31,010 nt of DNA, from positions 1 through 31,010 of IMG/VR virus record IMGVR_UViG_3300049732_000210, one strand, 5' to 3'. A model generated the notes under the pieces. That model was not told where the DNA came from. It searched no databases and worked only from the letters and a program-made list of their open reading frames with translations. This document shows, one piece after another, positions 1-31,010 of the stretch. A program made the translations under genes and the position numbers. Source of the DNA: a virus. Every line of letters starts with the position of its first letter. Position 1 is the stretch's first letter.

Positions 1-1449
1 CAAACCGCCAGCCGTGAACTCGGCGGTTTGCGCGGCGCCCCCCAGCTGAACCCGTCACTGGCCGGGATCCGCAACGCCGGCCCCACCCAAACCCCCGCCG
101 TCAAACCGCTGGCGATCACCGCGTCGGCGGGTTTGCCGGGTGCGTTCGACTCCGGCGCCCGGATCACCGAACTGAGCCAACTGGGCAGTCTCGCCGAGGA
201 CCGGGCCCGGTCGATGAGCGTCGGCGCCGGCGCGGACCGGCGGGTCATGGCCATGCGCAGCCGGGACCGGGGGCAGATGGGGTTGATGGTCGACGCGTTC
301 GGCGGCACCCCACTAGCGAAGATCCACCGCGATTTCCCGACCCTGCTCGGGCTCGACAGCGGCCCCGACGTCATTCAGAAGTATCAGGATGAGATCCGCG
401 GCAAGGCCCGGCCGGCCGCGTTCGAAGCCCTGGTCGCGGCGGGCGGGTGGTGCGCCCCCGGCCAGCCGTACTGGGACTTCTTCAACGTCACCTGCCAAGG
501 CGGCATGATCGACCTGCCCACGTTCAACGTCACCCGGGGTGGGATCAACATCCCCACCTCCCCCACCGTGGCGGACGCGTACACCCCCGACCTCGGCCTG
601 TACGAGGCGGATTTCAGCAACGCCACCGTCCCCTGGTTGTGGACTGAGGCCGACGACATTCTCACCGTCACCGGGTCCACCAACAAGCCCTGTCTGCGGG
701 TGCCTTGTTCGGAACTGACCCCGTACCGGTTGGAGTGCTACGGCATCTGCATCACCGCCGGGAACCTGGCCGACAACGCCTGGCCCGAATCGACGGCGAA
801 CTTCCTGCGGCTGATCCAGAACGTGCACTACCACGCGTCGAACGCCCGGTACATCTCCCAGATCCAAACCCTCGCCGGGGCGACCATCACCCAGGGGGTT
901 TCCTGCTCCGGCGGTGGCCGCGGCGCCGCCGCGCCGCTGCTGAACCTGGCCGACATCGCCGCCACCGACTACAGGGCCCGCTACGGGGCCTGCCCCGACG
1001 ACGTGATCGAAATGGTGCTGCCCACCTGGGCGAAGGTGGCGGTGCGCTCTGACCTGGCCAAGCGGACCGGGGTGTCGGACCTGTTCTGCGTCACCGACGC
1101 GCAGATCGCCCAGTGGTTTAACTGCCGCAACATCCGGTTGCAGTTCGTCGAGGACTACCAGACCCGCGCCACCGGGCAGCCTGGGGCGTCAACCCCGATC
1201 ACCACCCTGCCCGGCAACGTCGACTTCATGATCTGGTTCCCGGGTGCGGTGGCCCGCGGCAACGGGATGACCCTGAACCTGGGGGTGGTGCGTGACTCGA
1301 CGTTGAACGCGGAGAACGACCACACCGCCCTGTGGATGGAGGAGTGCCACCTGATCGCCCAGTTCGGCCCAGCCCCCCGCCGGTACAACGTGGAGATCTG
1401 CCCGGACGGCACGACCGGTGCCGCGGACCTGACCTCCTGCTGCCAGTAA
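1..1449 (+). CDS. Major capsid protein (5' end cut by window edge)
   Basis: This is probably the major capsid protein that builds the icosahedral shell. The frame is open from base 1 with no good start or ribosome site; the TTG at 28 is unconvincing, so the gene very likely begins upstream. The visible part is 482 residues. The N-terminal third is charged and polar, including a stretch with HRDFPTLLGLDSG followed by a helix, as in actinophage capsid proteins. The C-terminal half holds a conserved-looking block around MIWFPGAVARGNGMTLNLG and RDSTLNAENDHTALW that I associate with this family. It ends in a Cys-rich tail (DLTSCCQ). It is first in a rightward block followed by other head and tail genes, which supports the call. 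Family membership is recalled, not searched. Confidence 0.8.
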   Translation, partial: QTASRELGGLRGAPQLNPSLAGIRNAGPTQTPAVKPLAITASAGLPGAFDSGARITELSQLGSLAEDRARSMSVGAGADRRVMAMRSRDRGQMGLMVDAFGGTPLAKIHRDFPTLLGLDSGPDVIQKYQDEIRGKARPAAFEALVAAGGWCAPGQPYWDFFNVTCQGGMIDLPTFNVTRGGINIPTSPTVADAYTPDLGLYEADFSNATVPWLWTEADDILTVTGSTNKPCLRVPCSELTPYRLECYGICITAGNLADNAWPESTANFLRLIQNVHYHASNARYISQIQTLAGATITQGVSCSGGGRGAAAPLLNLADIAATDYRARYGACPDDVIEMVLPTWAKVAVRSDLAKRTGVSDLFCVTDAQIAQWFNCRNIRLQFVEDYQTRATGQPGASTPITTLPGNVDFMIWFPGAVARGNGMTLNLGVVRDSTLNAENDHTALWMEECHLIAQFGPAPRRYNVEICPDGTTGAADLTSCCQ

Positions 1450-1498
1450 GCCCAGCCGGATGGTTAACGGCTTGACCAGTGTGAGGGGGTGAGACGCG

Positions 1499-2416
1499 AT
1501 GCCGGGACCCCGGCCGATCGTTGATCCCCCCACCCTGGTGCCGCGTGCGTACGGGTTGTGGTCGGTGGTGGAGGACCGCTCCGCCCTGCTCACTGATGGG
1601 CATTGGCGCAACGGCCTGTTGTGGGAGGACCTGTGCGGCACCGGTGGCACCAGTTACGACGACTACTGCCTCGAGACCAGCCCGGACGCTAAAGCGGCGA
1701 ACGTCAACCGGTACAAGTTCGGCGCCACCCCGTTCGTCGCGTTCGCTGAGATCGACTGCTCGCCGGTCGGCTACTCGCAGGAGGAGAACCAGGCCCTGGC
1801 GCAGGCGGCGTTGATGAAAACCGAGCCGTACCAGGTGGAGCGGGCGTTCTGGACCGGCACCGCCGGTGGGGACGCCAACCTGGTCTACCCCCATTTGGCC
1901 GCGGCGGCGGCGGTGGTGGACACCACCCAGGTCGTCACGGTCAACCTGCAATGCGCCACCACCACGGTCACCGGGTCGGTGGTCCTGGACATCACCGAAG
2001 GTTTGGGCCGCCTCGAAGCCCTCCTCGCTTCCTGTTTGGCCGGGGGGCGTGGGGTCATCCACATGCCCTACGCCCTGGGTGAGCTCGCGTTCCGGGCGAA
2101 CGCGGTGTACGCGGACGGGCCTCAGCTGAAAACCCGGGCCGGCAACCTCGTCGCGTTGGGAGCCGGTTATCCGGGGTCCGGGCCGGACGGGACCAGCGTC
2201 GCGAACGCCCAATGGATCTACGGCACTGGGCCGGTGTTCGGCTACCGCTCATCCCCCGAGCAGTTCGCCTACCGCGACTCGATCGACCGGTCGGAAAACA
2301 CGGTCAAACTGATCGTGGAACGCTCCTACGTGCTGGGCTTCTCCTGCTGCTGCCTGTACGCCACTCTGATCTCTCTCGGCGGCCTGGTTGAGGGCGCCCC
2401 GTTGAGCCCGACATAG
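1499..2416 (+). CDS. Virion structural protein downstream of capsid (function unknown)
   Basis: This 305-residue protein has an ATG start preceded by a purine-rich GAGGGGGTGAG site. It lies 49 bases after the capsid gene. I recognise it as a type found directly after the capsid gene in actinobacterial phages, but I do not know its exact role. Recognisable parts are an N-terminal SVVEDRSALLTDGHW region, a central ERAFWTGTAGG segment, a helix (LGRLEALLASC) followed by GVIHMPYALGELAF, and a C-terminal block around DRSENTVKLIVERSYVLGF. A Cys-Cys-Cys run follows close to the end. The C-terminal block suggests a folded virion component such as a second head protein or a capsid-associated protein. 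It has no signal peptide or membrane segment. Confidence 0.7.
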   Translation: MPGPRPIVDPPTLVPRAYGLWSVVEDRSALLTDGHWRNGLLWEDLCGTGGTSYDDYCLETSPDAKAANVNRYKFGATPFVAFAEIDCSPVGYSQEENQALAQAALMKTEPYQVERAFWTGTAGGDANLVYPHLAAAAAVVDTTQVVTVNLQCATTTVTGSVVLDITEGLGRLEALLASCLAGGRGVIHMPYALGELAFRANAVYADGPQLKTRAGNLVALGAGYPGSGPDGTSVANAQWIYGTGPVFGYRSSPEQFAYRDSIDRSENTVKLIVERSYVLGFSCCCLYATLISLGGLVEGAPLSPT

Positions 2417-2428
2417 GAGGGATGAGCT

Positions 2429-3097
2429 GTGTCCAACAGCGTGTTATGCCCGGCCGGGCTGTTCGAAGGCGTCGTCATGCGGATCATCAACCTGTCCTCC
2501 TGCGGGGTGCCGGTCTCCGGCGGCTCCTCCTCGCAGATCATCATGGACGGGTTCATGAAGGTGCAGTCGAACCCGCAGTACGACACCGGCAACCGGCAGG
2601 TCACCCGCAAGGCGAACGGCACCCTGTGCCTGAACTTCAAAGCCCCAGACCAGTTCACCAACGCGGAGATCACCGCTGATCTGTGTGTGTGGCACCCGGG
2701 CATCCCCGTCTACACCCTCAACGCCCGCCTGTTGACCGCCACCCAGTCACCCACCGGCACCGGGTTCGCGGTGGGCACCCAGCAGAACTCCACCCAAGCG
2801 CACTTCTCCCTGGAGATCTGGCAGCCGCCGCCGCAGTCGTGCGACGCGTCGGGGGTGGTCTACTACCCGTACCACGCGTGGCCGCACCTCTCCGACGGCA
2901 AACTCGGCCAGTTCGAGATCTCCTCGGAGAACCAAACCACGTTGCAGATCATGGCGAACACGTACGACGCGTCCCCGCTCTGGACCGCCGGCGACCCGTA
3001 CCTGGGACAGGCGCCCGCGCAGGGGGATCATTACCTGTTCAACTATCAGAACGTGGCCCCACCACCGTCGGCGTGTGTCATCGCCGCCTATCCGTAG
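2429..3097 (+). CDS. Virion structural protein, candidate tail tube or head-associated protein
   Basis: This 222-residue protein starts at GTG 2429, seven bases after a clear GGAGGG site. An ATG at 2422 is in another frame and is ignored. The sequence is beta-rich with few charged residues. It has an N-terminal CPAGLFEGVVMRI segment and a C-terminal block around GQFEISSENQTTLQIMANT followed by ASPLWTAGDPYLG. I recall similar proteins between the capsid and adaptor genes of actinobacterial phages. A tail-tube (major tail protein) role is possible because no other gene here is an obvious tube protein, but the position before the adaptor is unusual for that. It could instead be a head protein. 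Confidence 0.65.
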   Translation: MSNSVLCPAGLFEGVVMRIINLSSCGVPVSGGSSSQIIMDGFMKVQSNPQYDTGNRQVTRKANGTLCLNFKAPDQFTNAEITADLCVWHPGIPVYTLNARLLTATQSPTGTGFAVGTQQNSTQAHFSLEIWQPPPQSCDASGVVYYPYHAWPHLSDGKLGQFEISSENQTTLQIMANTYDASPLWTAGDPYLGQAPAQGDHYLFNYQNVAPPPSACVIAAYP

Positions 3098-3139
3098 CAT
3101 CAGCGGTGAGCCCGCACCCACTGATGGGCAGGTGAACCG

Positions 3140-3940
3140 GTGACCGCTACCCAAGGGCCATGCGAGGCGTGGGACCCGATCTGGTGCTGCACCCTCACCG
3201 ACCAGACGGTGGCGGTGACGGGGTTGGCGGCGCAGGCCGCCACTGAGGTGCTGTACAAGCTGTCCGGGCAGCGGTTCGGGTTGTGCCCGTTGACGGTGCG
3301 CCCGTGCCGGCATGACTGCTCGAGCAGCGGCGGCTGGCCGGGCTGGTCGAACTGGTGGGAGTGGGCCGGCTACTACCCGCAGCCTTTGCTGTTTGACGGG
3401 GCGTGGACCAACATCACCTGCGGGTTCTGCGGCGACCGGTGCTCCTGCACCCGCATCTGCGAGGCGTGGCTACCCGGCCCGGTCAACACCATCACCCAGG
3501 TCAAACTCAACGGCACCGTCCTCGTGTCCGGCACCGACTACCGGGTCGACGACTTCCGCAAACTCGTCCGCCTCGGTGGGGAATGCTGGCCCGTCTGCCA
3601 GGACATGACCCTCGCCGACACGGAGGAGGGCACCTGGTCGGTCAGCTTCATCTTCGGTGAAGAGGTGCCGGTCATCGGCCGGTACGCGGTCGGGGAGTTG
3701 GCGTGTGAGATCGCCAAATCGTGTACCGGGCAGGCGTGCGCCCTCCCCGCTAACGCCACCCAAATCACGAGGCAGGGCATCACCATCGACTTCCCCACCT
3801 TCTCGGAGCTGCTCGCCAGCGGGTCGCTGGGGTTGCGCTGGTCGGATGTGTTCATCAGCTCCTACAACCCGCGCCGCCTCATCGCCCCACCCCAGGTCTT
3901 CGACGTCGACGGTCCCAGCTTCCGCCGGGCCGGCACATAG
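3140..3940 (+). CDS. Head-to-tail adaptor, cysteine-rich
   Basis: This 266-residue protein starts at GTG 3140 with a weak GGGCAGG site. It matches the actinophage head-to-tail adaptor type, which sits under the portal and links the head to the tail. The N-terminus (CEAWDPIWCC, then a helical stretch ending YKLSGQRFGLCPLTVRPC) is typical. A Trp-rich segment follows, then a dense Cys cluster around CGFCGDRCSCTRIC at residues 94-107. A conserved-looking beta block with TDYRVDDFRKLVR comes next. The end is helical, with ITRQGITIDFPTF and SYNPRRL. It has 16 cysteines, an unusually high count for a cytoplasmically assembled virion part. The next genes are the terminator-like and gp10-like proteins, as expected for a neck module. 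Confidence 0.75.
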   Translation: MTATQGPCEAWDPIWCCTLTDQTVAVTGLAAQAATEVLYKLSGQRFGLCPLTVRPCRHDCSSSGGWPGWSNWWEWAGYYPQPLLFDGAWTNITCGFCGDRCSCTRICEAWLPGPVNTITQVKLNGTVLVSGTDYRVDDFRKLVRLGGECWPVCQDMTLADTEEGTWSVSFIFGEEVPVIGRYAVGELACEIAKSCTGQACALPANATQITRQGITIDFPTFSELLASGSLGLRWSDVFISSYNPRRLIAPPQVFDVDGPSFRRAGT

Positions 3941-3949
3941 GCTTAGCGA

Positions 3950-4135
3950 ATGCGAGTGACCATCAACGCGGATGGCCGTGAGGTGACGATCGAAACCGCG
4001 TCGGACAACAACCTGAGCCCCGCCGAGTTGGCCGCGCAGACGTTGCAGACGTGGCAGATGGTCAGGGATGTCACGGACAAGCCTCCGGTTGGATTCGCGA
4101 ACGGAACAACGACCACAGTCAGCCAGGGCCCATGA
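3950..4135 (+). CDS. Small protein in the neck gene cluster
   Basis: This is a 61-residue protein with an ATG start nine bases after the adaptor stop. Its own stop overlaps the next start (ATGA). The N-terminus (MRVTINADGREVTIETA) predicts a short beta hairpin, followed by one helix containing AELAAQTLQTW. I do not recognise a family function. The tight packing between the adaptor and the terminator-like gene suggests a virion-assembly accessory role. Its frame shows the same G/C third-position bias as its neighbours, which supports that it is a real gene. Confidence 0.6.
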   Translation: MRVTINADGREVTIETASDNNLSPAELAAQTLQTWQMVRDVTDKPPVGFANGTTTTVSQGP

Positions 4136-4692
4136 CGATCACGGTTAACCTGACCAGCCCGAACCTGCCCGCCATCGTGACCGGGGTGGGGGCGTGCATC
4201 GTCGACGCGTTGGACCAAACCCCCGCCGGCGCACCGGACCGGCAGTGTCTGCTGCTACCAACTTCGGTGATCCCGTGGGATGACTGTGACTGCGGCGGTC
4301 AGGTGGCGTTGGCGATCACCAGCGTGTACGGGTCGAACACGTTCCCCACCGTCGCCGCACCGGTGGACTGGGCGAAATGCGGGCCGAGGTTCTGGGTCGC
4401 GAACGTCACCGCCTCCGTCGTTCGCTGCGTCACCGGAATTGATCAGAACGGTCAACCACCGCCCTGCGCCACCGCCCTCGCGGAGGCGATCCGGTTGGAG
4501 CAGGACCGCTCCGCCGTCAGGCAGGCCATCGCCTGCTGCCTCGCTCAGATGAAGGAGACCCGCCCCCCCACTTTGGGGGTTGGGGCGTGGCTGCTCGGCC
4601 CATCAGTGACGGTCGGGGAACAAGGAGCCTGCGCCGGGGTGGAGACCACCTTCCAAATCGGTGTCGTCGCCTGCGTCTGCACCGAGGCTTGA
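4132..4692 (+). CDS. Head-tail connector / tail terminator-like protein, cysteine-rich
   Basis: The ATG at 4132 overlaps the previous stop by four bases and was chosen over the in-frame ATG at 4051, which lies inside the previous gene. The product is 186 residues. An N-terminal helix (VGACIVDALDQT) is followed by a Cys-containing turn (WDDCDCGGQVALAI), a central beta strand pair ending SVVRCVTG, and a helix LEQDRSAVRQAIACCL. The final segment is beta-rich. In actinobacterial phages the gene following the adaptor often has this layout, and it is thought to close or join the tail. With 12 cysteines in 186 residues it shares the Cys richness of the adaptor. Assignment rests on layout and position. 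Confidence 0.6.
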   Translation: MTITVNLTSPNLPAIVTGVGACIVDALDQTPAGAPDRQCLLLPTSVIPWDDCDCGGQVALAITSVYGSNTFPTVAAPVDWAKCGPRFWVANVTASVVRCVTGIDQNGQPPPCATALAEAIRLEQDRSAVRQAIACCLAQMKETRPPTLGVGAWLLGPSVTVGEQGACAGVETTFQIGVVACVCTEA

Positions 4693-4702
4693 TACTGGGA
4701 TC

Positions 4703-5137
4703 ATGGCCCGGGTGCACTGGAGTCAGCAGATGGACGTGCACCGGTTGCGGGCGGTCCTCGCCTCCCCCCAAGGCCCGGTGGTGCGGGACCTGCTCCGCCG
4801 CGGCCTTCAGGTCGAATCCGCCGCGAAACGCAACCTCAACGGCATCGGCGGCCCGAAACGGGTCGACACCGGTCGGCTACGCGCCTCCATCCACACCGCG
4901 GTCGTGACCCGCAACAGCGTCCCCATGGTCACAGTGAGCACGAACGTGTTCTACGCCCGGTGGGTGCATGACGGGACCGGGATCTACGGTCCGCGTGGTC
5001 GGCCGATCCGACCGCGTCGGGCCAAGTTCCTGCGGTTCCGACCACGGGGCACCTCGAAGTGGGTGTACGCGAGGCAGGTGACGGGGATGCGACCCAACCC
5101 GTTCCTGCGCAACGCCCTGAGCGCGGCGCGGCACTAG
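4703..5137 (+). CDS. HK97 gp10-like tail-completion / head-tail joining protein
   Basis: The ATG at 4703 gives a 144-residue basic protein. An in-frame GTG at 4661 lies inside the previous gene and was not used. The pattern is that of the HK97 gp10-like family. A helix with GLQVESAAKRN is followed by DTGRLRASI, a beta region with NVFYARWVHDGTGIYGP, a basic segment rich in Arg and Pro, and a final GMRPNPFLRNALSAA. The DTGRLRxSI and PNPFLRNAL motifs are diagnostic of this family in my experience. The protein completes the tail end that docks to the head. It lies directly before the tail assembly chaperone genes, the standard order. Confidence 0.8.
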   Translation: MARVHWSQQMDVHRLRAVLASPQGPVVRDLLRRGLQVESAAKRNLNGIGGPKRVDTGRLRASIHTAVVTRNSVPMVTVSTNVFYARWVHDGTGIYGPRGRPIRPRRAKFLRFRPRGTSKWVYARQVTGMRPNPFLRNALSAARH

Positions 5138-5138
5138 C

Positions 5139-5618
5139 ATGAGCACCATGACCGACACCTTTGGGCCAGACGCGGTACCGGACTTCACCAAACCACGCGA
5201 ACCTCACCGGTTCCGGTTGGGCGGGCAGGACTACGCCGCACCGGCGATCATCTCCGCGATCACCCTGCAACGGGTCCAATCGTTAATCCGCAACTGGGAA
5301 GGCAGCGGCGAAGAAGACCAACGCGACCCGATCGCCGGGGTCAAAGCCCTGGCGGACGCGTTCGCTGTTCTCGTCCCCGGTGAGCATGGTAAGCACATCG
5401 CCGAGCGGGTCCTGTCTGAGGACGACCCGGTTGATCTGCAAGGCGAACTGCTGCCCTGCCTGTACTGGCTGCTGGGCAAGTACACCCCCAACCGCCCTAC
5501 CCAGCCGTCGCCGCCCTCACCGAATGGGTCAACCACAGCGAGCGACGGAACGTTTTCAACGGGTGGTGCGTCGCCCACCGAATCAACCAGCGAGGACTCG
5601 ACGCTGGTGACTGGCTAG
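5139..5618 (+). CDS. Tail assembly chaperone, short (0-frame) product
   Basis: This is a 159-residue frame starting at ATG 5139, one base after the gp10-like stop; a second ATG four codons in is an alternative. It lies just before the tape measure gene, where tail assembly chaperones (lambda gpG and gpGT type) are found. Residues 1-115 look like a folded, mostly helical domain (DPIAGVKALADAFAVLVPG, then LLPCLYWLLGKY). From about residue 118 the sequence becomes low-complexity Pro/Ser/Thr. That suggests the biologically meaningful reading continues in the -1 frame, while this stop yields the short form. Chaperones coat the tape measure during tail assembly and are not normally in the virion. 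Confidence 0.75.
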   Translation: MSTMTDTFGPDAVPDFTKPREPHRFRLGGQDYAAPAIISAITLQRVQSLIRNWEGSGEEDQRDPIAGVKALADAFAVLVPGEHGKHIAERVLSEDDPVDLQGELLPCLYWLLGKYTPNRPTQPSPPSPNGSTTASDGTFSTGGASPTESTSEDSTLVTG

Positions 5619-5818
5619 ACCTCGTCCACTACTACCTGCTCACCCTCATCCCCGATCCTGACAAGCAGCGGGAATACACCCGCCAACTAACCGGGCCAAC
5701 CGAACCAGCAGCCGCGACCTCCGGGGTGCGGCCCCCCGCATGGTCATCCCTGACCAGAGCGGACCTGCAACGGATGGCCCGCCACCGCGCCCAAGCCCAG
5801 GCGGGACCGTCAGAGTAG
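5139..5818 (+). CDS. Tail assembly chaperone, long product by -1 ribosomal frameshift
   Basis: The -1 frame from about 5480 to TAG 5816-5818 is open and protein-like, while the 0 frame there is low complexity. Its translation includes AVAALTEWVNHSERRNVF, GWCVAHRINQRGL, then DWLDLVHYYLLTLI, a helical pattern typical of the downstream T domain. It has no start codon or ribosome site of its own that I can identify. A shift between about 5474 and 5490 joins the frames to give about 226 residues. This matches the G/GT arrangement conserved in long-tailed phages. The second frame stops nine bases before the tape measure start. The shift itself is inferred from coding potential and position. Confidence 0.75.
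5474..5490 (+). promoter_or_regulatory. Probable -1 ribosomal frameshift site
   Basis: Coding potential moves from the 0 frame to the -1 frame in this short stretch. Candidate slippage points are GGGCAAG at 5474-5480 and the five-C run at 5485-5489, where a P-site CCC codon re-pairs perfectly with CCC after a -1 slip. Neither is a textbook X-XXY-YYZ heptamer, so the exact site is not resolved. Confidence 0.5.
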
Positions 5819-5827
5819 GGGTAGCGG

Positions 5828-7891
5828 GTGACGTTCCCCGGCGGTGCCGCGGACACGGTGGAAGTCGCGATCGTCCCCGACTTCTCCCGCTTCCCGGCTG
5901 AGCTGCGCCGCGGGGTTGACAGCGCGATGCGGGAGTTGGCGACCCGGGTTGACTTGGCGATGAGCGGCATCGAACACGACGCCGCCGGCGCGGCCCGTTC
6001 GGTGGGGGTGGACTTCCAAGCCGGCGGTGAGGTCGCTGAGCACGCCTTCCGGGAGCTTGAGCTAACCGCGTCGCGCAACCTGCATGTGATCGACGCGCAA
6101 ACCACCGCCACCGCGGCGGGGATGAGCGCAAAGTTCACCTCCGCCGCCGCGGTGGCTGGGGCGGCGCTGCTCGGCTTCGCCGCCCTGGCCACCGCCGGTT
6201 TGGGGGCTTTGACCGTGATGGGGGTCAAAGCCGCCGCCACCATGGAACAGACCCAGATTCAGTTCAAGTCGCTCCTCGGGTCGGCCGAACTCGGCAACAA
6301 GGTGCTGCGGGACCTGCAACAGTTCGCCGCGGCCACCCCGTTCGAGTTCCTCGACATCGCCCCCGTCGCGGCCCGGTTCTTCAACCTCGCCGAAGTGCTG
6401 GGTATGGCCAAGACCCAGGTCGTTGAGTTCCTCACCGTGGTCGGGAACATCGCCTCGGTCACCGGTGGTGGGGCGTTCGCGATGGAACGGGTCGCGTTCG
6501 CGATGGGGCAGATCGCCTCCAAGGGACGCCTTTCCGCGCAGGACTTGAACCAGATCGGTGACGCGCTGGTCGGGTTCAACGTGCGCGCCGGGATCGCCGC
6601 GGAGTTGGGGATGAGCGCCGCCGACACGATGAAGGCGATGGAGGCTGGCACCATCGACGCGCAAACCGGTTTGCGGGCGTTGATGGCTGCGATGGCGAAG
6701 TTCCCCGGCGCGGCGGGTGCGATGGAGGCCCAGTCGCAGACGCTGATCGGCTTGTTCTCCACGTTCAAGGACACCGTGAAACTGGCTTTGATCGACGCGT
6801 TCACCCCGGTCATCCCGGAGATCAAACTCGCGTTGGCTGGGGTGACCCCGATCATCGGGGACGCGGTCAAGGCCCTCGCCCCCGTCCTTGGTGGGCTGTT
6901 GACCGCCCTGCTGAAACTGCTCGGCCCGTTGATCAAAGTGTTCGCGGTGCTGCTCGCCCCCCTGGTCAAGGCGTTGGGTGAGGCGATCGACAACATCGAC
7001 CCGAGGGTGTGGGAGCAACTCACCCTGGCCATGGCCCAACTCGCTGAGGCGTTGGTGCCGCTGATCCCGCTGCTGGTCGAGTTCCTGATCGGCACCCTGG
7101 AGATCGCCATCCCGCTGGTGCTGCTGCTGGCCCAGGTGCTCAAACTCCTCGCCCCGGTGTTCAACTTCATCACCGACGCGATCCACGAGTTCAACCGGGC
7201 CATGGCCGCTATCAACTGGGCTGAGGTGGGTCGAGCCATCGCCGACTTTTTCGTCGACCTGTGGGGGCACATCGCCGGGTTCTTCTCCGACGTGGGTGCT
7301 GGGATCGCCGTGATACCGGAGGCGTTCCGGCGGGCGTTCCAAGGCATGGTCGACATTGGCGTGGCTAAGATCAACCAGTTGGTGGGGTTCATCCGCGCCC
7401 TGCCGGGGCGGGTGCTCACAGCGGTTGGGAACCTCGGCACCCTGCTGGTCAGCGCCGGCCGGGATGTTGTGGTCGGCCTGTGGAACGGGATGAAATCCAT
7501 GACCGGGTGGATCACCGATCATGTGCGGGGGTTCATTCGCCTGATCATTGAGGCGGGGAAACGGGCCCTTGGCATCAGCTCCCCGTCCAGGGTCATGGCC
7601 GATGAGGTCGGGAAGTGGATCCCCCCCGGGATCGGGATGGGCATCGAGGCAGCCATGCCCGGCTTGCGCGCGCAACTGGCCGGGATCGGGGCGCAGGTAC
7701 CCGCCGCGGCCGGCGCCGGCGGCGGTACGAGTGGGGGGGTGATGCTCGGACCGGGGGCGGTGGTGTTGAACTTCCACGGCGCCGCGCCCACCCCGCAGCA
7801 GGCGTACAACACCGGCATTCAAGCCGGCAAGGGCATCATGGACGCAATCGAACGTCGCAGCGTTGCCACCGCTGTCAAGCAACACGCCTAG
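5828..7891 (+). CDS. Tape measure protein
   Basis: This 687-residue protein starts at GTG 5828 behind a TAGGGG purine site. It fills the tail tube and sets tail length; at 687 residues a tail of roughly 100 nm is expected from the usual residue-to-length relation. The N-terminus (VEVAIVPDFSRFPAELRRG) is followed by helices and an Ala/Gly-rich hydrophobic segment near residues 97-140. The conserved-looking MEQTQIQFKSLLGSAELG follows, with ATPFEFLDIAPVAARFFNL after it. A long hydrophobic helical region covers about residues 330-470. The C-terminus has ISSPSRVMADEVGKWIPPG, common near the end of tape measures. It lies directly after the chaperone frames. Confidence 0.9.
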   Translation: MTFPGGAADTVEVAIVPDFSRFPAELRRGVDSAMRELATRVDLAMSGIEHDAAGAARSVGVDFQAGGEVAEHAFRELELTASRNLHVIDAQTTATAAGMSAKFTSAAAVAGAALLGFAALATAGLGALTVMGVKAAATMEQTQIQFKSLLGSAELGNKVLRDLQQFAAATPFEFLDIAPVAARFFNLAEVLGMAKTQVVEFLTVVGNIASVTGGGAFAMERVAFAMGQIASKGRLSAQDLNQIGDALVGFNVRAGIAAELGMSAADTMKAMEAGTIDAQTGLRALMAAMAKFPGAAGAMEAQSQTLIGLFSTFKDTVKLALIDAFTPVIPEIKLALAGVTPIIGDAVKALAPVLGGLLTALLKLLGPLIKVFAVLLAPLVKALGEAIDNIDPRVWEQLTLAMAQLAEALVPLIPLLVEFLIGTLEIAIPLVLLLAQVLKLLAPVFNFITDAIHEFNRAMAAINWAEVGRAIADFFVDLWGHIAGFFSDVGAGIAVIPEAFRRAFQGMVDIGVAKINQLVGFIRALPGRVLTAVGNLGTLLVSAGRDVVVGLWNGMKSMTGWITDHVRGFIRLIIEAGKRALGISSPSRVMADEVGKWIPPGIGMGIEAAMPGLRAQLAGIGAQVPAAAGAGGGTSGGVMLGPGAVVLNFHGAAPTPQQAYNTGIQAGKGIMDAIERRSVATAVKQHA

Positions 7892-7899
7892 GGAGGTCG

Positions 7900-10800
7900 G
7901 TCAAGATCGGAAACTATAACCCGTTTGCCCCCGACATCCTCGGCGAGGAGTGGGTGCCGATCCGCGACGAGTTGACCACCTTCTCCCCGCAGGTCAACAC
8001 CCCGGAGTACGGGCACGGGTTCACCCTGCTCACCGCCCGCACCCTGCAAGAGGCCCGGGTCTATGTCAGTGAGATCCCGGCGAACTTGCAGTCCGCTTCG
8101 GTGATGGCGGCGATCTATCCGCGGGGGTTGGAGCAGGCGTCCGGCCCGATCCGCCGGGTCGTGATCCCGGTGGACGCGGTGACGGTCACCGGGGCGACGT
8201 TGAACGCGTCCGGGTTGGCGACCGGCCCGGCGGTCCTGCTGTCCCCCGCGTTCGGCGGGTACTACTCGTTTGACTCCGACCACGTCAACGACATGGTGTT
8301 CCTGAACTTCAACGCCCAGGAATACACCGTCCTGACCGGTAAGCGGATCCTCGCGGTCAACCTGCTGTACGCGGCGCAACGCACCACCCCCGACCCGATC
8401 TCCCCGGTGGCGGTGGCCGCCCCGCAGATCGGGTTGCTTGACAGCACCAACCAGACCGGTGACGTGGTGTTCTCCGACGGGGAGGAGCTACCCACCACCG
8501 ACTCCGCCCTCGGGTTGACCACCATCGCGCAACTACCCGCCGCCCGGTTGCGGTTCGGGATCAGCAACCCGTTCGCGTACAGCAGGCTGGGTTGGACGTT
8601 CCCCACCGACATCGGCCGGTTCGACTCATCGTCGGTGAGCAAGCTGTACGCCACGTTCAAGATGGGCACCGCGTTCGGCAGTCCCGCCAACCTGACCCTG
8701 TACCTGTGGTACGCCGCCCTTGAGGTGATCTTCTGTGAGGAGCAGCGGGTCGCGTTGGGGTTCGGCTTGAATGACGCGGCGCAGATGTTCTCCGGTGAAC
8801 CCACCTACGGCGCCGGTGTGATCACGTTGCGGTCGGTGCCCGCCGGCGCGGTGTTTCCCACCCTGCAACCCGGTGACTACTCGCTGCTGATCTCCGGGGT
8901 GGACAGTGGCAACCGGTTGGCCAGCGGCACCACCGGGTTGCAGTTGAACGCGGAACGGGAGCTGTACCAGATCCCCACCCACCCCGGGATGCAACTCAAC
9001 GTGCCGTTCCCACCGGAGAACTACGTCGACAGTGAGTTTGAGCTGGTCGAAACCCGGGTCCTGCCGCAGATCAGTTTGCACGCCTCCGGCGGCACCCTGA
9101 CCGAACCCCATGTGTACGGGCGGCAAGGCAAGGCCCCCGTCTACGGGGCGATCACCGCCACCCAGGACATCTTCGACGACATCACCGCCACCATCACCTT
9201 CCCCTACCCGCAGGTGCGTTTCTACGCCCGCAAGTTCGACACCACCACCGTCCCGTTGAAGCTGGACTCCACCAACGTCACCGGCAGCGGGATCGCGGTG
9301 CAGATCACCCCCGCTGAACACGACCAGCTGCCGGAGATCATCGACGGGTGGAAGGAATGCACCCTGCGGTTCCCCACCGCCCCGAACATGGGGGCCGTGA
9401 CCGGGTTCCCCGCGTGGCGGTTCTCCTCCGTCGGGGAGAAGGCCGGCTCCCAGTGGCAGGTGCTCTCCGCCTGCGCCCCCGCCGTGTCCGGGGTCCCCGG
9501 GTCGCTGCTCACCCAGGCCACCCCGGTGCACCGGTTAGGCACCGGCACCTACCAGCCCAACTCGGGGGACACGGTTGAGCTGACGTGGATGAGCCCGTAC
9601 GCCACCGGTGCGGTGGTTGATCCGGACTGCGACGCGGTGCTGATCTTCAGCCAGGACCCGGCCACCGTCACCGGGGTTTCGATCAGTCAGGCCACCCAAA
9701 CCGTGACCGGGGTGGGGTTGGACTGTGGTGGCGCCACCCCGTGTTGCATGGTCACCGGCATCGGGTACAACCGGATCACCTGGGGTTTGCCGGTCAACAC
9801 CGGCATCGCTGATGACGACTTCGCCCGCACCGTCGCCGCTGGCGGGTGGGGCACCGCGTCGGATGGGAAGGCGTGGACCACCAGCGGCACCGCCGGGGAC
9901 TTCTCAGTCGACGGTGATGAGGGGCTGATCGACCTGTCCGCGACCGGGTCGAACCGGTTGGCGTGGGTGGATGTGGGCGGCCCGTGGCAGGACGTCACCG
10001 TCGCTGTGCGCATCGACGAGCTCGCCGAATCGGGCACCCTGAAAGCTGGGGTGGTTGCCCGGCTCACCGACGCCAACAACTACTGGCGGGCCACCATCTC
10101 CTACGACTCCGCCGGGGCTACCCAACTGACCCTCACCCAGGTTTCCGGGGGGGTGGAGACGGACATCCAAACCGTCAACTTGTTCTCCCTGGGTGACGCG
10201 CTGACCACTCCACGGATGATCCGGTTGCAGGTTGACGGGATCTACATCCGGTGCAAGGCGTGGGACTCCGACCAGATCGAACCGTGGTGGCAGATCGTCA
10301 CCAGCAGCAGCGGGGTGACCACCGGCAATAACGCCGGGGTGTACGCCCGCGACGACACCGGGGCGGCGACCAGCAACTGGTACTTCACCCAGTTCACCGT
10401 GCGCCCCCCCGCGTACTCGTTTGACACGTTCGAGTTGCAACGCTTCGACTCTCAGGTCGGCACCTTCGAAACGATCATGCTGGCTTCGTCGATCGCGGTG
10501 ACCGGGTTCAACGACTACGAGGCCCGGGTGGGGATCGACTCGGTGTACCGGATCCGCCGCCGCAACGTGTACCAGTTCGCCGGGCAGTGGTCGGTGCAGG
10601 TCACCGGCGCCCCCACCGCCCCGGGGGTCAGCGGCAACGGGACCTGCGACATGACCGGTGCGCTGATCTTCACCAGCAACGCGGACCAGAGCGGGCAGCG
10701 TAACTGCGCGTACATGCCGAACTGGGACTTCGGCACCCCCGTCGAAACGTTCAACCTGCCCGAGGGTGGGGCGGTCGCCTACCAGGAGCTTTACGACCGG

Positions 10801-11088
10801 GACGGGCGGGTGGCGTTTCACGGCACCGAGCGCGGGTTGGAGGCGTTCACCCGGCAGATCCTGGTGCAGGCAGCGTCGGTGTCCCCCACCGTCCTGGCCA
10901 ACGTGCGCACCCTGCGTGACCTGGCTTGGGATGACCTGCCGTATGTGTGTGTGCGGGATGAGGAAGGCAACCGGTGGTTCGCCAACGTGCGGGTCAACAA
11001 CGCGTCGGCGATGAACGACCGGGAGGCGATCCTGGCTGATGTGAGTGTGGTGGAAACCACCCGAACCCCCGCCACGGTCGACCCGTGA
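7900..11088 (+). CDS. Large minor tail protein with jelly-roll (LamG/ConA-like) domain
   Basis: This minor tail protein is about 1062 residues. Its start is uncertain. A GGGAGG site sits right after the tape measure stop (7891-7896), but no ATG, GTG or TTG follows in this frame until GTG 7954. I placed the start at GTC 7900 because the peptide VKIGNYNPFAPDILG looks like a natural N-terminus; ATC 7906 is the alternative. Residues about 638-838 (DDDFARTVAAGGWG to the RPP after FTQFTV) look like a concanavalin/LamG-type sandwich, often sugar-binding in tails. A fibronectin-III-like segment follows. The C-terminal 200 residues resemble other phage tail proteins. It probably sits at the distal tail and helps contact the host. 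Confidence 0.75.
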   Translation, partial: VKIGNYNPFAPDILGEEWVPIRDELTTFSPQVNTPEYGHGFTLLTARTLQEARVYVSEIPANLQSASVMAAIYPRGLEQASGPIRRVVIPVDAVTVTGATLNASGLATGPAVLLSPAFGGYYSFDSDHVNDMVFLNFNAQEYTVLTGKRILAVNLLYAAQRTTPDPISPVAVAAPQIGLLDSTNQTGDVVFSDGEELPTTDSALGLTTIAQLPAARLRFGISNPFAYSRLGWTFPTDIGRFDSSSVSKLYATFKMGTAFGSPANLTLYLWYAALEVIFCEEQRVALGFGLNDAAQMFSGEPTYGAGVITLRSVPAGAVFPTLQPGDYSLLISGVDSGNRLASGTTGLQLNAERELYQIPTHPGMQLNVPFPPENYVDSEFELVETRVLPQISLHASGGTLTEPHVYGRQGKAPVYGAITATQDIFDDITATITFPYPQVRFYARKFDTTTVPLKLDSTNVTGSGIAVQITPAEHDQLPEIIDGWKECTLRFPTAPNMGAVTGFPAWRFSSVGEKAGSQWQVLSACAPAVSGVPGSLLTQATPVHRLGTGTYQPNSGDTVELTWMSPYATGAVVDPDCDAVLIFSQDPATVTGVSISQATQTVTGVGLDCGGATPCCMVTGIGYNRITWGLPVNTGIADDDFARTVAAGGWGTASDGKAWTTSGTAGDFSVDGDEGLIDLSATGSNRLAWVDVGGPWQDVTVAVRIDELAESGTLKAGVVARLTDANNYWRATISYDSAGATQLTLTQVSGGVETDIQTVNLFSLGDALTTPRMIRLQVDGIYIRCKAWDSDQIEPWWQIVTSSSGVTTGNNAGVYARDDTGAATSNWYFTQFTVRPPAYSFDTFELQRFDSQVGTFETIMLASSIAVTGFNDYEARVGIDSVYRIRRRNVYQFAGQWSVQVTGAPTAPGVSGNGTCDMTGALIFTSNADQSGQRNCAYMPNWDFGTPVETFNLPEGGAVAYQELYDRDGRVAFHGTERGLEAFTRQILVQAASVSPTVLANVRTLRDLAWDDLPYVCVRDEEGNRWFANVRVNNASAMNDREAILADVSVVETTRTPATVDP

Positions 11089-12260
11089 CCACCAACCTGG
11101 CTGACCCGCAACCCGCCGCCCCCCCGGTGATCGGTGACACGTCCACGATCACCAGCCGGTCCCGGGTGGTCAGCGCCAGCACCTGGCCCGGCACCCGGGC
11201 ATTGACCTCCTCCCCCCTGGCGACCCGGGCTGAGTTGAACCTTGACGAGCAGCTCGGCCAACGCCAAGCCAGCTGGAGTTTCCAACTCGTCAACGGGGTC
11301 ACCGGTCAGGTACTCGGCCAACTGCACCCGGTGATCCAACCCGCCACGATCAGCCACGACACCATGCGGGTGATCAAACGGGACCTGCGGATCGGGCTGA
11401 CCGCGGCGGATGTGGCGGCGATCAACCCGATTACCGACCGGGTCCTGCCGTACATGCACGTCGCCGGCTACGCCTACCCGCTGGGCCGCTACCTGTTCAA
11501 CGACCCCACCGAACTGGTCAGCACCGGCGGCACCCAGGGCATGTACTCGTTGCTCGACGAAATGTTCATCATCGACCAGCAGATGGAAACCGGGTTCGCC
11601 TCCAGCAGCACCGTCGATCTGGCGGTGCGGGCGTTGCTGGACGGGTTGCCGCTGCAACTGGTGCTGATCGAAGCCACCCAGTACGCCGCGGTCGGGGGGT
11701 GGGCGGCCGGCACCACCCGCGGTCAGGTCCTCGCCGCCCTGGCCATCCAGGGTGACTACGAAACCCCGTGGATGGATAACAACGGGGACTTCCGAATGGT
11801 CCAAACCGTCGACCCGGACAAAGTTCCCGCGGCCTTGGATTTGGACACCGGTCGGCGGGTGCTGCGCTCGAGCATCAGCCAAACCAACGACCTGCTCAAC
11901 GCCCCCAACCGGTTCGTGATCATCGGCAATTCGGGGACGTCGGTGGACACCCCCATCGTCGGTGTTTACGACGTGCCCACCAACGCCCCCCACTCGATCG
12001 CCAACCGCGGGTTCGTCATCCCCAGGGTGGAGAATCTGCAGGTCGCCAACTCGGTGCAGGCCACCGCCATCGCCCGAGGGTGGGGGATCCGCCAAACCGT
12101 GTTCGAACGGGCCGACCTGGACACTGTGCCCGACCCCCGCCACGACGCCTACCAGGTGATCCACTGGTCGGGGCGCAACTGGTTGGAGCTGGCCTGGTCA
12201 ATGACCTGCGCCGAGGGTGCCACGATGCGGCACTCGCTGCGACGGGCGCTGGTCGCATGA
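11085..12260 (+). CDS. Minor tail protein (hub / Gp37-like)
   Basis: This 391-residue protein starts at a GTG overlapping the previous stop (GTGA). The layout resembles the siphovirus ReqiPepy6 Gp37-like family of tail-hub or tail-associated proteins. An N-terminal beta domain contains AELNLDEQLGQRQASWSFQL, then DTMRVIKRDLRIG, a conserved-looking turn PYMHVAGYAYPLGRYLF, and a helical region. Then come GDYETPWMDNNGDFRMV and SISQTNDLLNAPNRFVIIG, patterns seen in hub proteins. Its gene position, right after the largest minor tail protein, fits a baseplate or tail-tip component. No catalytic motif is visible. Confidence 0.65.
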   Translation: MTTNLADPQPAAPPVIGDTSTITSRSRVVSASTWPGTRALTSSPLATRAELNLDEQLGQRQASWSFQLVNGVTGQVLGQLHPVIQPATISHDTMRVIKRDLRIGLTAADVAAINPITDRVLPYMHVAGYAYPLGRYLFNDPTELVSTGGTQGMYSLLDEMFIIDQQMETGFASSSTVDLAVRALLDGLPLQLVLIEATQYAAVGGWAAGTTRGQVLAALAIQGDYETPWMDNNGDFRMVQTVDPDKVPAALDLDTGRRVLRSSISQTNDLLNAPNRFVIIGNSGTSVDTPIVGVYDVPTNAPHSIANRGFVIPRVENLQVANSVQATAIARGWGIRQTVFERADLDTVPDPRHDAYQVIHWSGRNWLELAWSMTCAEGATMRHSLRRALVA

Positions 12261-12988
12261 GTCAACCGCAGCAAACCGTCGAACCCACCGTCACCTCGGT
12301 GGCCGCCGCCGCCGCCCCGTTGGGGTTGGCGTGGCAGATGCGGGTCGGGACCGTGTTCGACGGGCTTGACCCGGCCGCGGTCAAAATCCAGTTGGACGGG
12401 GACCAGACCGGGATCACCGTCAACGCCACCTCCATGGTCGGGCAGTTGATCGGCGGTGAGCGGGTCTACGTCATCGAAGTCCCCCCGGCCGGCCAATACG
12501 TTGTCGGCAGGATGTTCGGCAACGAGCGGTGGCTGGACGCGGCGGTGGTCGACACCACCGGCACCCTGGCCACCACCAGCGCCGGCACCGAGCTGAACGT
12601 GTCCTACTTCGCCCTGACCGTCCCCGGCTGGCAGTCGGGAAAGGTTTACATGTGCGAGGCGCAGCTGAGCTTGAGTTTCAGCGTCGTCACCGACACGTTC
12701 GCGGTGCGGATCCGCCGCGACACCGCGCTGACCGGGGACCTGCTTGCGGAGGCGTTCATCAGCGACGCCGGCCTGTCCACCCCCAAACTGGAATGGCCGC
12801 TACGCCCAACCGCCACCGAACGCAACGTGAGACTGTTCCTGTCGGTGATCCGTGCCGCCGGGACCGGGACCTGCGCGGTGCTCGGCCCGAACCTGTCCGG
12901 TGGGGCGGTGGTGGCCCGGGTCTGGTCGGGGATCCGCACCGCCGACGCGTTGACAACCCGCCCCGGCGGGATTTGGCGGGTCACCTAA
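12257..12988 (+). CDS. Minor tail protein with N-terminal OB-like domain
   Basis: The ATG at 12257 overlaps the previous stop (ATGA), giving 243 residues; an in-frame ATG at 12080 is inside the preceding gene and was not used. The N-terminal 85 residues form a short beta domain (VKIQLDGDQTGITVNATSM, then GGERVYVIEVPPAGQYVVG). This resembles the small OB-like domain many phage tail proteins carry. After a linker the C-terminal half is another beta-rich module with RIRRDTALTGDLLAE. It ends the rightward tail block. Its stop overlaps by four bases the stop of the convergent SGNH hydrolase gene. Confidence 0.6.
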   Translation: MSQPQQTVEPTVTSVAAAAAPLGLAWQMRVGTVFDGLDPAAVKIQLDGDQTGITVNATSMVGQLIGGERVYVIEVPPAGQYVVGRMFGNERWLDAAVVDTTGTLATTSAGTELNVSYFALTVPGWQSGKVYMCEAQLSLSFSVVTDTFAVRIRRDTALTGDLLAEAFISDAGLSTPKLEWPLRPTATERNVRLFLSVIRAAGTGTCAVLGPNLSGGAVVARVWSGIRTADALTTRPGGIWRVT

Positions 12989-13776
12989 CAGGTCGGTTTC
13001 GGCGCCACCAGGCTCGGGGTCACCGCGGGCAGCACCGGCATGGGCGGTGATGGTTGAGGGCGGCGCAGCAGGGCCGGCAGGAACGCCCTAGCCAGCACAT
13101 CCGACCCGGCGGTGGTGGGATGCACCCCGTCGTAGGTCATGCTCACCGGGTCGAACACAGTCGCGGTGTCGACCAGCCTCACCCCCAACGCGGTGTGGTT
13201 GGTCACCAGCCACGCGTTGTACGCGTCGATCCCCGCCTGATCCACAACACCGTTGGTGGGCAGCACCGTTCCCACCACGATGACCAGGTTCGGATTCGCG
13301 CCGCGGGCGTTGGCCACGAGCTCGGTGAAGTCCGCCGCGATCGTCGCCAACGGGTGCGCGTGATTGACGTCGTTGACCCCGAGCAGCACCAGCATCACAC
13401 CCGGCTGCGCGCTAGTCACCTCCGCGGCGATGGTGAGCTTCGCGGTGGAGACGAACCCGGCCAGCGGGTCGACGCTGCCCCAGATCGCGTCATGATCCGG
13501 GTCGCAGCCCAGCTCACTGCCGTACTCCCCGCCGAGGTGCAGATCGGTGCGGGGTCCGACCATGTCCACCCGCATCACCGTGATGGCTTTGCGCCAGAGT
13601 TGGCAACGCCACGGGTCATCCCCGGTCTTGCCCTGGCTGATCGAATCCCCCACCACCATCACCCGCACCGCGGCGGGCAACGCGGCGGCGGTCACCGGGG
13701 TGGGTGCGGTGAGAACCGCGATGAGCAGGGCGGCGAAAAAATACCTGACCCAACGTGGGATAGTCATGGTGTCCAT
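12985..13776 (-). CDS. Secreted SGNH/GDSL-family hydrolase (probable esterase)
   Basis: The product is a 263-residue minus-strand hydrolase. The N-terminus is a signal peptide: Arg8 and Arg11, then a hydrophobic core at residues 12-24 and an Ala-rich cleavage region near 30-36. Family motifs are the nucleophile block VVGDSISQG (Ser45), the Asn block LLGVNDV (Asn135) and the terminal DGVHP (Asp216, His219). Gly85 or a nearby residue could serve as the oxyanion glycine. The C-terminus is proline-rich (PQPSPPMPVLPAV). SGNH enzymes cleave acyl esters on sugars, lipids or cell-wall polymers. The target here is unknown; deacylation of host surface glycan or of the glycans made by the adjacent cassette are both plausible. 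A GGAG lies four bases before the start. It is the only antisense gene in the late region. Confidence 0.85.
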   Translation of the reverse strand: MDTMTIPRWVRYFFAALLIAVLTAPTPVTAAALPAAVRVMVVGDSISQGKTGDDPWRCQLWRKAITVMRVDMVGPRTDLHLGGEYGSELGCDPDHDAIWGSVDPLAGFVSTAKLTIAAEVTSAQPGVMLVLLGVNDVNHAHPLATIAADFTELVANARGANPNLVIVVGTVLPTNGVVDQAGIDAYNAWLVTNHTALGVRLVDTATVFDPVSMTYDGVHPTTAGSDVLARAFLPALLRRPQPSPPMPVLPAVTPSLVAPKPTC

Positions 13777-13802
13777 GATGCTCCGCGGTTAGGCTGATCG
13801 CC

Positions 13803-14495
13803 ATGCCGGGCCAACACCCACCAGCGTTCGCGATCATCCTCACCCACAACCGCCCCGAACTGCTCCACCGCTGCGTCCAAGCAGTCGCCGCCCAAGTCGA
13901 CACGGTCATCGTCGTCGACAACGCGTCGGACCCGCCGGTCGTCCATGACGAACTCCGCCCGGCCGCGCTACCGGCTGCCCTAGGTACGATCACTGTTCCC
14001 GACCAGCCGCCCAACCTGAGCAACCTGTGGAACCGGGCTTTCGATCAGGCTGCTCATCTGGCCACCAATTGGGTTGGCGCCGACCGGTGGGATCTGGTGG
14101 TGCTCTGCGACGACGCGATCGTCCCCCCCGGCTGGGTGCGGCTAGTGGTGGACGGGATGCGCCAACACGGGGGCGCGGCGGCGTGCACCCTCCCCATCGG
14201 CGACCCCATGGTGAAGACGGAGCCGGACCGGGACATCATGCACCGCATGGTCGGTTGGGCGTTCGCCCTGCGCGGCGAGGCCCGCCTACGCGCGGATGAG
14301 CGGCTGCATTTCTGGTGGTGCGACACTCACCTCGATTGGTTAGCTCGAGCCGCTGGTGGGATGGTCGTTGTCCCCGGGCCCGCGGTGCCTAATGAGCGAC
14401 CTAACGATTTCCTTGTCAACAAGCCCGGGATGGGCGAACAGGCAGGGCGGGACGGGGAGACGTTCAGCCAGATCCACGGATGGCGGCCCTGGTGA
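13803..14495 (+). CDS. GT-A type glycosyltransferase (family 2-like)
   Basis: This 230-residue enzyme would transfer a sugar from a nucleotide donor to an unknown acceptor. The N-terminus has the Rossmann-like start FAIILTHNRPELLHRCVQAV and VIVVDNASD (residues about 9-43), typical of family 2. The metal-binding position reads LCDDAIVPPGW (Asp103-Asp104). A later segment HFWWCDTHLDWLARAAGG resembles the acceptor-binding region with a catalytic Asp. It is the first of the rightward sugar cassette, 26 bases from the divergent SGNH hydrolase start. The ribosome site is weak. No signal peptide or membrane helix is present, so it acts in the cytoplasm. Confidence 0.8.
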   Translation: MPGQHPPAFAIILTHNRPELLHRCVQAVAAQVDTVIVVDNASDPPVVHDELRPAALPAALGTITVPDQPPNLSNLWNRAFDQAAHLATNWVGADRWDLVVLCDDAIVPPGWVRLVVDGMRQHGGAAACTLPIGDPMVKTEPDRDIMHRMVGWAFALRGEARLRADERLHFWWCDTHLDWLARAAGGMVVVPGPAVPNERPNDFLVNKPGMGEQAGRDGETFSQIHGWRPW

Positions 14496-15490
14496 CCCGG
14501 CGGATCTTCGCGATCGCCACCGACACGGCCGGCTGCTACCTGTACCGGCTGTACTGGCCACTGACCAACCTCAATCCGGACGAGTTCCAGCTGCACTGGG
14601 GTGGACCGGCAGTTGATCGGCAGGCCGGTGACGTGGTGATCGGGCAGCGCCTCGCCGGGGACAACGCTGCGTGGACCCACCTCTGCGGCGACCCGACCAT
14701 CCTCGCCGTGTACGAGATCGACGACGACATCGTCGACGTGGACCCGGACAACACCGTCCCGTATCAGATCTTCCAACCTCACCGGGACGGGACGATCCGC
14801 AATATCGCCGCGGCGGATGTGGTGACCTGCTCCACCCCCAACCTGGCTGAGAAGATCGCCGCTCGGTGGAATCCGAACGTGGTGGTGCTCCCGAACTGCC
14901 TGCCCCGGGCGTGGTTGGACCGGCCGGAGCAGCGGCGCGGGGATGGGCTGCTTACCGTCGGTTGGGCGGGCAGCATGTTCCATCACCAGGACTGGATCGG
15001 CGGCACCGGGGTACGGCTCAACCAAGCGCAGGCGTACAACCCGCGGATCCGCTTCGCCGCCATCGGAGCCGACTATTTGAGCCCGCATGTGAGCGTGGAG
15101 AAGTTCACCGGGTGGAACAGCATGGACGCCTACCTCGCCGCGTTGGATTTCGACATCGGGTTGGCGCCGCTGGTGCGCACCGAGTTCAACCAGTCCAAGT
15201 CGTGGGCGAAGCTGCTCGAGTACGGTGCTCGGGGCATTCCCGCCGTCGCCACCGCCTGGGGGCAGTATCCGCAATGGTTCGACCTGCTCCCCGGTGACCC
15301 GCCTGGGGTGCTCGTTGATGATTGGGTGGGCGGGTTCGAAGAGCCGCCAGCGGTGCCCACGGCGCTTGGGGTATTGTGCGATGATGCGACCCGGGCCACA
15401 ATGGGCGCCGCCGCGAAGGCGCGCGCCCGGATGTTCACCATCGAAGCCAACGCGCAGCGGTGGGCTGAGGTTTACCGGCGGCAACCATGA
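14492..15490 (+). CDS. GT-B type glycosyltransferase (group 1-like)
   Basis: I chose the GTG at 14492, which overlaps the previous stop (GTGA) as do most joints in this cassette. An in-frame ATG at 14480 would add four residues. The product is 332 residues. The N-terminal half has AGCYLYRLYWP, then a donor-domain core YEIDDDIVDVDPDN and the switch STPNLAEKIA. The C-terminal domain holds VGWAGSMFHHQDW and the donor-binding region around NQSKSWAKLLEYGARGIP, matching group 1 glycosyltransferases. Residue-level similarity to the glycosyltransferase at 19653-20708 indicates the two are paralogues. The acceptor is unknown. Confidence 0.75.
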   Translation: MTRRIFAIATDTAGCYLYRLYWPLTNLNPDEFQLHWGGPAVDRQAGDVVIGQRLAGDNAAWTHLCGDPTILAVYEIDDDIVDVDPDNTVPYQIFQPHRDGTIRNIAAADVVTCSTPNLAEKIAARWNPNVVVLPNCLPRAWLDRPEQRRGDGLLTVGWAGSMFHHQDWIGGTGVRLNQAQAYNPRIRFAAIGADYLSPHVSVEKFTGWNSMDAYLAALDFDIGLAPLVRTEFNQSKSWAKLLEYGARGIPAVATAWGQYPQWFDLLPGDPPGVLVDDWVGGFEEPPAVPTALGVLCDDATRATMGAAAKARARMFTIEANAQRWAEVYRRQP

Positions 15491-16764
15491 AACGTGATTT
15501 CTGCGGGTCTTGTGGCGCCACCCTGCACAAGGTTCTCGACCTCGGCCTGGCGCCGTTGGCTGACGAGTTCCCCCACACACCCAACGCATCCGTCGACCGG
15601 TACCCGCTGCAACTCGCGGTCTGCCACGACACCCGCAACTGCGGCCTCGCCCAACTCACCGAGGTGGTTGACGACGAGTTGCTGTGGGGTGGGGATTACG
15701 CGTTCTACGCCGGCGCCGTGGCACCGGTGGTGGAGTACATGGCCCGCTACGCGAAGTGGTTGGACTCCAACTACGGGCTGCTGATGCGCAACAAGCTGGT
15801 GGTGGAGATCGGCTGCAATGACGGCACCCTCCTCGCCGCACTACGTGAGCTTGGCCACCTGAACAGCCTCGGCGTTGACCCGGCCGAAGGGCCAGCGCAG
15901 GCCGCTAACGACAGGGGCCTCCCCGTCCTCAACGCCAAGTTCGGGGTCGTCACCGCCGAGCAGATCATCGACGAGGACGAGCATGGCCGTAAGGCGGCGC
16001 TGATCGTGGCGAACAACGTTGCCGCCCACGTCGCCGACCTGGACGACTTCTTCACCGGCATCAAAACCCTGCTCGCCCCGTACGGGGTGGCGATCCTCGA
16101 GGTCCAGTACCTGCCCGACCTGCTGCTCGGCAACGATTTCACCCTGCTCTACCACGAGCACCGCTCCTACTTCAGCCTGATCACCCTGCGGGCGGTAGCC
16201 CGCCAGCGGGGCTTGGCGGTGCGCGACGCCTGGCTGACCACCCCCCAGGGTGGCAGTCTCCGAGTGGCTTTGACCCACCCGGAAACTCCCGGTCACCCCG
16301 CCCTGTCGGTTGGGACGATCCTGGCGCAAGAACGCGACTGGCTCACCTGGGACTCATTCCAGGGGTTGCAGGGCCGCGCCGACCGGCTGCTCAGCTCACT
16401 GCTCCAACTGGTTTTCGACGAGCACGCCGCGGGTAGACGGGTCGCCGGGTACGGGGCGTCAGCCAAAGCCACCACCCTCCTGTCGTGGACCGGGCTGGGC
16501 CGCATGTCCACCCACCCGCAACGGGGGGTGCATCCCGGCACCGCGCAGGGGTTGGCGTATGTGGTTGACACCAGCCCCTCCAAGATCGGCCGGTACATGC
16601 CGGGCACGTCCATCCCCGTGGTGGGCAGCGGCGAGTTGGACCCGGAAGTCACCCACCTGGTGATGATCTGGAACTACCTGGGGCACGTCATCCGCAAGGA
16701 AGCTGATTACCTCACCAAGGGTGGCCGGTTCATCGTCCCGTTCCCCAAACCGGTGCTGCTCTAA
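15487..16764 (+). CDS. Sugar C-methyltransferase (NDP-keto-sugar type)
   Basis: The ATG at 15487 overlaps the previous stop (ATGA) and gives 425 residues, normal for this family. Three parts are visible. The N-terminal zinc-binding domain has Cys6 and Cys9, then Cys46 and Cys52, with the LDLGLAPLADEF pattern. The SAM domain has motif I EIGCNDGTLL (107-116) and the ANNVAAHVADLDDF block. The C-terminal domain has GYGASAKATTLLS and a closing nucleotide-fold segment. The YHEHRSYFSL block is where the family has its catalytic His and Glu. This layout is that of TylC3/NovU-type enzymes, which add a carbon-linked methyl to an NDP-4-keto-6-deoxy sugar. The next gene is a GDP-mannose-dehydratase-like protein, which might supply or modify such a substrate. 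Confidence 0.88.
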   Translation: MKRDFCGSCGATLHKVLDLGLAPLADEFPHTPNASVDRYPLQLAVCHDTRNCGLAQLTEVVDDELLWGGDYAFYAGAVAPVVEYMARYAKWLDSNYGLLMRNKLVVEIGCNDGTLLAALRELGHLNSLGVDPAEGPAQAANDRGLPVLNAKFGVVTAEQIIDEDEHGRKAALIVANNVAAHVADLDDFFTGIKTLLAPYGVAILEVQYLPDLLLGNDFTLLYHEHRSYFSLITLRAVARQRGLAVRDAWLTTPQGGSLRVALTHPETPGHPALSVGTILAQERDWLTWDSFQGLQGRADRLLSSLLQLVFDEHAAGRRVAGYGASAKATTLLSWTGLGRMSTHPQRGVHPGTAQGLAYVVDTSPSKIGRYMPGTSIPVVGSGELDPEVTHLVMIWNYLGHVIRKEADYLTKGGRFIVPFPKPVLL

Positions 16765-17672
16765 TGGGCGGCAGCGCGTTGATCCTGGGTGTGACCGGGC
16801 AGGACGGGTCCTACCTGGCTGAGCATCTCACCGCATTGGGCTGGCGGGTGTGGGGGATGGTCCGCGGCCAGCCCGAGGCTCACCCCCGCCACGACTGGCT
16901 ACGTAGCCTCCTGCCCGATTTGCAACTCGTGGGTGGGGATCTGCTCGATGCCGGGTCGTTGCGGGAGGCGATCCGCGGCCAAGGCTTCGAGGTGATCTAC
17001 AACCTGGCGGCGGTGTCCAGCCCCGGGCAGGCGTGGCAACAGCCTGTTCTCACCGGTGAAGTAACTGGGCTGGGGGTCACCCGGCTGTTGGATGTGGTGC
17101 GTAATCTGCGCCCCTGGGTGCGGGTGGTGCAGGCTGGGTCGATCGCCACCCACGGCCCGTACGGGGCGGCGAAAACGTACGCCCGCGCGGTCTGTGAGGA
17201 CTACCGGCAGCGGGGCATGCTGGTCTCCACCGTCCTGTTCGGTGGGCACCACTCACCGCGCCGTTCACCGGCGTACTTCTCCCGGAAGGTCACCAAAGCG
17301 GTGGCGGAGATCGCCGCCGGGCGGCGGGACGATTTGTGGTTGGGGTCGTTGGTCCGATCGCAGGACTGGGGGTGGGCGGACAACTTCGTCACCGCCCTAC
17401 CAGAGATCGCCGCGATGGAACCCGGCGAGTACACGGTGTCTACCGGTGAGCCGCGCACCTGCCAGGAATGGGTTGAGGCGGCTTTTACTGCGGCGGATCT
17501 GGACTGGCGTGAGCACGTCCGGTTGGACAAGCGGGCCGGCAACGTCACCGACGTGCCCCTACTGAGCGCTGCCCCGGATGAGCGGCTGATCTGGCGACCC
17601 AGGCGGGACTTCACCGAACTCGTCTCGAGCATGGTCGAGGCGGACCTGACCCGGGTGGGGGTGCGGGCGTGA
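16764..17672 (+). CDS. NAD(P)-dependent sugar dehydratase/epimerase, GDP-mannose 4,6-dehydratase-like but altered
   Basis: This 302-residue short-chain dehydrogenase/reductase overlaps the previous stop by one base. The N-terminal nucleotide motif is GVTGQDGSYLAE (Gly9, Gly12, Gly15). The active-site Tyr133 and Lys137 lie in PYGAAKTYA. Strong matches to GDP-mannose 4,6-dehydratase are HHSPRR (162-167), the RKVTKAV helix and QDWGWADNFV (200-209). However, the protein is shorter than typical GMD. Where the family carries a Thr-Ser-Glu element and a loop of about 17 residues before the Tyr, this protein has only GSIATHG then PYG. The catalytic glutamate therefore appears to be missing. It may be an epimerase, a reductase or an inactive partner rather than a standard dehydratase. 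Confidence 0.8.
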   Translation: MGGSALILGVTGQDGSYLAEHLTALGWRVWGMVRGQPEAHPRHDWLRSLLPDLQLVGGDLLDAGSLREAIRGQGFEVIYNLAAVSSPGQAWQQPVLTGEVTGLGVTRLLDVVRNLRPWVRVVQAGSIATHGPYGAAKTYARAVCEDYRQRGMLVSTVLFGGHHSPRRSPAYFSRKVTKAVAEIAAGRRDDLWLGSLVRSQDWGWADNFVTALPEIAAMEPGEYTVSTGEPRTCQEWVEAAFTAADLDWREHVRLDKRAGNVTDVPLLSAAPDERLIWRPRRDFTELVSSMVEADLTRVGVRA

Positions 17673-18307
17673 CCGAGCAGCCACTGGTCAGCATCGTCAC
17701 GCCCACCATCCCCGACAGGTTGACGTTGCTGCGCCGGTGTTCCACCTCTGTCAAGGAGCTCGACTGGCCCAGAGTCCAGCACGTGATCGTGTCCGACCGG
17801 AACCGGCAAATCGCGGCTCAGCACGCCTACGAGACATGGCCGGGCGGATGCCGCCAACTTGTCATCGTGGAGATCAACGAGTCGTGGCGCAACCCCACCA
17901 GCCTGGCCAGTGTCGGCGCGGTCCCGTTCCAGGTCGGTTCGCTGCTCGCGCTTGGGGAGTTCGTCGGGTACTGCGGTGACGACGACGAGCTGCTACCCGA
18001 CCACATCAGCCGCCACGTCACGGCGATGCGTCAGGCTGAGGCGCACTTCTCCATCAGCGCGGTGGAGTTCCGCATCGGTGGTGACCCGTGGCGGGTCATC
18101 GGCCCCAGCTTCGACCACGGGAACTTGGACGCGATCGGGATCATGTGCCACAAGGACGCCCTCGCCGTAGCCACGTGGACGGCGAACGGGGAAGACGCCG
18201 CCGACTACCGCCTCGTCCGGGACTGGCTAGCCGCTGGGTTGCGCGGGGTGCTGGTTGACGGTGGGCCGACGGCGATCCACCACGACGGGTGGGCGGCTCG
18301 GCAATGA
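17669..18307 (+). CDS. GT-A type glycosyltransferase (family 2-like)
   Basis: This 212-residue protein has a GTG start overlapping the previous stop (GTGA). The N-terminus SIVTPTIPDRLTLLRRC is the classic family 2 opening, and VIVSDRNRQIAAQ follows the second strand. The metal site is GYCGDDDELLPDH with Asp104-Asp106. Near the end the sequence has NGEDAADYRLVRDWLAAG, resembling the ED catalytic segment of family 2. It is a soluble enzyme, probably adding one sugar in the cassette's glycan. The donor and acceptor cannot be read from sequence. It is short for the family but complete by its motifs. Confidence 0.8.
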   Translation: MTEQPLVSIVTPTIPDRLTLLRRCSTSVKELDWPRVQHVIVSDRNRQIAAQHAYETWPGGCRQLVIVEINESWRNPTSLASVGAVPFQVGSLLALGEFVGYCGDDDELLPDHISRHVTAMRQAEAHFSISAVEFRIGGDPWRVIGPSFDHGNLDAIGIMCHKDALAVATWTANGEDAADYRLVRDWLAAGLRGVLVDGGPTAIHHDGWAARQ

Positions 18308-18951
18308 CCGTCTGCGTGGTGATCACCCGGGATCGGGTCAGCTACACCCGGGCCTGCGTCGCCTCGCTCGAGCAGCACGGGTTGGACATCCACCTGGTTG
18401 ACCACGGGTCGACCTGGCCCAGCATGTTGGACTACCTCAACGAAACCCCCTACCCGGTGCACTACCTCGACGAACGTCCACCGCGGGCGTTGTGGGACTG
18501 GGACGGGTTGCGTGATGTGGTGGGTTCATTCCCCTACCTGGTGACCGACCCGGACGTGGTGATCGACCCGGACTGCCCCGCCGACTGGTTGCAGGTAGCC
18601 GCCGACGAACTGGCTCCCGGGGGTGTGGCGAAAGTCGGGCTGGGATTACGCGTCGATGACCTGCCCGACACGGCGCTCACCTTGGCGGTGCGGGAATGGG
18701 AGGCCCCGTTCTCGCTGGCCCTCACCGCGTCGGGTCGGGCGTACCGGGCCCCGGTGGATACCACCCTCGCGCTTCACCCGCCGCTGTACCTTCAGCCGAA
18801 GTTCAGGCTGGGCCCGGCGGCACGTCTCGCACCGCCGTATCTGATCCGGCATCTGCCCTGGTACGGGGATCTGGATCCGGATGAGACGGCGCACTACCGG
18901 GGGCGGGCGATCCCCGGCTCATCCCACTGGATCAACGGAGGCTGGCCGTGA
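18304..18951 (+). CDS. GT-A-like glycosyltransferase
   Basis: The ATG at 18304 overlaps the previous stop (ATGA); an in-frame GTG at 18289 was not preferred. The product is 215 residues. The opening strand MTVCVVITRDRVSYTRAC and the second LDIHLVDHGSTW fit a family 2-like GT-A fold. A candidate metal-binding stretch is LVTDPDVVIDPDCPADW (about 80-96), of the Asp-x-Asp type. The remainder (VKLGLRV-like region at 123-130, then REWEAPFSLA) is less typical, so the assignment is weaker than for the neighbouring genes. The conserved overlaps indicate it is co-translated with the other cassette genes. Confidence 0.7.
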   Translation: MTVCVVITRDRVSYTRACVASLEQHGLDIHLVDHGSTWPSMLDYLNETPYPVHYLDERPPRALWDWDGLRDVVGSFPYLVTDPDVVIDPDCPADWLQVAADELAPGGVAKVGLGLRVDDLPDTALTLAVREWEAPFSLALTASGRAYRAPVDTTLALHPPLYLQPKFRLGPAARLAPPYLIRHLPWYGDLDPDETAHYRGRAIPGSSHWINGGWP

Positions 18952-19619
18952 CCGTCTCGGTGATCATCGCGGCGCATCCGGCGCGAGCCCGTAACGGGAT
19001 GCTCGCCGAGGCCACCATGAGCGTGTGCAGCCAAACCCAACCACCCGACGCCTTGCACGTCATCATTGATCATGACGGGTTGGGCGCACCTGCCACCCGG
19101 CAACGCGCCCTCGACCATGTGGACACGGAGTGGGTGGCGTTCCTCGACAGTGACGACGTGTTCATGCCCCGTCATTTGGAGCTGCTCACCGCCCACGCCG
19201 TGAAAACCGGGGCCGACTACGTGTACTCCTGGTTCCGGATCATCCAACAATTCGGCAACGGCGCCCGCAAGGAGATCATGTGGACGCCGGAGGACGGGGA
19301 CGGGGTGTTCCCCCCCGGGCATTATTTGAACGAGTTCGACCCGAACGACCCGATCGAAACGACCATCACGGTCCTGGTGCGCACCGAGTTGGCGAAGCAG
19401 GTCGGGTTCCGACCGTTGGACCGGGGGCAGATCAACACGGGTGAGGACCGGGCGTTCACCCTTGACTGTTTGGCGGCGGGGGCGAAGATTGTGCACCTGC
19501 GCCGGTTCACCTGGTGGTGGCGGCACCATTGGTTGCCCGGTGGGGGGAAGGGCAACACCAGCGGTCACGCCAACCAAGGCGACGCGGAAGGATCCGCGGT
19601 CCGCGCGGGTGATGCCTGA
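18948..19619 (+). CDS. GT-A type glycosyltransferase (family 2)
   Basis: This 223-residue enzyme has a GTG start overlapping the previous stop (GTGA). The first strand TVSVIIAAHPARARNGML and a following helix with EATMSVCSQTQPP are standard for family 2. The metal motif is VAFLDSDDVFMPRHLE (Asp67 to Asp70). GEDRAFTLDCLAAGAKIVHL in the second half matches the ED catalytic region. A basic Trp-rich tail (WWWRHHW) follows. It lacks a membrane segment. It precedes the disrupted GT-B gene and is the last intact glycosyltransferase of the cassette. Confidence 0.85.
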   Translation: MTVSVIIAAHPARARNGMLAEATMSVCSQTQPPDALHVIIDHDGLGAPATRQRALDHVDTEWVAFLDSDDVFMPRHLELLTAHAVKTGADYVYSWFRIIQQFGNGARKEIMWTPEDGDGVFPPGHYLNEFDPNDPIETTITVLVRTELAKQVGFRPLDRGQINTGEDRAFTLDCLAAGAKIVHLRRFTWWWRHHWLPGGGKGNTSGHANQGDAEGSAVRAGDA

Positions 19620-19621
19620 TC

Positions 19622-19666
19622 ATGGTCATCTACGTTTACCCCGCGGACGCATTTGGCTGTGGTTGA
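19622..19666 (+). pseudogene. Displaced 5' end of the last glycosyltransferase gene, in another frame
   Basis: An ATG at 19622, two bases after the previous stop, encodes MVIYVYPADAFGCG and then a stop at 19664-19666. This peptide is what I would expect at the N-terminus of the following glycosyltransferase. The rest of that gene is read in the +1-shifted frame from about 19665. See the finding on the 7-base insertion. Confidence 0.6.
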
Positions 19667-20708
19667 GGGCCACTACAGGCTGATTTGGCCGGGGCTGGTC
19701 CTCGCCTCCCAAGGCCACGATGTGCGGGTCATCGCCCCCGGCTCCCGGGAAGGCATCGCTGGGGACATCAACAAGCAGACCGGTCAGATTGTTGACCTGC
19801 GGGTGCCCCCTGATGCGGACGCGATCGTGGTGCAGCGGATCACTCTGCGGCACATGGCCGACGGGTTAGCTTTGCTGCGGGAGCGGCAGCCGCATATCGC
19901 GGTGATCGTCGACATGGATGATGACCTGCGCACGATCAATCCGAACAACCCGGCGTTCCGGGCGTTGCACACCAAGTACGGGCATGCGGTGCACACCGGT
20001 GAGAACGCGATGCGGGCCTGTTTGGGTGCCACCCTGGTCACCGTGTCCACCCCCGCCCTACTGAAGGTGTACGCCCCGCACGGGCGGGGGGTGGTCATGT
20101 ACAACCGGGTCCCCAAGGGGTACCTGGACGTGCCGCACGTGGACTCCACGGTCATGTCCTGGCCAGGGTCGATCCACTCCCACCCGGATGACCTGCATCA
20201 GGTTGGCCCCGCCGTGGCGCGTCTGATCCAAGCCGGGCACCAGTATGTGGCCACCGGGTCACCGGTGGGGATCAAAGACGCCCTCGCCCTGCCGGAGCAT
20301 CCCGACAGTTGCGGGGATGTGGACTTCGACAAGTGGCCCTGGGCCGTAGCGAGGATCGGGGTGGGGTTGGCCCCGTTGGCGGACACCGTGTTCAACGCCG
20401 CCAAGTCCTGGTTGAAACCGTTGGAGCTATCCGCGATGGGGGTGCCGTGGGTCGCCTCACCTAGGGCGGAGTATGTGCGGCTGCACCGGGACCACAAGGT
20501 GGGGTTGTTGGCGAAAGACCGGGGTGCCTGGTTCCAACGGCTACGCGCCCTGGTCACCGACGAAGCGTTGCGACTCGAACAGTCGCAGGCCGGCCGCGCG
20601 GCGGCGGCGGCGAACACGGTGGAGGAACACGCGTGGCGGTGGTTGGAAGCTTGGCAGGGCGCGGTGATGATAGCCAGGCGGGGAGCGCCCGCGTTGCGGC
20701 TACGATGA
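19653..20708 (+). CDS. GT-B type glycosyltransferase, 5' end disrupted
   Basis: The frame from TTG 19653 encodes 351 residues and ends at 20708. The start is a default; GTG 19659 is equally possible, and the true N-terminus is probably encoded at 19622 in another frame. Recognisable parts are HYRLIWPGLVL, VDMDDDLRTINPNN, TVSTPALLKVY, and the donor domain around FNAAKSWLKPLELSAMGVP. These match the paralogue at 14492-15490 block by block. It would transfer sugar in the cytoplasm to the same kind of acceptor as its paralogue. The C-terminal end (about residue 300 onward) is Ala/Arg-rich helix. If the disruption is real, the enzyme would lack its first beta strand and may be impaired. Confidence 0.7.
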   Translation: MAVVEGHYRLIWPGLVLASQGHDVRVIAPGSREGIAGDINKQTGQIVDLRVPPDADAIVVQRITLRHMADGLALLRERQPHIAVIVDMDDDLRTINPNNPAFRALHTKYGHAVHTGENAMRACLGATLVTVSTPALLKVYAPHGRGVVMYNRVPKGYLDVPHVDSTVMSWPGSIHSHPDDLHQVGPAVARLIQAGHQYVATGSPVGIKDALALPEHPDSCGDVDFDKWPWAVARIGVGLAPLADTVFNAAKSWLKPLELSAMGVPWVASPRAEYVRLHRDHKVGLLAKDRGAWFQRLRALVTDEALRLEQSQAGRAAAAANTVEEHAWRWLEAWQGAVMIARRGAPALRLR

Positions 20709-20740
20709 TGACCACAGCGGCTTAGGGCGAGGAGTGGCAT

Positions 20741-21526
20741 ATGGTCACCGCTGACCATCCAGACATTCCCTTCGTCGAGGCCAAAACCGCTGACGGTGGT
20801 CCCGCCTACACCCGCGGCCGCCCGGACGGGCCGCCGATCTGGGTAGTGATCCACGACATGGAGTTCCCGGAACGCCTCGACGCGGCTGAGTGGACCGCCC
20901 ACTACTTCAGCGGCCCAGCCAGCGCCGCTGGTCGTTCCGTGAGTTCGCACTACACCGCTGACGCCGACTCGATCGTCCAATGTGTCCGTCTCGCCGATAC
21001 CGCTTGGACGGTGGGTAATCGGCCCGGCAACTACCGGGGGATCAACTGGGAGCTGGCCGGCTACGCCAGCCAAACCCGCCAGCAATGGTTGGATACGTTC
21101 AGCTTGGCCATGCTCACCCGCATCGCGGAGATCATTCGCCGGGACATGGGCACCTACTCGATCCCCGCCCGGACGTTAAGCGACGCGCAGGTCAAAGCAT
21201 TCACATCGGGGATAACCTCCCACTGGCAGCTTGGGCGGGTCTTCGGGGGTACCGACCACACCGACCCGGGTCCCAATTTCCCGTGGGACGTTCTGCTCGA
21301 CCTGTTGACAGGAGACGATGACGTGGCGATCAGCGAGAACGACTTCAACGCCCTGATCTGGCGGGTGAAAGCAATCCTGGACAACACGGCCACCGTCACG
21401 GGTGGGCCAACCAAGGGTGAGAAGAATCAACTCCACGACGCAGTTGCCGACGAGAAGGTCCGGGTCATCGTCCGCGAGGAACTGGACAAGACCGAAGGCA
21501 AGACCAAGCTCGGCCTCGCCCCGTGA
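20741..21526 (+). CDS. Endolysin: N-acetylmuramoyl-L-alanine amidase (Amidase_2/PGRP type)
   Basis: This 261-residue protein has an ATG start behind GAGGAG. It cuts the amide bond between N-acetylmuramic acid and the stem peptide during host lysis. The catalytic fold covers residues about 1-185: IWVVIHDME with His38 as probable zinc ligand, VSSHYTAD at 68-74, INWELAGYA with Glu104, then ITSHWQLG (His161) and HTDPGPNFPW with Asp175. By comparison with AmpD-type amidases the likely zinc ligands are His38, His161 and Asp175. Residues about 186-261 are charged and helical, with no recognised cell-wall binding domain. There is no signal peptide, so it needs a holin; one lies directly downstream with a GTGA overlap. 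Confidence 0.9.
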   Translation: MVTADHPDIPFVEAKTADGGPAYTRGRPDGPPIWVVIHDMEFPERLDAAEWTAHYFSGPASAAGRSVSSHYTADADSIVQCVRLADTAWTVGNRPGNYRGINWELAGYASQTRQQWLDTFSLAMLTRIAEIIRRDMGTYSIPARTLSDAQVKAFTSGITSHWQLGRVFGGTDHTDPGPNFPWDVLLDLLTGDDDVAISENDFNALIWRVKAILDNTATVTGGPTKGEKNQLHDAVADEKVRVIVREELDKTEGKTKLGLAP

Positions 21527-21825
21527 ACCTGACCTGGAAAGCGGTGGTGCTCGTCACCACCGTCGTCGCCGGGGTGGTGGTACTCGCCCTGTTCGAGAAA
21601 GACACCACCGCCTACATCGGGCTGGCCATCGCGATCCTGCTCGGTGTGGGTGTGATCCACCAGCAGGGGGAAATCAAGAACGCCACCAACGGCATACAGG
21701 AACGGCTGCTGAAACTCATGGAAAGCATGACGGAGCGGCTCGCCGCTCAGCAGCCCCCCGCGTTGCCACCTAGTGACGCCACAGTCATTGAAGGCACCAG
21801 CACCGACCGGGGCACGACCACCTGA
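21523..21825 (+). CDS. Holin-like small membrane protein
   Basis: This 100-residue protein has a GTG start overlapping the endolysin stop (GTGA). Two hydrophobic segments are visible: residues about 5-24 (WKAVVLVTTVVAGVVVLALF) and about 30-46 (IGLAIAILLGVGVIHQQ). They are joined by a short loop with EKDTTAY. The cytoplasmic-looking tail is helical and charged, then Pro/Thr-rich. Size, two membrane helices and position beside the endolysin make it the best holin candidate. Holins form timed membrane lesions so that the endolysin reaches the wall. A regulatory function cannot be excluded. Confidence 0.75.
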   Translation: MNLTWKAVVLVTTVVAGVVVLALFEKDTTAYIGLAIAILLGVGVIHQQGEIKNATNGIQERLLKLMESMTERLAAQQPPALPPSDATVIEGTSTDRGTTT

Positions 21826-21838
21826 AAGGATCGGCGTC

Positions 21839-21988
21839 ATGGCCACGCTGCTCGAGTCGCTGGCCGCGATTCGCGACACCCCACTGGACGAAATCGTCGT
21901 AGCGGACGCCGAGGCCATCGTCGCTGAGGTGCTGCGCCAAGACGAGGACGACGAGGTGGACGTGGCCCGCTTCGGCTCGATCATCTGA
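21839..21988 (+). CDS. Small acidic protein after the lysis genes
   Basis: This 49-residue protein starts at ATG 21839, eight bases after GAAAGGA. It is acidic and helical (DTPLDEIVVADAEAIVAEVL, then DEDDEVDVARFG). It follows the holin candidate by 13 bases and is the last gene of the rightward late block, before a strong hairpin. No family is recognised. It has the same codon bias as its neighbours. Confidence 0.6.
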   Translation: MATLLESLAAIRDTPLDEIVVADAEAIVAEVLRQDEDDEVDVARFGSII

Positions 21989-22032
21989 GAGGACAGGCAA
22001 TGGGCGACGGCTGAGCTTCCCCCCCTCCTAAC

Positions 22033-22095
22033 ACGACACGCCCGACCCTCTCTCCCCGGCTTGGTCGCCACGGGGAAGGGGGTCGGGCGTGTCGT
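22033..22095. terminator. Long hairpin, probable terminator of the late operon
   Basis: A perfect 16-bp inverted repeat pairs 22033-22048 with 22080-22095. Inside the loop a further 6-bp pairing joins TCCCCG at 22053 with CGGGGA at 22071. It lies 45 bases after the last late gene. The U-tract is poor (GTCGTTGTC), so termination could be of the actinobacterial U-poor hairpin type. The repeat is symmetric, so it may act on both strands. Confidence 0.7.
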
Positions 22096-22124
22096 TGTCG
22101 CCCTAGGGTGATGACAAGCCGCGC

Positions 22125-22148
22125 GTCCTCGGCCTAGGCCCCGGGGAC
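22125..22148. other. Hairpin with an 8-base loop
   Basis: GTCCTCGG at 22125-22132 pairs with CCGGGGAC at 22141-22148, including one G-T pair. The loop is the palindrome CCTAGGCC. The role is unknown. Confidence 0.45.
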
Positions 22149-22180
22149 GAGTGGCAGGGTCTAGATCATGTAGGATTGAC

Positions 22181-22250
22181 TGGACCGGACGGGACTCGAA
22201 CCCGCTAGGGGAGAACTTCCAAGGGACTCCTGGCGCCAACGCCCCGGCCC
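22181..22250 (-). tRNA. tRNA-like element 1 (aberrant anticodon arm)
   Basis: Read on the minus strand from 22250, this 70-base element has a 7-bp acceptor stem (GGGCCGG with CCGGTCC, one G-U pair) and discriminator A. Its T arm has GCGGG, loop TTCGAGT and CCCGT. A compact D arm GGCG-TTGG-CGCC is visible. CCA is not encoded. The middle is abnormal: forcing a 7-base anticodon loop (CTTGGAA, anticodon TGG for Pro) leaves two mismatches in the stem. The natural pairing is GGAG with CTCC around a 13-base loop. It may be a divergent phage tRNA, a decayed tRNA, an attachment-site relic or a tRNA-like RNA. Confidence 0.5.
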
Positions 22251-22295
22251 GGTACGGATGGCCTCACCGTGCTGACCCACGGCAAGGCTTGGACA

Positions 22296-22355
22296 GGCCC
22301 TCTCGCGCGCCCCGGTCAGTCGGCCGCTAAAGGCGAGAGGGCCGTCTATTTCTCC
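22296..22355 (+). terminator. Hairpin with T-rich flank
   Basis: GGCCCTCTCGC at 22296-22306 pairs perfectly with GCGAGAGGGCC at 22333-22343, with a 26-base loop. On the plus strand it is followed by GTCTATTTCTCC, a modest T-rich stretch. This orientation suggests a second rightward terminator behind the late block. Confidence 0.6.
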
Positions 22356-22382
22356 TCATCACCATGCCTCGGTTTGTGGTTA

Positions 22383-22505
22383 TTAGGCTGCTGAACCAGA
22401 CGAGCCGGACTGCTCGTACTCGTTCAGCACGTCTACGACCTTGAAGAAGAACTCGCGCTCGTTTCCCTTCAGGGCTAGCGGGTTCACGTCCACCGTCAAG
22501 GTCAT
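22383..22505 (-). CDS. Small hypothetical protein or remnant C-terminus (minus strand)
   Basis: The minus-strand ATG at 22505 gives 40 residues: MTLTVDVNPLALKGNEREFF, then a helix ending with VVDVLNEYEQSG. There is no clear ribosome site before the ATG. The frame is open upstream to 22718, and its preceding residues (VRLSSGGV) together with the strand-then-helix pattern look like the C-terminal end of a longer actinobacterial protein. It could therefore be the remainder of a broken gene. Confidence 0.35.
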   Translation of the reverse strand: MTLTVDVNPLALKGNEREFFFKVVDVLNEYEQSGSSGSAA

Positions 22506-22882
22506 GACGCCGCCAGAGCTTAGGCGCACAGTTTGGCTATGAACGGTCCTGGCTGGCTGTACGCGAAGCGGGTTTACGGGCGGTCTCGCGCTTCCCGCAG
22601 ACGCGGCGCGCTTGCGCGTCAATACGGGAACAGGCTTCGCCCTGGTGCGTCCACGACTCCAGCGTTCCGCGGCCGGATGACCCACGTACCGGAACAGTCC
22701 CGCAAACTGATGAGCCATCCGGGGGCGCTGACTTTCTGGTTCAAGATCAGCGAAAGCTGCCCCAATGTCTTCGTCGGTAGCGGTTTCAAGATCGAGCTTG
22801 GCGCACTGGACGTGAGAGTGGTGGTTCCACTATCATTTTGATAGTTGACCGCTTGGCGGCCGCCATTGACCGGCGGCACATT
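22506..22882. other. Interval without a supported gene
   Basis: Open frames overlap here on both strands (plus 22677-22841 and minus 22619-22879) with similar codon bias, and neither has a good ribosome site, so I could not choose. The notable site is the palindrome at 22830-22844. The word TTGACCG occurs twice shortly after it, at 22845 and 22866. Confidence 0.4.
22830..22844. promoter_or_regulatory. Operator-like palindrome
   Basis: CTATCA-TTT-TGATAG is a perfect 6-bp inverted repeat with a 3-base spacer in an AT-rich island within otherwise GC-rich DNA. TTGACC follows directly at 22845. It may be a repressor-binding site. No matching -10 element was found at proper spacing. Confidence 0.35.
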
Positions 22883-22916
22883 AACCCCGGAGAGCCCTAC
22901 GGCTCCCGGGGTTTGA
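22883..22916. terminator. Strong hairpin terminator
   Basis: AACCCCGG, one bulged A and GAGCC pair with GGCTCCCGGGGTT across a 4-base loop (CTAC), giving 13 pairs with one bulge. It is followed by TTTG on the plus strand and by AA-rich sequence on the other side. It can insulate the next rightward genes from transcription on either side. Confidence 0.65.
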
Positions 22917-22935
22917 TGTTCCTATGATGGGCTGT

Positions 22936-23187
22936 ATGGGGCGACGCCAGCACGAGCCAGCCGAATCGGATCGGGTCTCGCTTGCGCCATTGGACCCAGA
23001 GGAAGCCTTGAAGGCGCTCCTTCGGGTTGATCCCGCCTCAGAGCCAGCTAGCGCGATGCGCGACGTGCGAACGGGGCATGCAGGCAACGTGAGATCCTCG
23101 CGAGTCGTTACCAAGCCCTTGATGGGTGCCCTCGTAAGATCTGGCCGTGGAGGACCTGGAGCACCTAGCCGTGGCCAGTCAGGTTGA
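22936..23187 (+). CDS. Small hypothetical protein of actinobacterial type
   Basis: The start is placed at ATG 22936, giving 83 residues; in-frame ATGs at 22924 and 22927 would add four or three residues. The recognisable core is VSLAPLDPEEALKALLRVDP, near residues 15-34. I recall this in many short actinobacterial and actinophage proteins of unknown function. After it the sequence is Ser/Arg/Gly-rich. The last 41 bases overlap the start of the next gene in another frame. The ribosome site is weak. It follows a strong terminator, so it probably has its own promoter, which I could not identify. Confidence 0.6.
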   Translation: MGRRQHEPAESDRVSLAPLDPEEALKALLRVDPASEPASAMRDVRTGHAGNVRSSRVVTKPLMGALVRSGRGGPGAPSRGQSG

Positions 23188-23452
23188 ATACATTGGGCCG
23201 TTTGAATATCACGATGTTGTGGTCAACGGACGTTCCGTACCGTACCTGACCGCTAGGCCTTTGCCCGGGGGCCGTATCGATCTGACGCTCGATCGTCGTT
23301 TCGGTATCGAACTGTCCGTCCAGGACGCCGATTACGTAGTTCCATTCATAGCGCATTGCTTGGCCGTGGGCATGGGCTATAGCGGTTTCCCCGATGATGG
23401 CGGAGAACCGAGTCCAGCCCAGCCCATGCCAAAGATGAATCGCCTTGGCTAG
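23147..23452 (+). CDS. Conserved hypothetical protein (actinobacterial type)
   Basis: The GTG at 23147 gives 101 residues; the GTG at 23171 is an alternative that removes much of the overlap with the previous gene. The sequence alternates strands and turns: VEYIGPFEYHDVVVNG, VPYLTARPLPGG, IDLTLDRRFGIELS. A helix with VVPFIAHCLAVGMGYSGF follows. I recall this strand pattern ending in a helix with PFIAHCLAV-like sequence from actinobacterial hypotheticals. The stop lies inside a 7-bp hairpin. Confidence 0.65.
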   Translation: MEDLEHLAVASQVEYIGPFEYHDVVVNGRSVPYLTARPLPGGRIDLTLDRRFGIELSVQDADYVVPFIAHCLAVGMGYSGFPDDGGEPSPAQPMPKMNRLG

Positions 23453-23466
23453 CGCGAAGGCGCTAG
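23449..23466. other. Short hairpin at the gene end
   Basis: CTAGCGC at 23449-23455 pairs with GCGCTAG at 23460-23466 across the tetraloop GAAG, with the stop codon of the preceding gene inside the stem. GTCTT follows. It may be a weak terminator. Confidence 0.45.
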
Positions 23467-23563
23467 GTCTTGCTGCTACTGGCTGACCCGCCGCGTGCCC
23501 CGAGGCTTACCGTAGATTGCGGGTCCGCCGTTCTTCCCGTCATCCTCGGTGACCCTACCGGTC

Positions 23564-23596
23564 AGGCCGGCACTCTCCCCCCGCGAGTGTCGGCCT
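23564..23596. terminator. 12-bp hairpin in the convergent intergenic region
   Basis: AGGCCGGCACTC at 23564-23575 pairs with GAGTGTCGGCCT at 23585-23596 with one G-T pair and a 9-base C-rich loop. It lies between the rightward gene ending at 23452 and the leftward gene ending at 23746. It may terminate either transcript. Confidence 0.5.
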
Positions 23597-23690
23597 GCAT
23601 CTTGTCGTAGGAGCAGGAAGGGCTCAGTGTCGTCGTAGCGACGGGATCGACCGAACGGCTGATGCCGTCGCCGCAGTTTCTGGGCAGCAA

Positions 23691-23741
23691 AAAGCCCCCG
23701 AACCGTGAGCCTCATGAGGAGGGACTCACAGCCGGGGGCTT
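23691..23741 (-). terminator. Terminator of the leftward small-gene operon
   Basis: On the minus strand, five bases after the stop of the DUF2637-type gene, AAGCCCCCG pairs with CGGGGGCTT and is followed by a T run (CTTTTTGC). A second inner stem pairs GTGAG with CTCAC, enclosing the palindrome CCTCATGAGG. This is a textbook terminator for leftward transcription. Confidence 0.85.
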
Positions 23742-23745
23742 CCTG

Positions 23746-24348
23746 TCACACCCTGGGCGCCCGCTCAGACATGACCCGACCCGTTAGCGGGGAGACCGCA
23801 GGCCGGCGCGCAATTGGCCTGCGCCCGGCCAGGGACCGCTCGTCATCGTCGTCATCGTCCAAGCCGACCGGCCCCGGGGACACCGGAACCGGAAGTACCG
23901 TAGCGGCCTGACGGATCACCGTCTCCGCCTGCTGCTGCACAGGTGCCGTCACCGAAGGCGCGGTAGCGGCGGACTCTCGCATGAGCCTGCCCCTGCGTGA
24001 GAGCATCTCGACCACGAGAAGAAGCGCGAAAGCTGGCCACGCCGCCTCCGCCCGACCCAGCCACGTGGGCAGTGCGGAGGCGATGTTCGCGGACACCGAT
24101 GCCAGGATCCCGATCGCGAAACCGATCCGGGTCACCCAGTGCGGGTAACGCCCTTCGTGGCGGGCGTCCACCATGACAATCGATGCGACCACGAGCACTC
24201 CGTCCACGCTCAACGGAACGATGTGGGCCAGCTCTGCGCGCTCGCCTGCCCGGGTGGCCACAGCCACCTGATGCCAGTAGCTTGCATAGCCGGCGATCCC
24301 GGCCACTACGGCGGCGCTTGCGTTGCGAGTGAATCTTGTTACGTTCAT
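23746..24348 (-). CDS. DUF2637-like membrane protein
   Basis: The minus-strand ATG at 24348 follows AGGAGGGG by a few bases and gives 200 residues; longer in-frame starts were not used. Four hydrophobic segments lie at about 11-30, 43-62, 73-95 and 101-116. The signature YWHQVAVATRAGERAELAHI followed by PLSVDGVLVVASIVMVDAR matches DUF2637, found in actinobacterial plasmids and phages. The C-terminal 80 residues are soluble, with an acidic run of Asp followed by basic ERSLAGRRP. In plasmid proteins of this type a link to transfer or spread is suspected but not established. It is the last gene of the leftward group and is followed by a strong terminator. Confidence 0.8.
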   Translation of the reverse strand: MNVTRFTRNASAAVVAGIAGYASYWHQVAVATRAGERAELAHIVPLSVDGVLVVASIVMVDARHEGRYPHWVTRIGFAIGILASVSANIASALPTWLGRAEAAWPAFALLLVVEMLSRRGRLMRESAATAPSVTAPVQQQAETVIRQAATVLPVPVSPGPVGLDDDDDDERSLAGRRPIARRPAVSPLTGRVMSERAPRV

Positions 24349-24383
24349 AACCCCTCCTAGGTCATGGCCGCTTTCTGCGGCAG

Positions 24384-24451
24384 CGCCCGAAGCGGGCATC
24401 GAACCCGCGCGCTCAACCCCATGGGGGGAGCGTCGCCAGATCGGTTCGGGC
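24384..24451 (-). tRNA. tRNA-like element 2 (aberrant anticodon arm)
   Basis: Read on the minus strand from 24451, this 68-base element has a perfect 7-bp acceptor stem (GCCCGAA with TTCGGGC), discriminator G and a perfect T arm (GCGGG, loop TTCGATG, CCCGC). No CCA is encoded. The D arm is poor. The anticodon arm is an extended hairpin: CGCTC pairs with GAGCG, then CCCC with GGGG around a 3-base loop CAT, with an unpaired TT on the 3' side. It ends 36 bases before the start of the DUF2637-like gene. It could be a divergent Met-like tRNA, but its shape matches element 1 more than a standard tRNA. Confidence 0.5.
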
Positions 24452-24468
24452 TGGAGGTGCAATGAGTG

Positions 24469-24483
24469 ATTGATGCAATCAAT
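24469..24483. repeat. Inverted repeat, operator-like
   Basis: ATTGAT-GCA-ATCAAT is a perfect 6-bp inverted repeat with a 3-base spacer in an AT-rich pocket. It lies just upstream (minus sense) of the tRNA-like element. No good promoter was found in it, so a binding site is only a possibility. Confidence 0.3.
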
Positions 24484-24685
24484 GCATGATCGAGAGGGTT
24501 GCAAGCCACGGCGCTGAAACTTGAATTTGGTCGCGCCGACTCAAGGTGACTTGCGTTTGACGGTGGCGGAGCCGCCCAGCCCCGGAGGGATGGAGAGGGC
24601 GGGCGGCTACCCGCCACCGGGCTAACTGAGGTGATGGTGCCCGCCGACGGCTTGCACGTCGGTGCCTGCTAGTCGGGCTGGTGGG

Positions 24686-24955
24686 TCAGTGAAGCTGGTA
24701 GTGGTTGGCGACGAGGTGCTGGATCTGCTCCGCCAGCCGCTTAGCGTTCTCGACAGTTAGATGGATCGGGACCGTATGGGTTGGTCCGCCGGGGTCGTTC
24801 AGGTCTACTGGAGCCTCGGCACTGAGCCAAATGTGTGGACCGATTGCGGCGCTCGACTCGTAGACCCGGACCTCCCCGCCGTACTCGCTAGGAATCGACG
24901 GCAATCTCATGAATCCCCTATCGGTGATCACTGGTACCAGATGATCCGTGGCCAT
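24686..24955 (-). CDS. Conserved actinobacterial hypothetical protein
   Basis: The minus-strand ATG at 24955 has a GGAAGGGAGG site about seven bases upstream and gives 89 residues. The sequence has DHLVPVITDRGFMRLPSIPS, then VRVYESSAAIGPHIWLSAEA, and a helix with AKRLAEQIQHLVANHY. This three-part pattern is one I recall from short proteins common in Streptomyces and relatives, with unknown function. It is soluble and mixed alpha/beta. It is the middle gene of the leftward group, 68 bases after the first gene. Confidence 0.75.
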   Translation of the reverse strand: MATDHLVPVITDRGFMRLPSIPSEYGGEVRVYESSAAIGPHIWLSAEAPVDLNDPGGPTHTVPIHLTVENAKRLAEQIQHLVANHYQLH

Positions 24956-25023
24956 TTCTGGCCTCCCTTCCTGTCTTTCGACGTGCCCGGTAGGGCTCTG
25001 ATACCCCACCGGACCGAACGTTT

Positions 25024-25236
25024 CTAGCGCTCCAACCGCTCGATGAGCAGGTCCAACGCGTCCAGCTGGAGAGGTTGAAGCTCACCCGCCAGCTCATCGC
25101 GAAGGTCTTTCGCGGTGGCTAGCGAGTCAGCCACCCCCCGGCTGTAAGCGTCGTCCCACATCGCCGCTAAAGCCTTCACCACGTCAGGGTGGTCGGTGAT
25201 GTCGAACGATTGGGGTTTCTTGCCACGTCCAAACAT
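25024..25236 (-). CDS. Small hypothetical protein
   Basis: The minus-strand ATG at 25236 has AGGAGGG upstream and gives 70 residues, starting MFGRGKKPQSFDITDHPDVV. Most of the chain is helical: KALAAMWDDAYSRGVADSLA and then LRDELAGELQPLQLDALDLL. It is acidic overall. No function is recognised. It is the first gene behind the strong leftward promoter at 25464-25493, with a leader of about 221 bases. Confidence 0.65.
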   Translation of the reverse strand: MFGRGKKPQSFDITDHPDVVKALAAMWDDAYSRGVADSLATAKDLRDELAGELQPLQLDALDLLIERLER

Positions 25237-25457
25237 GTCGCCCTCCTAAGGCGTGCCCGGTCAGAGCCGGGGTAGTGGGACGGCGCCACTGAAGGCGGCA
25301 CGCCCCGGCCGGCATTCATCTACCGGCTGGTTGATCTCTTTCTGTGTGATCCGGGCTCCGCTCCTGGCGGTGTTTCGGGACCTGACTTCCGTTCGCTGCG
25401 TGCCTTGCGGCCTTCGGCTTGCGGGTGGGTTTCCCTGCCCCTTCAGTTGTCCTTTCA
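25237..25457 (-). other. 5' leader of the leftward group
   Basis: The expected transcript start is near 25457, giving about 221 untranslated bases. Some pairings are visible: GCCGGGG at 25266-25272 with CCCCGGC at 25303-25309, and AGTGG with CCACT inside. No gene or known riboswitch is seen. Confidence 0.35.
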
Positions 25458-25463
25458 CCTACT

Positions 25464-25493
25464 ACTATAACGCGCGGCGCAGGGTATTGTCAA
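25464..25493 (-). promoter_or_regulatory. Near-consensus sigma70-type promoter, leftward
   Basis: On the minus strand, TTGACA (25488-25493, perfect -35) is followed after 18 bases by TATAGT (25464-25469, five of six matches to -10). Transcription would start near 25457 and serve the leftward genes from 25236. It is the best promoter in the window. Confidence 0.8.
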
Positions 25494-25512
25494 GCCAAAG
25501 GGTAGCAACAGG

Positions 25513-25528
25513 TGTGAGTTTGGTCACA
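25513..25528. promoter_or_regulatory. CRP/GlxR-type binding site
   Basis: TGTGA-GTTTGG-TCACA matches the TGTGA-N6-TCACA consensus of CRP-family regulators with both half sites perfect. Its centre at 25520.5 is about 63 bases upstream of the predicted start of the leftward promoter, close to the class I activation position. It lies just downstream of the stop of the helix-turn-helix gene. Confidence 0.5.
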
Positions 25529-25531
25529 TTC

Positions 25532-25783
25532 TCAGATCGGCGTGTCGACCTTGCGACGCCACCAACCCCGCCCCGGACGGGCCGCATGCCACGCCCGCAC
25601 CACCGCCGGATCCCACACCGGGGTCACCCCGAAATACCGGGTCGGCTTCGGAGCCGGGTTGTCCTTCGGCCGCTCCCGGGACCAGTAGTAACGCCACGTG
25701 TCCTCGGTGACCTGGATGTAGCTGGCGCAGTCCTGCCCGGTCCACCAGTCTTCGCCGCCGGGGGGTTTCACAGGGTTCAGCAT
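25532..25783 (-). CDS. Helix-turn-helix DNA-binding protein (excisionase-like)
   Basis: The minus-strand ATG at 25783 gives 83 residues; an in-frame GTG at 25795 is an alternative. No ribosome site is seen, so a leaderless message is possible. The core WTGQDCASYIQVTEDTWRYYW looks like the first helix-turn-helix of the MerR/excisionase type, followed by a beta wing (PTRYFGVTPVWDPAVVRAW), giving the usual small winged fold. Such proteins in phages control excision or early genes. No integrase is in the window, so an excisionase role is inferred only. Its coding direction is leftward, divergent from the rightward promoter at 25804-25832. Confidence 0.65.
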   Translation of the reverse strand: MLNPVKPPGGEDWWTGQDCASYIQVTEDTWRYYWSRERPKDNPAPKPTRYFGVTPVWDPAVVRAWHAARPGRGWWRRKVDTPI

Positions 25784-25803
25784 ACCGCACGGCACGCGGC
25801 ATA

Positions 25804-25832
25804 TTGCAAACCTGCGGACGGGGGGGTATTGT
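25804..25832 (+). promoter_or_regulatory. Probable rightward early promoter
   Basis: TTGCAA (25804-25809) and TATTGT (25827-25832) match -35 and -10 at four of six positions each, with an ideal 17-base spacer. Transcription would start near 25839 and run to the early gene at 26093. The elements are moderate, so confidence is limited. Confidence 0.5.
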
Positions 25833-25970
25833 CCTCGGACATGGGGCACCAGAGACACGGAGTCAGCCGGGCGCTGTTGGGGAGCGTCACCGGTTGGCGT
25901 CGGGTCGCATCCCCGTCGGGTAGTGCTGAAACGCCGAGCCGGCGGGCGGGTAACCCCAAGGGCACCCGGT

Positions 25971-26010
25971 CCTCACCCCTACCGACCTAACCGATCCGGT
26001 GGGGGTGGGG
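25971..26010 (+). promoter_or_regulatory. Long leader hairpin before the early operon
   Basis: CCTCACCCCTACCG pairs with CGGTGGGGGTGGGG over 14 positions with two G-T pairs and a 12-base loop. No U-tract follows, so it is not a simple terminator. It could be an attenuator, protein-binding site or stability element. Confidence 0.5.
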
Positions 26011-26092
26011 AACGGGACCCGACAACTAGCAAGGCGTCCCGCATGTCGCCAGTCAAGCAACGCGGGGCGCCCGACAAGAAGGAGCGTAGCAA

Positions 26093-26785
26093 GTGACCCA
26101 GTTGCAATCCGAGACCGAGACCGAAGCGCTAGCTCGCGGTTTGCTGGGCGTCGATGCCTCCCGGCGAGTTGGTTGGGCCAAGGCCTTCGACCGCGCTCGG
26201 CGTGTTGAGGATCTAGAGGCGCAGGTTAGTTCCGCTCGGAGCGAATTGGATTCTCTGCGCACACACTATGCCCGGCTGGTGGCGTTCGTTCAGGGACTAG
26301 GCGTTACCGATGTGCTAGGCGTTGAAGAGATCGCGAAGCACATAGTGGCGACAGCGTCGTTCATGGATCCACATGCGTGGCGGTCGGGGATGCTCGCGGC
26401 TGGGCAGGATGAGTTAGCCGAACGTCCCCCTAGGCCGTCGCCGGGTGTCTGGAAAGACGTCTTTCTGCCTGGGGCGCGCGATGAACTACAAAGCCAAGCC
26501 GAAGCGCTCGGCCATGTTGATGAAATCAGTTCATATCCCGACGGCTCCTGGTTCTGGACCTGCGCTTGTGGTGCGAGCAAGACCAAGCTGACCGAGAGGC
26601 AAGCTCACCAGCGCCGATGGCACCACAAGACCGAGATGGTTCACGGAATGAGCTACGGAGGCTGGCGGCGCACCCTCAAGCGAGCCACTAAGGACGCCCG
26701 CACCGCCCGCGCTATGGACGTATACCAGCCAACTGACGGTGACAACGGTGAGGGCACACAGACTGACTGCGGGTCGTCGTCATGA
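26093..26785 (+). CDS. Hypothetical early protein with coiled coil and zinc-finger-like end
   Basis: This 230-residue protein has a GTG start eight bases after AAGGAGC. Residues about 37-65 form a probable coiled coil (VEDLEAQVSSARSELDSLRT). The central part is helical. At about 153-180 the sequence WFWTCACGASKTKLTERQAH followed by RRWHHKTE has Cys157, Cys159, His172 and His177/178, spaced like a small zinc site. The C-terminus is charged and acidic. I do not recognise a named family, though short segments with W-x-C-x-CG and a trailing His pair are common in actinophage proteins. It opens the rightward early operon and overlaps the next start by four bases. Confidence 0.65.
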   Translation: MTQLQSETETEALARGLLGVDASRRVGWAKAFDRARRVEDLEAQVSSARSELDSLRTHYARLVAFVQGLGVTDVLGVEEIAKHIVATASFMDPHAWRSGMLAAGQDELAERPPRPSPGVWKDVFLPGARDELQSQAEALGHVDEISSYPDGSWFWTCACGASKTKLTERQAHQRRWHHKTEMVHGMSYGGWRRTLKRATKDARTARAMDVYQPTDGDNGEGTQTDCGSSS

Positions 26786-27054
26786 CCCTCACCGACGACA
26801 CCGTGACGAAAAAACTTCCCGTGCTGCGTCCCGCTGCACCACTCGACGAGGTGCTGACCGGTCCGTCGTGGTGGCTGCGACTGGTGGCGTGGGTTGACGC
26901 GTGGTTCGTGCTGCCGGCGTGGGACCTTCTCGACTGGTGGCGAGACCGCTACCCAGCCAAGCACCGGCTCGGGGTCGCGCCCGGTACGTACGCCCAACGG
27001 TGGGCTTGGGCTGGTCCTACCGGGGAGTGGCCGGCACTCGGGGGTGTGACGTAG
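26782..27054 (+). CDS. Small tryptophan-rich hypothetical protein
   Basis: The ATG overlaps the preceding stop (ATGA) and the product is 90 residues. It is unusually Trp-rich: WWLRLVAWVDAWFVLPAWDL, then WWRDRY and AQRWAWAGPTGEWPAL. The Trp-rich middle could be amphipathic and contact a membrane, but it is not a clear transmembrane helix. It stops directly before the ATPase gene, with no gap. No family is recognised. Confidence 0.6.
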   Translation: MTLTDDTVTKKLPVLRPAAPLDEVLTGPSWWLRLVAWVDAWFVLPAWDLLDWWRDRYPAKHRLGVAPGTYAQRWAWAGPTGEWPALGGVT

Positions 27055-28164
27055 ATGCCCGCCGCGATCACATTCGCACCCGCGACCCGGAAGCGAGCCC
27101 GCGCCCGGATCGCCCTGGCCGGCCCGTCCGGTAGTGGGAAGACCTACACCGCGCTCATGCTCGCCACTGCGTTCGGCGGCCGGATCGCGGTGGTCGACAC
27201 CGAGCATGGCTCAGCGTCGCTCTACGCCGACGAGTACAGCTTCGATCATGTTGAGCCGCCCAGCTACAGCCCGAGTTGGCTGATCGGCGCTCTCGCCGCC
27301 GCTGGCCAAGCTGGCTACGCCACCGTCGTTGTGGACTCGCTGTCGCACTTCTGGATGGGCACCGACGGGATGCTGGAGCAGGTCGACCGGGCTGGCAAGC
27401 GCAGCGGCGGCGGGAACAGCTTCGCCGGGTGGAAGGAGATGCGCCCGCTCGAACGCAACATGGTCGAGGCGATGCTGTCCTACCCGGGCCATGTGGTCGT
27501 GACGATGCGCACCAAAACCGAGTGGGTGACCGAGGTCAACGACAAGGGCAAGACCGTCCCCCGCAAGATTGGTCTGCGCCCGGAGCAGCGCGAGGGCATC
27601 GAGTACGAGTTCGACCTCGTCGCCGACATGGACCTGGAGAACGAGCTCATCGTCACCAAGTCCCGCTGCCGGGTGCTGGCCGGCGCGGTGGTGAAACGAC
27701 CCGACGCCAAGTTCGCTCAGGTGCTGGTCGAGTGGCTCGATGCTGGCGCCGGCGCTATGCCCACGTCGCTGGACTACCGGGACCGGGCCATCAGGATTGG
27801 CGCAACCTTTGATGAACTGCGCGCTCTGTACGGGGAGGTGGCGCAGCGGCGCCTGTTGGGTGTCGAGGTCATTGATGACACGGGCGACGCGGTGTCGCTG
27901 GAGCGGCTCATCAAGACCCGTGGCGACGAGGCCCAGGCCCGCGAGGTCGCCGCCTTGCCCATGTCGAAGCGGGCTCAGGGCCGACTGTTCGCGCTGTTCA
28001 GCGAGCACGGGTTGGGCGGCGATGAGCACCGTCAGACCCGACGCGACTACGCCGCCCAGGTTCTCGACGAGCCGGTCGAGCATGTTCAGCAACTGACCGA
28101 GGGCAAGGCCCGCAAGGTTATCGCCGAACTCGAGGCGAGCAAGCCGGCGGCGGTGAAGTCGTGA
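27055..28164 (+). CDS. RecA-like AAA ATPase (Sak4-type recombination protein)
   Basis: The ATG start directly follows the upstream stop, giving 369 residues. The Walker A motif is GPSGSGKT (23-30) and the Walker B region is VVVDSLSHFW (Asp94), as in the AAA_24/Sak4 group of phage RecA-like proteins. IAVVDTEHGSASLYADEY resembles the segment after the first strand. The MRTKTEWV and GLRPEQREGIEYEFDLV blocks are also typical of this group. The C-terminal 100 residues (SKRAQGRLFALFSEHG, then VEHVQQLTEGKARKVIAELE) form a helical extension like that on phage annealing and recombination proteins. It likely assists DNA annealing or recombination during replication. It has no helicase motifs. Confidence 0.85.
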   Translation: MPAAITFAPATRKRARARIALAGPSGSGKTYTALMLATAFGGRIAVVDTEHGSASLYADEYSFDHVEPPSYSPSWLIGALAAAGQAGYATVVVDSLSHFWMGTDGMLEQVDRAGKRSGGGNSFAGWKEMRPLERNMVEAMLSYPGHVVVTMRTKTEWVTEVNDKGKTVPRKIGLRPEQREGIEYEFDLVADMDLENELIVTKSRCRVLAGAVVKRPDAKFAQVLVEWLDAGAGAMPTSLDYRDRAIRIGATFDELRALYGEVAQRRLLGVEVIDDTGDAVSLERLIKTRGDEAQAREVAALPMSKRAQGRLFALFSEHGLGGDEHRQTRRDYAAQVLDEPVEHVQQLTEGKARKVIAELEASKPAAVKS

Positions 28165-28388
28165 ACCTCGGCTACGTCGACGACTCGTGGCTTCGCTGCC
28201 CCACCGCGGATTGCGGTAAGCGGATGTTCCTGGAGATTGGCCCGGATGAGAGCACCGGGGAAGTGCAGGCGTGGCATGTGTGCTGGTCGTGCAACTACAC
28301 CGAGCGGGAACGCGAGTGGCGGGTGCCGAGGACGCGCACTGTCGTCTCTACCGCGGCGGAGCGTCGATTGCGAATGAGGTTGGCATGA
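28161..28388 (+). CDS. Small zinc-ribbon protein
   Basis: This 75-residue protein has a GTG start overlapping the previous stop (GTGA). Four cysteines in two pairs, Cys13-x4-Cys18 and Cys41-x2-Cys44 (HVCWSCNYTE), suggest one zinc ribbon. The remainder is basic, ending RRLRMRLA. It may bind DNA or protein within the early DNA-metabolism operon. It is followed by an HNH nuclease whose start overlaps it (ATGA). Confidence 0.65.
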   Translation: MNLGYVDDSWLRCPTADCGKRMFLEIGPDESTGEVQAWHVCWSCNYTEREREWRVPRTRTVVSTAAERRLRMRLA

Positions 28389-28951
28389 GCGACAACACCG
28401 GGATGCGCCGTTACAGCCAACTGGCGGCAATGTCCCAACGGCGTCTGGAGGAACTCGCCGAGGCGGGGGCGTTGGTGCCCGGGTCGACCTTTGCCCGCAA
28501 AGGTCGGCACGCACTGCCGGAGAAGCCGACCAAGCGACACCCGCTGCCGACCGGACCGGACTCGCGCATTGTCGGGATCGTGCTGCGCCGCGCGTTGCGG
28601 GAGGACGGGCAGATCCACTGCGAGTGCTGCGCCGAGGTGGCCTGGGGTGAGCGGGCGTGGGACTACTCGATCCACCACCGCCGCGGGCGGCAAGGGCAGC
28701 GCACCGACAACACGGTCCCAAACCTTGTCGTGGTGTGCGGGACTGACAACCAGTCCGGCTGCCATGGCCTGATCCATCAGCGCCGGTCATGGTCGCAGCC
28801 GTTGGGGTTGTGGCTGCCGCGCAACGGGATCCGCACCGACCCGGCGCTGGTGCCGGTGACGATCGACCGGGGATCGCGGGTCGTGTATCTCGGCGCTGAT
28901 GGCCGCTACCACGACAACCCACCCGAGGGCGTCCTGGCCGGTGCATCGTGA
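28385..28951 (+). CDS. HNH endonuclease
   Basis: The ATG at 28385 overlaps the previous stop (ATGA), giving 188 residues. The zinc and HNH features are Cys79 and Cys82 (IHCECCAEV), DYSIHHRRGR with His97-His98 and VPNLVVVCG with Asn113. Then come Cys118, Cys126 and His127 (GCHGLIHQ). That is the H-N-H order with a Cys4-type zinc brace. The first 65 residues are basic and the last 45 are unrelated to the nuclease core. HNH enzymes in phages act in packaging, homing or DNA processing. Its place beside the ATPase favours recombination, but a homing origin cannot be excluded. Confidence 0.8.
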   Translation: MSDNTGMRRYSQLAAMSQRRLEELAEAGALVPGSTFARKGRHALPEKPTKRHPLPTGPDSRIVGIVLRRALREDGQIHCECCAEVAWGERAWDYSIHHRRGRQGQRTDNTVPNLVVVCGTDNQSGCHGLIHQRRSWSQPLGLWLPRNGIRTDPALVPVTIDRGSRVVYLGADGRYHDNPPEGVLAGAS

Positions 28952-29247
28952 GTCGCTGGCCGTGGTTCAAACGCCGACCCGACACCCTACGGGACACCCT
29001 CGACCACCTGACCACCACTGTGAACTTCCTGGTAGCGGAGAACGCGCAACTACGCGAGGACCTGGCTGAGGTAGCGGCGGTGGTGTTCGGCCCATGCCCG
29101 CAATGCGCTGTCGACGACGACGAGCCGGGCTTGCTGCGTCCCGCGTTGGAGCGGGCGGAGACGCGGGCCGCGTTCGACGAGGTGATCGACGACCACCCGG
29201 AGCTTGAGGATCTGGCCGAGCTGGAATTCGACGAGGAGGCACCGTAA
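28948..29247 (+). CDS. Small acidic helical protein
   Basis: This 99-residue protein has a GTG start overlapping the previous stop (GTGA). A basic N-terminus (MSRWPWFKRRPDTLRDTL) precedes a leucine-patterned helix (VNFLVAENAQLREDLAEVAA) that looks coiled-coil-like. CPQC sits at about 50-53, and the rest is strongly acidic (DEVIDDHPELEDLAELEFDE). No family is recognised. A protein-binding role is possible. Confidence 0.6.
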   Translation: MSRWPWFKRRPDTLRDTLDHLTTTVNFLVAENAQLREDLAEVAAVVFGPCPQCAVDDDEPGLLRPALERAETRAAFDEVIDDHPELEDLAELEFDEEAP

Positions 29248-29414
29248 TGGCTTCGCTGGTCCCAACCCGCCGACTCGGCGGGGGCCGTCGGGTCTTCCAC
29301 TCCGACGCTGACCGCAACTGGGGTGTCCGGCTGTTCGGTCAGGGTCGGTTCAGGCACACGGCTCAGCCGCCATCCAAGAGCCGTAAGCACGGCGGTAAGC
29401 CAGGTCGGCGATGA
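29247..29414 (+). CDS. Very small basic protein
   Basis: This is a 55-residue frame from ATG 29247, which overlaps the upstream TAA by one base; its TGA at 29412-29414 overlaps the next ATG (ATGA). The sequence is basic: TRRLGGGRRVFHSDADRNW early and KSRKHGGKPGRR at the end. The tight coupling to both neighbours argues for a real gene although it is short. It could bind nucleic acid; that is inference from charge only. Confidence 0.6.
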   Translation: MASLVPTRRLGGGRRVFHSDADRNWGVRLFGQGRFRHTAQPPSKSRKHGGKPGRR

Positions 29415-29617
29415 CTGAGTCAACCCCTACCGAGTCCGTGGCCGCTTGCGAACTGACCCGCTACCCACCAGAGAAAGTGCTGGCACTAATCGAAGCAGCG
29501 AACGCACTCGTGGCTTGGTGGAGGGCTGACGGTGAACCCAACTGGCTGCGAGGAAGGCCGAAGGCGCTGCTTCGTGCCGTCGACGCACTCACCGAAGGGA
29601 GCACTGACCGTGAGTGA
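29411..29617 (+). CDS. Small hypothetical protein
   Basis: This is a 68-residue protein from ATG 29411, overlapping the previous stop. A helix VLALIEAANALVAWWRADG is followed by LRGRPKALLRAVDALTEG. Its end overlaps by eight bases the following gene's GTG, whose ribosome site GAAGGGAG lies within it. No function is recognised. Confidence 0.6.
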   Translation: MTESTPTESVAACELTRYPPEKVLALIEAANALVAWWRADGEPNWLRGRPKALLRAVDALTEGSTDRE

Positions 29618-30014
29618 CACCGTGCGCGACCACGTGCGTCGTACGGACCTGCCGTGGCGGATCGCGACCACAACCGAATGCGGCAAGCCGGTTGTCGACG
29701 TGGCCAGCGTGATCTCCCGCGCCGAACTGGTCGCCAAGGTGAAGCAGGATGGCATCCAGCGTGCCGCCTACAGCACGTGCATGACATGCCTGGAAACCGC
29801 GCGGCGTTGGCCGGACTGGAACGCTGACCCGGTCGAAGCCGTGGCCCGGGACTTCTACGGCGGGCGCCGCGACCCGCGACTACGTGACGAGCTGCGCGCC
29901 ATCGCCGCCCTGGTCGATGCGCACCGGGACGAATTTGACGACTACCTGACCGGCCTCGGCGAAACGGTGGACCTACTCGCCGCTCGCCGTGCCCGTCGCA
30001 GATCCGCTAGCTGA
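29610..30014 (+). CDS. Conserved phage protein with CxxC motif
   Basis: The GTG at 29610 follows GAAGGGAG by about eight bases and gives 134 residues; an in-frame GTG at 29532 lies within the previous gene and was not used. The N-terminus DLPWRIATTTECGKPVVDVA and a later YSTCMTCLETARRW include Cys25, Cys57 and Cys60. I recall this LPWR-x-TECG type from small actinophage proteins. The second half is helical (LRDELRAIAALVDAHRDEFD). A zinc-binding fold is possible; the function is not established. Confidence 0.65.
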   Translation: MSDTVRDHVRRTDLPWRIATTTECGKPVVDVASVISRAELVAKVKQDGIQRAAYSTCMTCLETARRWPDWNADPVEAVARDFYGGRRDPRLRDELRAIAALVDAHRDEFDDYLTGLGETVDLLAARRARRRSAS

Positions 30015-30097
30015 CGAAGGGAGTACCGACCTGGACGGATGAGCACATCACACCGGGCGTTACCCGACCGGTGAAGACGAGAAGAAGGAGCAAGCAA

Positions 30098-31010
30098 GTG
30101 AGCAACTACGAAGGTAAGCGCAGACGCCCGGAGCCGGTTCGCCGGTGGAGCTTGCGTGCTGGCGCCGGCGCGGCGGCGTTCCTGGTTGGTGTTCTCGGCG
30201 CGGCACTGCAAGGCCAACCCGCCGGGTCGTCCAGCCCACAGGGTGACGTTTACGCCAACGGTCAGTACGCCATGTACTCGGAGACGTTCTGTAAGGCGAA
30301 GGCCGCCGGCAACAACCAGCGGCTGAACGAGGCAACCAACGCGTTGAAGGATGTCGCCTACTACCGGGGTGTGCCGTACGTGGCCCCGGTGTGCCCGAGC
30401 CCGAGCCCCACGGTCACGTCGCCGAGCCCTTCGACGACCAGCCCAAGTCCAACTACTAGCCCTAGTCCCACTACCTCGCCGAGTCCTTCCCCGACGGTGA
30501 GCCCGAGCCCAACACCAACCGGCGTGTGTCTGGATGCGCTGCGTCGCGCTGATCGGTGCGGTTGGCCGACCGCGGCCAGTACTGGGCCCCGCTCGCCCGT
30601 GGTGCTGAGCAACTACACCGGGCCGCTGCCGCTGGTGATCCCTGCCGGGACGGTACGCAGCGGGCTGATCGTGCCCGGATGCGTTCGGCTACAGTCCGGC
30701 GCGCAACTGCTGGACTCGATCGTCCGGCCTACGGCGAGCACGCTGTGTGGGGGTTACGCGGCGGTGGATCAGGAGTGGTCGAGCATCCAGCACGGCACCG
30801 CTTTGCGCTTCGTCGAGGTTGACCTGCATCTGGCCGGATCGAACCGGATGAACATCCGCGCGATCACCGGCAGCGGGTTTGAGCTGGACCACGTGCACTG
30901 CTGGGGTGGCGCCGACTGCGTGCACTACGGCGCCGAGGTGTGGATCCACGACTCGTACCTGCACACCCCACCGTGCCTGACCGTTCAGTCAGCGTCGCTG
31001 TGCGACAGCT
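30098..31010 (+). CDS. Membrane-anchored protein with Pro/Ser/Thr linker and probable beta-helix domain (3' end cut)
   Basis: The frame from GTG 30098, seven bases after AAGGAGC, runs off the window, showing 304 residues. The N-terminus is basic (KRRRPEPVRRW), followed by a hydrophobic helix at about 21-38. This gives either an N-terminal membrane anchor or an uncleaved signal. Residues about 50-98 form a small domain (AMYSETFCKAKAAG). A linker of SPSPT repeats covers about 99-141. The outer part starts with CLDALRRADRCGWP and continues with short strands and regular turns (FELDHVHCWGGADCVHYG, VWIHDSYLH), as in right-handed parallel beta-helices. It would present a beta-helix outside the membrane. 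That location is unusual for an early-operon gene. Confidence 0.7.
   Translation, partial: MSNYEGKRRRPEPVRRWSLRAGAGAAAFLVGVLGAALQGQPAGSSSPQGDVYANGQYAMYSETFCKAKAAGNNQRLNEATNALKDVAYYRGVPYVAPVCPSPSPTVTSPSPSTTSPSPTTSPSPTTSPSPSPTVSPSPTPTGVCLDALRRADRCGWPTAASTGPRSPVVLSNYTGPLPLVIPAGTVRSGLIVPGCVRLQSGAQLLDSIVRPTASTLCGGYAAVDQEWSSIQHGTALRFVEVDLHLAGSNRMNIRAITGSGFELDHVHCWGGADCVHYGAEVWIHDSYLHTPPCLTVQSASLCDS

Follow-up and report, generated by a model that had tools for sequence, protein, structure and literature searches.

Glycosylation of phage virions is already known. Freeman et al. 2023 is cited for glycans on the capsid and tail tube of the mycobacteriophages Che8, Corndog and Myrna. The locus described here shares with these systems glycosyltransferases encoded by an actinophage; unlike them, its operon joins six glycosyltransferases with a sugar 3-C-methyltransferase and a nucleotide-sugar SDR, and four of its glycosyltransferases (GT1, GT5, GT7 and GTB8, listed below) gave no match in Mycobacterium phages at E 1e-5. 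Homologues of GT1, GT7 and GTB8 (29-42% identity) occur in the Streptomyces phages Zuko and KimJongPhill and in the Arthrobacter phage Mimi group; in Zuko, two glycosyltransferases flank a SAM methyltransferase. These phages, however, gave no C-methyltransferase match, none of them appears among the GMD matches listed, and in the stretches read their sugar clusters lie among non-structural genes. A chemical parallel comes from the virenose route of Coxiella, proposed in silico to run from a GDP-mannose-derived 4-keto sugar through 3-C-methylation to a 4-ketoreductase (PMC3539893); its logic, a GMD paired with a TylC-like methyltransferase, is that proposed for the present cassette, but it belongs to a bacterial LPS and uses an ordinary GMD (PMC3539893). 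Neither cultured phages nor the literature searched offered another late cassette in which a sugar 3-C-methyltransferase accompanies a dehydratase or non-dehydratase that can be exchanged, and that literature yielded no report of C-methyl-branched sugars on phage particles.

The window analysed here is a whole IMG/VR record, a linear fragment of 31,010 bases from an uncultivated siphovirus with actinobacterial-type virion genes. The major capsid gene (PHROG 777) opens the window, followed by head-tail, tape measure and tail genes, the sugar cassette and an amidase endolysin. The nearest capsid relatives are found in Microbacterium phages, at ~32%, with more matches in Mycobacterium and Gordonia phages. 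The genes of the cassette and its immediate neighbours are as follows.

12080..12988, + strand: last tail-region gene 5' of the cassette (context); homologues adjoin tail genes in seven loci, and the preceding gene has a PHROG tail match
12985..13776, - strand: secreted SGNH/GDSL hydrolase (context); PF13472 E 1.1e-15, acetyl esterase 5b5s E 5.8e-14
13803..14495, + strand: GT1, short GT-A glycosyltransferase (GT2 family), core cassette gene; PF00535 E 6.7e-08
14492..15490, + strand: GTB2, GT-B-like glycosyltransferase; PHROG 7162 E 2.5e-39, weak GT-B Pfam matches
15487..16764, + strand: CMT3, TylC3/TcaB9-type sugar 3-C-methyltransferase, N domain zinc-binding; PF08484 E 5e-30, PF08421, PF13489; 4rv9 E 8e-55
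16764..17672, + strand: GMD4, GDP-mannose 4,6-dehydratase homologue lacking the catalytic Glu; PF16363 E 5e-52
17669..18307, + strand: GT5, GT-A glycosyltransferase with a GDDDE motif; PF00535 E 3.7e-05
18304..18951, + strand: GT6, GT-A fold glycosyltransferase; AlphaFold model, invariant T86-D87-x-D89 (TDxD)
18948..19619, + strand: GT7, GT-A glycosyltransferase with an FLDSDD motif, core cassette gene; PF00535 E 1.4e-11, PHROG 14775 E 9.8e-36
19622..20708 (long ORF 19653-20708), + strand: GTB8, GT-B-like glycosyltransferase, frame-broken; PHROG 7162 E 1.4e-26, weak GT-B Pfam matches
20741..21526, + strand: endolysin, N-acetylmuramoyl-L-alanine amidase (context); PF01510 E 2.3e-15, PHROG 12609 E 2.9e-28

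An earlier, sequence-only reading had described an eight-gene block between tail and lysis genes, and the eight ORFs were found where it placed them (13803-20708, + strand), with tail genes ending at 12988 on the 5' side and the amidase starting at 20741 on the 3' side. The SGNH/GDSL hydrolase gene (12985-13776, -) separates the tail genes from GT1. Among the fetched loci this insertion occurs in the window contig only; the nearest solved relatives of the protein are acetyl esterases, and it matched nothing in any fetched viral locus or in cultured phages. Likelier starts for two of the glycosyltransferases are a GTG at 14492 for GTB2, which overlaps the GT1 stop as GTGA, and an ATG at 18304 for GT6, which overlaps the GT5 stop as ATGA, in place of the first-stage starts at 14480 and 18289. 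With these starts, successive genes among the first seven overlap by 4, 4, 1, 4, 4 and 4 bases, in keeping with the 1-4 base overlaps described earlier. Promoter and terminator scans returned nothing above chance.

The earlier count of four GT-A-like and two GT-B-like glycosyltransferases also held, on Pfam or PHROG matches for five of the proteins and on predicted fold for GT6. GT1, GT5 and GT7 were assigned to the GT-2 type by PF00535 matches above cut-off. GT1 has 45 viral relatives, with an invariant DD motif at residues 103-104. GT5 had no match in cultured phages; in the majority of cassettes that combine CMT3-GMD4 with GT1, it adjoins GMD4. GT6 matched no Pfam or PHROG family; its AlphaFold model, built from seven relatives (pLDDT 83), matched in the PDB almost only GT-A glycosyltransferases and related nucleotidyltransferases, making GT6 a GT-A protein by predicted fold. 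A membrane-like segment was found in none of the cassette proteins (maximum mean hydropathy <1.6), which fits action on a cytoplasmic phage protein.

The last gene of the cassette, GTB8, does not begin at the TTG at 19653. Its N-terminus, MVIYVYPADAFGCG, begins instead at an ATG at 19622 and lies in a different frame from the rest of the protein, with the break near residue 14. Judged by its reading frames, GTB8 is broken in the window record, by a sequence error or a lesion, and the operon may thus be partly inactive in this record. Programmed frameshifting was considered and rejected, as no obvious slippery site was seen by eye and ~40 GTB8 homologues are continuous in one frame.

Enzymes of the TylC3/TcaB9 type act on 4-keto sugar nucleotides, adding a methyl group at C3. 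CMT3 combines PF08421, PF13489 and PF08484 in one chain, all above cut-off, and its best solved relatives, the D-mycarose 3-C-methyltransferase (4rv9) and TcaB9 (3ndi), align with it end to end and share the same three domains and the Y-x-E-H motif. In an alignment to 4rv9, the zinc cysteines C6, C9, C46 and C52 and the catalytic Y222-H-E-H225 are invariant between CMT3 and its relative on viral contig L087. These complete domains and conserved motifs agree with the earlier assignment of a sugar C-methyltransferase, and hence with a predicted C-methyl-branched sugar. Unlike the TylC3/TcaB9-type enzymes, CMT3 falls within a separate, all-viral clade of 47 members (support 100 in a tree of 156 sequences), with identities of up to 53% to viral relatives and up to 38% to cellular ones. 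A scan of viral data with the single CMT3 protein gave no match; with a two-row CMT3 alignment as the query, more than 100 viral relatives were recovered, so the null of the first scan reflects a limit of sensitivity.

GMD4 resembles the GDP-mannose 4,6-dehydratase 1RPN in fold and differs from it at the active site. The signature of these enzymes is [ST]SE..Yx3K, in which the single Glu is the catalytic acid (PMC8987622). Aligned to 1RPN over its full length, GMD4 reads GSIATHG-PYGAAK at this position, with no Glu and with Y133xxxK137 kept; 17 residues of the loop after the Glu position are absent, and RDWG is replaced by QDWG. The GMD4 model nevertheless superposes on 1RPN with a TM of 0.92 and retains both GxxGxxG and YxxxK. 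Of the earlier description as a GDP-mannose-dehydratase-like protein, the likeness therefore stands in fold, PF16363 and YxxxK, but the residue that defines a dehydratase is missing. Since the catalytic Glu and the 17-residue loop are both gone, GMD4 is probably not a dehydratase, and we predict a C4 oxidoreductase, acting as a 4-ketoreductase or an epimerase. The motif is intact in the GMD slot of most phage cassettes and in 36 of the 37 cellular homologues checked. Nine Glu-less phage enzymes form one clade (97/91). The enzyme of contig L125 keeps an Asp (SSADMYG) and lies outside this set; given this Asp and the single clade, the idea of two independent Glu losses was dropped. Each of the Glu-less contigs searched holds a single gene of the NAD-epimerase family, with no second such enzyme found on these possibly incomplete contigs.

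Scans of IMG/VR with CMT3, GT1 and GTB8 as queries retrieved contigs from phages that carry these genes in a matching context. Three or more of the eight cassette families occur together on 59 distinct viral contigs, and recognisable tail genes lie within 3 kb upstream in 27 of the 56 cassette contigs with upstream room. Contig L087 keeps the order GT1-GTB2-CMT3-GMD4-GT5-GT6 behind its tail genes, although identity to the window in the cassette genes they share is just 36-57%, and a GMD4 homologue lies within 300 bases of the CMT3 relative in 30 of 49 contigs with downstream room, some of them near-duplicates. On contigs L124 and L129, a CMT3-GT7-GT7 run directly precedes a capsid gene. The placement of a sugar cassette in a phage late region, flanked in the window by tail genes and an endolysin, was thus found again beside the tail genes of other phages. 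The cassette glycosyltransferases, meanwhile, were found in none of 80 cellular C-methyltransferase loci, and GT1 in none of 396 sampled Actinomycetota genomes, in a search that detected no positive control genome. By these comparisons of gene content the cassette is phage-owned, and the view that it is a host glycan operon taken up as a unit and lacking phage relatives is contradicted by the many phage relatives and the 80 cellular loci.

Two further observations concern the spread of these genes. GT7 relatives (~43-48%) are also located well away from the tail end: in capsid-related phages (contigs L007, L014, L020, L037 and others), they lie 7-9 kb 5' of the capsid gene. The cassette relative on contig L082 has a very low third-position GC (~0.3), so the phages that carry cassette genes differ greatly in base composition.

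The GMD slot was compared directly in contigs L105 and L112, which are collinear over ~18 kb at mostly 71-76% DNA identity and whose CMT3 sequences are sisters. The motif is intact in L105 (GMD gene at 11197-12159), whereas L112 (11209-12090) carries a Glu-less enzyme. The two GMD4 homologues are only 44% identical, against 67-82% for the other shared cassette genes, and the DNA alignment breaks at this gene. Read from these alignments, a single gene has been replaced at the GMD slot within one cassette, a swap between a putative dehydratase allele and a putative non-dehydratase one. It would seem from this replacement that one methyltransferase can operate with either type of partner; the swap probably changes the sugar. 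The centre of the cassette varies more widely: between GT1 and GT7, other cassettes carry an SDR, a second methyltransferase, an RmlC-type epimerase, an RmlD-like protein or an FAD oxidoreductase. An RmlC-type dTDP-sugar 3,5-epimerase accompanies a Glu-less GMD on L113 (8512-9039), and a methyltransferase and an FAD-dependent oxidoreductase occupy the GMD slot on L108 (11213-13549, also with an RmlD-like protein) and L110 (11164-12740). On L079 (7887-8666) and in six relatives, a gene between an SDR and GT7 has a VYGGYE-type motif at its start and no Pfam match, and possibly encodes another glycosyltransferase.

We favour, at a probability of roughly 55%, a modular phage late operon whose enzymes convert host GDP-mannose into a 3-C-methyl hexose and link this sugar to a virion protein. 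No sugar nucleotidyltransferase (NTP_transferase) was found in 24 cassette contigs, which may be incomplete, and we infer from this that the GDP-mannose would be supplied by the host. The 4-keto form could come from a host dehydratase, a strong GMD match being present in 157 of the 396 Actinomycetota genomes, or from C4 oxidation by GMD4 itself. CMT3 would methylate this predicted substrate at C3, GMD4 would set, reduce or epimerise C4, and the six soluble glycosyltransferases, expressed late, would build a short glycan with the 3-C-methyl sugar on a tail or capsid protein. The siting of the cassette in the late virion region, the lack of membrane segments and the mycobacteriophage precedent lead us to infer a virion protein as the probable target. 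Exchange of the dehydratase and Glu-less alleles would then decide between a 6-deoxy and a 6-hydroxy sugar, or between C4 configurations, so that the virion surface varies. A bolder version, which we hold only tentatively and think more doubtful than not, gives the GMD4 phage clade a new activity: with dehydration lost, it would only oxidise and re-reduce C4 of GDP-mannose, CMT3 would methylate C3 to yield a 6-hydroxy 3-C-methyl hexose, and populations would switch their virion sugar by swapping with true dehydratases.

Other targets were weighed against the virion. According to a cited paper, temperate phages modify the serotype of their hosts by glycosyltransferases, and the secreted SGNH hydrolase that adjoins the cassette in the window contig would suit a role at the host surface, in receptor masking or superinfection exclusion. 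We consider it unlikely that the cassette alters a host glycan in this way, because it includes no flippase, lipid-carrier transferase or membrane segment, because the SGNH gene is not common to other cassettes, and because it is placed in the late virion-lysis block, when a change of host surface gains little. Phage glycosyltransferases can also act on modified DNA, for which Pyle 2024 is cited, and several soluble enzymes of differing types could decorate hypermodified bases. This is highly improbable here: the cassette is located among tail and capsid genes, not replication genes, the thymidylate-synthase family (PF00303) occurs in only one of 30 cassette contigs, which are partial, and Tet_JBP (PF12851) gave no matches, a weak point since no positive control was detected.

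Two further alternatives concern the enzymes and their origin rather than the target. GMD4 could still be a GDP-mannose 4,6-dehydratase with another residue in place of the Glu, the product being an ordinary 6-deoxy-3-C-methyl sugar. In favour are the intact fold and nucleotide-binding core, the Glu that L087 carries one position off (GSIAEFG), and the CMT3 tree, in which sequences from Glu-containing and Glu-less cassettes intermix, as L105 and L112 illustrate. We rate it as quite unlikely, since the window, L104 and L112 have neither Glu nor Asp in the motif, the whole subgroup lacks the loop and reads QDWG, and the open frames of the listed cellular homologues are 322 aa or longer, except in pieces at contig ends. 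Because actinomycete deoxysugar pathways typically include enzymes of the CMT3 family, the cassette might also be a glycan or antibiotic-sugar operon that was recently taken from a host and has no function for the phage. The chance of this is very slight: gene order is conserved in phages despite their divergent proteins, the GC content of the cassette resembles that of its flanks, and a host-operon origin was rejected on the all-viral CMT3 clade together with the searches of cellular loci and genomes.

If the favoured reading of a virion-directed operon holds, the locus represents a sugar cassette that is widespread and exchangeable among uncultivated phages, and whose central sugar-donor enzymes vary from relative to relative in a manner comparable to bacterial O-antigen loci. 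The L105 and L112 pair offers a clean test of a one-gene change in the sugar of a phage particle, and the Glu-less enzyme would exemplify the natural conversion of a dehydratase into a different enzyme.
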